Origin: a virus
Virus record (IMG/VR): IMGVR_UViG_3300037247_001031
Span: 1 to 45,223 of that record
Reading direction: 5' to 3' (one strand)
DNA length: 45,223 nt
Shown here: one piece after another, positions 1 through 45,223 of the stretch
How the letters are laid out: every line of letters begins with the position of its first letter
Position numbering within the stretch: the first letter of the stretch is position 1
Translations under genes and position numbers: made by a program
The notes under the pieces: generated by a model
What the model saw: the letters and a program-made list of their open reading frames with translations, nothing else
What the model was told of the DNA's origin: nothing
The model's database searches: none

Positions 1-127
1 CATCTTTAACTTCTTATTAGACCTGAAAGCCAGAAATAAGGGTTTGAATCTATAAAAAATCTCTGCCAATCTTTCCAAACCATACTTATCCCTGTATTTT
101 GTTAATAAACCAAGAACACTCAAATTA
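1..127. repeat. Left copy of 127-bp terminal direct repeat (circular closure)
   Basis: Bases 1-127 are identical to 45097-45223. The repeat lies inside an open reading frame that reads continuously from one copy into the other, so the contig is a circle cut at an arbitrary point. The length of 127 equals a commonly used maximum assembler k-mer, which suggests an assembly overlap rather than a packaged terminal repeat. Confidence 0.95.
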
Positions 128-816
128 TCCTTTGTCTTGATTTCCTCAATAGTAACTTTATCTTTTATAAGCAAGGTTTTATTGGTAGATTTATAAAGCA
201 TGAAACGTAAGAACTCAACAGGTTCTTCTGGGAATACACCAAAATAATCATATAAAGCAATCTTTACCTCTTTATTCTTGGTAGCGTTAATCTCTTTTTC
301 TGTTAATTCAACAAAAGTAGCGACATCAATTATATCCTGTTTTGTTTCTTCTTTTACTGCGATACCAGACTTTAATAGATTTAGCACCTTGTTCTTTAAT
401 TCTTTCTTCGTATAACCTTTAATAACAATAAGGTCTATCTTTTTAACATCTAATTTAGGGATGTTCAGCTTCTCACAAGGTATATATACAGAGTTCTCAT
501 TATATATACCCAAACTTTCAAAACCATAAGTAGTAATGTAGTGGATTATTTGTTCCAATACTAACTGCTCTATATCTGCGTCTTTGACTTTCTTCCAAGA
601 TTTATGAAAAGTTTGGTTCATCTGTTCAGCAGTCAAACCTAATTCCTCTTTAACTACCTTTATTAAATTGTCTAATTTATGCCCATAGTTATAAACTACT
701 TCTGGAGAGAAAATAAACCCACTTTTGATAGTTTGGGCTAATAACTCTTTACTTAATTTTTTCTTACCTTTATGTTCTGTTGGAACTGCCTTAAATAATC
801 TGATAGTGGATTTCAT
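1..816 (-). CDS. Large conserved-type phage protein with TerD-like C-terminal half, N-terminal part (continues at 45096)
   Basis: This is the first 272 codons of a 629-residue protein whose gene is cut by the contig ends; it reads on in frame from position 1 to 45096 and stops at 44023. The ATG at 816 follows an ideal AAAGGAG ribosome site. The N-terminal part is mostly charged and looks alpha-helical, with the short motif EEPVEFLRFMLYKSTNKTLL near residues 201-220. No family could be named with confidence. Its 5' leader (817-1077) holds four covarying hairpins. The C-terminal half (see 44023-45223) has TerD-like signatures. A Ro60-like RNA-binding role is conceivable from the helical N-terminus and the RNA array but is only inference. 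Confidence 0.85.
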   Translation of the reverse strand, partial: MKSTIRLFKAVPTEHKGKKKLSKELLAQTIKSGFIFSPEVVYNYGHKLDNLIKVVKEELGLTAEQMNQTFHKSWKKVKDADIEQLVLEQIIHYITTYGFESLGIYNENSVYIPCEKLNIPKLDVKKIDLIVIKGYTKKELKNKVLNLLKSGIAVKEETKQDIIDVATFVELTEKEINATKNKEVKIALYDYFGVFPEEPVEFLRFMLYKSTNKTLLIKDKVTIEEIKTKDNLSVLGLLTKYRDKYGLERLAEIFYRFKPLFLAFRSNKKLKM

Positions 817-834
817 CGTTTTCTCCTTTTAGTA

Positions 835-1073
835 GAGGCGAGAGGTATTCGCAAGTTGAGCCTTTCGGCTCAGAGAATTAGGAACCTCTTATGCCTCATT
901 AGTTAAGAGGCGGGGGGTATAACTTAACAGGTTGTTTATAGGAACCCCCGATGCCTCACAATTTTGGGACGGGAAGTATTTTCGCCAAAGGAATGATAGG
1001 AACTTCCTATGTCCCGATTTATTTAAAAAGGCGAGGAGTATTTTCCAATTTAGTAGGAACTCCTTATGCCCTT
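835..1073 (-). ncRNA. Array of four covarying structured hairpins (candidate ncRNA or leader)
   Basis: Four units of 48-63 nt follow each other at 835-897, 907-957, 966-1015 and 1027-1073. Each has a 5-bp outer stem (GAGGC/GCCTC twice, GGGAC/GTCCC, and GGC/GCC extended past one mismatch), a 1x3 internal loop (plus strand G opposite TAT or GAT), a 6-bp inner stem (AGAGGT/ACCTCT, GGGGGT/ACCCCC, GGAAGT/ACTTCC, AGGAGT/ACTCCT), then a fixed four-base bulge (AGGA on plus, UCCU on minus) and a variable apical stem. Inner-stem sequences differ in all four units while pairing is kept. Unit 1 carries an extra 6-bp stem that has a GAAA tetraloop when read on the minus strand. The array fills the gap between the nuclease gene stop (1078) and the start at 816, both minus strand, so minus-strand expression is the simpler reading. 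Confidence 0.8.
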
Positions 1074-1077
1074 GCAT

Positions 1078-1935
1078 TTATATATTATACCTCTGTTTAA
1101 ACTTCTCCTGCTTCTGCTTGAACATCTTGAAATATCCGTTAAGAGCATCCTCATCATAGATTATAGGTTTGGAGTAGCCCTGTGCGGTTTTGTCATTGAT
1201 AGAAATTATGATACCTTGCTTTATATCAAACTTCTTTGCGTAAGCCGACAACTGAAGCCCGTTTGAAATTTTATTCGGCGTCCTCTTAACATCAAACACA
1301 GTAAGTATAGGCAATGCTTCTTTAAACTCGGGCTTCCCGAAAAAATCAGGCTCTCCCGTATATCCTTCCAAATCGAAAAAGAAGCGCTCCCCAACTTTCA
1401 TATCTTTAACCGCATATCGCTCAAGGAAAGCAGGGAAGTCGCCTGTATCAACAGAGAGCCGTAAACCGCCCCTTGTTAATATCACTATATCTGTCCAGCA
1501 GTCCTTTAATTCCTTACCTTGAAGCCATTTGCCTGTCGTTATGTAATGTTTCACCCGTTTGTCTATGATGTTGCCCTGAGAGGCGTATTGTGTAAGGTCC
1601 TGGGGTACTGTGAAGAAGTCCGCGTCGTAACCGATTATTGAGGTTACACTCGGCAGTATGTTCCCCTCTGGAGAAATCATAAACCTTAAATCTTCTCGTT
1701 CCCGTTGTATTCTTTCTATTATGGCTTTTTGCTCGGCTTCTTTTAGCATATTGAATGATTTTTCATAAAGTTGTTTAATCCTTTTTTCTACATTTGCATC
1801 ATTAAAATCTATTTTATTTGGCTGTATATCTTCTTCGTAAGTTTCTTCCCAAGTGAAAGTAGGGCGAAGATTTTGAAAACTTCCCGTTGCGATAACTCCT
1901 GATATACTACCACCTATTCGGATTGTTCGTTTCAT
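1078..1935 (-). CDS. PD-(D/E)XK (RecB/Cas4-like) exonuclease
   Basis: A 285-residue protein from the ATG at 1935, chosen because AAGGAGG lies 6 bases upstream; an in-frame ATG at 1956 lacks a comparable site. Motif order fits the PD-(D/E)XK nuclease fold: LPSVTSIIG near residue 94, GEPD with Asp about 197, then FDVKR (Asp about 215, Lys about 217) and LQLSAYA with a conserved-type Gln at about 228. Such nucleases in phages act in recombination or DNA end processing. It lies directly upstream of the hairpin array and may be co-transcribed with it. Confidence 0.7.
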   Translation of the reverse strand: MKRTIRIGGSISGVIATGSFQNLRPTFTWEETYEEDIQPNKIDFNDANVEKRIKQLYEKSFNMLKEAEQKAIIERIQREREDLRFMISPEGNILPSVTSIIGYDADFFTVPQDLTQYASQGNIIDKRVKHYITTGKWLQGKELKDCWTDIVILTRGGLRLSVDTGDFPAFLERYAVKDMKVGERFFFDLEGYTGEPDFFGKPEFKEALPILTVFDVKRTPNKISNGLQLSAYAKKFDIKQGIIISINDKTAQGYSKPIIYDEDALNGYFKMFKQKQEKFKQRYNI

Positions 1936-1946
1936 GTTGTCCTCCT

Positions 1947-2279
1947 TTATATCCATTTACCAAAAAATGGTTTTTTTAATATATCATCTATACTTCTTTC
2001 AGTTCCCCAAATATAATAACCGTCTTCTTCATACTCCTTTTTTTTTGGGGGATTATGTAATTTAATAGGTTTTGTCTTAAAATTAAATTCTAAAAAGTGT
2101 TTTAGACTTCCTTTATAAAATATCCTTGTTTCTCCAAGACATCCAACAGGAGAAAACATTACCATAACCTTTCTTTCCATTAAAACTACACTACTATCGT
2201 CGCAACCAATTCCTTCTCCAAACCACAACTGAACATTATAATTGCCCATTTGTTTTATTTCTTCTAATTTATTTTCCAT
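1947..2279 (-). CDS. Hypothetical protein, 110 aa
   Basis: Unrecognised. Beta-rich central part with YNVQLWFGEGIGCDDSS and an acidic segment before YYIWGTER. The start at 2279 overlaps the end of the preceding gene (stop 2269) and uses a GGAGAGGAAAGAA ribosome site. Part of the tightly packed leftward early operon. Confidence 0.7.
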   Translation of the reverse strand: MENKLEEIKQMGNYNVQLWFGEGIGCDDSSVVLMERKVMVMFSPVGCLGETRIFYKGSLKHFLEFNFKTKPIKLHNPPKKKEYEEDGYYIWGTERSIDDILKKPFFGKWI

Positions 2280-2442
2280 TTCTTTCCTCTCCTTTCGTCA
2301 ACCCCTCAAACTTCTCATCAAAATGCTTGTTCACGAAATCCTCGAAATTCGTAATTGTAGTCGTTCCTTTTAGGTTTAGATACAACTCCCCCAAGTATTC
2401 AATCTCTTCGTCTGATATTATTAGGTTTTTTTTGGTTAGCAT
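2269..2442 (-). CDS. Small hypothetical protein, 57 aa
   Basis: ATG at 2442 overlaps the end of the 111-residue gene upstream (stop at 2436). The product begins MLTKKNLIISDEEIEYLGEL and is acidic, with a basic C-terminus. No motif recognised. The call rests on tight operon packing. Confidence 0.55.
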   Translation of the reverse strand: MLTKKNLIISDEEIEYLGELYLNLKGTTTITNFEDFVNKHFDEKFEGLTKGEERNGK

Positions 2443-2771
2443 TTCTTCTTCCTTTTAGGTAGTAGACTCTCTAACTGCTTTAGCATTTTTGTTGAGTTTT
2501 TATACCATTCTCCCCAAGTTTCTGAGCGGTCTACTTTTACCCAATTGGTTTTTTCACCACCACAACCAGTATGTTTTTTTACTAAGGGACAAGATTTACA
2601 GTTTGGTTCATAAAATTTACATAAAGCACAACTACCCGAAGTCCAAGTTTCTTTTATGGCTTTTGCCATTTCATAATAATCTGTGACATTACTCTTTTTC
2701 TGCTTCTTAACCCATGCCCGCATTCTCTTCCAATGTTTTATACTATCTTTTATCGCTTGTAGTTTAGTCAT
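2436..2771 (-). CDS. Cysteine-rich hypothetical protein, 111 aa
   Basis: Contains a cluster of six cysteines (GSCALCKFYEPNCKSCP and TGCGG) that looks like a metal-binding knuckle, flanked by basic helices and a C-terminal KRKKKC. The start at 2771 follows GGAGGT and lies about 12 bases below a good sigma70-like promoter (2790-2818). Small zinc-binding proteins with this layout are common in phage early regions; function unknown. Confidence 0.7.
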   Translation of the reverse strand: MTKLQAIKDSIKHWKRMRAWVKKQKKSNVTDYYEMAKAIKETWTSGSCALCKFYEPNCKSCPLVKKHTGCGGEKTNWVKVDRSETWGEWYKNSTKMLKQLESLLPKRKKKC

Positions 2772-2789
2772 TTTTTACCTCCACCTATT

Positions 2790-2818
2790 ATTATACACAC
2801 ACTCTTTCAACGTTCCAA
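2790..2818 (-). promoter_or_regulatory. Candidate sigma70 promoter
   Basis: On the minus strand, TTGGAA (2818-2813), a 17-base spacer and TATAAT (2795-2790). The predicted start is near 2783, just ahead of the ribosome site of the gene starting at 2771. Confidence 0.5.
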
Positions 2819-3030
2819 ATCTTTTCGCTATAAAGCAACTCATCAGGCGTAAACGTAAGTTTCTTCCCATAACCTCTCGTATTCTCCGCCCATTGCAAAA
2901 TCCGTTCGGCAACATCAAAGACATCCGCCCAAGTGTAGTCTTTGTGGGTAATTCGCTTTTTCTTTAAAAGGTAAAGGTAGGCGAGCCAGATTAACATAGG
3001 CATATCATTTTGTTTTCCGAGGTGATTCAT
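2791..3030 (-). CDS. Hypothetical protein, 79 aa
   Basis: ATG at 3030 is preferred over an upstream in-frame ATG at 3069 because TAAAGGAG sits directly before it. The product starts MNHLGKQNDMPMLIWLAYLY and looks helical, with aromatic residues and no cysteine cluster. No family recognised. Confidence 0.6.
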   Translation of the reverse strand: MNHLGKQNDMPMLIWLAYLYLLKKKRITHKDYTWADVFDVAERILQWAENTRGYGKKLTFTPDELLYSEKIWNVERVCV

Positions 3031-3043
3031 AAAAGCTCCTTTA

Positions 3044-3208
3044 TTAAACGTCTTTAGTCGTATCTTCATTCAGGGTTTCCTCTGCGTAGTATCGTAGTCC
3101 CTCTCTTACGACTTCAATGACTTTTACTTTCTTTTCCTTTAGTCTTTGCAATAATCTCTCTTCTTTTCCGTTTAATGAGAAACTGTGAATGTAGTTTGGT
3201 TTTGTCAT
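3044..3208 (-). CDS. Small putative ribbon-helix-helix type protein, 54 aa
   Basis: MTKPNYIHSFSLNGKEERLL starts with a possible beta strand followed by two basic-acidic helices, an arrangement seen in CopG/Arc-type DNA-binding proteins. The assignment is tentative. It overlaps the end of the upstream 116-residue gene by 4 bases. Confidence 0.5.
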   Translation of the reverse strand: MTKPNYIHSFSLNGKEERLLQRLKEKKVKVIEVVREGLRYYAEETLNEDTTKDV

Positions 3209-3555
3209 TTTTTTCCTTTCATTAGGTTGTGGATTGATTGGGCTAATGTATTTACTCTCATTTTTATTTGTTTTTGTTCTACTTCATCAGGTTTTCTTGA
3301 GGCAAGTTTCCTCTCTAATTCTTCACACCTCTCAAGCACCTTAATATCGCACCACTTCATCCATTTTTTAGGATTGTTTAATATATTCTCAAGTGGCTTT
3401 TTTTCATTGACATAGTATTCTTCTAATTCTTTAAGAGCTTGGTCAACTCTCTTTTTGCATATTTTTTTACCTTTGCCCTTATTCTTGGAGTTTAATATAT
3501 CTAAAGAAGCATTAATAAATAATCTTTCTAATATCACTCTCGGGCTTTTCATCAT
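3205..3555 (-). CDS. Hypothetical basic helical protein, 116 aa
   Basis: Highly charged protein with a lysine-rich stretch (NSKNKGKGKKICKKR, about residues 23-37) and predicted helices. The start is one of two adjacent ATGs at 3555 and 3552, overlapping the M15 peptidase stop at 3552. It could bind nucleic acid; no motif proves it. Confidence 0.65.
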   Translation of the reverse strand: MMKSPRVILERLFINASLDILNSKNKGKGKKICKKRVDQALKELEEYYVNEKKPLENILNNPKKWMKWCDIKVLERCEELERKLASRKPDEVEQKQIKMRVNTLAQSIHNLMKGKK

Positions 3556-4055
3556 TCCCCCCTTATATCTATATGTAAATGCGGTTTATTAGTGTAAGTC
3601 TGCATAAAGGTAAATCCGACTTGCTTGGCGTATGGCTCAATCTCTTTAGCAGTCATGTTTCTAACTATGATATCCACCGCCTTGCCCTCTATATGCTGAC
3701 TTCGTGATACTCCGCCTACTCTTTGGTTATACGCTGGTGTTCTAAAGCCCGAAGTGATAATGATAGGTTTTCCGATTAACTCTCTTAATGCTTTGAGCTT
3801 TTCTATGAGTATCGGGTCTATCTTGATTTCTTCTATAGATAGTGGGTCTTGTTTCTGATTGAATTCTTGGATGTTGAAGTGGCTTTCTTTTTTCTTTCCA
3901 TACATAACTATTGGCATGGAAATAGCTTTGGGTCCTTCATAAGGAATTGTGTATTCTGGGTCTAAATACCAATCGTAGTCTTTGTTCTCCTCTCCCCACG
4001 CAGTGCCTATATAAAGGAACAGCACTAATATATATACTATGGCGAATTTTCTCAT
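3552..4055 (-). CDS. Secreted M15-family peptidase (endolysin-like)
   Basis: A 167-residue protein of the peptidase M15 (D-Ala-D-Ala carboxypeptidase/L-Ala-D-Glu endopeptidase) type, which cleaves peptidoglycan stem peptides. Catalytic-region motifs are visible: SGFRTPAYNQRVGG (about residues 102-115), SQHIEGKAVDI with zinc ligands His121 and Asp128, and HLHID near the C-terminus with His161. The N-terminus (MRKFAIVYILVLFLYIGTAW) is a Sec signal peptide or signal anchor, so export would be holin-independent. It is the likely endolysin but sits among early genes, far from the other membrane-lysis candidates at 31-32.5 kb. ATG at 4055 overlaps the upstream stop as ATGA. Confidence 0.85.
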   Translation of the reverse strand: MRKFAIVYILVLFLYIGTAWGEENKDYDWYLDPEYTIPYEGPKAISMPIVMYGKKKESHFNIQEFNQKQDPLSIEEIKIDPILIEKLKALRELIGKPIIITSGFRTPAYNQRVGGVSRSQHIEGKAVDIIVRNMTAKEIEPYAKQVGFTFMQTYTNKPHLHIDIRGE

Positions 4056-4225
4056 TTCACTTTCCTCAATTCTTCCTTTCTAAAAAAACACCATTCTGTA
4101 GGTTTATAGAACTGAACACAATACTCTATTATGCCATGAGCTTCTTTGCCCTTTCCGAAAATTCTACCGATTCTTCCTGTAAATGAATTATCTGAAATTG
4201 CTTCTACTTTAGTGCCTATTTTCAT
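4052..4225 (-). CDS. Small hypothetical protein, 57 aa (SH3-like)
   Basis: MKIGTKVEAISDNSFTGRIG followed by a short beta-rich pattern suggests a small SH3-like barrel. It overlaps the M15 gene by ATGA. Function unknown. Confidence 0.6.
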   Translation of the reverse strand: MKIGTKVEAISDNSFTGRIGRIFGKGKEAHGIIEYCVQFYKPTEWCFFRKEELRKVK

Positions 4226-4226
4226 C

Positions 4227-4343
4227 TCAACCCTCCCTATCCTCTAAAAGTCTATCATAACATTCGCAACAAGCCCCTGTTTCCTTGATAGATTTCTTAT
4301 CTTCTCCGCCTGTGAAATTTGTTTGGCAATAGTGGCAGGTCAT
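4227..4343 (-). CDS. Tiny zinc-ribbon-like protein, 38 aa
   Basis: MTCHYCQTNF and ACCECYD give a CxxC plus CCxC pattern typical of a small zinc ribbon. ATG at 4343 overlaps the upstream stop as ATGA. Function unknown. Confidence 0.55.
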   Translation of the reverse strand: MTCHYCQTNFTGGEDKKSIKETGACCECYDRLLEDREG

Positions 4344-4459
4344 ATCCTTTCCTCTAACTCATCTTCGGCTTTATCCTTTAGCTGAAAAACCTCTGTGTAA
4401 ATCTCATACTGCGACCTGTCCGATAAGTTTGTCCAATCGTCAAAGCTGATTAGTTTCAT
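4340..4459 (-). CDS. Small acidic hypothetical protein, 39 aa
   Basis: Product MKLISFDDWTNLSDRSQYEI then an acidic helix. It is linked to both neighbours by ATGA overlaps, which supports translation despite its size. Confidence 0.5.
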   Translation of the reverse strand: MKLISFDDWTNLSDRSQYEIYTEVFQLKDKAEDELEERI

Positions 4460-4620
4460 TTCAACACCTCCTTTGCTAACATAAAGCCTTTAAGTATCGG
4501 TTTTACTTTCTCTATCAGAGTTTTCTTAATTCTGTCTGGGTTGTATGAAATGGTGAAAGAACTCCCTAATATAAGGAGAGCTATCATTAGTCCGAGGAAT
4601 AGGGTTTTAAGAAACTTCAT
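4456..4620 (-). CDS. Small single-span membrane protein, 54 aa
   Basis: MKFLKTLFLGLMIALLILGS gives one membrane segment or uncleaved signal anchor followed by a basic periplasmic-type tail. I chose the ATG at 4620; a longer in-frame form from 4701 would overlap another plausible small gene (4607-4753) almost completely. Confidence 0.5.
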   Translation of the reverse strand: MKFLKTLFLGLMIALLILGSSFTISYNPDRIKKTLIEKVKPILKGFMLAKEVLK

Positions 4621-4753
4621 AAATTCTTTTTCCAGTTTTGCCATAAATTTCAGCCTCTCGTCGTGTAAAAATTTCTCCTTCGCAAGTTTCGTCTGTAACA
4701 TTTATAAAATATTTGTTTCCGAAACGAATTGGTATTTTATCATTAGAACTCAT
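4607..4753 (-). CDS. Small hypothetical protein, 48 aa
   Basis: Begins MSSNDKIPIRFGNKYFINVT, a beta-like pattern ending in KRIYEVS. Its ATG overlaps the stop of the preceding 36-residue gene as ATGA and a GAGGGA ribosome site is present. It competes with the longer membrane-protein frame over 4621-4701. Confidence 0.45.
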   Translation of the reverse strand: MSSNDKIPIRFGNKYFINVTDETCEGEIFTRREAEIYGKTGKRIYEVS

Positions 4754-4860
4754 CTATTCCCTCGCTTCCTTAACTCCCTGTCTACAACCTCAAACAGCAT
4801 AAGCAATAGAAAACTTGGCAGATGTTTGACTCTTTCTATGAATAGTGTTTGTTTAGTCAT
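4750..4860 (-). CDS. Small hypothetical protein, 36 aa
   Basis: ATG at 4860 has a strong AAAGGAGG site and overlaps both neighbours by ATGA. The product contains a short hydrophobic stretch (LPSFLLLMLFEVV) and a basic tail (RKRGNR), so it may be membrane associated. Confidence 0.5.
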   Translation of the reverse strand: MTKQTLFIERVKHLPSFLLLMLFEVVDRELRKRGNR

Positions 4861-5078
4861 GACGCCTCCTTTAATCTTTTATCTACTAATCTTTCAAAAC
4901 GAGCAATATCTTTAACACCATAAGCTCCTTCTTCCTGCCCATTATAAAATACTATCCTTTGTTTTTCTCTAACGATATGAATAAAACAGTCATCTTCATA
5001 GGCTTGGTCTTCTTGGTTCTCAGGATAAATACTGATATCATATTCGGGAAATAATTTTATTAAAATTTCTTCTTTCAT
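4857..5078 (-). CDS. Hypothetical acidic protein, 73 aa
   Basis: MKEEILIKLFPEYDISIYPE followed by an acidic, beta-rich segment (QAYEDDCFIHIVREKQRIVF). No family recognised. ATGA-type coupling on both sides. Confidence 0.6.
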   Translation of the reverse strand: MKEEILIKLFPEYDISIYPENQEDQAYEDDCFIHIVREKQRIVFYNGQEEGAYGVKDIARFERLVDKRLKEAS

Positions 5079-5266
5079 CTCAACCCTCCCTCTTTAACCT
5101 CTATCCTCTTGATAATTTCTTGACGACAGGCGTTATGACCTCTATATAATATACTTTTCTCAATTTTTTTAAGTTCTTCTTCTGCTATATCTCGGTGAGC
5201 ATAAAAGACATTATTCGCAAGACGCTCATACTTACTTTTCTCTTCTAATAATTCTTCTCTTGTCAT
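5075..5266 (-). CDS. Hypothetical helical protein, 63 aa
   Basis: MTREELLEEKSKYERLANNV continues as charged helices, possibly a short coiled coil. Strong AAAGGAGG ribosome site at the start. Unknown function. Confidence 0.6.
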   Translation of the reverse strand: MTREELLEEKSKYERLANNVFYAHRDIAEEELKKIEKSILYRGHNACRQEIIKRIEVKEGGLR

Positions 5267-5278
5267 TTTAGACCTCCT

Positions 5279-5521
5279 TTATAATACCCCACACTTACTT
5301 TCTTCTCTTATCATATCAAAGAAGTTCTTTCTATATTCTTCGTTGTCAAAACTTTCTGTTGTTATTAAATATCCATCTGTTGTTGTAGGTGTATAAATCC
5401 ATGCTTCGCTTTCTACATATTCAGGTTTATAACGTCTTTTTTGATAAGGACTTTTAGCGAAGTATTTTATCTTAACTCCGCTCATTCCTTTTAATTCATT
5501 TAGTATGTCTTGCCTTTCCAT
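5279..5521 (-). CDS. First gene of strong leftward promoter, hypothetical, 80 aa
   Basis: Starts MERQDILNELKGMSGVKIKY, followed by a tyrosine-rich beta region. Not recognised. It lies about 35 bases below a near-consensus promoter (5554-5582) and has a GGGAGGTGGG ribosome site, so it should be among the most strongly expressed early genes. Confidence 0.65.
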   Translation of the reverse strand: MERQDILNELKGMSGVKIKYFAKSPYQKRRYKPEYVESEAWIYTPTTTDGYLITTESFDNEEYRKNFFDMIREESKCGVL

Positions 5522-5553
5522 TTCCCACCTCCCTTTCTTTTAAATACAATTAA

Positions 5554-5582
5554 AGTATATACTATTATAGGTTATCTGTCAA
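5554..5582 (-). promoter_or_regulatory. Strong leftward sigma70-like promoter
   Basis: Minus strand TTGACA (5582-5577), 17-base spacer, TATACT (5559-5554). The -35 is a perfect consensus and overlaps the stop codon of the HNH gene. It drives the leftward early operon starting at 5521. Confidence 0.75.
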
Positions 5583-6001
5583 GTTTTATTTTTGGTCGTT
5601 TTATGAGTGTTGAGATATTCAGTAATAATTTCTTTCATTTTATCAGGATTATTTTTATGCATTAAATACCAATGAGTATTAGAACCCCCGAGTTTTTCTG
5701 CTATTTTCTCTAAAGTCATTCCATATAGACGTATATATTTGGAAATGTGTCGAAAACCTTCTAACCTATCTGTGTGAAAAAATTTTATATGGCATTTGCT
5801 ACATACTACAACTAAATTTTCACACGAATGATTAGTTTTAGTTTCATCTAAATGATGCACATATTTAGCTGATTTGTTACAAATTTCACATAATCCTTTT
5901 GTTTCCTTTAATTTTATAAGTCGATTTTTCTTTAATTCATAATGGTTTGGGTATGTAGCTATTCCACCTTTCCATTGGAAATTCTTTGAACCTTTTGTCA
6001 T
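5579..6001 (-). CDS. HNH endonuclease with C-terminal helix-turn-helix-like segment
   Basis: A 140-residue protein. Zinc knuckle CEIC (Cys38, Cys41), catalytic-type HH (His49-50), CSKC (Cys67, Cys70) and His76 form the HNH layout. A C-terminal segment TLEKIAEKLGGSNTHWYLMH resembles a DNA-binding helix-turn-helix, as in phage homing nucleases. I chose the ATG at 6001 because of GGAGGTGAG just upstream; the frame stays open to 6106. It sits between two leftward promoters, so it looks like an inserted homing gene. Confidence 0.75.
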   Translation of the reverse strand: MTKGSKNFQWKGGIATYPNHYELKKNRLIKLKETKGLCEICNKSAKYVHHLDETKTNHSCENLVVVCSKCHIKFFHTDRLEGFRHISKYIRLYGMTLEKIAEKLGGSNTHWYLMHKNNPDKMKEIITEYLNTHKTTKNKT

Positions 6002-6020
6002 AGTCTCACCTCCATTTAAA

Positions 6021-6048
6021 AGTATATCACAAAACTCAAAAAAGTCAA
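6021..6048 (-). promoter_or_regulatory. Leftward sigma70-like promoter of the divergent region
   Basis: Minus strand TTGACT (6048-6043), 16-base spacer, TATACT (6026-6021), giving a very short leader before the HNH start at 6001. Confidence 0.7.
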
Positions 6049-6084
6049 GTTTTTTTATTTTCTCAAAAAAATACTTTCCCTCTA

Positions 6085-6112
6085 TTGAATAGTGCCAAAA
6101 AATCATTATACT
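6085..6112 (+). promoter_or_regulatory. Rightward sigma70-like promoter of the divergent region
   Basis: Plus strand TTGAAT (6085-6090), 16-base spacer, TATACT (6107-6112). It would start the rightward arm (leader genes, replication initiator, terminase). Confidence 0.6.
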
Positions 6113-6135
6113 TATAGGTATATAAGGAAAACAAT

Positions 6136-6216
6136 ATGAGAGATTGCTTTAACTCTGGAAAACTTCAATCAAGTAATATATCAGTGTATAAAAGTGAAGA
6201 AGAACAGAAGAGTTAA
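6136..6216 (+). CDS. Possible leader peptide, 26 aa
   Basis: ATG at 6136 preceded by AAGGA at 7-base spacing, just below the rightward promoter. Product MRDCFNSGKLQSSNISVYKS then an acidic-basic tail. Too short to judge coding by content. Confidence 0.35.
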   Translation: MRDCFNSGKLQSSNISVYKSEEEQKS

Positions 6217-6231
6217 GGTAGTCTCTTTTTT

Positions 6232-6375
6232 ATGATTTGCCCAAAGTGCAATATAGACATAACCTCAATGGAAAATCTCACAAAACCTAAAAGATTCAAA
6301 TTTATATGTAAATGCGGAAATGATGTATCAAGACTTAAAGCAGAACAGTTAATAGAAGTGATAAGGGATAGTTGA
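6232..6375 (+). CDS. Small zinc-ribbon protein, 47 aa
   Basis: MICPKCNIDI and FICKCGND provide two CxxC-type knuckles 22 residues apart, a zinc ribbon. No clear ribosome site precedes it (T-rich stretch), so translation may be weak. It is in the leader region of the rightward operon, where such proteins often regulate transcription, though nothing here proves that. Confidence 0.55.
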   Translation: MICPKCNIDITSMENLTKPKRFKFICKCGNDVSRLKAEQLIEVIRDS

Positions 6376-6387
6376 TATTTGATAATA

Positions 6388-6467
6388 AGGGCTGGATGAG
6401 TTCATAACTCATAGCTACATGAGTGGCGAAAGGCTTAAGAGCCATGTCTTTTAAGTCCGCCAGCCCT
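6388..6467 (+). ncRNA. Structured leader RNA upstream of the replication initiator
   Basis: A perfect 8-bp closing stem AGGGCTGG (6388-6395) with CCAGCCCT (6460-6467) encloses ATGAGTT/AACTCAT (6396-6402/6406-6412) and GGCT-TAAG-AGCC (6432-6443), a three-way junction. An alternative pairing of TGGCG (6424-6428) with CGCCA (6458-6462) would break the closing stem, so two states are possible. It ends 12 bases before the ribosome site of the initiator gene. No known riboswitch class recognised. Confidence 0.6.
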
Positions 6468-6489
6468 ACTAACCTACATGGAGGATAGA

Positions 6490-7068
6490 GTGGCAAGTCC
6501 GCAGAAGGAAAATGGCTTTACCCCAATAGCCAATGAGATAGTAGAGCAGTTGGCTAAGACAAACCTAAATGCTTATGAATGGCGAACGCTTTGGGCTTTA
6601 TGGAGAAAGACTTATGGATGGCACAAGACATCAGATTATATCTCTATTAGCCAATTCCAAAGGATTACAACACTTAAAAGGCGACATCAATGCAGAGCTT
6701 TAAAGGCCTTAAAAGAGAGGAATATCGTCACCTATATAGGTGATAGTAGAGTTCGTAAGTATAGATTTCAAAAGGATTACCTGAAATGGAAAGATGTCAC
6801 CTATAAAGGTGCTATCACCTCAGATGGTACTCAGGTGTCACCTAACCAGGTGACGAAAGTGTCACCTATATGGGTGCACACAAAAGAATATAAAGAAACT
6901 ATACAAAAGAAAGAAACTTTCATTAATAAACCTTCTTTAAAGACTTTAAGAACTTTGTGGTTTACAGTAAGAAAGAAAGAGCCCTTTATAAACTTATTAA
7001 GAGAGAAAGGGATAGATGTGGCCGCCGCCAAAAAAGTGCTGGATGAAGCTAAGCTGACAATACTATGA
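6490..7068 (+). CDS. Replication initiator, lambda O-like
   Basis: About 192 residues. The N-terminal half matches the lambda replication protein O N-terminal (winged-helix) pattern: NGFTPIANEIVEQLAKTNLN, YEWRTLWALWRKTYGWHK, then ISISQFQRITTLKRR. The protein would bind iterons in its own gene and load host replication proteins. An ATG at 6478 is in frame but has no ribosome site; GGAGG at 6480-6484 lies 5 bases before GTG 6490, which I take as the start. Four palindromic iterons lie within the gene (6727-6878). No separate helicase-loader gene is recognisable downstream. The C-terminus (DVAAAKKVLDEAKLTIL) resembles that of the 53-residue gene at 7232. Confidence 0.85.
   Translation: MASPQKENGFTPIANEIVEQLAKTNLNAYEWRTLWALWRKTYGWHKTSDYISISQFQRITTLKRRHQCRALKALKERNIVTYIGDSRVRKYRFQKDYLKWKDVTYKGAITSDGTQVSPNQVTKVSPIWVHTKEYKETIQKKETFINKPSLKTLRTLWFTVRKKEPFINLLREKGIDVAAAKKVLDEAKLTIL
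6727..6878 (+). repeat. Four palindromic iterons: probable replication origin
   Basis: Imperfect palindromes of 18 bp at 6727-6744, 6796-6813, 6837-6854 and 6861-6878, consensus GTCACCTATAWRGGTGNN, with extra half sites ATCACC near 6814 and CAGGTG at 6833. As in lambda, the iterons lie inside the O-like gene, and spacing tightens downstream (69, 41, 24 bp). Confidence 0.85.
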
Positions 7069-7235
7069 ATAAGAAAAGAGTAATGAGTAAACTAATAGCA
7101 TTAGCTATAAAGAAAAATAAGGATAGCTTTTCTAAATGGATTGAAAATACGCCAAAAAAGGTATTAAGTATAGAGAAGATAAGAGAAATCACCAGTAAAA
7201 TAGATTATTCAATGGTAGAAGATAGTTTAAGATGA
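7065..7235 (+). CDS. Small basic protein, 56 aa
   Basis: MNKKRVMSKLIALAIKKNKD continues as a basic, helical peptide. ATGA overlaps with the initiator gene and the next gene indicate translational coupling. Function unknown; a replication accessory role is only positional inference. Confidence 0.6.
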   Translation: MNKKRVMSKLIALAIKKNKDSFSKWIENTPKKVLSIEKIREITSKIDYSMVEDSLR

Positions 7236-7393
7236 AACCCCTAAAAGAGATAAAAGATGAGTTATTACATACAAACGAATACAAAAACTCTCAAGAAATA
7301 TGTGCTTATGCAACAGGGGTTTTGGATATGTATAATGAGGTAAACAGAGATGTCGCCAAAGAAGTATTGGATAAAGCAAAGATAACTACATGA
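7232..7393 (+). CDS. Small hypothetical protein, 53 aa
   Basis: Helical product ending RDVAKEVLDKAKITT, which resembles the C-terminus of the O-like protein (VAAAKKVLDEAKLTIL), suggesting a duplicated tail motif. Coupled by ATGA to both neighbours. Confidence 0.6.
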   Translation: MKPLKEIKDELLHTNEYKNSQEICAYATGVLDMYNEVNRDVAKEVLDKAKITT

Positions 7394-7503
7394 GCATAGA
7401 ATGTAAACACGAATCAGATAAGAACATATATGAGAAATCCTGTAAGGAAGGGCATAGGTTCTGTTTAGAAGAGAGATGTGTAGATTATGAGGGAAAAGTA
7501 TGA
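7390..7503 (+). CDS. Tiny cysteine-rich protein, 37 aa
   Basis: Four cysteines and two histidines in MSIECKHES, KSCKEGHRFC and RCVDYEG could bind zinc. Coupled by ATGA on both sides. Confidence 0.5.
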   Translation: MSIECKHESDKNIYEKSCKEGHRFCLEERCVDYEGKV

Positions 7504-7931
7504 AGCTACCAAAAGAGATACAAGGCGATAATAAGATAAGAGATTTTGATATATGCAAGTTATATATAGATGGGCTTTCTCCAGAGCAGATAAAAGATAA
7601 ACGAAAATCAAATCTTACTATAAGGCGTATACAACAAATACTTTCAAAAAATGCGAATTTCGTAAATGAGAGAGTGGGTTGGGATAAGACTAAACGATTA
7701 CATAGGTTACAACAAATTGCTGAGAAATTACCTGATAAATTATCACAGAAGAAAGATATACTTAATGTATTAGAGCAAATCCGTAAAGAAATGGAAGGCG
7801 ATAAGCCACAAGTAGAACAACATATTCATTTTACAAACTTTAGGAGTTTTATAGAAGATGCTTACGGCAGAAAAAATAATAACTCACCCAAATCAAGAGA
7901 AAGCCAAGAAGATACAAACAGATTGGCGTGA
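7500..7931 (+). CDS. Terminase small subunit (probable)
   Basis: A 143-residue protein directly upstream of, and overlapping, the large terminase. The N-terminal half has a helix-turn-helix-like pattern (CKLYIDGLSPEQIKDKRKSN then TIRRIQQILSK), followed by charged helices. Small terminases recognise packaging sites and form rings that feed DNA to the large subunit. The call rests on position, length and the DNA-binding pattern; direct sequence recognition is weak. Confidence 0.65.
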   Translation: MKLPKEIQGDNKIRDFDICKLYIDGLSPEQIKDKRKSNLTIRRIQQILSKNANFVNERVGWDKTKRLHRLQQIAEKLPDKLSQKKDILNVLEQIRKEMEGDKPQVEQHIHFTNFRSFIEDAYGRKNNNSPKSRESQEDTNRLA

Positions 7932-9264
7932 TGACCCGATAAGTTTTGTATCGCTTTGGTTTCAATCAAAACTCTGGCAGAAACAAAGAGAAATTATGTA
8001 TGCTGTCAGAGACCATGCAAGGGTATCTGTTAAATCAGCTAATACAGTTGGAAAGAGTTTTGATGTTTCAGTAGTAGCTTTATGGTTTTTAATGAGTTAT
8101 TATCCATCCAAAGTAATAACAACAGCTCCTACATTTACACAGGTTCAAGAAATTATTTGGAAGGAAATAGCAAATTTATATCATAAATCAATTCAGCCCA
8201 TAGGTGCAGAATTATTAAAAACAGAACTGAGATTTAATGATGAATGGTTTGCTCTTGGAATAAGCACAAATGAAGTAAATCGCTTTCAAGGTTTTCATAG
8301 TCCTCACTTATTAGTTATTATAGACGAAGCACTTGGTGTAGCGCCAGAGATATGGGAAGCTATAGAAGGATTGCATCCATATCGTATATTAGCAATAGGC
8401 AATCCGCTATCAGCAGAGGGAGAATTTTATAATTGCTTCTATAGTCCACTATGGCACAACATAACAATAAACGCCCAAGAGTGTGTAGATTGGCAAAATC
8501 AACATGGGGTGATACCTGGGTTAGTAACTCAACAATGGATAGATGAACGTAAAGCTGAATGGGGAGAAAAGTCAGCATTATATCAAGCAAGAGTATTAGG
8601 CGAATTCCCCGAAGAAGGAACTGATATACTCATCCCGCTAAAATATGTAGAGCGGGCAAGGAACATTAAAATAGATGAAGAAGAAGATGCGATTAAAATA
8701 GTATCAAGCGATATAGCCACAAAGCATGGAGAAAACTATTCGGTAATGGGATATAGAGTCGGGCATACATTGGTAGATGTAGAGTATTGGCAGAATTTCC
8801 CAACGACTATGACCACTCAAAAGATAATCCATAAATACGAGATTAAGAAAGCTGATACAATCGTAGTGGATTCTGACGGAGTAGGCGAAGGCGTAGGTGA
8901 TATGATTACTGATAAACGTATCGGGGTATTAGAATTCCACGGAGGCCGCAATCAAAAAGCAATGGAACAGAATAGGTTTAAGAATCTAAGAACACAGTTC
9001 TATTGGGTAGTAGCAAAGAAATTCGAGAAAGGGATGTATTCACTTAGATACCTGCCAGAGAACGTATATCAGATACTAAAGAAACAGCTCACCTCGATTA
9101 AGTTAAAAGCACCCGATGGTTTAGGCAGGTTGCAGATAGAGACTAAAGACGATATGAGGGCAAGAGGGATTGATAGTCCTGATTTTGCGGACTGTTTTAT
9201 GATGAGTGAATACGCATATTTTTGTGGTAAAATGGGAGACATAAAAGCTTACAGTTACAGATGA
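7858..9264 (+). CDS. Terminase large subunit
   Basis: A 468-residue packaging motor. Walker A-type SANTVGKS (residues 60-67), Walker B LLVIIDE (151-157), and a C-terminal RNase H-like nuclease with acidic positions in SSDIATKHGE (Asp285), VVDSDGVGEG (Asp338/340) and DSPDFADC (Asp442/445). This length and motif order are typical of the terminase large chain. The start at 7858 overlaps the small subunit by 74 bases, with AGGAG 11 bases upstream. An HNH gene follows four bases after the stop. Confidence 0.93.
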   Translation: MLTAEKIITHPNQEKAKKIQTDWRDDPISFVSLWFQSKLWQKQREIMYAVRDHARVSVKSANTVGKSFDVSVVALWFLMSYYPSKVITTAPTFTQVQEIIWKEIANLYHKSIQPIGAELLKTELRFNDEWFALGISTNEVNRFQGFHSPHLLVIIDEALGVAPEIWEAIEGLHPYRILAIGNPLSAEGEFYNCFYSPLWHNITINAQECVDWQNQHGVIPGLVTQQWIDERKAEWGEKSALYQARVLGEFPEEGTDILIPLKYVERARNIKIDEEEDAIKIVSSDIATKHGENYSVMGYRVGHTLVDVEYWQNFPTTMTTQKIIHKYEIKKADTIVVDSDGVGEGVGDMITDKRIGVLEFHGGRNQKAMEQNRFKNLRTQFYWVVAKKFEKGMYSLRYLPENVYQILKKQLTSIKLKAPDGLGRLQIETKDDMRARGIDSPDFADCFMMSEYAYFCGKMGDIKAYSYR

Positions 9265-9268
9265 TATT

Positions 9269-9865
9269 ATGACATATCAAAAAGGACATCCGTTTTATGG
9301 AGATTTAAGTAAACCTAATTATTTCAAGAGAGGTCATATCCCTTGGAATAAAGGAAAAGAAGGATATCAAATAGCTTCTTATGTTCATTGGCTTAATAAA
9401 CCTAATAGTAAGCATCCTAAATCAAATCAAGGTAAACATATTTGGGAAGGTAAAATACATCCATTAAAAGGAAAAATAGGTAATCGTAAAGGTATAAAAG
9501 CATCTATTGAAACAAGAGAGAAATTACGTCAATCTCATTTAGGTCAAGAAGCATGGAATAAAGGAAAAGGATTGGGTAGAGTTTATTACTATTATCCCAG
9601 CTTATTTAGTAATGCTATCTTTAGAGCTAAAATAAAAACAAGGGATGATTATGTTTGTCAAGAATGTAATATTTCGGAAGAAGAACACATCATAGTCTTT
9701 AGTTATGCTTTGTCTATACATCACATAGACTACGATAAGAAGAATTGCAATCCTACTAATTTGATAACAGTCTGCCATGCTTGCAATGCTCGTGCTAATC
9801 ACAATAAAGATTATTGGCAGCAACATTTCCAAGATTTATTGAAAAGTCGAGACTTATACAGATGA
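9269..9865 (+). CDS. HNH homing endonuclease with NUMOD3-like repeats
   Basis: A 198-residue protein. The N-terminal half repeats short DNA-binding elements of the NUMOD3 kind (for example HIPWNKGKEG, IETREKLRQSHLGQEAWNKG). The C-terminal HNH nuclease shows CQEC (130, 133), HH (151-152), an Asn at about 164, CHAC (169, 172) and His178. Inserted directly after the large terminase, a frequent site for free-standing homing endonucleases. Base composition is more AT-rich than its neighbours by eye, consistent with separate acquisition. Confidence 0.88.
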   Translation: MTYQKGHPFYGDLSKPNYFKRGHIPWNKGKEGYQIASYVHWLNKPNSKHPKSNQGKHIWEGKIHPLKGKIGNRKGIKASIETREKLRQSHLGQEAWNKGKGLGRVYYYYPSLFSNAIFRAKIKTRDDYVCQECNISEEEHIIVFSYALSIHHIDYDKKNCNPTNLITVCHACNARANHNKDYWQQHFQDLLKSRDLYR

Positions 9866-10113
9866 AAAGACTAACTGTAGATATAGATTGGGAATGCACA
9901 GCATTATATGAAGAGAAAGATGGCACAGGTGTTTTCTGGGAGTTAACACCAGAGATGGTAGAGAAGGCATTAGAAGAAGCATACGGCATTACGCTTAGAA
10001 ACTTATTTCAGAAATCTATAACTTCTTTTAAAGTAACGCAAAATAGAAAGGAGCATGAAAATCATGCCGCAAGTGATACCATTCGGAGACCGAATTTTAG
10101 TAAAACGCCGTAA
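9862..10113 (+). CDS. Hypothetical protein, 83 aa
   Basis: ATG at 9862 overlaps the HNH stop (ATGA). Product MKRLTVDIDWECTALYEEKD with acidic and helical segments; no family recognised. Its last 17 codons overlap the GroES-like gene in another frame. Confidence 0.6.
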   Translation: MKRLTVDIDWECTALYEEKDGTGVFWELTPEMVEKALEEAYGITLRNLFQKSITSFKVTQNRKEHENHAASDTIRRPNFSKTP

Positions 10114-10468
10114 AATTGGCGACAAGGTAGGTAAAGACAAAATGATAGTAGTCCCAGACCAAGTGAAAGAAAGACCAACTGATTTAGCTGATGTAATCTA
10201 TGTCCCAGACCTGACATTCAGTGATAACGAGATATTAGACAACGCAGAAACAATAGTAAAGACTTTGACAAGACAAGCCAAGACAGGCAGTGTTGAGAGC
10301 TTAGAAGGGTTGTTAAGACTTAATACGTTCATAAAAGAGAAATCCATAAAAGTCGGAGATGTGTTAATGATAGGAAAATACGTAGGAACGAACTTCCATG
10401 ATACCGAATCTACAGATGATTTAACGCTTCTCTTTGCAAGTGAGGTTATCGGGAGGGTTGTGGAATGA
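10064..10468 (+). CDS. GroES-like co-chaperonin with central insertion
   Basis: A 134-residue protein with a GroES-type core. FGDRILVKRRK (residues 7-17) matches the first strands, KMIVVPD (26-32) matches the GroEL-binding mobile loop tip, and IKVGDVLMIGKYVG (95-108) with LTLLFASEVIGRVVE (120-134) matches the closing strands. Residues about 50-94 form an extra, mostly helical insertion absent from bacterial GroES (about 95 residues). It probably joins host GroEL to fold the capsid protein. The ATG at 10064 is preferred over 10055 because AAAGGAG ends 10 bases before it but only one base before 10055. Confidence 0.82.
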   Translation: MPQVIPFGDRILVKRRKIGDKVGKDKMIVVPDQVKERPTDLADVIYVPDLTFSDNEILDNAETIVKTLTRQAKTGSVESLEGLLRLNTFIKEKSIKVGDVLMIGKYVGTNFHDTESTDDLTLLFASEVIGRVVE

Positions 10469-10689
10469 ATAACAACCACCCCCAACTAATCTACAAAGCG
10501 GAACTAATAGACAAGAAGATAGTCTTCACTTTCAACTCCCAGCACATACCGACATTAGATTATATACATGGAGAATTGGGCTATCATATAACAGAGACAA
10601 GAGCTATGCAAAAGACTAAAGAAGAGATTAAGAGCGCACCGATAGTGAAACCTTTTAATTCGCTAAAGGATTTTTTAAGGAGAAAATAG
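10465..10689 (+). CDS. Hypothetical protein upstream of portal, 74 aa
   Basis: MNNNHPQLIYKAELIDKKIV then a basic tail ending LKDFLRRK. ATGA-coupled to the co-chaperonin gene and abutting the portal gene. Unknown function. Confidence 0.6.
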   Translation: MNNNHPQLIYKAELIDKKIVFTFNSQHIPTLDYIHGELGYHITETRAMQKTKEEIKSAPIVKPFNSLKDFLRRK

Positions 10690-12891
10690 ATGGCTCGTAA
10701 AATTACCAATGAAGAAATAGTAAAAGATATAAACGAGATAAACGAAACCGAGTTCTTAAAGAAGATTCGGGCTAAGAACAGGAAGAATCTCATACCTCTC
10801 GATATCCTCGAAAGAGAACGTATCGCTCAACATATTAAAGACCTGTATCTAAGGCGTAAACCCAAACATGATGAAATGGAAGATGATATAGACCTATGGG
10901 ATGACGTATGGATGATGAGGAGAATGGCTACCCGCTCAGGAGATGAAGATACTCCGAATTACAGGACTCCGCTTTCAACAGTCATTTTAGAGACGATTCA
11001 CGCAAATATAATGAATGTCTTTTTCACCTCGAAAGACATAATGAGAATCATACCTACTGAGGCAGGCGATATACCAAAAATAGAAAAACTGGATGTATTC
11101 GCTAATTGGAGCATGAAGAATGAATTAGAATTGTTTGAACGGATTGACCGACTATTCCACGCTTCAGGGAAAAATGGAGAAGCGCCTTATATGATTTCAT
11201 GGGTTAAAGAATACGGCACTGAGATTAAGATAACTCCAGTATTCAATCCAACAAATCCCTCTGAAGTCTTAATAGACGAAGACACCAAAGAGCCGATAAC
11301 TCAAGAACGGGAGATAGTGAAACTCTTATATAACGGCCCGAGATTTGAAGTCTTTAGTCGTAAGGACTATTTTATCCCAGAAGAAGCGGTATTCGGTAAA
11401 ATTCCCCCATGGGAGATGAAGCGGGTCAGATTCACAGCAAGCGATATAAAACAGAAAGAAATCGAAGGTGAGACTTATCCTGATGTCTTTAACTCAATAC
11501 AAGGTTGGGGAGGTTCTGAATCTACTGACAACAAACGAGTAGATAAAGAAGGCGACACCGTAAGAATGGGCGATACTGAGAAAATGTTTGTCTTGTTCTT
11601 CGGGAAACTCAGAGTAAACGCTATAAAGACAGAGATGACTGGAGATGAAGGCCTTGAAGAAATTGAGGATGAATTCATAGCTCTTATGGAATTAAACACT
11701 CAAACTCTGGTATCACTAAAGAAAAATAAATTCCCGCTTAAAATGAGGCCTACAGGACTTGACATATTCATACCAAACGATGAAGGACGGCTTGCTGGCG
11801 TGGGGGTCATGGAGTTTATGTCAGGGATTCAGAATGCCCGTGACCTTTTACATAACCAGTATATGTTCGGAACTGTACAGAGCAATTCTCCGTTCGGGTT
11901 TTTCCAGCCGATAGGGAATATGAGGAACGAGCCGATAAAGACTAAGTCAGGGTTCTTATATCCTACAGCCGACCCTAACACAGTGAATATAGTTAAACTC
12001 CCAGCACCTGACCAGTCCATACTTTTTATGATAGAAGAACTTGAAAGCCAAGCGCAGGCGTTGTTCGGTATCTCCCCGATAAAAGCAGGAACTGAAAGCA
12101 AGCTTGACCCTGACGCCCCAGCTAAGAAAGTCGCTATCATAGTTCAACAAGGGGATGTAAGGCTTAACGCTATTATAAAACGGAAAAATAAGACTCTTAA
12201 AGATATATTCAAGAAGTGGTATCTATTATATCAAGCTAATATGCCGCCAAATAAGTTCATGCGTATAGCAGGAGAAGATGCTAATAACCCTTGGAAGTTT
12301 GAGCCGATTAACATTACAGATTTTGCGCTTAAAAGCATACCAGATTTTGAACTTACAGGGAATATACTTAACTCAAATAAAGCTCTCGAAGCGCAGAAGA
12401 AGTTATCTATATACCAAATCTTAATCGGAAATCCATTCTTTAACCCACAAACCCGTGAGGGATTACAAGCCCTTCATGCTTTAACGAAATGGTTAATAGA
12501 CGGATTAGACGAGATAGGGATTAGTAACTTTTTACCGCCATCGCAAGGTGAGCAAGTGAGAACTCCAGAAGAAGAGAATGCCCGATTCTTACAAGGTGAT
12601 GACGGCATCCCGTCGGAGGGCGAAGACCATATAAATCACTTGCGGGTTCATGGGGAATTCGTATTAGACCCATCACTCCCAGATGAGGTAAGACAGAAAG
12701 TCGTAAAACATATCCAACGAACAGGCGAGATGTTAAGAAACCAAATAACCCAACAGCAGGTGTTAGGTAATTTACCACAACAAGGAGGTCAAGGTGGAGT
12801 CGGAAATAGGCCTACGCCACAAGCGACTGGCAATGTTCTTCCAGAGCAGGGATTGGGAGGACTTGAAGCAGGAGTTGGAGCAAATTTATAA
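10690..12891 (+). CDS. Portal protein (P22-like size)
   Basis: A 733-residue protein after an AAGGAG site, in the usual position between terminase and scaffold. Length is close to the P22 portal, longer than siphovirus portals. Consistent features are the acidic, helical N-terminus, a long mixed alpha/beta wing region, FGISPIKAGTESKLDPDAPAKK around residues 458-479, a helical crown-like segment, and a Gly/Gln-rich C-terminal tail. It would form the dodecameric DNA-entry ring. Confidence 0.85.
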   Translation: MARKITNEEIVKDINEINETEFLKKIRAKNRKNLIPLDILERERIAQHIKDLYLRRKPKHDEMEDDIDLWDDVWMMRRMATRSGDEDTPNYRTPLSTVILETIHANIMNVFFTSKDIMRIIPTEAGDIPKIEKLDVFANWSMKNELELFERIDRLFHASGKNGEAPYMISWVKEYGTEIKITPVFNPTNPSEVLIDEDTKEPITQEREIVKLLYNGPRFEVFSRKDYFIPEEAVFGKIPPWEMKRVRFTASDIKQKEIEGETYPDVFNSIQGWGGSESTDNKRVDKEGDTVRMGDTEKMFVLFFGKLRVNAIKTEMTGDEGLEEIEDEFIALMELNTQTLVSLKKNKFPLKMRPTGLDIFIPNDEGRLAGVGVMEFMSGIQNARDLLHNQYMFGTVQSNSPFGFFQPIGNMRNEPIKTKSGFLYPTADPNTVNIVKLPAPDQSILFMIEELESQAQALFGISPIKAGTESKLDPDAPAKKVAIIVQQGDVRLNAIIKRKNKTLKDIFKKWYLLYQANMPPNKFMRIAGEDANNPWKFEPINITDFALKSIPDFELTGNILNSNKALEAQKKLSIYQILIGNPFFNPQTREGLQALHALTKWLIDGLDEIGISNFLPPSQGEQVRTPEEENARFLQGDDGIPSEGEDHINHLRVHGEFVLDPSLPDEVRQKVVKHIQRTGEMLRNQITQQQVLGNLPQQGGQGGVGNRPTPQATGNVLPEQGLGGLEAGVGANL

Positions 12892-13000
12892 AAACGCAGA
12901 TTCTAAGGTTCATATAACTAACTGCGATAACAGAGATATATATATCGGCAAGACTATCGGTATACAGGAGATTCTTGATTTAGAAAGGATAGGTAAATAA
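12794..13000 (+). CDS. Hypothetical protein overlapping portal end, 68 aa
   Basis: GTG at 12794 has AGGAGG 5 bases upstream, which decides it over the ATG at 12833, which has no ribosome site. The product includes WEDLKQELEQIYKNADSKV. The first 98 bases overlap the portal gene in another frame. Unknown structural accessory. Confidence 0.6.
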   Translation: MESEIGLRHKRLAMFFQSRDWEDLKQELEQIYKNADSKVHITNCDNRDIYIGKTIGIQEILDLERIGK

Positions 13001-13194
13001 TGCCTTTTACTGCTCAAAGTTTCAAAAAGCATAAGAAAGGAATGACGGATGCTCAAGCAAAGAAGGGTGCGAGAATAGCTAATGGTATACTAAAAAGTTG
13101 CTTAAAAAGTGGGAAAAGTCAATCAACTTGCGATAGAATAGCTATAGCAACAGCTTTAAAAAATGTTATAAAAGGAGCGAAGAGAGTAACATGA
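13000..13194 (+). CDS. Small basic protein, 64 aa
   Basis: MPFTAQSFKKHKKGMTDAQA then KKGARIANGILKSCL is a pattern of small phage proteins found near head genes: a basic N-terminus, then an alanine-rich helix with isolated cysteines. Function unknown. Confidence 0.65.
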   Translation: MPFTAQSFKKHKKGMTDAQAKKGARIANGILKSCLKSGKSQSTCDRIAIATALKNVIKGAKRVT

Positions 13195-13367
13195 CCGACC
13201 GTCGCATAAACTGGTATTTGGAAGCATTAAGGCGTGAATTCGAACAATGCAAAGAAGGGCGTTTTACTGGTAATAATGAGTTCAAGGTAAACTGGAGGGA
13301 AGGTTCAATAGGAAACATAAATATTGGATTGTATAAATCCATACAAGCACCGAAGGATTTGGTTTAA
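13191..13367 (+). CDS. Hypothetical protein, 58 aa
   Basis: MTDRRINWYLEALRREFEQC followed by a short beta-rich part. ATGA overlap with the preceding gene. No family recognised. Confidence 0.55.
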   Translation: MTDRRINWYLEALRREFEQCKEGRFTGNNEFKVNWREGSIGNINIGLYKSIQAPKDLV

Positions 13368-13387
13368 AAACCTGAAAGGAGGGTAAT

Positions 13388-13612
13388 ATGGGAGAAGACA
13401 GAACGGAAGCACAATGTGTTCAAGAACCACAATTGGGTATATTAAGTAAAATAGGTGGAGCTATAGGGACAGGAAAATCCCTTGACCCAATTACAGAAAG
13501 ATTAAGAATGGGAGCTATTGATTCTTTGAATGCTTATTTAATTCGTCTTTTAGAAAAAAAGACTTTTTGGGAAGCAGGAAGAATCCATGAAGCATTAAAA
13601 AAATTAGTCTAA
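13388..13612 (+). CDS. Hypothetical protein, 74 aa
   Basis: Strong AAAGGAGGG site. Contains a glycine-rich GILSKIGGAIGTGK segment and two helices. Last gene before a terminator, so it closes the portal transcription segment. Unknown function. Confidence 0.6.
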   Translation: MGEDRTEAQCVQEPQLGILSKIGGAIGTGKSLDPITERLRMGAIDSLNAYLIRLLEKKTFWEAGRIHEALKKLV

Positions 13613-13660
13613 AGGACATTTAGTTCGTTTAGAACGTTTAGGATAGTCTAAACTACAGAC

Positions 13661-13714
13661 CCCTAATTGATTCGTGAGTAACTGATTGAGTTCACGAGTT
13701 GGTTAGGGTTTTTT
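13661..13714 (+). terminator. Rho-independent terminator
   Basis: CCCTAA (13661-13666) pairs with TTAGGG (13703-13708), with an inner stem TTCGTGA/TCACGAG-type (TCGTGA with TCACGA), followed by TTTTTT at 13709-13714. A smaller hairpin GTTTAG/CTAAAC lies just upstream (about 13635-13653). It separates packaging/portal genes from head genes. Confidence 0.85.
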
Positions 13715-13731
13715 ATTTAAGGAGGTGAAAT

Positions 13732-13827
13732 ATGGCTCGACCAGTAAGTAAGATTATAAAACCAAGACCAAAGAAAGGCCCTGGTGTAGGTAAGGACAGG
13801 CAGATTAAAAATAGGATTGTGAGGTGA
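13732..13827 (+). CDS. Tiny basic protein, 31 aa
   Basis: MARPVSKIIKPRPKKGPGVG then a basic tail; preceded by AAGGAGGTGA. Strongly basic, possibly nucleic-acid or scaffold associated. First gene after the terminator. Confidence 0.5.
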   Translation: MARPVSKIIKPRPKKGPGVGKDRQIKNRIVR

Positions 13828-13829
13828 TT

Positions 13830-14030
13830 ATGGCTTTTAATATCAGACAGTTAAAGAAACGGGGAGTAGGAAAGAAAGTACAGGCAAGACTCGCAGACTC
13901 TCAGCCCACACCAGCAAGACCGCTTAGGATAGACAGTATAGAAAGTGAGATAGGGAACAGGGGTTCTGGGAGATTGGGGAAAGTTAAGAGAGTGAACTTC
14001 GGTTCTAAACTAATAAGGGGGGTGAGTTGA
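13830..14030 (+). CDS. Small basic protein, 66 aa
   Basis: MAFNIRQLKKRGVGKKVQAR with a basic N-terminus and Gly/Arg-rich C-terminus. The ATG at 13830 is preferred over GTG 13824, which overlaps the previous stop. One of three consecutive small basic genes before the scaffold gene. Confidence 0.55.
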   Translation: MAFNIRQLKKRGVGKKVQARLADSQPTPARPLRIDSIESEIGNRGSGRLGKVKRVNFGSKLIRGVS

Positions 14031-14189
14031 GTGGCTAAAAAAAAAGGAAAAGGAAAAGAAAAAGTAGTCGCTACTAAAAAGCAGTATCTTTCAAGACCAG
14101 ACAAAGTGCAACAAAGGATAAACGAAGGATGGACTGTAGTTAAAAACACCAACAAAAGAGCACAAGACATGGTGCTGTTAGAAAAATAA
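14031..14189 (+). CDS. Small lysine-rich protein, 52 aa
   Basis: Starts with GTG directly after the preceding stop, with a GGGGGGTGA ribosome site. N-terminus MAKKKGKGKEKVVATKK is lysine-rich; C-terminal half NEGWTVVKNTNKRAQDMVLL looks folded. Unknown head accessory. Confidence 0.55.
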   Translation: MAKKKGKGKEKVVATKKQYLSRPDKVQQRINEGWTVVKNTNKRAQDMVLLEK

Positions 14190-14226
14190 CAATCGTCAGG
14201 AAACCTGATGGAAAAGGAGAATTAAA

Positions 14227-15099
14227 ATGGTTACGCCAAACGAAACAATCGTTGCGGAAGAACAGAAAGAAGAAACAAGGGCTAAAGAACTCGTAGAAAA
14301 AACGGATAGGACTCCAGAAGAGAATACAGAACTTGATGGTTTAAAAGAGAAGAAAACGGGTCGTTTTCAAAAGAGGATAGATACGCTGACTTGGAAGAGT
14401 AAGACTGCTGAGGAGAAATTAGAGACAGAGAAAGCGGAAAGAGAAAGACTGCAAAAAGAGAATGATGAATTAAGATCTACACAACTTCCGCCAAAGCCTC
14501 AAATAAAAGAGGAAACAATCGACATCGGGGGCAAGAAATACTTTACTGACGCCTCTTTGTCCTCGCAGATAGACGCTGGCAAGATTACAGAAGCAGAAGG
14601 GATTAGACATCAGAAAGAGAGGAACAAAGAAGAAGCTGTAGTCGAGGCAGTGGGCAGGATAGAGAATAAGACTAAGGAAAAGGAAGATAAAAATATCCTA
14701 AAAGAAGATTTCGAAGACGTATTTAAACGCCATCCTGAGTGGGCGGAGAAACATCAGAATCACAATCCAAACGACCCTTTATATATAAAGACTAATGAAC
14801 TTTATCTGGAGAGTTATAGATTTCTTCCAGATGGTTTAAGCAAAGCCGAGGAATTGGCAAAGCAATTACTTAATATATCAAGCGTCCACATTGACAGGAC
14901 GGAAGATTTAAGCGTAATTGAATCAGGCGTTCCCAAACCTACAGGTAGAAAACTTGAAGAAGAAACTTTTACCGAAGGTGAAAGGGATACGGCAACAAAG
15001 CAATACAGGGATATTATAAATCCCAAAACAGGCAGGGTTTACACGGAAAATGAAATACTAACGAAAGCCCTTGCCGCAAAGAAAGCGAGGAAAAGATGA
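14227..15099 (+). CDS. Scaffolding protein (probable)
   Basis: A 290-residue, very charged, coiled-coil-rich protein (long Glu/Lys segments such as TAEEKLETEKAERERLQKEN) with a basic C-terminus ending AAKKARKR, the classic layout of phage scaffolds that bind capsid through a basic tail. It lies between portal and capsid genes with an AAAGGAG site. A small CAGG/CCTG hairpin is in its leader. No protease motif seen. Confidence 0.75.
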   Translation: MVTPNETIVAEEQKEETRAKELVEKTDRTPEENTELDGLKEKKTGRFQKRIDTLTWKSKTAEEKLETEKAERERLQKENDELRSTQLPPKPQIKEETIDIGGKKYFTDASLSSQIDAGKITEAEGIRHQKERNKEEAVVEAVGRIENKTKEKEDKNILKEDFEDVFKRHPEWAEKHQNHNPNDPLYIKTNELYLESYRFLPDGLSKAEELAKQLLNISSVHIDRTEDLSVIESGVPKPTGRKLEEETFTEGERDTATKQYRDIINPKTGRVYTENEILTKALAAKKARKR

Positions 15100-15614
15100 C
15101 AGACACAAAAAGTGTCCCAAAAGCACAGGAGGTAAAATTCGGGGATTATAGTGCGACAATAATAGAAGATTTTTATGGGAAAATAGACCCGTTCTATCTG
15201 TCGATTAAAGACCCGAATTTCGAGTATCGCTTCATAAGAGACGATTCCATGTCTGGCGGAAAGAATATCACGATGAAGACTGGGAACTTGCTCTTACAGA
15301 AAGGCGGATGGAAAGTTTGCGGACGTGAGCATCTCATGAAGTTGGGCATAAAAGACGGGGCTATTTCAAGAGACCCTGCAAAAGATTTGAGATTATCTCC
15401 TGATGGGTTATATAGAGCTGGAGACCAAATCCTTGTATATATGCCTAAAGAACTTTATGCGAAGAAAGAAGCTCACAAAAAGAAACTCGCAGATGAAAAA
15501 ATAGGAGATATACAAACAATGATAAAAGAAGGAAGTTCTGAACTATCAGGAACAGGACACCCTGATATGAAAGGACTCCAACCTAAGGAGAAGTTACGAG
15601 GTAACTGGAAATAG
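15096..15614 (+). CDS. Hypothetical head-region protein, 172 aa
   Basis: Overlaps the scaffold gene by ATGA. Beta-rich N-terminal half (YSATIIEDFYGKIDPFYLSI) and a lysine-rich helical C-terminal part. Position between scaffold and decoration-type gene suggests a head role; no family recognised. Confidence 0.6.
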   Translation: MTDTKSVPKAQEVKFGDYSATIIEDFYGKIDPFYLSIKDPNFEYRFIRDDSMSGGKNITMKTGNLLLQKGGWKVCGREHLMKLGIKDGAISRDPAKDLRLSPDGLYRAGDQILVYMPKELYAKKEAHKKKLADEKIGDIQTMIKEGSSELSGTGHPDMKGLQPKEKLRGNWK

Positions 15615-15623
15615 AGGTAAATT

Positions 15624-16190
15624 ATGGTAAACTTAAACAGCACTGGTTTTCGTCCAGCAGACAGGAAACCAAGTGAGGAACTGCGATTTGACGTAGATGC
15701 AAGTAGCTCGACAGCCATGTTTGTCGGCGATGTTGTCATGATAAATGGAGCTGGTTCAGTAAGGCCAGCTACAGCTGATATCGGCACTTCAGCTATTGGC
15801 GTTGTGGTTGCACTCTACGATTTAAATGGTATTCCAATAGGAAGCCCTGGAGCAGCAGTAACGACTAAGTTTTTAACTGGCTCTGTAGCTGGTAAAGCTT
15901 TAGTTGCACTGGCTATCCCAGGCAAACGTTTTATCGCTCAATCACAAACTGGTCAAACACCAACAGCAGCAGACGTATTCGCAACAACTGACCATGTGGC
16001 TGGAGCAGGCGACGAAACTGTATCAAGAAGTGGACATGAACTCGACTTTAGTGATTTAAACTCAGGTGGTCAGTTCCTTATTCTTGGTAGGGTAGTTGCG
16101 CCAGATAATACGTTCGGTGCAAATGTAGATTTATACGTAACCTTTAACGAAAGCATCTTCGGACCAGTAGATAAGTCCGTTGGCGTATAA
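15624..16190 (+). CDS. Capsid decoration/head fibre-like protein
   Basis: A 188-residue, beta-rich, Gly/Ala/Thr-rich protein (VGDVVMINGAGSVRPATADI; SAIGVVVALYDLNG) immediately before the major capsid gene. This composition and position fit head decoration proteins; a specific family cannot be named from sequence alone. Confidence 0.6.
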   Translation: MVNLNSTGFRPADRKPSEELRFDVDASSSTAMFVGDVVMINGAGSVRPATADIGTSAIGVVVALYDLNGIPIGSPGAAVTTKFLTGSVAGKALVALAIPGKRFIAQSQTGQTPTAADVFATTDHVAGAGDETVSRSGHELDFSDLNSGGQFLILGRVVAPDNTFGANVDLYVTFNESIFGPVDKSVGV

Positions 16191-16204
16191 GGAAGGAGTA
16201 GACA

Positions 16205-17110
16205 ATGGCTGTAATAACTAAAGCGCAGATTGTCGATGCTCTGGACGCCAACTTAAATGACCTGCATCAAGACGGGTTAGTAAGCTGGGGCGAAGAGTAT
16301 CGCAAGATTTACAATGTAGGGACTTCGGACAGGCAGTCCGAGATAGACAGCTACACATCAGGTTTCAGGTCAATGCCTGAAAAGAACGAAGGAGAAGCTG
16401 CTACTTTTGATGCAATCCTTCCAGGCATAAAGAAGACTTATACTCACGTTACTTACGCTTTAGGATATGAGATTACTGAAGAAGCTATCGAAGATAATCT
16501 TCAGACACCTCAGACGTTCAATAAATATCCACAAGCTCTGGCACGTAGCGGTATAGAAACCGTAGAGACTGTTGCTGCTAATGTATTCAACAACGGGTTT
16601 ACTACAAATGGTTTTGACGGCGTTCCTTTGTTTTCGACTGCACATCCGATTCTTGCAGGCGGAACACAGTCTAACAGACCTTCTACAGACGCTGATTTAT
16701 CTGTATCATCTCTGACAACTGGATTGACTGACATAGAGAAGTTCAAAGATGAAAGAGGTTTGAAACAGCCCACAAAGGCAGTCCTTCTGGTAATTCCAGT
16801 TGATAGCTGGAATATAGCCGAAGAGCTTTTGGGTTCGGAATACAAACCGTTTGTCGCAAACAATGAAGTTAATGCACTTAACAAAAAAGACCTCCAGTAT
16901 TTTGTATGGCACTATCCGACTGATACAGACGCGTGGTTTTTATTGGCAGAAAAGGGAGTCCATCAATTAAAGTTTTTCTGGAGAGTTCCAATGGGTGCTT
17001 TAAGGCGTGGGACTGATTTTGATTCCACTAATCTTAAACATCTATCCCGTATGAGATTCAGTGTCGACTATTCGCATTGGATGGGAACATACGGTTCACA
17101 GGGAGCGTAG
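16205..17110 (+). CDS. Major capsid protein (HK97 fold, Mu gpT-like)
   Basis: A 301-residue protein with features of the Mu-like major head subunit gpT group: FNNGFTTNGFDGVPLFSTAH, GGTQSNRPSTDADLS, PVDSWNIAEELLGSEYKP, then DAWFLLAEKGVHQLKFFWR and a C-terminal MRFSVDYSHWMGTYGSQG. GGAAGGAG ribosome site. No obvious prohead protease cleavage region. Confidence 0.88.
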   Translation: MAVITKAQIVDALDANLNDLHQDGLVSWGEEYRKIYNVGTSDRQSEIDSYTSGFRSMPEKNEGEAATFDAILPGIKKTYTHVTYALGYEITEEAIEDNLQTPQTFNKYPQALARSGIETVETVAANVFNNGFTTNGFDGVPLFSTAHPILAGGTQSNRPSTDADLSVSSLTTGLTDIEKFKDERGLKQPTKAVLLVIPVDSWNIAEELLGSEYKPFVANNEVNALNKKDLQYFVWHYPTDTDAWFLLAEKGVHQLKFFWRVPMGALRRGTDFDSTNLKHLSRMRFSVDYSHWMGTYGSQGA

Positions 17111-17127
17111 ACAAAGGAGAAGTAAAA

Positions 17128-17469
17128 ATGAGAAAAATCAGGTATTTAGCAATAGTTAGCTTGGTTTTACTTATGGCTATTCCTTTGTTTGCCCAATCCC
17201 CCCGACAACATACTTCGTCTGAAGGGAAATCAGGTTTTGGCAACATAGCAGTAAGAGGGCTTAATGCAACAGGAGTTCCTGGATATATTGAATTCTCCGA
17301 TGGTGATGGGGATATATTTTATCTTTATGTCGATATTAACGGCGTATTGAGAATTGCATCAGAACCAGCAGTTGGTTTTGGAGCAAGTCCAGCGACTACA
17401 AGTTGGTCAAGGACTGGGACTTCAGGAGAAGTTGGAATTGTCGTAGGTGGTCAATCGAACATAGATTAG
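17128..17469 (+). CDS. Exported small structural-region protein with signal peptide
   Basis: ATG at 17128 after AAAGGAG. MRKIRYLAIVSLVLLMAIPL ending LFA then Gln is a textbook Sec signal peptide with cleavage after Ala22. The mature part (about 91 residues) is Gly-rich and beta-like, with YIEFSDGDGDIFYLYVDING. Encoded directly after the capsid gene, where an exported protein is unexpected. Function unknown. Confidence 0.75.
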   Translation: MRKIRYLAIVSLVLLMAIPLFAQSPRQHTSSEGKSGFGNIAVRGLNATGVPGYIEFSDGDGDIFYLYVDINGVLRIASEPAVGFGASPATTSWSRTGTSGEVGIVVGGQSNID

Positions 17470-17484
17470 TCATAAGTGAAATGG

Positions 17485-17502
17485 GGGAGGCTTCGGCCTC
17501 CC
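17485..17502 (+). terminator. UUCG-capped hairpin (possible attenuator)
   Basis: GGGAGGC (17485-17491), loop TTCG, GCCTCCC (17496-17502). Very stable, but no T-run follows, so termination is uncertain. It lies between the signal-peptide gene and the O-antigen polymerase gene, which itself lacks a normally spaced ribosome site. Confidence 0.55.
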
Positions 17503-17512
17503 TCATACTAAC

Positions 17513-18694
17513 ATGAAAAAGTTTCTGACTCTTGTAATTTTAATGATACTTATAGTTCCACTTTGTAGCGCTGTCAAAGTCCCAGGACAGAAGGTGTGGA
17601 TGGGGCAATACATAGCGCTTGTGTTCTTTTTATTCGGTGGAATATCAGTATTTTTGTGGCATTATAATAAATTTTTATCCATATTTACAGGGGTGTGTTT
17701 ATTATCGACATTTTTCGTGGCAGGACTTACTAACGGTTCTGTGCTTTTATTATTACAATTAGACTTATTATGTCTTTTGAGTTACGGGGTTTCGAAGTTC
17801 AACAAGACACATAGAAAATATATACGCTGGAGTATACTTGCGTTGGTTTTATTTCAGTTTTTCTGGTTGTGTTTGCAGAAATTCCATCTCGACCCTATTT
17901 TTTATCTGAAAGGAAACAGGGCTCTTGACGATATGGTGGCTTTCGCTGGCTCTCCAGACCACATGGGTTCATTTTTCGCTATAACATCTCCTATTATGAT
18001 AGGCATAAATCCGCTATTATCTATACTTTCATTCACTGCTATAGCTTTTTCCAAATCGTCATTCGCTTTTGTATCAGCAGTAATTGCGTGCTTAATATAT
18101 GTATCTTATATGTATAAACATCTTATGCCTTTTTTTCTCGCATTTATCGTTATCGCAGGAATTATATTCTTTGTGAAGTTTGAGAAACTCTCTCAAGCGG
18201 ATTTCGGCATAAGATTCAAGGTCTGGAAACACGCTACAGATATCACTATAAAAGGAAAAACACGCATAACCAAGAACGGCAAAACAGGAACAATACAATG
18301 TAATCCTATTTTCGGTTACGGGTTCGGAAACTTCAATCAGATATTCCCATTTATTCCACAATACGATACCCCTGATAATGAGATTAACTGTAACACAGAG
18401 AAGTTTGACCACGCTCATAATGACTATGTAGAGACTTTCATATTTGAGTTAGGTTATATAGGGGTTTTAGTAGGGCTATTGTTAATCGGGCATTTCTTCT
18501 GGGGGTTTGCTGTCGCTTCAAAGACTGCGGAATTAGTCTTGTATTTCTCATCTGTTCTGGCGTATTTGTTAAATGCTACAGGGAATTTTGTTTCTCACAT
18601 TGCTCCGAGTGGAATGTTATTGGCTGTATTTTACGGTCTATATATGGGAACAAAAAAGGAGATTTATGGCACGCAGGACTGGGCGAGGGGGTAG
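17513..18694 (+). CDS. O-antigen polymerase/ligase-like (Wzy/WaaL type) membrane protein
   Basis: A 393-residue polytopic membrane protein with about ten hydrophobic segments. GYGFGNF (about 268-274) and DHAHNDYVETFIFELGYIG (about 299-317) match the periplasmic-loop pattern of the O-antigen ligase/polymerase (Wzy_C) superfamily, where the His-containing AHN motif is characteristic. Such an enzyme would alter or block surface polysaccharide of the infected host. It lies inside the structural operon, co-directional with capsid and tail genes. No clear ribosome site precedes the ATG; a hairpin occupies that region. Confidence 0.8.
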   Translation: MKKFLTLVILMILIVPLCSAVKVPGQKVWMGQYIALVFFLFGGISVFLWHYNKFLSIFTGVCLLSTFFVAGLTNGSVLLLLQLDLLCLLSYGVSKFNKTHRKYIRWSILALVLFQFFWLCLQKFHLDPIFYLKGNRALDDMVAFAGSPDHMGSFFAITSPIMIGINPLLSILSFTAIAFSKSSFAFVSAVIACLIYVSYMYKHLMPFFLAFIVIAGIIFFVKFEKLSQADFGIRFKVWKHATDITIKGKTRITKNGKTGTIQCNPIFGYGFGNFNQIFPFIPQYDTPDNEINCNTEKFDHAHNDYVETFIFELGYIGVLVGLLLIGHFFWGFAVASKTAELVLYFSSVLAYLLNATGNFVSHIAPSGMLLAVFYGLYMGTKKEIYGTQDWARG

Positions 18695-18857
18695 ATTACC
18701 GAGATGGTTTCGCGGTAAAAAAATATTAGATGACATATCAGGCTCTGAACATTTTGAACTCGATAGTGATATGTTTAAACAGCGAGGGTTGAATGTCCAG
18801 AGGCGGAACTTTGACTCACTTACAGATTCTGAACGAGCTGGACAATTAGGACAATAA
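18666..18857 (+). CDS. Small basic protein, 63 aa
   Basis: ATG at 18666 follows AAGGAG inside the end of the polymerase gene. MARRTGRGGRLPRWFRGKKI gives a highly basic N-terminus, then an acidic C-terminal half. Longer in-frame starts lie within the upstream gene and are unlikely. Confidence 0.65.
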   Translation: MARRTGRGGRLPRWFRGKKILDDISGSEHFELDSDMFKQRGLNVQRRNFDSLTDSERAGQLGQ

Positions 18858-18868
18858 AAGGGGGAAGT

Positions 18869-19264
18869 ATGAGAAAGATAGGAATATTGGTAATAATCGG
18901 GTTGTTAATAACCACTTCTGTTTATGCGGTTGGAACTGGTCTTGTGAGGAGAAACGCATCTCCTGTAACGGTAAGTTTAAGCAATGTCAACCAATCAGAA
19001 GAAATAACATTTCCTTTTGAGACCAGAGAACTGATTATTACTAACTATGATGCTGATAGCGGTATATGGGTTAATTTCAGAGGTAATGATACTGATGGGG
19101 TGAGTAGTGGGGTTCAGGGCAATAGGGAGAGATATTACATAGGGCCTGATAAGACAATATCTATCAGGGAATTCGGGACGAAAGCTTTGACAATTATATC
19201 GGATAATACTTTTTCTGGAGGCGGTCTTGAGGCATCTCCAGTAACAGTTTTAGGTATTTTCTAA
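18869..19264 (+). CDS. Exported protein with signal peptide, 131 aa
   Basis: MRKIGILVIIGLLITTSVYA then Val is a Sec signal peptide (cleavage after Ala20). The mature part is beta-rich with ELIITNYDADSGIWVNFRGN and resembles small beta-sandwich tail-associated proteins. It leads a run of four tiny overlapping genes. Function unknown. Confidence 0.72.
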   Translation: MRKIGILVIIGLLITTSVYAVGTGLVRRNASPVTVSLSNVNQSEEITFPFETRELIITNYDADSGIWVNFRGNDTDGVSSGVQGNRERYYIGPDKTISIREFGTKALTIISDNTFSGGGLEASPVTVLGIF

Positions 19265-19488
19265 TGCAGGGTAGTAGAACTTTAGCCCAAAGACATAAGA
19301 CAAGGATAATCCTTAACAGGAGTTGTCCAGTATTCACGCAACTTGAAGTAGGTCAGACTGGACAACTCTCTATGAAAGGGGCAATCGAAGAAGAGCGGTT
19401 AGAATCTCAATCCGATGGGACAGAGTTATTCGTAAAAACTGTAAAGATATTAAAAGCGGAGTTATTAAATGCACCTGATAAAGTTTGA
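19264..19488 (+). CDS. Small beta-rich paralogue 1, 74 aa
   Basis: Begins MQGSR like the third gene of this run. Shares the pattern of a short lead, VGxxGxLSMKG, then V/I-rich strands (LEVGQTGQLSMKGAIEEERL, LFVKTVKILKAEL). Starts by TAATG overlap with the preceding stop. Probably a small beta-barrel; role unknown. Confidence 0.65.
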   Translation: MQGSRTLAQRHKTRIILNRSCPVFTQLEVGQTGQLSMKGAIEEERLESQSDGTELFVKTVKILKAELLNAPDKV

Positions 19489-19654
19489 ACCCATATTCGA
19501 TATAGCAGAGAATAATCTTTCAGGCATAGGGGATAGGAAGATAGGAGAAGAAATAGATTTTATAAGTGATTTCAAAGTTGTTGAAAAGACTAAAAATTTC
19601 GTAGTGTTAAGAGTGAACTTCTCATTCATGACACCATCAAGGAGAGTATTCTAA
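19469..19654 (+). CDS. Small beta-rich paralogue 2, 61 aa
   Basis: Same general pattern with IGEEIDFISDFKVVEKTKNF and a final strand LRVNFSFMTPSRRVF. Overlaps the preceding gene by 20 bases and the next by TAATG. GGAG ribosome site 8 bases upstream. Confidence 0.6.
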   Translation: MHLIKFEPIFDIAENNLSGIGDRKIGEEIDFISDFKVVEKTKNFVVLRVNFSFMTPSRRVF

Positions 19655-19875
19655 TGCAGGGAAGTAGAGTCGTAGCTGATAACGAGGTTTCAAGAAAAGT
19701 AGAATTATTTTTGCCTAACGAGGCGTTTGATTTCGTAACAAAACTCAAAGTCGGAGAAAAAGGGTTTATGTCCATAGACGGTATCGTATCTTCAATATTT
19801 ATGGATGGGGAGAATATTAAGCGGAATGTCAGCATTGTAGACGCAAAACTTAACAAAGCGATAAGGATAAAATAA
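19654..19875 (+). CDS. Small beta-rich paralogue 3, 73 aa
   Basis: MQGSR N-terminus shared with paralogue 1; core LKVGEKGFMSIDGIVSSIF and NVSIVDAKLNKAIRIK align with it. TAATG overlaps on both sides. Confidence 0.65.
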   Translation: MQGSRVVADNEVSRKVELFLPNEAFDFVTKLKVGEKGFMSIDGIVSSIFMDGENIKRNVSIVDAKLNKAIRIK

Positions 19876-20063
19876 TGCCATTATTAACACCAAGTTTTCA
19901 TTTAGAGTTTATGATTCCTAACAGAATGGGAACAGAGATATCAGATATGGATGTAGGGAATAAGTTTAAGGCGACTTTAAGCTACGAGGTTATACGGAAA
20001 GATGAACACGGAGTGAATATAAAAATCAACAGCATAACATTTAACAAAACAAAACGAATCTAA
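19875..20063 (+). CDS. Small beta-rich paralogue 4, 62 aa
   Basis: DMDVGNKFKATLSYEVIRKD and VNIKINSITFNKTKRI fit the same core as the preceding three genes. Last of the run, directly before the tail connector gene. Confidence 0.6.
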   Translation: MPLLTPSFHLEFMIPNRMGTEISDMDVGNKFKATLSYEVIRKDEHGVNIKINSITFNKTKRI

Positions 20064-20084
20064 TTTACCATAAGGAGGTTTAAA

Positions 20085-21044
20085 ATTCGCTCATTCGGAC
20101 AATTACAAAATGATGTGGCTGTATTAGCTCAGAGGTCGCAGGATAGCGACTACAAGGCTAAAATAGCAGTATGGCTTAGATTATCACATAAATTCTTATC
20201 AGAGATATACGACTTCTGGATAGACTTACAGGATACACACAATTTCACCACAGCAAACGGGACAGAGAATTATCCTATGCCTCAAAGGTTTGATAAACCG
20301 CTAAGGGTGTATGATTTGACTAATAACCGTGAAATTCTCCCAGAGGTCGAAGAGAAGTATTTTGATGATAATGTTTCAGCTATAGCAGATTCGACTACGG
20401 GAAAGCCCAGCAAATACCGTTTATTTGGCTCTACAGGGGTCATAGTGCCGATATCTACGAATGGAGATACCCTACAGGTCAAATCTTCCTCTTCGTCTGA
20501 TACAACGTCTCCTGTGGTAAGAATCAGGGGGTATATAGATTTAGCAAGACTTATAGAGGATTTTGAAGATATAACCATATCCGCTTCTTCGCCAACTACG
20601 TTTGTCGCAGGAACAAAGACATTTTTTGAGATTACTCATGTATCCAAGTCAGCTAATACCACAGGTTTTATCACAATAGCCAATTCATCAAGCACGACTC
20701 TTGAAACCTTAGCACCGAATAATAGACTCGCAAGACATACTATAATGAAACTTGGACTCATACCAGACGGGTCGTTTTCTACAAGGGTATTGTTTAAAAA
20801 GACCATAAGTGAAATGGATGATGATGACGATTATTCATTTACGGATTCAGACAGATATTTAACTTTCGACGCTTTTGGATATGCGTTAAAACAGGACAAG
20901 GAAGATACGAGAGCTAACTTTGCATGGCAGAAAGCAGAAGAAGCTCTAAGAGTGCTGTTATCCAGTCAAGGACTGAAGCTTGGGCCTAAGCTTCAAAATC
21001 GTATCGTGTCCACTTGGCTTAAAGACCATAGAAATAGAATATGA
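20085..21044 (+). CDS. Head-to-tail connector/tail adaptor, with AUU start
   Basis: About 319 residues from an ATT codon at 20085, which has AGGAGG at 6-base spacing (20073-20078); the frame upstream is closed by a stop at 20061. This start gives the N-terminus (M/I)RSFGQLQNDVAVLAQRS, as in podovirus tail adaptor proteins. The first standard start, GTG at 20115, has no ribosome site. Helical ends flank a beta-rich middle, typical of the gp4/gp11-like adaptor role. Overlaps the hub gene by ATGA. Confidence 0.75.
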   Translation: MRSFGQLQNDVAVLAQRSQDSDYKAKIAVWLRLSHKFLSEIYDFWIDLQDTHNFTTANGTENYPMPQRFDKPLRVYDLTNNREILPEVEEKYFDDNVSAIADSTTGKPSKYRLFGSTGVIVPISTNGDTLQVKSSSSSDTTSPVVRIRGYIDLARLIEDFEDITISASSPTTFVAGTKTFFEITHVSKSANTTGFITIANSSSTTLETLAPNNRLARHTIMKLGLIPDGSFSTRVLFKKTISEMDDDDDYSFTDSDRYLTFDAFGYALKQDKEDTRANFAWQKAEEALRVLLSSQGLKLGPKLQNRIVSTWLKDHRNRI

Positions 21045-22681
21045 AAAAGTTTTTACTCATAGTATCAATCTTATTATTAGCCAATCCTTTATACGCTCAA
21101 TCGCAAGATGCCTTTGCAGAAGATAAAGCACTTGTAAAGATAAGGATTGATAGATTCGATGGTGGGCAGAACTCTGCTGATTTAGACACTACCATAGAAG
21201 CATCCCAATCCAAGATTCTGAAAAATATCATAATAACGAGTCAAGGTAGGGCTATTACTCGTAAAGGACAGGCTTTATTTTCAACAGATGAAAGTAATAC
21301 CGCATTTACAGGTTTAGGCAGATTTACTCCGAGTGCCACAGTAGACAATATAGTCATAGCCAGCGATACAAGCATAGCGGTTTCAGATTCAGACGGGACA
21401 GCATGGGCTACTATAAACGACGGAGAGCCATTAACTACAGGAAAAGATACAGAGTTTATCCAAGCTAATAACTTGCTCTTTGCTCTTAACGGTACTGACC
21501 CTACTCCGTTCTATGACGGCACGTTCTGGGATAAAGGCGCTGCGAGTGATACATCAGTTGTAAATGCCTCACCCCCTACAGCGACCACAGGCGCTTGGCA
21601 GTTAAACTATCTCTTTTTAGCAGGCAATCCGAGTTTTCCTGATTTTGTATTTGTTTCCAATAACTTAAACCCTGCGGTTTTCACCGCAGGAGATGTGCTA
21701 TTTATCAATACTGGTGATGGACAAAAGGTAATCCATTTAGAGTCGTTCAGAGTTAATGAACTCATAATCTACAAAGAACGAAGTATTTTTGTATTAGATT
21801 TAACTGGTGAAGAACCGATAATAGATTGGACAGTTCAGCCGTTATCAAAGACTATCGGCTGTATAGCATCCCGTTCAGTCGTAAACACAGGAAACGACCA
21901 CTGGTTTTTATCGAGTAATCCGATAGCTGTAAGAAGTCTTGTAAGGACACAGTTTGATAAGATACTGTTAAATAAACTCTCGATTCCGATTCAGGATATA
22001 TTTGATGGGACTGGAAATAGGGTTATAAATGAGAGTGTAATATCTAAAGCGACTGCTATTCTTTTTGATGATAAATACTTTCTTGCTATCCCTACAGGGA
22101 ATTCGACTGTTAATGACTTTGTAGTGTATTACGATTTTACCACACAGAGTTGGGGGACTATAGACGGGTGGTTTCCAGCTGATTGGCTTGAATTTGATGA
22201 GGAGTTATTTTATATAGACGCTTTAGACGGCAGGGTTATTAAGTGTTTTACAGGCACACAAGGAGATATGGCTTCAGGACCTACAGTTACCACCAGTAGC
22301 GAACCCTCGATACCGATAAGATTCGAGATTGTATCTAAGGATTTTGTTTTCGATAACGCAGAGAATTTCAAGATGCCTGATGCACTCGAGGTGGAATTCG
22401 GAACGACTGGGAGCTTTACAGCCACAGTATCAGTCGAGTTAGATGACGGGGGTTTTCAGGACATAGGGACGATTAACTTGGCAGGTGATTCGCCCACGTT
22501 GCCAGTTACGCTTCCGTTTACTCTCGCCACTGATGGTGTCGCAAGGAAGATATTCCAAACTCAGAGTCTTGGAGAGTTTAGAAAGATAGCAGTCAAAATA
22601 TCACAGGAAACTTTGGATCAGTTTGCAGATTTACACTCATATACGAATTTTAGTAAGCTTAAACGCTGGAGGAGAGAATGA
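21041..22681 (+). CDS. Tail hub/tubular protein B-like, with Sec signal peptide
   Basis: A 546-residue protein. Residues 1-19 (MKKFLLIVSILLLANPLYA, then Gln) are a clear Sec signal peptide. The remainder has the layout of podovirus tail-tube/stopper proteins such as P22 gp10 or T7 gp12: IRIDRFDGGQN, a segment about nascent-strand positions ILKNIIITSQGRAITRKGQ, then long beta-repeat regions resembling a propeller. It follows the adaptor gene, as expected for a tail component. A signal peptide on such a protein is highly unusual. Confidence 0.75.
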   Translation: MKKFLLIVSILLLANPLYAQSQDAFAEDKALVKIRIDRFDGGQNSADLDTTIEASQSKILKNIIITSQGRAITRKGQALFSTDESNTAFTGLGRFTPSATVDNIVIASDTSIAVSDSDGTAWATINDGEPLTTGKDTEFIQANNLLFALNGTDPTPFYDGTFWDKGAASDTSVVNASPPTATTGAWQLNYLFLAGNPSFPDFVFVSNNLNPAVFTAGDVLFINTGDGQKVIHLESFRVNELIIYKERSIFVLDLTGEEPIIDWTVQPLSKTIGCIASRSVVNTGNDHWFLSSNPIAVRSLVRTQFDKILLNKLSIPIQDIFDGTGNRVINESVISKATAILFDDKYFLAIPTGNSTVNDFVVYYDFTTQSWGTIDGWFPADWLEFDEELFYIDALDGRVIKCFTGTQGDMASGPTVTTSSEPSIPIRFEIVSKDFVFDNAENFKMPDALEVEFGTTGSFTATVSVELDDGGFQDIGTINLAGDSPTLPVTLPFTLATDGVARKIFQTQSLGEFRKIAVKISQETLDQFADLHSYTNFSKLKRWRRE

Positions 22682-24159
22682 AACGATTACTTCTAATTAT
22701 AAGTTTATTACTTTTTACAACAAATCTTTATGCGGGAACAGTAACGCAGTCAAAAATTTACGCAACCAATGACCAAGTAACAGCATCTAACTTAAACAGT
22801 AATCTTCAAGTCCCGATTGTAGAGATAAACGGGAATTTGAATAACGAGAACGCTAATACCTCGTCAGGATTTAGATTCTATGAAGCATTGGGTTCAACTC
22901 CGTCAGCAGGGACAGATGGTAGATTTGTATACAACACAGCAAATGATGAAGCGTCTTTTGATAATGGAACGAATTTTCTTCCTATTGCTAATGCTTCGTT
23001 AAATAATCTCGCTTCTGTAGCGATAAATACGTCTTTAATCTCTGATACGAATAATACAGATGATTTAGGTTCTACCGCTATTAAATGGAAAGATTTATTT
23101 CTATCAAATGCAGCCAGTGCAGATACGGTAAGAGCAAGGAACTTACGGACAGAAACTTATACATTCCCTGAATCTACCTTTCGACCAAATAGTTTATTAA
23201 AGGTTGATAGTGATGGAAATTTAAGTTTTAGCAGCACTACAATAATAGATAACGTTGGCACAACTAATGGATTAAAAGTTAATCAAAATGCTGTTTTAGA
23301 TGCAAGTAACCATGCTATATTTGTAACTTCCAGTCAGGTGCATACAACTGCTGATACAGCTTTACTGAAAGTTGTGCAAGACAATGTTAACGCTACTGAA
23401 CCTGCCATAGAAGCTCGGCAAGATGGTCCCGCTGCTGCTTTTGAGGCCTCAGTTGCAGCCAGTGATGCTATGGGATTATTGGTAACAGTCAGTACTTCTT
23501 CAAGGTCTCATCTCGTTCTGACTCCCATATCAAGTATTAGTGGAAATACTGAGGGTGATTTATATGCCGATGATGATGGAATTTTGTATTATCGGAATAA
23601 TAGTGCTTTTGCAGCGTGCAATGCAGCAGGTGATTTTGCAGAACTTATGACAAGCGAAGGCGTGTGGAGTGATTATGAAGATGGCGATGTGATAGTCTTA
23701 GCAGCAAATCTTAAAGTAAAGAAATCCTCAGTGAAATATGATAAGGCATTTATAGGAATTTTAAATGAAACCAAAGGCCCATTCAAGATAGATAGGACTA
23801 ATAGACCTTATGTGTTTGATAAGAAAAGAAAAGATAAGGCACTTAAAAAATCTATAAACGCAAGAAATAAATATGAAAAGAGGAACTTGCTTCAAGAAGG
23901 CAAGACATTTGAACAGATAAATAAAAACACAGTCCAAGTCAGTTTAATAGGTTTGGTGGATTGTAAGGTAAATGATGAAGGCGGAGATATAGCGATAGGG
24001 GATTTACTTACATCTTCTTCAACATCGGGGATAGCGATGAAAGCTAATCCTACAACTTTTGACCAAATGTCAGCAATAATAGGAAAGGCAAGAGAGAATA
24101 TAAATTTCACGTCTGTAGTAAAGACAGGGAAGATAGCGATTTTGGTCGGAGTTAAATAA
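22678..24159 (+). CDS. Tail fibre/spike-like protein with Sec signal peptide
   Basis: A 493-residue protein. MKRLLLIISLLLFTTNLYA then Gly gives a signal peptide (cut after Ala19). The Asn/Ser/Thr-rich, low-complexity middle (DLGSTAIKWKDLFLSNAASA) is the layout of trimeric fibres. The C-terminal 160 residues contain AAGDFAELM, VSLIGLVDCKV and GDLLTSSSTSGIAMKA, a beta domain seen in many surface and fibre proteins. Overlaps the hub by ATGA. Confidence 0.75.
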   Translation: MKRLLLIISLLLFTTNLYAGTVTQSKIYATNDQVTASNLNSNLQVPIVEINGNLNNENANTSSGFRFYEALGSTPSAGTDGRFVYNTANDEASFDNGTNFLPIANASLNNLASVAINTSLISDTNNTDDLGSTAIKWKDLFLSNAASADTVRARNLRTETYTFPESTFRPNSLLKVDSDGNLSFSSTTIIDNVGTTNGLKVNQNAVLDASNHAIFVTSSQVHTTADTALLKVVQDNVNATEPAIEARQDGPAAAFEASVAASDAMGLLVTVSTSSRSHLVLTPISSISGNTEGDLYADDDGILYYRNNSAFAACNAAGDFAELMTSEGVWSDYEDGDVIVLAANLKVKKSSVKYDKAFIGILNETKGPFKIDRTNRPYVFDKKRKDKALKKSINARNKYEKRNLLQEGKTFEQINKNTVQVSLIGLVDCKVNDEGGDIAIGDLLTSSSTSGIAMKANPTTFDQMSAIIGKARENINFTSVVKTGKIAILVGVK

Positions 24160-24171
24160 AGGAGTTGTAAG

Positions 24172-25611
24172 ATGGGATTTTTTAGCAAAATCGGAGAGTT
24201 TTTCCAAGAGGAAGTTATAGACCCATTTCGTGAAACAATAGACCCAATACTCCCAGAGGCAGTTAAAGAAAGTCCTGCTCAATCAATAGGGGCACTTATA
24301 GCAGCACCATTTACAGGTGGGGCTTCTTTAGCAGCATTAGCACCACAAGCTATTAGTTCAGGATTAGGGCAAGTAGGAGTTGATGTCCCGACAAATATTA
24401 CGAATTTGCTATCATCTTTACTTTTAGGCGGGACTGCATTAGGTCCAGAAGGTGTATTCGGTGGAACTACTACACTTCCAGGATTCGGCGCAGGCGGAGC
24501 AGGAACTAATTTATTTCAAAATTTAGGTATTCCAGGATTTGGACAAGGTGGCAGATTTGGACAAGCAACTCAAGGAGGCAACGTGGCTAATTTAGATAGA
24601 ACTGTAGCAACTATAATGGGGCAACCTGTAACTTTTGGACAAACTTTACAAGGAGCAGGTGGTTCTTTTGACCCAGCTTTAAATTTTGGATTAGGTGGTG
24701 TAGTGCAACCATCAGGCGGAGGCGGTCTTTTACAAAATATAGGGAATTTATTAAAAGGCCCAGCTAAAGATTTCTTATCACAGATTTTAGGTGGCGGCGG
24801 AGCAGCAGGCGGAGTAGCAGGAACAACAGGAACGGCTGGAGGTGGAGGTGCTGCAGATTTAGGTTTTCTACCACAGGGTAGAGCAGAATTACAAGTTCCT
24901 TCAGCACCACCGATTAGAACCGCAGCAGATATATTTGGAGAAGCACAGAACCTATTAGGCCCATTTGAACCTACACAAGAGTTTTTTGAGGGATTTGGCC
25001 CTACGAGTTTAGAAGAAGCAGTAGCTAACAAGTTTTTTCAAGACAGATTAGAACAAGCCCAGAGAAAAGCAGGTCAGATAGCTTCTTTAGCAGGCATACC
25101 TAATTTAGCTCCTACGCTGTTTACAAGGGATATAGGCCCTACAGTAACAAGTATAGGTAGTGCTTTAGCTAACATTTCACAACAAAGGGCAGGACAAGCA
25201 TTAAGTGGCAGATTGGCAGGATTAGGTCAATTTACAGATATAGGAAGAGTTCAATCTAATTTAGGGGCACAGTTAGGATTACAACAACAATTTAGACAGT
25301 CTCAAGAACAACAATTACGAGAACAACAGCGTCTTGGTGAACAAAGTGCAGAACGAGGATTGCTTACAACAGGTATTGGTGGTGGCATAGGAGCTTTGTT
25401 AGGTCAGATACCTTTCTTAAAAGATTTAGGGATTGGTGCAGGAACAGGTGCAACATTAGGTGGGATATTTGGTGGTGGCACACCTCTCGGACAATTTCCA
25501 AGTAGTGCAACAACTCGACAACAAACTACAGAACAGACAGGAGTAACTCAATTAGTAGATAAGCTAAATCAATTATTAGGGAAAGGAAATTCTATAGTAA
25601 ATTTTGCTTAG
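24172..25611 (+). CDS. Ejection/internal virion protein 1 (Gly/Ala-rich)
   Basis: A 479-residue protein rich in Gly, Ala and Gln. MGFFSKIGEFFQEEVIDPFR opens the protein; it has hydrophobic glycine-zipper-like runs (for example GALIAAPFTGGASLAALAP and GGGIGALLGQI) and a coiled, Gln-rich region. P22-like phages encode three such ejection proteins after tail genes, which form a trans-envelope DNA channel. Assignment rests on position and composition. Confidence 0.6.
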   Translation: MGFFSKIGEFFQEEVIDPFRETIDPILPEAVKESPAQSIGALIAAPFTGGASLAALAPQAISSGLGQVGVDVPTNITNLLSSLLLGGTALGPEGVFGGTTTLPGFGAGGAGTNLFQNLGIPGFGQGGRFGQATQGGNVANLDRTVATIMGQPVTFGQTLQGAGGSFDPALNFGLGGVVQPSGGGGLLQNIGNLLKGPAKDFLSQILGGGGAAGGVAGTTGTAGGGGAADLGFLPQGRAELQVPSAPPIRTAADIFGEAQNLLGPFEPTQEFFEGFGPTSLEEAVANKFFQDRLEQAQRKAGQIASLAGIPNLAPTLFTRDIGPTVTSIGSALANISQQRAGQALSGRLAGLGQFTDIGRVQSNLGAQLGLQQQFRQSQEQQLREQQRLGEQSAERGLLTTGIGGGIGALLGQIPFLKDLGIGAGTGATLGGIFGGGTPLGQFPSSATTRQQTTEQTGVTQLVDKLNQLLGKGNSIVNFA

Positions 25612-25620
25612 GAGGAAATA

Positions 25621-26562
25621 ATGGGTAGAACAGCACAAGCAGCAGTAAGTATACAAGATTTATTTAGACAGAAAGCTCAACAGCAAGCTCTACAGCAGCA
25701 AAGACAACAAAAGCTACAAGACGCACTCTTATTATCAGCAGGACAAGCAAGGATTAAACAACAATTTCAAAGTCCTCTTGAGCAATTTCTGCAATTTGGT
25801 AAAGTCGCAGATACTTTAAACAAATTAGGTATAGACCCAAGAAGTGTATTTGGTGGGCAAGTTCCAGGTGGTGGACAAGCTCCCGATACTACTCAACCTA
25901 CTATTCAACCTGGCGGACAACCTACTATAACGCCTACTGACAGAGGAGTTGTCGGAGGTGGATTTGGACAATTTCAAGGTGGACAACCTCAATTAGAAGC
26001 TACTAAATTTCAACAGACTCCGTTTGGTGGGATTAGACCTACAGAATTTCAGCCTAAAAAAGGATTGGCTGCTGAAAGTGCAAGTAAACTTACTTTAATA
26101 AGCCAAGCAATTTCAGATTTAGAAAGCGTAGAGAAAAAATTATTTACTAAAGAAGGTAGATTTTTAAGAGGATTAGCAGCAGCAGCTAATATCCCTGGAG
26201 GTAGATTGCCAGGTATTCCAAGTGTAGGTTTTGGAACAAAAGCAAGAGAGATTAGTTCAGAGATAAATAATGCCTTAGAAGCTAAATTAAGAATAGAAAC
26301 AGGAGCTGCTGCCACACAGGAAGAATTTGATAGATTGCAGGATAGATTTGGTATTACTGCTTTTGATACAGCGGCTTCAGCTAAAAGTAAATTACGAAGA
26401 TTAAAAGAATTTATGAAGAACGCAAGGGTAACTATAGACCCTACAGGCAGATTTCAATATAGAACAGGTGATACACCATTTGATAATCAACTTAATGCAC
26501 CGACAGCCCGTGATTTAGGATTAGACCCAAATAGATTTGAGATTATAGAAGAGGTAAAATAA
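25621..26562 (+). CDS. Ejection/internal virion protein 2 (Gln-rich)
   Basis: A 313-residue protein with a Gln-rich N-terminal coiled segment (QKAQQQALQQQRQQKLQDAL), a Pro/Gly/Gln linker, and a helical C-terminal domain (residues about 150-275). GGAGG ribosome site. Second of three consecutive candidate ejection proteins. Confidence 0.55.
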   Translation: MGRTAQAAVSIQDLFRQKAQQQALQQQRQQKLQDALLLSAGQARIKQQFQSPLEQFLQFGKVADTLNKLGIDPRSVFGGQVPGGGQAPDTTQPTIQPGGQPTITPTDRGVVGGGFGQFQGGQPQLEATKFQQTPFGGIRPTEFQPKKGLAAESASKLTLISQAISDLESVEKKLFTKEGRFLRGLAAAANIPGGRLPGIPSVGFGTKAREISSEINNALEAKLRIETGAAATQEEFDRLQDRFGITAFDTAASAKSKLRRLKEFMKNARVTIDPTGRFQYRTGDTPFDNQLNAPTARDLGLDPNRFEIIEEVK

Positions 26563-28043
26563 TGCCTTTTAAAATTAGGGATAAACAGACTGGAAAAGTT
26601 TTTATCGTAAAAGATAGATTAAAACAGCCACAACAACCTTCTGGTTTTAAAAGATTTCTTCAACGCCCAGAACTTCCAGCAGAAGTAGGGCAATTAACTG
26701 GAGGCATAGCTGGAACTGCATTAGGTGGCCCTGTTTTAGGTGCAGTAGGTGGAACTATAGGTAGAATAGCTGGTAGAGAGTTTCCACGACAAGTAGAAGC
26801 ATTAAGAAAAGAACCTATTAAAACTTTAGGAAAATTCGCTAAAGACCCTGTTTTTTCATTAGTGAAAGGGATTTTTGAACGTAAACCTGAAGAACTTGCT
26901 AAACTTGGTAGGGAAATTGGCATAACTGCTGGAACGGAAGCAGTATTTGCGCCTTTAGGAATTGGTATTCAGAAATTAGCTACTAAAGGTTTAAAAGCAG
27001 GACAACAAGCATTTCAAGATTTGATTAGAGCTGGATTCACAGTTGAAAAATCTACAATTCAAAGAGTTCAACAAAAGGGCATAGTAAATATATTTTCTAA
27101 AAAGGTAAATCCTCTTTTAGGAGTTAGAAATAGAAGTGAAGACGCTTTTTTCGCATTAGGTAATAAGATATTCAATAGTGCACAAAATCTAAGACAACGA
27201 GCTGGAAAAGTTGTAGGCAGATGGCGTAATTTCTTATTTAAAGACCCAAGAGTAAAAGTTTCAGTAGTAGGTGCAAGAAATAATTTTCAAAGAGAGCTCA
27301 GACAACCTACAGTCGGTTTACTTGCTGAAACAGGAGAAGCATTAAGACCTACTTTAGGAATAGGAGCAGATACTGCTCAAAGCAGGCTATTAGAGATAAA
27401 TAATTTATTATCTTCGGGGAATCAAGTAACTCCGCAAGTAGCATATCAGATTATAGACAAACTTGATGATTTAGTCAGTGCTTCCAAACGTGGAGCATTT
27501 AGTTTGGCGAAAAATGAAGGTAGGATTATAGCTAATTTAAGACGAGATTTAAAAAATCAGATTATCCGTTCTGCACCACGAAATATATCCAAAGGACTTT
27601 CAAATGCAGAAGATAGATTTTCAGAAGTGGCTGGAGTAACAGATGATATATTTGATAAAATACCTTTAAGAAGGCAAGGAGTAGCTCAAAAAGAACTTAG
27701 AGGTGCGACAGAACGAAATTTAGCAAAAGGATTACAAGCAACTACTTCTTTTGAAGAACGTCAAATATATCCTAAATTAAATAATTTATTACCTCAACAA
27801 GAAAAATTTATGGAATTATATAAAGATATATTCGCTGCACAAGATTTACAACGTGAAGGTATGGGATTTATTTTAAGAAGATTATTATTAGCACCAAGAA
27901 CAGCTGCCCGTGCTATACAGATTTTACAACCTCCACTAAAAAGAACTGGACAGGTGTTAAGAGCTACTGGACAAGCAGCCAGAAGATTGATACCTCCATC
28001 AGTTGTAAGTGGATTTAATAAATTTAGACCAGAGGAGAGGTAA
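26562..28043 (+). CDS. Ejection/internal virion protein 3
   Basis: A 493-residue, basic, mostly helical protein. An early glycine-rich hydrophobic stretch (GGIAGTALGGPVLGAVGGTI, about residues 46-65) could insert in a membrane, and long helices follow. Overlaps the previous gene by TAATG. Third candidate ejection protein. Confidence 0.55.
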   Translation: MPFKIRDKQTGKVFIVKDRLKQPQQPSGFKRFLQRPELPAEVGQLTGGIAGTALGGPVLGAVGGTIGRIAGREFPRQVEALRKEPIKTLGKFAKDPVFSLVKGIFERKPEELAKLGREIGITAGTEAVFAPLGIGIQKLATKGLKAGQQAFQDLIRAGFTVEKSTIQRVQQKGIVNIFSKKVNPLLGVRNRSEDAFFALGNKIFNSAQNLRQRAGKVVGRWRNFLFKDPRVKVSVVGARNNFQRELRQPTVGLLAETGEALRPTLGIGADTAQSRLLEINNLLSSGNQVTPQVAYQIIDKLDDLVSASKRGAFSLAKNEGRIIANLRRDLKNQIIRSAPRNISKGLSNAEDRFSEVAGVTDDIFDKIPLRRQGVAQKELRGATERNLAKGLQATTSFEERQIYPKLNNLLPQQEKFMELYKDIFAAQDLQREGMGFILRRLLLAPRTAARAIQILQPPLKRTGQVLRATGQAARRLIPPSVVSGFNKFRPEER

Positions 28044-28050
28044 TTTCTCG

Positions 28051-28122
28051 ATGAAAAGTATGAATTTGTTTAAAGGTGTAAGTAATATACCTAATAAAAG
28101 TATACATAATACTATGAGATAA
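28051..28122 (+). CDS. Possible micro-peptide, 23 aa
   Basis: ATG at 28051 follows GAGGAGAGG within the 160-bp gap after the third ejection gene; product MKSMNLFKGVSNIPNKSIHN plus three residues. Content is too short to support it. The rest of the gap (28123-28202) has TATAAT at 28131 but no good -35, and no other recognised signal. Confidence 0.25.
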   Translation: MKSMNLFKGVSNIPNKSIHNTMR

Positions 28123-28202
28123 GGTAAGCATATAATGAAGATAATGACTTCTATCATATATAGATTATGCCACATAATCCTAACTAAGTCAAGGAGAAAA
28201 TA

Positions 28203-28460
28203 ATGGCTACAAGTTGGATTTCACCAGATTTAACTTTTAAGGTAATTCAGGTCAAGGGGACAAGTGGTGACGCTAATGGATTATTGGAATTTCTCTGTGA
28301 GGCTGAACCTGCGACTGCGAGAGCAACAGCCCAATGGCGGATTCGGAAGTTCGTCTATGATTCTACTGGATTTATGACGAAGGTTTTATGGGCGGATGGA
28401 GATAGAAAATTTGACAATTCAGCATCTAATCCATCTTCTCTTACTTATTCAGATAATTAA
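28203..28460 (+). CDS. Small virion-type protein, 85 aa
   Basis: Starts after AAGGAG. TWISPDLTF-type opening (MATSWISPDLTFKVIQVKGT), then WRIRKFVYDSTGF and LWADGDRKFDNSASN, a soluble alpha/beta layout. Encoded directly before a fibre gene; likely a fibre assembly or structural accessory. Family not named. Confidence 0.65.
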   Translation: MATSWISPDLTFKVIQVKGTSGDANGLLEFLCEAEPATARATAQWRIRKFVYDSTGFMTKVLWADGDRKFDNSASNPSSLTYSDN

Positions 28461-30404
28461 ATGAAGAAAATCCTTATAATTCTTATAATTAGTTTCTTAT
28501 TCTTACCTCAAGCATTTGCAGAACAATGGAAGTGGAATCCTTTTACAAATAAGTTAGACAAAGTAAACGATAAAGCATCGGAATTAAAAGTAACAGATTC
28601 TGACGGTAATTTCGGTTCTACAGGTTCACCGCCTACTGTTGAAAGTGCTTTAAAAGAGCTTTCTGAAGGCACTACCCTTACCAAAACCTATGTCCCATTT
28701 ATAAATGCTACGAAGAACGTAGATTTAGGAACACAGACACTTACTGCGAGTGATGTTACTGTGGGAGGGGGAAGGATTATCTTAGGCGGAGATGCTAATG
28801 ACACAGGTATCACTTTCGGTAATTTAGGAACTGCCACAGCAGGTCTCGACTTATCAAGCAGCGGACTAAGTGGAACTGACCAAATAATAAACTTTGACGC
28901 TAATAATCGACTAAGAGCAGATGGAATTATTACTTGGGGTAGAGCAGCACAGAATATAAATTTTACAGTAGAAAGTGGCGGTGTAAATATTATCCCTGAT
29001 GGGACTGATAGCAATATAAATGTTGATATAGAACCAAAAGGAACAGGAAATGTAAATTTAAGGGGTGATGTCTTTACGGATAATGATACAAGTGCAGTCT
29101 TTGGTCATACCACCCAATTAGCAGGTCCCAGCACCAGTGAATTTCAAGTATTAGGAACTGCTGCGGCAGATTCTTCTATCCTTTTGAGTCGTTCCATTGC
29201 AAATGCCAATTCACCCCACCTTTACTTTATTAAATCTCGAGGGACTGCTATTGGTGATGTTGACGCTGTTGTAGACGATGATAATTTAGGTCAAATATAC
29301 TGGGTTCCCGCAGATGGTTCAGCCTTAACTACCCAAGCAGCTATATTTGCCGTTGAAGTAGACGATGCAACTCCTGCTGCGGGGGACGTGGGAGTAGCTT
29401 ATGTGTGGATGCAAATGGGTGGTGGAGGTGTTGCTAATAGAGAAACTATGAGGCTTAATGCGGCTGGTAATCTTATTCTTTTTGGCACAGCTTCTGCTGA
29501 TGTAGTAGATACCCAGTTTTTAGAATACTCATCTGGCGGTGCATTAACTATAAGAGATAATTTGACTGTTAATGGTTCTATTTCTTCAACCAATTTCCCA
29601 TCTTCTTCTACTAACAATGCAATAGTCCGTTTTGATGGGACAGGTGGAAATACTTTTCAGGATAGTGGAGTAACCATTGATGACAATGATAATATATCTG
29701 TCCCAGGTGATATAAGTATTGGAGCCAACGCCCTCAAGACCACCAATCTGCTTTTCAAGGAAACAGATTCAGACACTTTTATAATACGAGATGCGGCAGA
29801 CACGGACGATAAAAGTTTGGACGTGCGAGAGTTATTTGCGAATACTAGAGTCCAAATTGGAAGCAATGGCGTGTTTGGCACTAAGAGCTCCAATAATTCA
29901 GTTATTCGCATTCAAGCGAGGGTAACCGATACAGCCGATTTAAACGTTGCCCGCATAGTTAGTGCCCCCGACCCTTGGTTTGAGTTCGGAAGTTCAGGGG
30001 ACTTCAAGTTTACTAGAAGCAATACGTTTGAGCTTCCAGGCAGCGGTATAATTGACTCATCTGGCAATTTAGGGCTTGGAACAACAAACCCAGCCTATAA
30101 ATTAGACGTAAGAGGCGACGCCGATATAGAAGGTTTAACCTTAACAGTAAATCATAGTGCTATTGATTATACTGCTACAGCCAGTGATGATATGGTCGTA
30201 GCGACTGGGGCGATAACGATAACCTTACCTACAGCAGTAGGGATAGATGGAAAAATTTATCATGTAAAAAATACAGTTATAGGAACGGTAACAATAGACC
30301 CTTCAGGAAGTGAGACAATAGATGAGGATACAACTGTAGAACTAACTACAAAAAATCAGTCTTTATCGTTTTTCGCAGATGGTGGAAATTGGCTAATATT
30401 TTGA
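28461..30404 (+). CDS. Large tail fibre/spike-like protein with Sec signal peptide
   Basis: A 647-residue protein. MKKILIILIISFLFLPQAFA then Glu is a Sec signal peptide (cut after Ala20). The mature protein is a long chain of Ser/Thr/Asn/Asp-rich beta repeats (for example ASDVTVGGGRIILGGDANDT; NLGLGTTNPAYKLDVRGDAD) typical of trimeric fibres and fibre-like bacterial surface proteins. The C-terminal beta domain (ITITLPTAVGIDGKIYHVKN) occurs in many phage fibres. It begins directly after the preceding stop with no ribosome site, so translation is coupled. Confidence 0.75.
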   Translation: MKKILIILIISFLFLPQAFAEQWKWNPFTNKLDKVNDKASELKVTDSDGNFGSTGSPPTVESALKELSEGTTLTKTYVPFINATKNVDLGTQTLTASDVTVGGGRIILGGDANDTGITFGNLGTATAGLDLSSSGLSGTDQIINFDANNRLRADGIITWGRAAQNINFTVESGGVNIIPDGTDSNINVDIEPKGTGNVNLRGDVFTDNDTSAVFGHTTQLAGPSTSEFQVLGTAAADSSILLSRSIANANSPHLYFIKSRGTAIGDVDAVVDDDNLGQIYWVPADGSALTTQAAIFAVEVDDATPAAGDVGVAYVWMQMGGGGVANRETMRLNAAGNLILFGTASADVVDTQFLEYSSGGALTIRDNLTVNGSISSTNFPSSSTNNAIVRFDGTGGNTFQDSGVTIDDNDNISVPGDISIGANALKTTNLLFKETDSDTFIIRDAADTDDKSLDVRELFANTRVQIGSNGVFGTKSSNNSVIRIQARVTDTADLNVARIVSAPDPWFEFGSSGDFKFTRSNTFELPGSGIIDSSGNLGLGTTNPAYKLDVRGDADIEGLTLTVNHSAIDYTATASDDMVVATGAITITLPTAVGIDGKIYHVKNTVIGTVTIDPSGSETIDEDTTVELTTKNQSLSFFADGGNWLIF

Positions 30405-30416
30405 GAAAGGAGAATT

Positions 30417-31001
30417 ATGAGTTTCATAATGCCAGGTGGTTGGAACGACTTTTTAATGCCTGGGCTTACATTACCCAGAACAGCAGCTAATGCCCCTGCT
30501 ATTTCTACATTTCAAGGCAATATTGATGCACTTGCTTTTCAAAATGCTGGGAATCAACCAAGAGAAACATGGTCATCATTGCATGTTTTACATGATTACA
30601 GAGATGGGACTAAACTTTTTCCTCATATTCATTGGTCGCATAATAACGCTACACCAAGTGGAGATGTTAAGTGGCAAATTGAATATAGTATAGCTAAAGG
30701 ACATTCAGGAGGGGCTTTTCCTGCTGCTACAACTGTATCTCTGATTCAAACGGCTGCTGCTCAATATACACATCATATAGTTGAGGTATCCTCAGATGAT
30801 GCTATTCCTTCAACAGAGGCAGAATCAGACTCGGTAATTATGTTTAGGATTTTTAGGGACTCAGGAGATGGGGAAGATACATTTGGAGATGACGCATTTT
30901 TACTATTCTTTGATATACATTTTCAATCGGATAATATGCTTACAAATGAGAAAGTGAGGACTTTCACTAAAAGGATGAAGATAGGAGAAATTACCGTCTA
31001 A
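30417..31001 (+). CDS. Beta-sandwich virion-associated protein, 194 aa
   Basis: Contains a characteristic core DGTKLFPHIHWSHNNATPSG, VKWQIEYSIAKG and HHIVEVSSDD, then FRIFRDSGDGEDTF, seen in small beta-sandwich proteins near phage fibres. AAAGGAG site. A secreted or virion adhesin-like role is likely; it has no signal peptide. Confidence 0.6.
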   Translation: MSFIMPGGWNDFLMPGLTLPRTAANAPAISTFQGNIDALAFQNAGNQPRETWSSLHVLHDYRDGTKLFPHIHWSHNNATPSGDVKWQIEYSIAKGHSGGAFPAATTVSLIQTAAAQYTHHIVEVSSDDAIPSTEAESDSVIMFRIFRDSGDGEDTFGDDAFLLFFDIHFQSDNMLTNEKVRTFTKRMKIGEITV

Positions 31002-31061
31002 ATGAGAGATATTTTATCAGCAATGAGGTTGTCAAGTGATTCATTACATAAGGGGGATAAA

Positions 31062-31379
31062 ATGAAAGATGAAACTTTAGTCTGGATAATCAGGGAAGCA
31101 TTTTTCGGAGCTGTGATAGTTGGGTTTATATTGGTGTTGCTTTCGCTTGGGGGGTGTTCTACGCTTACGCCTCAGTCTGTTATAAAGATTTATCCGCCTG
31201 ATGAAAAAGGGGTTAAAAGGATAGTTATAGACCAAAGCAGATTGGGAAAAACTTCTTACAAAGATAAAGAAATGGAAGCAAGCTATGACAGTAAAGGAAA
31301 ATCTTTACTTGTAGGTGCTACAGAAACAATCAATAAAATCGGTGAGGTTATAGTGTTAGATAAGATACTTGGAAATTAG
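31062..31379 (+). CDS. Lipoprotein, candidate outer-membrane spanin or exclusion protein
   Basis: ATG at 31062 follows AAGGGGGAT; the frame is open to 31002 but without a better start. A hydrophobic stretch ends in the lipobox LGGC (Cys32), giving a mature lipoprotein of about 74 residues. It precedes a membrane-anchored coiled-coil gene, a pairing that could be a two-component spanin in reversed order, though this is speculative. Confidence 0.65.
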   Translation: MKDETLVWIIREAFFGAVIVGFILVLLSLGGCSTLTPQSVIKIYPPDEKGVKRIVIDQSRLGKTSYKDKEMEASYDSKGKSLLVGATETINKIGEVIVLDKILGN

Positions 31380-31388
31380 GGGGGTGGT

Positions 31389-31709
31389 ATGCGGAAGAAA
31401 GTCGTTAGTTTTATAAAAGATTGGCAGGTTATTATAGGGGCAGTGGTGATAATTAGCCTCTTTCTATTGAAATGGGCTCCTCTACCTGAAAAGGTGGAAG
31501 CTATGGAGGCAAAGAATGGCTCACAGGACGAAAGTATAGAAAGCAATAAAGACGCTGTTGCTTCATTTGCTTCTAATATGAACGCATATATAAAAGAACA
31601 ACGGGTTATAAGTGAAGAAAGAAAGGAGGCACAACAGGATATAAATAAAACTCAAGCAGAGAATGTTAGGATGTTGATAAAATTACATATAGAAAACGGG
31701 ATTCAATAA
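31389..31709 (+). CDS. Inner-membrane protein with periplasmic coiled coil (i-spanin-like)
   Basis: A 106-residue protein with one membrane segment near the N-terminus (VIIGAVVIISLFLLKW, about residues 14-29), then a charged coiled coil (EERKEAQQDINKTQAENVRM). This is the layout of i-spanins (Rz) and of some holin-type proteins. Located among the lysis-region candidates. Confidence 0.6.
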   Translation: MRKKVVSFIKDWQVIIGAVVIISLFLLKWAPLPEKVEAMEAKNGSQDESIESNKDAVASFASNMNAYIKEQRVISEERKEAQQDINKTQAENVRMLIKLHIENGIQ

Positions 31710-31720
31710 AGGAGGGAATT

Positions 31721-31984
31721 ATGAAGAAATTAATCGTAGCAATTTTAATGGTGTTATTTTTAGCACCTGTAGTGTATGCAGGCAGTATAGGTAACTTCGT
31801 AAAAAACGAAGACCCGAGTAACCCTTTGGCTCTAAATTTATATGTGGCAAAAACTTGGGAAGATAAAGATGTTCCACTTATAGGGGAAACTGATGTAAGG
31901 GTTAAATTCGAGAGAACTTCGCCTATTGATACTGTAAGAATAGATGAAGCGGATTATACAATTTCGGTTGGTATTGAACTCTGA
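31721..31984 (+). CDS. Small exported protein, 87 aa
   Basis: MKKLIVAILMVLFLAPVVYA then Gly is a Sec signal peptide (cut after Ala20). The mature part, 67 residues, is beta-rich (NLYVAKTWEDKDVPLIGETD). AAAGGAGG site. Function unknown; perhaps a small outer-membrane or periplasmic protein. Confidence 0.65.
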   Translation: MKKLIVAILMVLFLAPVVYAGSIGNFVKNEDPSNPLALNLYVAKTWEDKDVPLIGETDVRVKFERTSPIDTVRIDEADYTISVGIEL

Positions 31985-31992
31985 ACATAAAG

Positions 31993-32040
31993 GGCTGGTG
32001 CCTGTCAAAAGGTTAAATGGCGAGTGAAACCGTTTCAGCC
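31993..32040 (+). ncRNA. Structured hairpin upstream of a micro-peptide
   Basis: GGCTG (31993-31997) pairs with CAGCC (32036-32040), and AAA-GGTT (32008-32014) pairs with AACC-g-TTT (32028-32035). It opens with AAGGGCTGG, the same string that opens the leader RNA at 6387. It ends 8 bases before the 21-residue peptide. Confidence 0.45.
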
Positions 32041-32048
32041 AGTCTAAT

Positions 32049-32114
32049 ATGATAACTATAGTCATGATTTTAATAATGATAGTGTTGTTTATTATGTTGA
32101 CTAATAGGAAATAA
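32049..32114 (+). CDS. Membrane micro-peptide, 21 aa
   Basis: Product MITIVMILIMIVLFIMLTNR plus Lys is a single membrane helix with a basic end, like many tiny phage holin or toxin peptides. No ribosome site, and a hairpin lies just upstream. Short hydrophobic frames arise by chance, hence low confidence. Confidence 0.4.
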   Translation: MITIVMILIMIVLFIMLTNRK

Positions 32115-32115
32115 A

Positions 32116-32505
32116 ATGTCGTCATTTACTAAATCTCCACCATTACTTGGACTGCCGCCTGATTATAAAATGTTTGAAGTTCAGGTAGACTTTAAATATT
32201 ATATTGGGTCAAAAGATAGTGATGAAGTAGTAGAGATTAAAAAAGGGACAAAAACTGATGGAGCGAGTATACCTAAAATTTTCTGGTCGCTTATTGGAGG
32301 GCCTTTGGGGCCATATGCCCCTGCTGCCGTTGTCCACGACGTATTGTATGTAAGAGGGACTTACAAGAGAAGAAAAGCAGATAAGACATTTTTAGAAGCT
32401 ATGGCCGTATTAAAAGTAAGATGGTGGAGACGCAGAGTTATGCACCTTGGCGTAAGGATTGGTGGATGGCTACCATGGAATAGGTATAGGAAACAGGACA
32501 AATAA
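32116..32505 (+). CDS. DUF1353 family protein
   Basis: A 129-residue protein with KGTKTDGASIPKIFWSLIGG (about residues 42-61) and AAVVHDVLYVRGTYKRRKAD followed by FLEAM, the defining pattern of DUF1353, a family common in tailed phages. It has no known activity; a His-Asp pair (VVHD) is conserved. Last gene of the rightward arm, next to candidate lysis genes. AGGA ribosome site. Confidence 0.85.
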   Translation: MSSFTKSPPLLGLPPDYKMFEVQVDFKYYIGSKDSDEVVEIKKGTKTDGASIPKIFWSLIGGPLGPYAPAAVVHDVLYVRGTYKRRKADKTFLEAMAVLKVRWWRRRVMHLGVRIGGWLPWNRYRKQDK

Positions 32506-32521
32506 GACATTAAACGATAAA

Positions 32522-32542
32522 AACTATAGGACATTTGTCCTA
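32522..32542 (-). terminator. Leftward rho-independent terminator between convergent arms
   Basis: Read on the minus strand, TAGGAC (32542-32537), loop AAAT, GTCCTA (32532-32527), followed by TAGTTTTTATCG. It lies right after the stop of the last leftward gene. It may also slow rightward transcription, though no T-run follows in that direction. Confidence 0.6.
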
Positions 32543-32653
32543 CTAATTATCACTAAGCATATATAATAGTAATCCAATAAATACAATCCACAATGGAGCA
32601 GAGATAAGTCCACTTATAATTATTGTCAGAATTATCTCAGAAGTTCGTTTCAT
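32543..32653 (-). CDS. Small two-span membrane protein, 36 aa
   Basis: MKRTSEIILTIIISGLISAP followed by LWIVFIGLLLYMLSDN: two hydrophobic segments in a hairpin-like layout, resembling tiny phage holins. Directly follows the stop of the upstream gene. Last gene of the leftward arm. Confidence 0.5.
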   Translation of the reverse strand: MKRTSEIILTIIISGLISAPLWIVFIGLLLYMLSDN

Positions 32654-32654
32654 T

Positions 32655-32996
32655 CTACAAAAACCTCTTCAAATACTTCAACGGTTCTTTCTCTAATACC
32701 ATTTGTTGTAGGTGGTGTTTCCAATTAACTGTTTCAAGAGATAGTCTACACCAACCATGCTTTTCTCTTTCTTCAATATAATAAACTCCACCACCTCTTT
32801 CGCAGTCAAGACATATCCAACATTGTTCCTCTCCCCAAAAAGCTTTAGCGAAATCGTGGGAGAAGATGATAGTTTCACAAGCCAATTCTTCAATAAACCA
32901 ATCAAGGTCATCATTAAGGTCTCTAAAATGTTGATTGCCAAATCCACCCTTAATCGCCTTCTCTATCGCCTCTTTAAGTATCTGTTCGTTAGTCAT
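32655..32996 (-). CDS. Conserved-type phage protein, 113 aa
   Basis: MTNEQILKEAIEKAIKGGFG, then IIFSHDFAKAFWG and a C-terminal QMVLEKEPLKYLKRFL; this layout recurs in many phage proteins of unknown function. Contains CWICLDCERG, a possible zinc knuckle. Function unknown. Confidence 0.65.
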   Translation of the reverse strand: MTNEQILKEAIEKAIKGGFGNQHFRDLNDDLDWFIEELACETIIFSHDFAKAFWGEEQCWICLDCERGGGVYYIEEREKHGWCRLSLETVNWKHHLQQMVLEKEPLKYLKRFL

Positions 32997-33278
32997 CTAC
33001 TCCTCCATATACCTCGTAAGCATCTTATTAAATATCTTATAAGTAAGGATACCAGAAACTATAGCCATTACTAACCCGCCGAGAAGAAATATCAGAAGAT
33101 ACGGCAGTGCCGAGAGATGTTGGTTAAAAACATCAATCCATTCAGCGAACCTTGAATATCCCTTGTTTAATGATACTGAATAGACTATCCTTATGAATAT
33201 GAACCCCACAAGACCTAAGAATATCCATATCCCGATTAGCATATAGAATATCATAGACAACATTTTTTTAGTCTTCAT
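32997..33278 (-). CDS. Two-span inner-membrane protein, 93 aa
   Basis: Hydrophobic segments at about residues 8-32 (IFYMLIGIWIFLGLVGFIFI) and 58-80 (YLLIFLLGGLVMAIVSGI), with a short loop of about 25 residues between them. Basic N-terminus. Candidate superinfection-exclusion or holin-type protein; no family recognised. Confidence 0.6.
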   Translation of the reverse strand: MKTKKMLSMIFYMLIGIWIFLGLVGFIFIRIVYSVSLNKGYSRFAEWIDVFNQHLSALPYLLIFLLGGLVMAIVSGILTYKIFNKMLTRYMEE

Positions 33279-33595
33279 CTTCCCTCCATTTTCTCATACC
33301 TTGCTTTAACTCTATCAATCCAATCATCAACTGCTTTACTTACATAAAATTTCTTTAAATATATTCTTAATTCTTCCAATGTTTCATAGGTATGGCCCTC
33401 GGATAGTGCTTGTGCTGTCTCTTTGGGAACAGACCCCCCTCCATAAAGGTATTCTGGGCCAAATGGCTCAAACATTATAGCTTTTGCTAATAAGTTAGAT
33501 TTATCTTCCTCTACAAAAGTTACCTTTAAAGGAATGCTACAAGAAATGCTTGACAGCATTAAAGATAGTATTAAAATCCAAATTATCTTCGCCAT
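33275..33595 (-). CDS. Probable lipoprotein, 106 aa
   Basis: MAKIIWILILSLMLSSISC gives a signal peptide with a weaker lipobox (SISC, Cys19). The mature part is charged. Overlaps the start of the preceding gene's end by 13 bases. One of four adjacent predicted lipoproteins. Confidence 0.6.
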   Translation of the reverse strand: MAKIIWILILSLMLSSISCSIPLKVTFVEEDKSNLLAKAIMFEPFGPEYLYGGGSVPKETAQALSEGHTYETLEELRIYLKKFYVSKAVDDWIDRVKARYEKMEGR

Positions 33596-33972
33596 CTATC
33601 TAATGCCCTCTGCACTTTCCTTTGGTCGTTAGCCCACGCATTAAGTTCTGCCTGTGTTCCTTGGTTTGTTGTAGTCTTGGGGATTTCACTTATGAGTTTG
33701 CCTTCTTTTACTCTGTCGCCGTCTTGCCAAAGACTAACTCTTTCTTGTTCATCAAAGCTATATTTGGATGGGTCTTTGAATATTTTAATATCATCTCCCA
33801 AAAATGTTTTTATGCCAGACCAATAATACTCATCTGTTTCTATTTTTACAGGATATTTATATGTTGAAATCTTATCTCCTACAATATTATAGACAGCTAC
33901 TTCTATGTATTTAACAGGTTTCTCACACCCCCATAGTATAACCATAATCAACAGACAACCGATTAGTTTCAT
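33583..33972 (-). CDS. Lipoprotein, 129 aa
   Basis: MKLIGCLLIMVILWGC with lipidation at Cys16. The C-terminal half has LWQDGDRVKEGKLI, shared with the lipoprotein at 34342. Beta-rich middle (YIEVAVYNIVGDKISTYKYP). Candidate surface-exclusion protein. Confidence 0.7.
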   Translation of the reverse strand: MKLIGCLLIMVILWGCEKPVKYIEVAVYNIVGDKISTYKYPVKIETDEYYWSGIKTFLGDDIKIFKDPSKYSFDEQERVSLWQDGDRVKEGKLISEIPKTTTNQGTQAELNAWANDQRKVQRALDRWRR

Positions 33973-34310
33973 AAATCCCCCTTATATTTTTCAATTCTCT
34001 TATTTATCTTACCTATTATCTCTGGGTATATATTGTCTATGATGTTATCCATTTCTTCTTCGTTTATCACTCTATCCCAGCCCTTGTATCCTTTACGCAT
34101 TATCTCTTTTACTCTTTCTCTATCTTCGAACGTATATAAGATAAACACAGGGTCATAGAAACCTGTTAAACTGCTTTTACATTCTTTACAACTCGGCAAT
34201 GTGCAACCTGTCCATTTAGGTCTTAAATAGAGTTTTTCAAGTTCAGAGAGATGGGGTGCTCCACAACCCAAGATAGATATTAAGATTAGGCATGAGAGGA
34301 TTATTCGCAT
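33969..34310 (-). CDS. Lipoprotein, 113 aa
   Basis: MRIILSCLILISILGC with lipobox ILGC (Cys16). The mature part has a CxxxxCxxC set (WTGCTLPSCKECKSS) then basic helices. Preceded by its own promoter candidate (34331-34358) and AAGAAGG. Confidence 0.68.
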   Translation of the reverse strand: MRIILSCLILISILGCGAPHLSELEKLYLRPKWTGCTLPSCKECKSSLTGFYDPVFILYTFEDRERVKEIMRKGYKGWDRVINEEEMDNIIDNIYPEIIGKINKRIEKYKGDL

Positions 34311-34330
34311 AGTTTACCTTCTTTCTTTAG

Positions 34331-34358
34331 ATTTTAATTTTTTAAGAGTTTTTGTCAA
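34331..34358 (-). promoter_or_regulatory. Candidate sigma70 promoter for lipoprotein genes
   Basis: Minus strand TTGACA (34358-34353), 16-base spacer, TAAAAT (34336-34331), about 20 bases before the ATG at 34310. The -35 is a perfect consensus and overlaps the end of the upstream lipoprotein gene. It could allow separate expression of the lipoprotein block. Confidence 0.55.
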
Positions 34359-34716
34359 CTAATTTTCCATTTAAAACTCTATCGCCGTCCTCCCAGAGGT
34401 GATACGTATTTTCATAAGAGCCTCTTCTTATTGGCTCTAATGTTTTATTGGGGTCTTTATCTAACCAAAATTCTGTTGACCATCCTCTATGGGTTTCACA
34501 GAAATACTTACTTTCGGTTTCTTTAGTTATGTGAGCGACAATAATACGGGTTTCAGGAATAAGTTCGCTTCTTATCGGCTCTTCTTCGTAATATTCTATA
34601 AGGGGTGTTCTCTCAACCTTCGCTTTTATAAAATCCTTTGATACAAAACATTCTCCATCCCATTCACCACACCCCACTAACATAATCAACGCTAAAATAC
34701 ATATAAATCTCTTCAT
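34342..34716 (-). CDS. Lipoprotein, 124 aa
   Basis: MKRFICILALIMLVGC with lipobox LVGC (Cys16). C-terminal LWEDGDRVLNGKLV is shared with the lipoprotein at 33583, so the two are paralogues or share a domain. ATGA overlap with the small membrane gene upstream. Confidence 0.7.
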   Translation of the reverse strand: MKRFICILALIMLVGCGEWDGECFVSKDFIKAKVERTPLIEYYEEEPIRSELIPETRIIVAHITKETESKYFCETHRGWSTEFWLDKDPNKTLEPIRRGSYENTYHLWEDGDRVLNGKLVDKNS

Positions 34717-34841
34717 AAATCCTCCTCTTTCTTTGGTTTAAAAAATATAAAAGCAATCGTATTGCCTATTGCGTAAAGAACAAGAAGAACTACAACTCCT
34801 TCTAAGAAAAAAGTAAGCAATCTTTTCATGAAAAAAATCAT
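34713..34841 (-). CDS. Small single-span membrane protein, 42 aa
   Basis: ATG at 34841 overlaps the glycosyltransferase stop (ATGA) with AAAGGA before it; an in-frame ATG at 34829 is also possible. One membrane segment (EGVVVLLVLYAIGNTIAFIF) and a charged C-terminus KPKKEEDL. Confidence 0.55.
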   Translation of the reverse strand: MIFFMKRLLTFFLEGVVVLLVLYAIGNTIAFIFFKPKKEEDL

Positions 34842-36445
34842 ATTGTTCCTTTCTGTTTATACAACATCACCCAACCGATTTCTCCTCCAAGGCCATGAAT
34901 ATCTGCAGGGCCAAATGCTTGAGCAAATGAATAATTCTTGTTGATATAATCTCTTATTCGTGGGGTCAGGAAGTTAAAATCTTTTGTATAATCATCAATT
35001 ACAAACAGAATAGCTTTTGGCTTTTCTTGTTTAATTTTATGCAATATTTTGTTTTCAAGTAGATTAAGCGCTGATTTTACTTTCTCATTTCGATTAGGTA
35101 TTTCTATTAAGAATTTAAGTTTTTTAAAGACATATTCGTTGTCTTGAAAGACATCTCGATATCTGCTTAGGAAACTAAACATGGAAAATGGAAGGCCAAA
35201 ACCGATAGTTACTATTTTGCCTTCTTTAAAATTGTCTGACAGATAAAAGGTCAATGATTCATATAGCTTTTTTTCAGCAAGCGTAAGACGTATGCCTCCG
35301 CCACGTTCAAGAGTTAAAGTTTCGGTGTATTTCTTAATCATTGAATATGGATAACGAAAGATATGCAGGAAACTAAGAGAGAATAGAAACAATGCAATCA
35401 CGACTCTGGGAAAACGTGCCTTAGTAAGATAAAGTATATATGTTATAAGGATAAAAGGAACTTGGATACTATAGGCCCTGCCGACTAAGTGAGGCACTCT
35501 CAAGCCTTCAAAAGACATACAGATAGAGAAGATGACAAATACGAGTAGGAACTGTCGAACATTCCCTTTAAATCTTTTCCTGAAACAAAATAAAACAATG
35601 GAAACTATAAAAGGTAGGAAGAAAGTGAAGTTATAAAGAATCCCGACCAATGTTTGTTTAAGATTAGTTGAGGACATAATCGCACTTATTGGCAAAAGCT
35701 CTTTCAGTTTATTAAAAAATAACAAGACTGGAGTAAATCCTGGCAGATACCCCCCATATAAGTAAGCAATCATAATTGTCGAATCCTTTGCCAAGTAAGG
35801 ATAGGTTTGAAAACCGATATTAGAGTAAAAATACATAGCCACCAAAGTTCCTACACCCATAGAGAATATAAACCAACCCTTGAATTGCTTTCGTATTAAC
35901 AGAAATAAAGAAATAGCTATAAGCGGGCAAGCCCCCATGAGCAGAGGTTTTGTTAATAGTGCCACCGCACTAAAGATGCCTGCCAAAAAAAGATTAAGGA
36001 TACTTTTACCTTCGATAAATCGGCAAACCATCAAAAGGCCTGCCAACCCTCCTAAAGTAACGAATACGTGATTATACGTGTAATATGGGATATCAAAAAA
36101 GACTATAGATAAGAATGCGGCTATCCCAGCCCACAAAGGAGGCATAATTCTTCTGGCCAATAAATAAGTAATGGGGATAACTAAAGAAGCGAGCACCATA
36201 TAACTGGCTCTTAAAACAGTCAAGGTTTCACCAAATATCTTCATAATAAACGGATAAACAAAGAATGAAAATGGCCCGTAAATCCAGGCGAAGTCCCTGT
36301 AAGGTCTCATTCCCTCTATGGCCATCAAAAAGGCGCTGGCGTCACGAGATTCTTCAAAATTTAAACCATGACGAAAGCTGATTAAATGACTGATATAATA
36401 TATGACCATGATTATAAAGATGATTAGAGTATCCCGTTTAGACAT
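34838..36445 (-). CDS. GT-C type membrane glycosyltransferase (PMT/ArnT-like)
   Basis: A 535-residue protein with many membrane spans and a soluble C-terminal part (about residues 375-530), the layout of GT-C enzymes that use polyprenyl-phosphate sugars. An acidic cluster in the first loop (NFEESRDASAF, about residues 29-39) is where GT-C enzymes have a catalytic Asp/Glu. Overlaps the radical SAM gene by TGATG, so the two are co-expressed. It would modify host lipid A, polysaccharide or protein at the periplasmic face. Confidence 0.72.
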   Translation of the reverse strand: MSKRDTLIIFIIMVIYYISHLISFRHGLNFEESRDASAFLMAIEGMRPYRDFAWIYGPFSFFVYPFIMKIFGETLTVLRASYMVLASLVIPITYLLARRIMPPLWAGIAAFLSIVFFDIPYYTYNHVFVTLGGLAGLLMVCRFIEGKSILNLFLAGIFSAVALLTKPLLMGACPLIAISLFLLIRKQFKGWFIFSMGVGTLVAMYFYSNIGFQTYPYLAKDSTIMIAYLYGGYLPGFTPVLLFFNKLKELLPISAIMSSTNLKQTLVGILYNFTFFLPFIVSIVLFCFRKRFKGNVRQFLLVFVIFSICMSFEGLRVPHLVGRAYSIQVPFILITYILYLTKARFPRVVIALFLFSLSFLHIFRYPYSMIKKYTETLTLERGGGIRLTLAEKKLYESLTFYLSDNFKEGKIVTIGFGLPFSMFSFLSRYRDVFQDNEYVFKKLKFLIEIPNRNEKVKSALNLLENKILHKIKQEKPKAILFVIDDYTKDFNFLTPRIRDYINKNYSFAQAFGPADIHGLGGEIGWVMLYKQKGTI

Positions 36446-37869
36446 CAGTATTCGACCTTCTTTCGTGCGATAGTAACTTTTAGATATTTGACAATGATAG
36501 CAGCAACATCACTGATAGTAGCGTCAAATGGATATAAGACAGACATTTTGTAAGCGTCAACTAAGGCATGGAGATATTTCAATAAAACTACTGGCATCTT
36601 ATAGAGTATTTTTCTAAATGTTAAATTCTTATATAATATGGGAGTGCTTACAAATAACGGGAATAGGTAAACGGTCTTCAAGTATTTAATCTTGTCTTCA
36701 TACGGAAAGTCTAAAATCGACATAGACGAAAAGACATTAGGTAAATTGTTATAATTCGGTTTTAAGTATCCCTCTTTAATCGCATAGTCAGTTATCTTCA
36801 AATGCGGATAAGGTGTTAGAGTGTTAGCAAGCGCTAAATATGGTTTACATCTGATATTCAGTTCAATAGTTTCTTGTATATTGGCATAAGTTTCGTGTGG
36901 TATCCCGATTAAATTGCTTGTGCGTTGCTTGATTCCATATTTTCTTAATAAATCCGCAGCATTGATGATTTGTTCTTTGGACATATTTCTTTCTAAAATC
37001 TTATTCCTTAGGAAATCGTTGCCAGTTTCAATCGCCCAAGCACTACATATACACCCGCCTTCTTTCAAGGCTTTTACCACATCCTCGCTAATTAGATTCG
37101 CCTTGATAAAACACCCAAAAGGCTTGTTTATGATTTTTCTGTATTTCTCACAGAACTCGAAGAGCCAGCGTTTATCAATGATAAATGTATCGTCCTGCAT
37201 AACGATTAGATTAGGGTTATATTTAGAATCGACTTTCTTTATTTCTTCAATAAAATAGTCGACAGATTTCTTCCTGACTACTCTGCCACAATTCTTGAAC
37301 CGTTTATTGAATATATGATTATAGCAATAAGTGCATTGATAAGGACATCCTCTGCCACTTAAAAACATAGCATATTTCTTCTTTTTTAAATAAGGTTCTT
37401 CGTTATATACAATATCTCGGGAAGGAAAAGGCATCTTATCTAAGTCAATCAGACGATTATACTGAACTTTAGAGTTATTGATAATCGTATTGTTGGCAAA
37501 GATTCCGTCTGATTGAAGATACTGTGCCAATGCCTCTTCCCCTTCTCCGACACAGATTGCGTCAATAGTGGTGTTAGAAAAAACCTCTGGAGCGAAGATT
37601 GCTCCTGGTCCTCCGATTATAGATTTTATACCAATGATATTCTTTTGAAATTTGTCAAACTCTATGTATATGGAACAGTTATAACTAAAAGTGCTGTATC
37701 CTAATAAATCGGGCTTATTGGTTTTCAATCGCTTTATTACGTTTTTAAACTGGCTTTCGCTTATATAATTTACTTTGAAACCTTTTGACTTTAGGTAAGA
37801 AGAAAGACAATAGAACTGATGCCTATCGTAATAATGCTGTTCAAAGGAAATAAATGTGATTGATTTCAT
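36445..37869 (-). CDS. B12-binding-type radical SAM protein
   Basis: A 474-residue protein. An N-terminal cobalamin-binding-like domain (about 1-120, with LLGYSTFSYN and IIGGPGAIFAPE; no DxHxxG motif seen) is followed by the radical SAM cluster motif CPYQCTYC (Cys175, Cys179, Cys182), and the TIM-barrel part reaches about residue 400. This family methylates or rearranges lipid, isoprenoid and secondary-metabolite substrates in bacteria. Coupled with a GT-C transferase, it suggests envelope modification. Rare in phages. Confidence 0.8.
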   Translation of the reverse strand: MKSITFISFEQHYYDRHQFYCLSSYLKSKGFKVNYISESQFKNVIKRLKTNKPDLLGYSTFSYNCSIYIEFDKFQKNIIGIKSIIGGPGAIFAPEVFSNTTIDAICVGEGEEALAQYLQSDGIFANNTIINNSKVQYNRLIDLDKMPFPSRDIVYNEEPYLKKKKYAMFLSGRGCPYQCTYCYNHIFNKRFKNCGRVVRKKSVDYFIEEIKKVDSKYNPNLIVMQDDTFIIDKRWLFEFCEKYRKIINKPFGCFIKANLISEDVVKALKEGGCICSAWAIETGNDFLRNKILERNMSKEQIINAADLLRKYGIKQRTSNLIGIPHETYANIQETIELNIRCKPYLALANTLTPYPHLKITDYAIKEGYLKPNYNNLPNVFSSMSILDFPYEDKIKYLKTVYLFPLFVSTPILYKNLTFRKILYKMPVVLLKYLHALVDAYKMSVLYPFDATISDVAAIIVKYLKVTIARKKVEY

Positions 37870-38174
37870 TTCTTTGTGCCAAATTTAGCGACTATGACTT
37901 TGGTTATAGACATAGCAATATCAAAACATTTTTCACTTTTCTCGCAACTTGGATTATCTTTAAACCAACCTTGGAATAATTCCCAAATTACATTATGGAC
38001 TTTTAGAAAATCCAACTCCACCCCATGCTGTAAAGGTAGTTCTAAATTATCGTAAATTCTTTTACATTCATTAAATCCTTTATTATAAGAAAGATTTACA
38101 CCAAAAGGTGAATGGCTTTGGAAATCTTCTAACTTTTTTGGTAATTCTATTCCTTTAATATCTTTGAATTTCAT
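37866..38174 (-). CDS. Hypothetical protein with LPKK-ED motif, 102 aa
   Basis: Begins MKFKDIKGIELPKKLEDFQS and contains YNKGFNECKRIYDN, matching motifs in the two genes upstream. Helical C-terminal half. ATGA overlaps at both ends. Confidence 0.6.
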   Translation of the reverse strand: MKFKDIKGIELPKKLEDFQSHSPFGVNLSYNKGFNECKRIYDNLELPLQHGVELDFLKVHNVIWELFQGWFKDNPSCEKSEKCFDIAMSITKVIVAKFGTKK

Positions 38175-38452
38175 ATCTCCACCTTGCCTATATCATCTAT
38201 AGCTTGATTGTAACCATTTTTATATAAATCGAATAAATGTTTTGTTTCATGTTCAGGCATATCTTTATCTTCTATCTTCTTCGGCAATTCTACCCCCAAA
38301 TCTTTCAGGCGAATTTTCTTCTTTGGGCAGAAATAACACTCTCTACAAATATGCTTTTTGATAATAAAATTATTGTTATCAGGTGGAGATAATAAAATTG
38401 CCCCAAAATTTTGTAGTTCCTTATTGCATTTAGAACATATGGGTTTTATCAT
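38171..38452 (-). CDS. Zinc-knuckle hypothetical protein with LPKK-ED motif, 93 aa
   Basis: CSKC and CRECYFC knuckles in the first half, then LGVELPKKIEDKDMPEHE and LYKNGYNQAIDDIGKVEI. The second half matches parts of both neighbours. Unknown function. Confidence 0.6.
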   Translation of the reverse strand: MIKPICSKCNKELQNFGAILLSPPDNNNFIIKKHICRECYFCPKKKIRLKDLGVELPKKIEDKDMPEHETKHLFDLYKNGYNQAIDDIGKVEI

Positions 38453-38733
38453 ATTTCCACCTCTATCTCGCCGATTTCCTTAAGAAGTTTATTATAAATA
38501 TCAGCTGCTTTCCAAGGTCCTTGATTATAAATCTGTATTGGTTCAGGTAATATTCCAAGCTCGCCAATCTTAACTTTCTTCTTTGGGTGGGAGGCATAAT
38601 CAATTAGAAATTGTAGAGCCTGTTTTCGTCTATCCAAATTTTCATTAAGTAAACTTTTATATTCAGTTCTTGAAGCTAAGTTATTTAAAACTAAAAGACA
38701 TTTTAATTCCCTTACTGCCTCTTCTATATCCAT
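38449..38733 (-). CDS. Hypothetical protein with related C-terminal motif, 94 aa
   Basis: N-terminal helical part and C-terminal GELGILPEPIQIYNQ plus AADIYNKLLKEIGEIEVEI, related to the next two genes. Start at 38733 with a GGGGGAGTAGG region. Confidence 0.6.
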   Translation of the reverse strand: MDIEEAVRELKCLLVLNNLASRTEYKSLLNENLDRRKQALQFLIDYASHPKKKVKIGELGILPEPIQIYNQGPWKAADIYNKLLKEIGEIEVEI

Positions 38734-38771
38734 CCTACTCCCCCTCTCTCGATTGGTCGGTTAGTTGTGGG

Positions 38772-38885
38772 TTATTCTCCTAAACAATCTTTTATATGGT
38801 TTTCTAATTTATTTTCATCTATCGTTTTACCACATTCCTTACATTCATAAATACAATAATAATATTCTTCTATATTTTTACTCAT
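38772..38885 (-). CDS. Tiny zinc-finger-like protein, 37 aa
   Basis: YCIYECKECGKTIDE then HIKDC provides a C2HC-type finger. GGAGGAGGG site directly upstream. A 6-bp hairpin CCCTCA/TGAGGG (38907-38922) lies in the gap above it. Confidence 0.55.
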   Translation of the reverse strand: MSKNIEEYYYCIYECKECGKTIDENKLENHIKDCLGE

Positions 38886-38928
38886 CCCTCCTCCATTCTC
38901 CATTCTCCCTCAGTTATGAGGGGAGTTG

Positions 38929-39102
38929 TTAAATTGACATTAGTTCTCTTTCTTCTTCTTTGCGCAATTCTAAATAATGACTATATTCGGCTTGCTCAAC
39001 ATATCTTTCAAAGATTTTATCTGGTAAATTTAATTGTAAAAGTTCTCCCAAGGTTAAGTTTATAAAAACACTCCAATTGAAAAATAGTATTTTCTTCTTC
39101 AT
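38929..39102 (-). CDS. Hypothetical protein, 57 aa
   Basis: ATG at 39102 follows AAAGGAG and is preferred over 39144. MKKKILFFNWSVFINLTLGE then an acidic helical tail; the N-terminus could be a weak signal anchor. Confidence 0.5.
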   Translation of the reverse strand: MKKKILFFNWSVFINLTLGELLQLNLPDKIFERYVEQAEYSHYLELRKEEERELMSI

Positions 39103-39104
39103 CC

Positions 39105-39281
39105 TTATTCTCCTTTCGCCCGTTTCCTCATCATAGCACAACAATCATTATGTCCTTTTGCTTCTAAATAATCGGATAGTAATACGCCTGCTAAATCTTT
39201 ATCTTTGGGGATTAGGTCGTTTATATATTGGTTGATTTGGGAGATGGCTTGGTCGATACTTATACCATTATTTTTTCCCAT
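39105..39281 (-). CDS. Hypothetical protein, 58 aa
   Basis: MGKNNGISIDQAISQINQYI, helical, with DCCAMMRKRAKGE at the C-terminus. Ends 2 bases before the next start. Unknown. Confidence 0.5.
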   Translation of the reverse strand: MGKNNGISIDQAISQINQYINDLIPKDKDLAGVLLSDYLEAKGHNDCCAMMRKRAKGE

Positions 39282-39294
39282 TTACTTTTTGACA

Positions 39295-39741
39295 TTAACT
39301 CTTTCTCTTATACAGCCCTTTCCTAACTTTAGGGTTTTTAAGGTTCTCGTATTCTCTTTGAAAAGCTACATATATAAGGTTTAGTCTGAACATACTCATT
39401 TTGGGATGTATTTTATCCAATGTTTTTAGCGTTGTTTCATAATCCTCGCCCCTTAACTTTTTAATCTTCTTTTCTATCTCACGGGCTTTGTAGAAATCGT
39501 GGTGCCAATCAAAATGAGAACCGAACCAATTTGTGAGTAAGACGTTCATATCGTGAAATTCTATTCGTGGATAATTCCCCACAGGTAGTATATGAAATCT
39601 GCCTAATCTATTTGAGGGTTTACCTGTAAGTTCATCTCTCTCGCCACGCTTTAGTTTGAGTATCTCTAAATGGAGTTTTCCTATTTTTTCTCTTAGTTTT
39701 TTTCTGGAGGTTTTTGAGCGTTTGATGTAGGTTCGTTTCAT
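39295..39741 (-). CDS. NinG/Rap-like endonuclease (probable)
   Basis: A 148-residue basic protein. ATG at 39741 overlaps the upstream stop by ATGA. Features recall NinG/Rap (Holliday-junction) HNH nucleases: a basic N-terminus, GRFHILPVGNYPRIEFHDMN and HFDWHHDFYKARE with clustered His residues, then YETTLKTLDKIHPK. The usual CxxC zinc pair of NinG is not present, so this is a divergent member or a related HNH protein. Confidence 0.6.
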   Translation of the reverse strand: MKRTYIKRSKTSRKKLREKIGKLHLEILKLKRGERDELTGKPSNRLGRFHILPVGNYPRIEFHDMNVLLTNWFGSHFDWHHDFYKAREIEKKIKKLRGEDYETTLKTLDKIHPKMSMFRLNLIYVAFQREYENLKNPKVRKGLYKRKS

Positions 39742-40100
39742 ATTAACTTCTTCTCTTTCAGATATACCCACATCTTGCCTAATGCTTCAGATAAAGACCA
39801 ATCACAAAGTCTTTTATCGTTATCTGTGCCTTCATTATAAGCACAGGCATATCTTTTATCTCCTTTTCCAAATCTACATATTTGAACATCAGGCAACTTC
39901 TCCCCTATCTCTATTGCGTCGGGAGCCAAGTAAATAGCCCAATGTTTTTCTGGATACAAATATAAATCAGCTTCATTTACAAGAATTTTAATGTCTTCGT
40001 GTTTGTAATCTACCCAATATCTCTCCACCTCAAATTTCCACCCTAACTTTTTCATACGCTTGGCTAAATCTAAACTGACTACTTTATCTTTTGGGTTCAT
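39738..40100 (-). CDS. Conserved-type phage protein, 120 aa
   Basis: Contains SLDLAKRMKKLGWKFEVERY and WAIYLAPDAIEIGEKLPD, a layout that recurs in phage early proteins of unknown function. ATGA overlaps with both neighbours. Confidence 0.65.
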   Translation of the reverse strand: MNPKDKVVSLDLAKRMKKLGWKFEVERYWVDYKHEDIKILVNEADLYLYPEKHWAIYLAPDAIEIGEKLPDVQICRFGKGDKRYACAYNEGTDNDKRLCDWSLSEALGKMWVYLKEKKLI

Positions 40101-40981
40101 AAGAACATATCCTTATAGCTTTTATTCTCTGGTCTATTTATAAACTGTTCCCAAGTCATTCCTCTAAAAATATGAAATTGATTAACCCATCTTGCAAGAG
40201 CAGTATGTCTAATATCCTTATTCTTTTTATAATAAAAGCGTTGTAAATACGCATTTTGATTTAGATTTCTTATAATATTGAGTCTATATAAATCCTCTTC
40301 AAAAGTAGTATTAAATCCAACAATTACATAAAAACAAGATTTTTTAATACCATTTTCTACTAACAATTTTATACCTTTTTTTACATTTTTTTCATCAGAT
40401 AGATTGTCAAAAGCAAAATGATAATCATAATGTTTTATAGACGAGAGAATTTTAACATTATCTTTATTTAGTAGTCTAATATCTAATCCATTCTCTCGAA
40501 GTTTTAACTTCTCTTTCTTAATTTGTCCCCATATTTTTTCAAAGTGTCTTGATAATCCCATAATATTATTATCTAATAATTCTATCTCTGGAGATTTTCC
40601 ATCCCAAATATCATATATATCACCTTCTATCCGTATCTTCCCTTCTTTCTTAGGCACTATACAGAATTGACAATTTCTGATACAACCTCTTGTAGTAAAG
40701 CCTATGTTTATTCGTGGTTTTACTTTTTCTATTTCTGAAGGCAATCTTTTAGTTAAACTATATCCACTACCACCTATTTCAGCATTAGGAAATTGTTTAG
40801 CTTTATCTTTATTCCAATCAAATATAATAGATATATAAGTTTTATCTGCCCAAGATTGAAACAATTCGTTATTCCATATAACTTTGTCATTTCTATCAAG
40901 ATGATATTTCTCTATTTTCTTAAGAGCAAGGTTAGGAATTTTACTATCAATATCCATTATGAGTATCTTTTTCTTACTCAT
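40097..40981 (-). CDS. Phage radical SAM protein
   Basis: A 294-residue protein with the CX3CX2C iron-sulfur motif in TRGCIRNCQFC (Cys100, Cys104, Cys107). The N-terminus MSKKKILIMDIDSKIPNLAL has the short Rossmann-like opening found in phage-type radical SAM proteins. Target unknown: nucleotide, tRNA or protein modification are possible. ATGA-coupled to the next gene. Confidence 0.75.
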   Translation of the reverse strand: MSKKKILIMDIDSKIPNLALKKIEKYHLDRNDKVIWNNELFQSWADKTYISIIFDWNKDKAKQFPNAEIGGSGYSLTKRLPSEIEKVKPRINIGFTTRGCIRNCQFCIVPKKEGKIRIEGDIYDIWDGKSPEIELLDNNIMGLSRHFEKIWGQIKKEKLKLRENGLDIRLLNKDNVKILSSIKHYDYHFAFDNLSDEKNVKKGIKLLVENGIKKSCFYVIVGFNTTFEEDLYRLNIIRNLNQNAYLQRFYYKKNKDIRHTALARWVNQFHIFRGMTWEQFINRPENKSYKDMFL

Positions 40982-41145
40982 TATTTATCTTTTTCAAACT
41001 CTTTATTAGAATTAAATTTATAAATTCTGCTATCTTTTGGCAATTGATAATCACAATAGCTTTCGTAACTACATCCCCACCCTATTGCTCCAGTATCTTG
41101 AAAACGATATTTACAAGGATGTCCAGATGTACAAGTTTTATTCAT
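40981..41145 (-). CDS. Small cysteine-rich protein, 54 aa
   Basis: MNKTCTSGHPCKYRFQDTGA and CSYESYC give four cysteines in a possible metal site. Directly upstream of the radical SAM gene, overlapping it by one base. Could be a substrate or partner, which is inference. Confidence 0.5.
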   Translation of the reverse strand: MNKTCTSGHPCKYRFQDTGAIGWGCSYESYCDYQLPKDSRIYKFNSNKEFEKDK

Positions 41146-41278
41146 TATCAGAGTTCGTATCTATTATTGAACCATTTGGGCCCCAAAGAGGTCTTTTTGT
41201 ATCATCACATCCCTTAAACCCTACACAAAGTGCTATGATAATAAAAGCTATACCTATTCCTGTCCAAAAATCTTCCAT
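41138..41278 (-). CDS. Small membrane protein, 46 aa
   Basis: MEDFWTGIGIAFIIIALCVG is one membrane segment; the C-terminal part is polar. GAGGGA ribosome site. Unknown. Confidence 0.5.
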   Translation of the reverse strand: MEDFWTGIGIAFIIIALCVGFKGCDDTKRPLWGPNGSIIDTNSDNE

Positions 41279-41279
41279 T

Positions 41280-41399
41280 TCATTCCCTCTCCCCCACTAG
41301 ATATCCCTCCTCATCAAGTATCCACCCTAACACTTCCTCAGCATATCTTCTCCAAGCGGGGGATATGTAGATGCGGTGTTTGTGGAGGGATTTGGTCAT
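41280..41399 (-). CDS. Hypothetical protein, 39 aa
   Basis: MTKSLHKHRIYISPAWRRYA then an acidic helix. Overlaps the upstream gene by ATGA. Unknown. Confidence 0.5.
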   Translation of the reverse strand: MTKSLHKHRIYISPAWRRYAEEVLGWILDEEGYLVGERE

Positions 41400-41581
41400 A
41401 GTTTCTTACAAGGATATTCTTTCATGCCTTTTTCAGCTTCTTTTCTACTATTAAATCCTGTAATAAGACAACAATCTCCATAAGCTAAAAATACCCCTCT
41501 TGGAAAATCAGTTATCCCCTCTGCTTCTATATAACTATCTACTTCTTTTAAATGTGGAACACAATACCATTTTCTTGGCAT
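41396..41581 (-). CDS. Hypothetical protein, 61 aa
   Basis: MPRKWYCVPHLKEVDSYIEA then YGDCCLITGFNSRKEAEKG; a small alpha/beta layout. Unknown function. Confidence 0.55.
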   Translation of the reverse strand: MPRKWYCVPHLKEVDSYIEAEGITDFPRGVFLAYGDCCLITGFNSRKEAEKGMKEYPCKKL

Positions 41582-41620
41582 ACTCCCCCTTCTATCTTTG
41601 TTTATTGTGGGTTAGAGTTC

Positions 41621-41818
41621 TCATATTTCTTTAAGAGTTGTGCCATTTTCTTGTTCTAATTTTTTTCCCCACGCTTCTTCATCTTCTCTTACTTGCTCAT
41701 CAAATCTACCCCAAGCTAAATCCTTTATTGCTTCTGTATCCATATTATCTGAAACATTCACCTCAACAACTGCACGAGTTATTTCCCTCAGCACCATTGT
41801 TACTCTAAATCTTCTCAT
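41621..41818 (-). CDS. Hypothetical protein, 65 aa
   Basis: MRRFRVTMVLREITRAVVEV then an acidic helix; strand-rich N-terminus. AGGAGG ribosome site. First gene below the 178-nt structured RNA. Confidence 0.6.
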   Translation of the reverse strand: MRRFRVTMVLREITRAVVEVNVSDNMDTEAIKDLAWGRFDEQVREDEEAWGKKLEQENGTTLKEI

Positions 41819-41842
41819 CTTTCCTCCTATTCTTCATACTGC

Positions 41843-42020
41843 ATGGCTCTGCATAGTCGGTCTTTCTTTACTGGCAAGGACAGGAGTTATCACCTGTCAG
41901 GTTGTAGCTGTGTGGTAGCAGTGTCGGCCTTTTCTGTTTACCAGTGACCAACGACAAGTCGTTGCCTAAGCACTCTTTCGAGTCGCCCCCACTAACCATT
42001 TTTAAGCTATACAGAGCCAT
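41843..42020 (-). ncRNA. 178-nt structured RNA candidate between SSB and next gene
   Basis: A perfect 9-bp closing stem, ATGGCTCTG (41843-41851) with CAGAGCCAT (42012-42020), plus TAG/CTA (41854-41856/42007-42009), encloses at least four helices: ACTGG/CCAGT (41870-41874/41941-41945), GACAGG/CCTGTC (41879-41884/41893-41898), CAACGA/TCGTTG (41949-41954/41959-41964) and GC-ACTC/GAGT-GC (41970-41986). On the minus strand the last two have CUUG and GAAA tetraloops. It fills the gap from three bases after the SSB stop to 25 bases before the next ATG. No convincing gene lies inside. No known RNA family recognised. Confidence 0.75.
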
Positions 42021-42023
42021 AAT

Positions 42024-42371
42024 TTAAAAAGGTGGTTCTTTAGTTTCTGTTAGTTCCTCTTTCGGTTCATATATCTTATCCCAGATAGCTTTAACCTCTG
42101 CTTCAAGTTTCTCCACTCTTTCTGTAAGTAAATCGGTAGGTTTTAAGGTTGAGAAGTTCAGGTATTTCCCGTTCTGCTCGACATTGACCTTAATCTCGTC
42201 CCCCTCAACCCATTTAGAGTTTTCGTTGTTTCCGAATCCGCCCAAGACTTCCCCGTTATATTGGTCAGTCCTTATATGGACTCTTACATACTCTTTCCCG
42301 TTTTTATTGATTAGCTTCTCGCCTTTTGGGTTTGTGTCGTATCTGCGGATTTTTTGTATTATTAGTTTCAT
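42024..42371 (-). CDS. Single-stranded DNA-binding protein (OB fold)
   Basis: A 115-residue protein. An OB-like core (EYVRVHIRTDQYNGEVLGGF, VEGDEIKVNVEQNGKYLNF, about residues 27-75) is followed by a short coiled coil and an acidic tail ending KEPPF, which resembles the DIPF-type tip by which SSBs recruit replication proteins. Likely protects replicating phage DNA. ATGA overlap with the ATP-grasp gene; a structured RNA follows its stop. Confidence 0.75.
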   Translation of the reverse strand: MKLIIQKIRRYDTNPKGEKLINKNGKEYVRVHIRTDQYNGEVLGGFGNNENSKWVEGDEIKVNVEQNGKYLNFSTLKPTDLLTERVEKLEAEVKAIWDKIYEPKEELTETKEPPF

Positions 42372-43084
42372 GGGTTTTTTCTCCTTTTTTTGTGGGTTAG
42401 GTTAAACTTACACTCTGGATGCCAACTTTGTTCTCCTACTGCCATATCTATACAATACCATAAACCATTTTTTGTTCGGCAGAAATCTACTGACCAATAT
42501 CCTTTAAATATTTTACCAATTTCATTGGTGCAAAAAGTTAAAAGAGCTATCTCTTCTTTAGTTTCTGTATTCATTTCTTTCAATAATTCTTTCCAATTTT
42601 TCACAGAAGGATTTCGTATAGCTTCTTCAAACCAATATGTATGGCGACATAAAATTTGTCCTTTGTTAATAAAATATCTTCTCTCGGGATTTACAGGCAT
42701 TGAACCCCAAAAAGCAGTAAATTTACTATCCATTGGGATATATTCTCTTAAAGCTATTGAGGAGCAAGGAATACTACTCATCATATCTAAACACATAGTT
42801 TCATTGACTATATGAACAACTTGGCTTTTGAGGTATTTTTCAGAAGCCACAAAACAAGTTTCTTTCCAATTATGTTTAATGCTACTATCACTTCCCCGCA
42901 CAAAAATAGGAAATTTAAATTGCTTGCTTTGTTTCTCTATTCTATCTAAAAATCTTTTAGGAACTTCTAAAAAATTACTTGTCTTATCCCAATTCCACAT
43001 GATAGGGATAATTATAGTTTTGGGTGTAGGAACAATATCTTTGATTTTAGGATACCAATATTCAATAGCATTTATTCTTTCCAT
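42368..43084 (-). CDS. ATP-grasp protein (R2K-clade-like)
   Basis: A 238-residue protein with ATP-grasp features: FPIFVRGSDSSIKHNWKETC (about 58-77), LREYIPMDSKFTAFWG (about 112-127) with MPVNPERRYFINKGQILCRH (about 129-148) and a C-terminal YWSVDFCRTKNGLWYCIDMA plus GEQSWHP. The R..Y(I/F)....F...G.P.N.E.R.F pattern is that of the R2K group found in phages and conflict systems. Probably ligates a small molecule or amino acid to a target, unknown here. Confidence 0.65.
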   Translation of the reverse strand: MERINAIEYWYPKIKDIVPTPKTIIIPIMWNWDKTSNFLEVPKRFLDRIEKQSKQFKFPIFVRGSDSSIKHNWKETCFVASEKYLKSQVVHIVNETMCLDMMSSIPCSSIALREYIPMDSKFTAFWGSMPVNPERRYFINKGQILCRHTYWFEEAIRNPSVKNWKELLKEMNTETKEEIALLTFCTNEIGKIFKGYWSVDFCRTKNGLWYCIDMAVGEQSWHPECKFNLTHKKRRKNP

Positions 43085-43094
43085 ATATTTACCT

Positions 43095-43370
43095 TCAAAG
43101 ACCTTGATTTTTCGAAGCCCAAAAAACCTGCGTTAATATCTTTATATCCAATTTCAACTGGTTCATGCTACTTTTTGCCTTGTCGATTAGAATTTCTAAG
43201 TCCTTTTTCTTAACTCTTAACAGAAGTATCTCTTTACTAATCTGATGTGCGTCAACCGAGATAGTTTCTAATACCGCAATGGCTTCTTTAAGTTTCTTCT
43301 CCTGTTCGCTTATCTCTGTGGAAATTTCTGCGGATGAGGAATTTTCATTTATCATATTTAAAATCTCCAT
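43095..43370 (-). CDS. Small coiled-coil protein, 91 aa
   Basis: Heptad-like helical segments (SEQEKKLKEAIAVLETISVD; LLLRVKKKDLEILIDKAKSS). Starts inside the end of the outer-membrane gene. Unknown function. Confidence 0.6.
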   Translation of the reverse strand: MEILNMINENSSSAEISTEISEQEKKLKEAIAVLETISVDAHQISKEILLLRVKKKDLEILIDKAKSSMNQLKLDIKILTQVFWASKNQGL

Positions 43371-43930
43371 TCTAAACCTGTTATAACACTCAAACTTCCT
43401 ACATCCTCTTTAAAAACAAAGTCCCCATTATGTTCAATATCAGCCTTGCCCCATATCCTTTTACCCTCTACAAATAGGTTGAGGTTTTTAGTCAACTTTT
43501 TCGTAGCACCCAAGACCAAATGATAACCTAAAGCATCTTTTACTTCTACTTTGTCGGGATAGTTAGGATAAAGCTCAACAAAGGTATCTCCATGATACAA
43601 ATAATCTATTCCTATGCCAGCGTAAAGCCATTTCCACTGATAACCACCTGTTAGCCCAAAGGCGTATTGTTTCAAATCAACACCTTCATAAGCTACATTC
43701 GGCTGTTCAGAAAACTCATTGCCTGTTTCTAATCTATCAAGTTCTGTTCTTATCCACCAGTCCTTGAAGTCTTTGCGGTAATGAACTCCATACATTAGTT
43801 CTTCCCCAAATCCCTCTGAATATTCTGTTCCTCCGCCCTCAAAGAGAGAATATCCTATCCGAGTACCTATGGTGTCAGCAGACAAAGTAGTCGTTGTTAA
43901 TAGTATACATAGTATAATTAGAGTTTTCAT
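43358..43930 (-). CDS. Outer-membrane beta-barrel protein
   Basis: About 190 residues from ATG 43930, chosen because GAGGGGGAAA lies just upstream; the frame is open to 44026. Signal peptide MKTLIILCILLTTTTLSA then Asp (cut after Ala18). The mature part alternates amphipathic strands (IGTRIGYSLFEGGG, QYAFGLTGGYQWKWLYAGIG, YHLVLGATKKLTKNLNLFVE) and ends with GLEWRF, a C-terminal aromatic signal for BAM insertion; this suggests an eight-stranded small barrel. Likely modifies the host surface or blocks superinfecting phages. Confidence 0.78.
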   Translation of the reverse strand: MKTLIILCILLTTTTLSADTIGTRIGYSLFEGGGTEYSEGFGEELMYGVHYRKDFKDWWIRTELDRLETGNEFSEQPNVAYEGVDLKQYAFGLTGGYQWKWLYAGIGIDYLYHGDTFVELYPNYPDKVEVKDALGYHLVLGATKKLTKNLNLFVEGKRIWGKADIEHNGDFVFKEDVGSLSVITGLEWRF

Positions 43931-44022
43931 TTTCCCCCTCTTCTTCCAAACACTAAAGTTCGGTATGCCACGCCTCTTGCAGATTTTTGCTAAAGTTATG
44001 GGTTTTTTTCTCTTTTTTTTAG

Positions 44023-45223
44023 TCATTGCTTTTTTAGTAGTGATAATATAGTATCTTTTTCTAATTTCTCTGGAGATAAGTTAATATCACATTTATCTTC
44101 ACTTGTCTTTTGCATTCCTGCCTTTAACAGAATGTCGTTTAAATCAATAGTATTCTGGTAAAATGTAGTGAGATAATTCAATGCGTGTTTTGTATAAGGG
44201 TTGCCATAGGAAGTAATAGAACACCCAAGATTTACTTCAGTAAAGTAAAATTTGCAATTATCTTCGGTAGTTGCCAATAATCCCAATATTCTCTGTTTTT
44301 GATTGATAACTGATTTAGCGATACAAAGGATATTATTAGGATTAACCATATAATCTTTCCCAAAATCCTTTACCAATTCTTTAGCTACTAATATTTTAAA
44401 AGGAACTTCTACATCTTCTTCAAAATTGTAATAATTAACCATTAAGAGAAAGGTATTTTCTTTTTGTTTTTTTACATAGAATACTTCTGTTGCTCCTCTT
44501 CCTTTAGGTGCGTCTGTTATATCCCCAGAGAATAGAATACCCCTATCCTCACTCCTATATAAATCATCCCACCCTATTTTTTTATTTCCATTGAGTAGAG
44601 ATAAATCCAAGTCAATCCTATGTCCATTTATATTCTCCCAATGAACACCAAACACAATATCTTTCGGCACAGAAACATAGGTCCCAGAGGGGAAATACCC
44701 TGTGAACTGCTTTTCTGTAGCAGGCAAGGAATATTTAATGTAATCTGGGAGATAGACTTTCTTCCCTTTAACATTTGGCTTTATGTCATTGACTATTGAG
44801 TTAAGAACAATGTCTAAAAATGCTTTTGCTTTTCTATGGTTATTAAATCCAAAATCAGTAGCATACCCTTTACCATTTCTTATCTTATATAGAATGCTCT
44901 CTGTGTCGTTTGTTCTGAATTTAAGAGCATAAGCAAGGCGTATCTTCCTAAAGACATTTACCTTTTTCAGTTCTTCTTTCAATTTTGCTTCAGGAATAGA
45001 CTTCCTTTGTTTAATCTTCGCTGTTATGTTGTTAAGAAAGTCCTCTGGCATAGGTTTATGATGTCTATAAGCTAATTTTCTTATCTTATTTATAATCATC
45101 TTTAACTTCTTATTAGACCTGAAAGCCAGAAATAAGGGTTTGAATCTATAAAAAATCTCTGCCAATCTTTCCAAACCATACTTATCCCTGTATTTTGTTA
45201 ATAAACCAAGAACACTCAAATTA
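44023..45223 (-). CDS. Large phage protein with TerD-like signature, C-terminal part (continues from position 1)
   Basis: C-terminal part of the 629-residue protein that starts at 816; the reading frame enters from the repeat (the copy of 1-127), so the apparent TTG start at 45219 is an artefact of the cut. Residues about 410-530 carry HRIDLDLSLL (431-440) and LFSGDITDAPKGRGATEVFY (460-479), resembling the conserved Asp-rich and GD(N)-type motifs of TerD calcium-binding beta sandwiches. The preceding 180 residues are basic helices. The match to TerD is by eye only. Confidence 0.8.
   Translation of the reverse strand, partial: NLSVLGLLTKYRDKYGLERLAEIFYRFKPLFLAFRSNKKLKMIINKIRKLAYRHHKPMPEDFLNNITAKIKQRKSIPEAKLKEELKKVNVFRKIRLAYALKFRTNDTESILYKIRNGKGYATDFGFNNHRKAKAFLDIVLNSIVNDIKPNVKGKKVYLPDYIKYSLPATEKQFTGYFPSGTYVSVPKDIVFGVHWENINGHRIDLDLSLLNGNKKIGWDDLYRSEDRGILFSGDITDAPKGRGATEVFYVKKQKENTFLLMVNYYNFEEDVEVPFKILVAKELVKDFGKDYMVNPNNILCIAKSVINQKQRILGLLATTEDNCKFYFTEVNLGCSITSYGNPYTKHALNYLTTFYQNTIDLNDILLKAGMQKTSEDKCDINLSPEKLEKDTILSLLKKQ
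45097..45223. repeat. Right copy of 127-bp terminal direct repeat
   Basis: Exact copy of bases 1-127. Removing one copy gives a 45,096-bp circle in which the minus-strand gene starting at 816 runs on to its stop at 44023. Confidence 0.95.

Follow-up and report, generated by a model that had tools for sequence, protein, structure and literature searches.

A gene across the terminal repeat and the hairpins upstream of it

The stretch analysed here (the window) is the whole 45,223 nucleotides of IMG/VR virus record IMGVR_UViG_3300037247_001031, which carries a 127-bp direct terminal repeat (left copy 1-127, right copy 45097-45223). A single minus-strand frame spans this repeat, running from 816 to 1 and continuing from 45096 to 44023; it encodes a 629-residue protein of which residues 1-272 lie at 1-816 and residues 273-629, together with the stop codon, at 44023-45096. 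An earlier note on this DNA had read the two parts as one junction-spanning protein, and the homologues, found from the protein alone, are indeed contiguous at that point (for example, 5995-7974 in locus L008). Directly upstream of the gene, also on the minus strand, are four bulged hairpins (835-1072), with an AAGGAG ribosome-binding site (823-828, minus strand) between this array and the ATG at 816. Beyond the array lies a 292-residue ORF of no known family (1078-1956, minus strand), whose stop codon stands 5 nt before the first hairpin, and the gap of about 260 bp between this stop codon and the start codon of the 629-residue gene is occupied by the four units. Because no promoter stands out in this gap and no terminator was found in it, the array is likely to be co-transcribed with both flanking genes.

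All four units were recognized by a covariance model (R1, built from 56 units) and by their folds: unit 1 at 1028-1072 (E 3.9e-13; outer stem, AUA/C bulge, 6-bp inner stem and UUCCU), unit 2 at 966-1015 (E 1.3e-13), unit 3 at 907-957 (E 1.6e-11) and unit 4 at 835-897 (E 4.7e-11), each on the minus strand. Run over the whole window, the model returned exactly these four strong units (E 5e-11 to 1e-13), the next match having an E value of 0.055. Each unit folds into an outer stem, an AUA bulge on the 5' side facing one C, an inner stem of six pairs and a loop that opens with UCCUA, and the array as a whole folds at -80.7 kcal/mol, compared with -55.5 +/- 4.8 for shuffled sequences (z -5.3), in agreement with the structured array on the gene strand that the earlier note had described. 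The four units carry simple loops or hairpins only, without T-arms or clear anticodon arms: unit 4 has an extra GAGCC-GAAA-GGCUC hairpin in its loop, and the loop of unit 3 (AAC-CUGUUAA-GUU) resembles an Asn anticodon loop on a 3-bp stem, a likeness that is suggestive only. Searches of the whole window for tRNAs and for Rfam families at gathering score found nothing, and RtcB is absent from it. Elsewhere in the window we noted two radical SAM proteins (36445-37869 and 40097-40981), one with a B12-binding domain, and a Peptidase M15 family protein (3552-4055) that is probably an endolysin.

A basic helical region joined to a TerD-like domain

The 629-residue protein is strongly basic over residues 1-380 (pI 9.7, net charge +28) and neutral over residues 381-629, and it contains both an HRIDLDLS and an FSGDITDAP motif. 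Neither Pfam nor PHROGs recognized it; NCBIfam gave nothing more than weak matches to its relatives, L008 included, and the family profile retrieved nothing when the full PDB library was searched by sequence. The fold was modelled with AlphaFold2 on the L008 homologue (contiguous in its own contig and sharing 62% identity with the window protein) together with 62 relatives, giving a model with a pLDDT of 92 and a pTM of 0.90. Residues 440-610 of this model form a TerD fold (VIA Z 12.1 to TerD structure 3ibz, 2.9 A over 144 residues, with the match covering residues 442-598 and the first unrelated row at Z 4.7), which maps to about residues 412-582 of the window protein (44167-44679, minus strand). 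D461, D463, D492 and E504 are invariant over the 63 sequences and are located in the acidic motifs, DLD and SGD, through which TerD binds calcium. A separate model of the helical N-terminal region reached a pLDDT of 78. Foldseek and VIA searches with the whole model and with the N-terminal part gave TerD plus weak helical-repeat rows only, Ro60 being absent among the matches listed, and for the N-terminal part the AlphaFold model and fold searches revealed no RNA-binding fold and no convincing solved relative. The basic, helical N-terminal part and the TerD-like C-terminal half that the earlier note had read from the letters are thus both present; of the structural comparison that it proposed, with Ro60 and TerD, the TerD part held for the L008 homologue, and its N-terminal part has no clear PDB match.

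Relatives were gathered with the 629-residue protein and then with a six-sequence alignment, that is, with protein only and no use of RNA. The homologues number over 150 and occur in phages, Bacteroidota, Proteobacteria, Bacillota and archaeal bins (at least 78 IMG/VR loci and at least 80 genome loci). Named phage carriers are the Synechococcus phages S-CBWM1 and S-CRM01 and the gut phage Phass-1; cellular carriers include Chryseobacterium (one complete chromosome), Winogradskyella, Marinicella, Selenomonadaceae, Clostridia, and archaeal and desulfobacterial bins. In a quick tree the well-supported branches require no fewer than nine switches of label between virus and cell (some cellular bins may hold phage contigs), from which we infer movement of the gene between phages and cells. 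The entire helical and TerD arrangement is also seen in three distant phage proteins, one of them named 'putative tellurium resistant like protein'. In one homologue (L009), the gene is broken after codon 341 by an insert (7027-7595) with an HNH-type ORF (7034-7651); the insert is intron- or intein-like, with no Rfam group I or II intron at gathering score, and the homologue match in L069 is similarly lengthened.

Two kinds of described protein come closest. TerD tellurite-resistance and stress proteins share the C-terminal fold and the conserved acidic motifs IDLDLS and SGDITDA, but in the present family TerD sits behind a 400-residue basic helical domain and has its linkage with RNA instead of with a ter operon. 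Among named families, the one closest in sequence is NF041916 (MXAN_6230/SCO0854 family RING domain-containing protein), which has a homologous TerD-like C-terminal domain and, as judged from the 746-residue relative L197, part of the helical region; the present family differs in being without the RING finger and in scoring far below the cut-off of 600 bits, with 22.8 bits for L008 and 26.4 bits for L107, over the TerD region only. The RNA element was not found in two checked genomes with NF041916-like proteins. L197 and the product of 1522-3774 in L013 (LR745208) are themselves large RING-related TerD proteins of the MXAN_6230/SCO0854 type, one of them on a 485-kb uncultured phage genome. In the limited literature covered, no paper names or describes the protein family, and with the reserve that an earlier mention may exist, the protein-RNA system looks undescribed.

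The RNA element and its tRNA-like cargo

Across the relatives, the element has an outer stem and an inner one of 6 bp, with an A[UAC]A/C bulge between them, together with UUCCU; it shows the recurrent consensus A[UAC]A-R-NNN-G-U-UCCU ... A-C-NNN-Y-C, in which the R-Y and NNN pairs covary. Pair counts on the alignment (A3) are biased, the units having been selected for pairing, and the unbiased tests are those of strand, shuffling and linkage. A strict motif (an A-N-A bulge and a single C between an inner stem of six pairs and an outer stem of at least three, with TTCC) occurs 355 times on the gene strand, 5 times on the reverse strand and 3 times in shuffles of the 163 sequences (162 fetched loci and the window array). 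Linkage was evaluated on the 151 loci that have a long gene and at least 400 bases upstream of it: the element is present on the gene strand in at least 149, with a strict unit within 1.1 kb upstream in 134 and with relaxed, permuted, downstream or slightly more distant units in 15 more (most of them backed by the covariance model or a tRNA-embedded form), and it was not found in only two, L082 and L089, both contigs under 20 kb. Opposite-strand control windows contained it in 0 of 453 cases. The covariance model gave 229 matches on 1.03 Mb of loci, all on the gene strand, and in whole genomes of several megabases nearly all of its significant matches adjoin the gene. In phages as in cells, the protein family and a conserved RNA element are inherited as a pair. 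The earlier note had named conserved synteny of gene and array as a check and had set against its own idea homologues occurring widely without an array; such homologues were looked for, with the result just given.

Arrays hold one to seven units, and most of the unit loops are short and simple, with a minority that hold pieces of tRNA well above chance. T-arm hairpins are found in 14 of 289 distinct loops (0.2 in shuffles), and hairpins like anticodon stem-loops in 46 of the 289 (3.6 in shuffles), a count that includes the T-arms and many near-identical Chryseobacterium loops. Among 105 non-redundant loops, the most enriched hairpin loop size is 7 nt (45 versus 14.8), the top 7-mers include GGTTCGA and TAGCTCA, and 6 loops contain CTTTTAA (CUUUUAA), the anticodon loop of tRNA-Lys, compared with 0.9 expected; the stems that carry it differ among S-CRM01, Phass-1, a Clostridia bin, a Bacteroidia bin and Chryseobacterium. 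A search for copies of host tRNA-Lys, with the pattern CTTTTAA..GTTCRA, was uninformative because control matches were as many as true ones.

Larger parts of tRNA are joined to the element in two ways. Some units contain tRNA bodies: there is a complete tRNA-Met inside a unit of L109, and in L011, L053, L078 and L109 the tRNA bodies are in permuted order (T-arm, acceptor hairpin, D-arm). The Rfam YrlA model matches the modules of L011, L053, L109 and L117 with 34-37 bits (E 2e-4 to 2e-3), below its gathering score of 69 bits, and the match falls in the tRNA-like part of the units, not in the Ro stem. Conversely, L103, L107 and L137 have tRNA genes in normal order whose anticodon loop is replaced by a circularly permuted element (first the 3' half of the inner stem, then the outer stem, capped by a small loop, and after it the bulge, the 5' half of the inner stem and UUCCU), and in L107 three such element-bearing tRNA-like genes stand in a row. 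A scan found 16 permuted units with a downstream T-arm inside tRNA bodies, in phages and bacteria, 14 of them with seven of seven acceptor pairs; the remaining permuted matches are mostly junctions of neighbouring units. At least 14 element-bearing tRNA genes score 49-67 bits as tRNA in Rfam (gathering score 29), with an insert of about 40-55 bases. Minimum-energy folds give the drawn shape for the simple units and for L015, which folds as a cloverleaf whose anticodon arm is extended and carries the element, and do not give it for L100, L107, L137 and L011, where the evidence is the tRNA covariance model and the acceptor pairing. In the relatives, then, the element is fused to tRNA-like cargo. 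The strongest argument for selection of the shape itself (a tRNA body on one side and a bulged stem on the other) is that two opposite permutations keep one drawn shape.

These observations bear on three rival explanations of the array. The array could be a cis-acting leader, in which hairpins in the mRNA of the protein would be bound, by the protein itself or by a tRNA-related signal, with autoregulation or attenuation as the result; on the same strand, the unit closest to the gene typically stops about 18 nt short of the start codon, and the stretch between array and gene in the window is free of any terminator found, as such a leader would have it. We nevertheless regard this as unlikely, since in some genomes the units are only downstream or distant (for example, L064 and L039) and many lie within complete tRNA-like genes with acceptor stems, which a leader would not need. 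In Phass-1 the units are at 92.6-93.1 kb and 105.7-107.2 kb and the gene at 94.3-96.3 kb, with none directly upstream, and S-CBWM1 has one extra unit in a tRNA cluster, at 13.1 kb, away from the gene. Phass-1 also has, at 3270-3360 of its locus (L012), a promoter-like stretch followed by a region of about 90 nt that an 8-bp stem closes (GAGAGATG/CATCTCTC); it lies directly ahead of a tRNA-Ser and the homologue gene and is possibly a separate structured RNA.

A type III toxin-antitoxin system, in which RNA repeats inhibit the endoribonuclease encoded after them, would likewise present structured repeats in tandem shortly before a gene and on its strand. Here the units are not near-identical, covary, include tRNA bodies and vary in number, and the protein exceeds 600 residues and has no Pfam toxin or ToxN-like match, so that we rejected this explanation as very improbable. 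The units are inverted repeats in phage genomes and might also be viewed as DNA elements (replication, packaging or integration sites) and not as RNA. This explanation, the least credible of those considered, was rejected on the strand bias with the gene (355 versus 5), the G-U pairs present in the stems and the fusion with tRNA genes, and the units also stand beside the gene in bacterial chromosomes. The pairing of gene and array as a putative RNP system, by comparison, is well supported by conservation across the loci.

Relation to Ro60 and Y RNAs

The earlier note had suggested an RNP of the Ro60 type while finding no evident TROVE match. By sequence we too found none: PF05731 (TROVE) has no match at E 0.001 in the window and none in Pfam scans of the window protein and its relatives, and hhalign comparison of the family alignment (A2) with a TROVE alignment (A5) gave a probability of 0.1 (E 0.57). 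One of the 20 genomes or records searched (window included) encodes a TROVE protein, Chryseobacterium G010, as a separate protein. A canonical Ro60 was rejected on these sequence grounds, and TerD stands in the place of vWA. A highly diverged true member of the Ro60 family with its Y RNAs would account for the similar RNA design (a tRNA-like module on a protein-binding stem), for the YrlA matches, for the RtcB neighbours described below and for the helical N-terminal domain; yet with PF05731 absent from the window and 19 of the 20 genomes searched, the low hhalign probability, a C-terminal TerD and a YrlA match confined to the tRNA-like part, we consider it a distinctly improbable account. The RNP suggestion of the earlier note therefore survives in the pairing of gene and array and in the Ro/Y RNA analogy (tRNA mimics, YrlA matches, RtcB), and Ro60 membership is not supported: the system resembles Ro/Y RNA and appears separate from it.

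The resemblance to Ro60 and YrlA (RF02553; the Salmonella rsr-yrlBA-rtcBA operon) is one of design, with a protein gene beside small RNAs and a tRNA-like module on a separate stem; in relatives, though not in the four units of the window, the module of T-arm, acceptor and D-arm has its anticodon arm replaced by another stem, as in YrlA. Both systems have RtcB nearby in some bacteria and occur in phages. The differences extend from the protein (not TROVE by sequence and ending in TerD, not vWA) to the RNA: the stem element, with its A[UAC]A/C bulge and UUCCU, is unlike the YrlA stem, the units score below the Rfam gathering score, and the family RNAs form arrays that also include non-permuted tRNA genes, anticodon-stem-loop cargo and plain hairpins. 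It is possible that the non-permuted tRNA genes with the adaptor in their anticodon loop represent the form from which Y-like RNAs arise.

The gene neighbourhood likewise points toward tRNA. In S-CBWM1 and S-CRM01 the gene lies inside tRNA gene clusters, as it often does in cyanophage, IMG/VR and Winogradskyella copies. In one Winogradskyella chromosome (L117, 2000-4698) about 20 tandem tRNA genes are immediately followed by two element-bearing tRNA genes, four plain units and the gene. The RNA ligase RtcB is adjacent in 47 of the 80 genome loci listed, mostly Bacteroidota, a count dominated by Chryseobacterium (gene order: WYL regulator, RtcB, array, gene) and so not one of independent cases; it is near 2 of 82 viral loci. 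Other places with RtcB in the vicinity of the gene are Flavobacteriaceae, Desulfobacterales (L101), L093, L103 and two phages. Beside the gene we saw no recurrent anticodon nuclease, and PADLOC on the protein and its neighbours gave weak or generic ATPase, HEAT and REase_II matches only, with no consistent defence partner.

We therefore favour, at a probability of roughly 55%, a reading in which gene and array make one RNP that displays tRNA mimics, most likely for tRNA protection or repair. The operon transcript would be cut into units, the basic helical part of the protein would bind the element (bulged stem and UUCCU), and the RNP would act in trans, presenting the mimics to tRNA-acting enzymes as decoys for anticodon nucleases or, where RtcB is encoded, as docking sites for RtcB repair; the TerD domain would perhaps tune the RNP to stress or calcium. 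The analogous Salmonella rsr-yrlBA-rtcBA operon responds to anticodon-cleaved tRNA, for which the authors raise the possibility of competitive inhibition of the nuclease by YrlA (PMC7790460); rescue of phages from PrrC by phage tRNA-Lys is known (PMC11555353). Phage tRNAs that counter anticodon nucleases (PrrC, PARIS AriB, retron-Eco7) share the CUUUUAA loops and the setting of phage tRNA clusters with the present units, which differ in not being functional tRNAs, their anticodon arm being replaced, extended or on another stem. For the phage of the window, the cargo function is taken from relatives because its own four units carry simple loops or hairpins only; this, with no nuclease partner consistently nearby, marks the weakest steps of the tRNA-protection reading.

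More tentatively, and with slightly less than even confidence, we propose that the family is a widespread RNP independent of Ro, in which a helical-TerD protein is combined with a modular RNA adaptor whose tRNA-derived cargo is interchangeable (whole tRNAs, permuted bodies or anticodon stem-loops), and which is exchanged by phages and bacteria and may disarm or repair attack on tRNA.

The prevailing view of Y RNAs is that they imitate tRNA, and a second, apparently unrelated protein family seems to reach the same RNA design. The arrays offer many natural variants of tRNA cargo, including Lys-type anticodon loops, and because these occur in phages and in cultivable bacteria such as Chryseobacterium, the purpose of tRNA mimicry becomes directly testable. 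To the conflict between phages and hosts that centres on tRNA, the system would contribute an unannotated RNA family and a protein family with over 150 loci.
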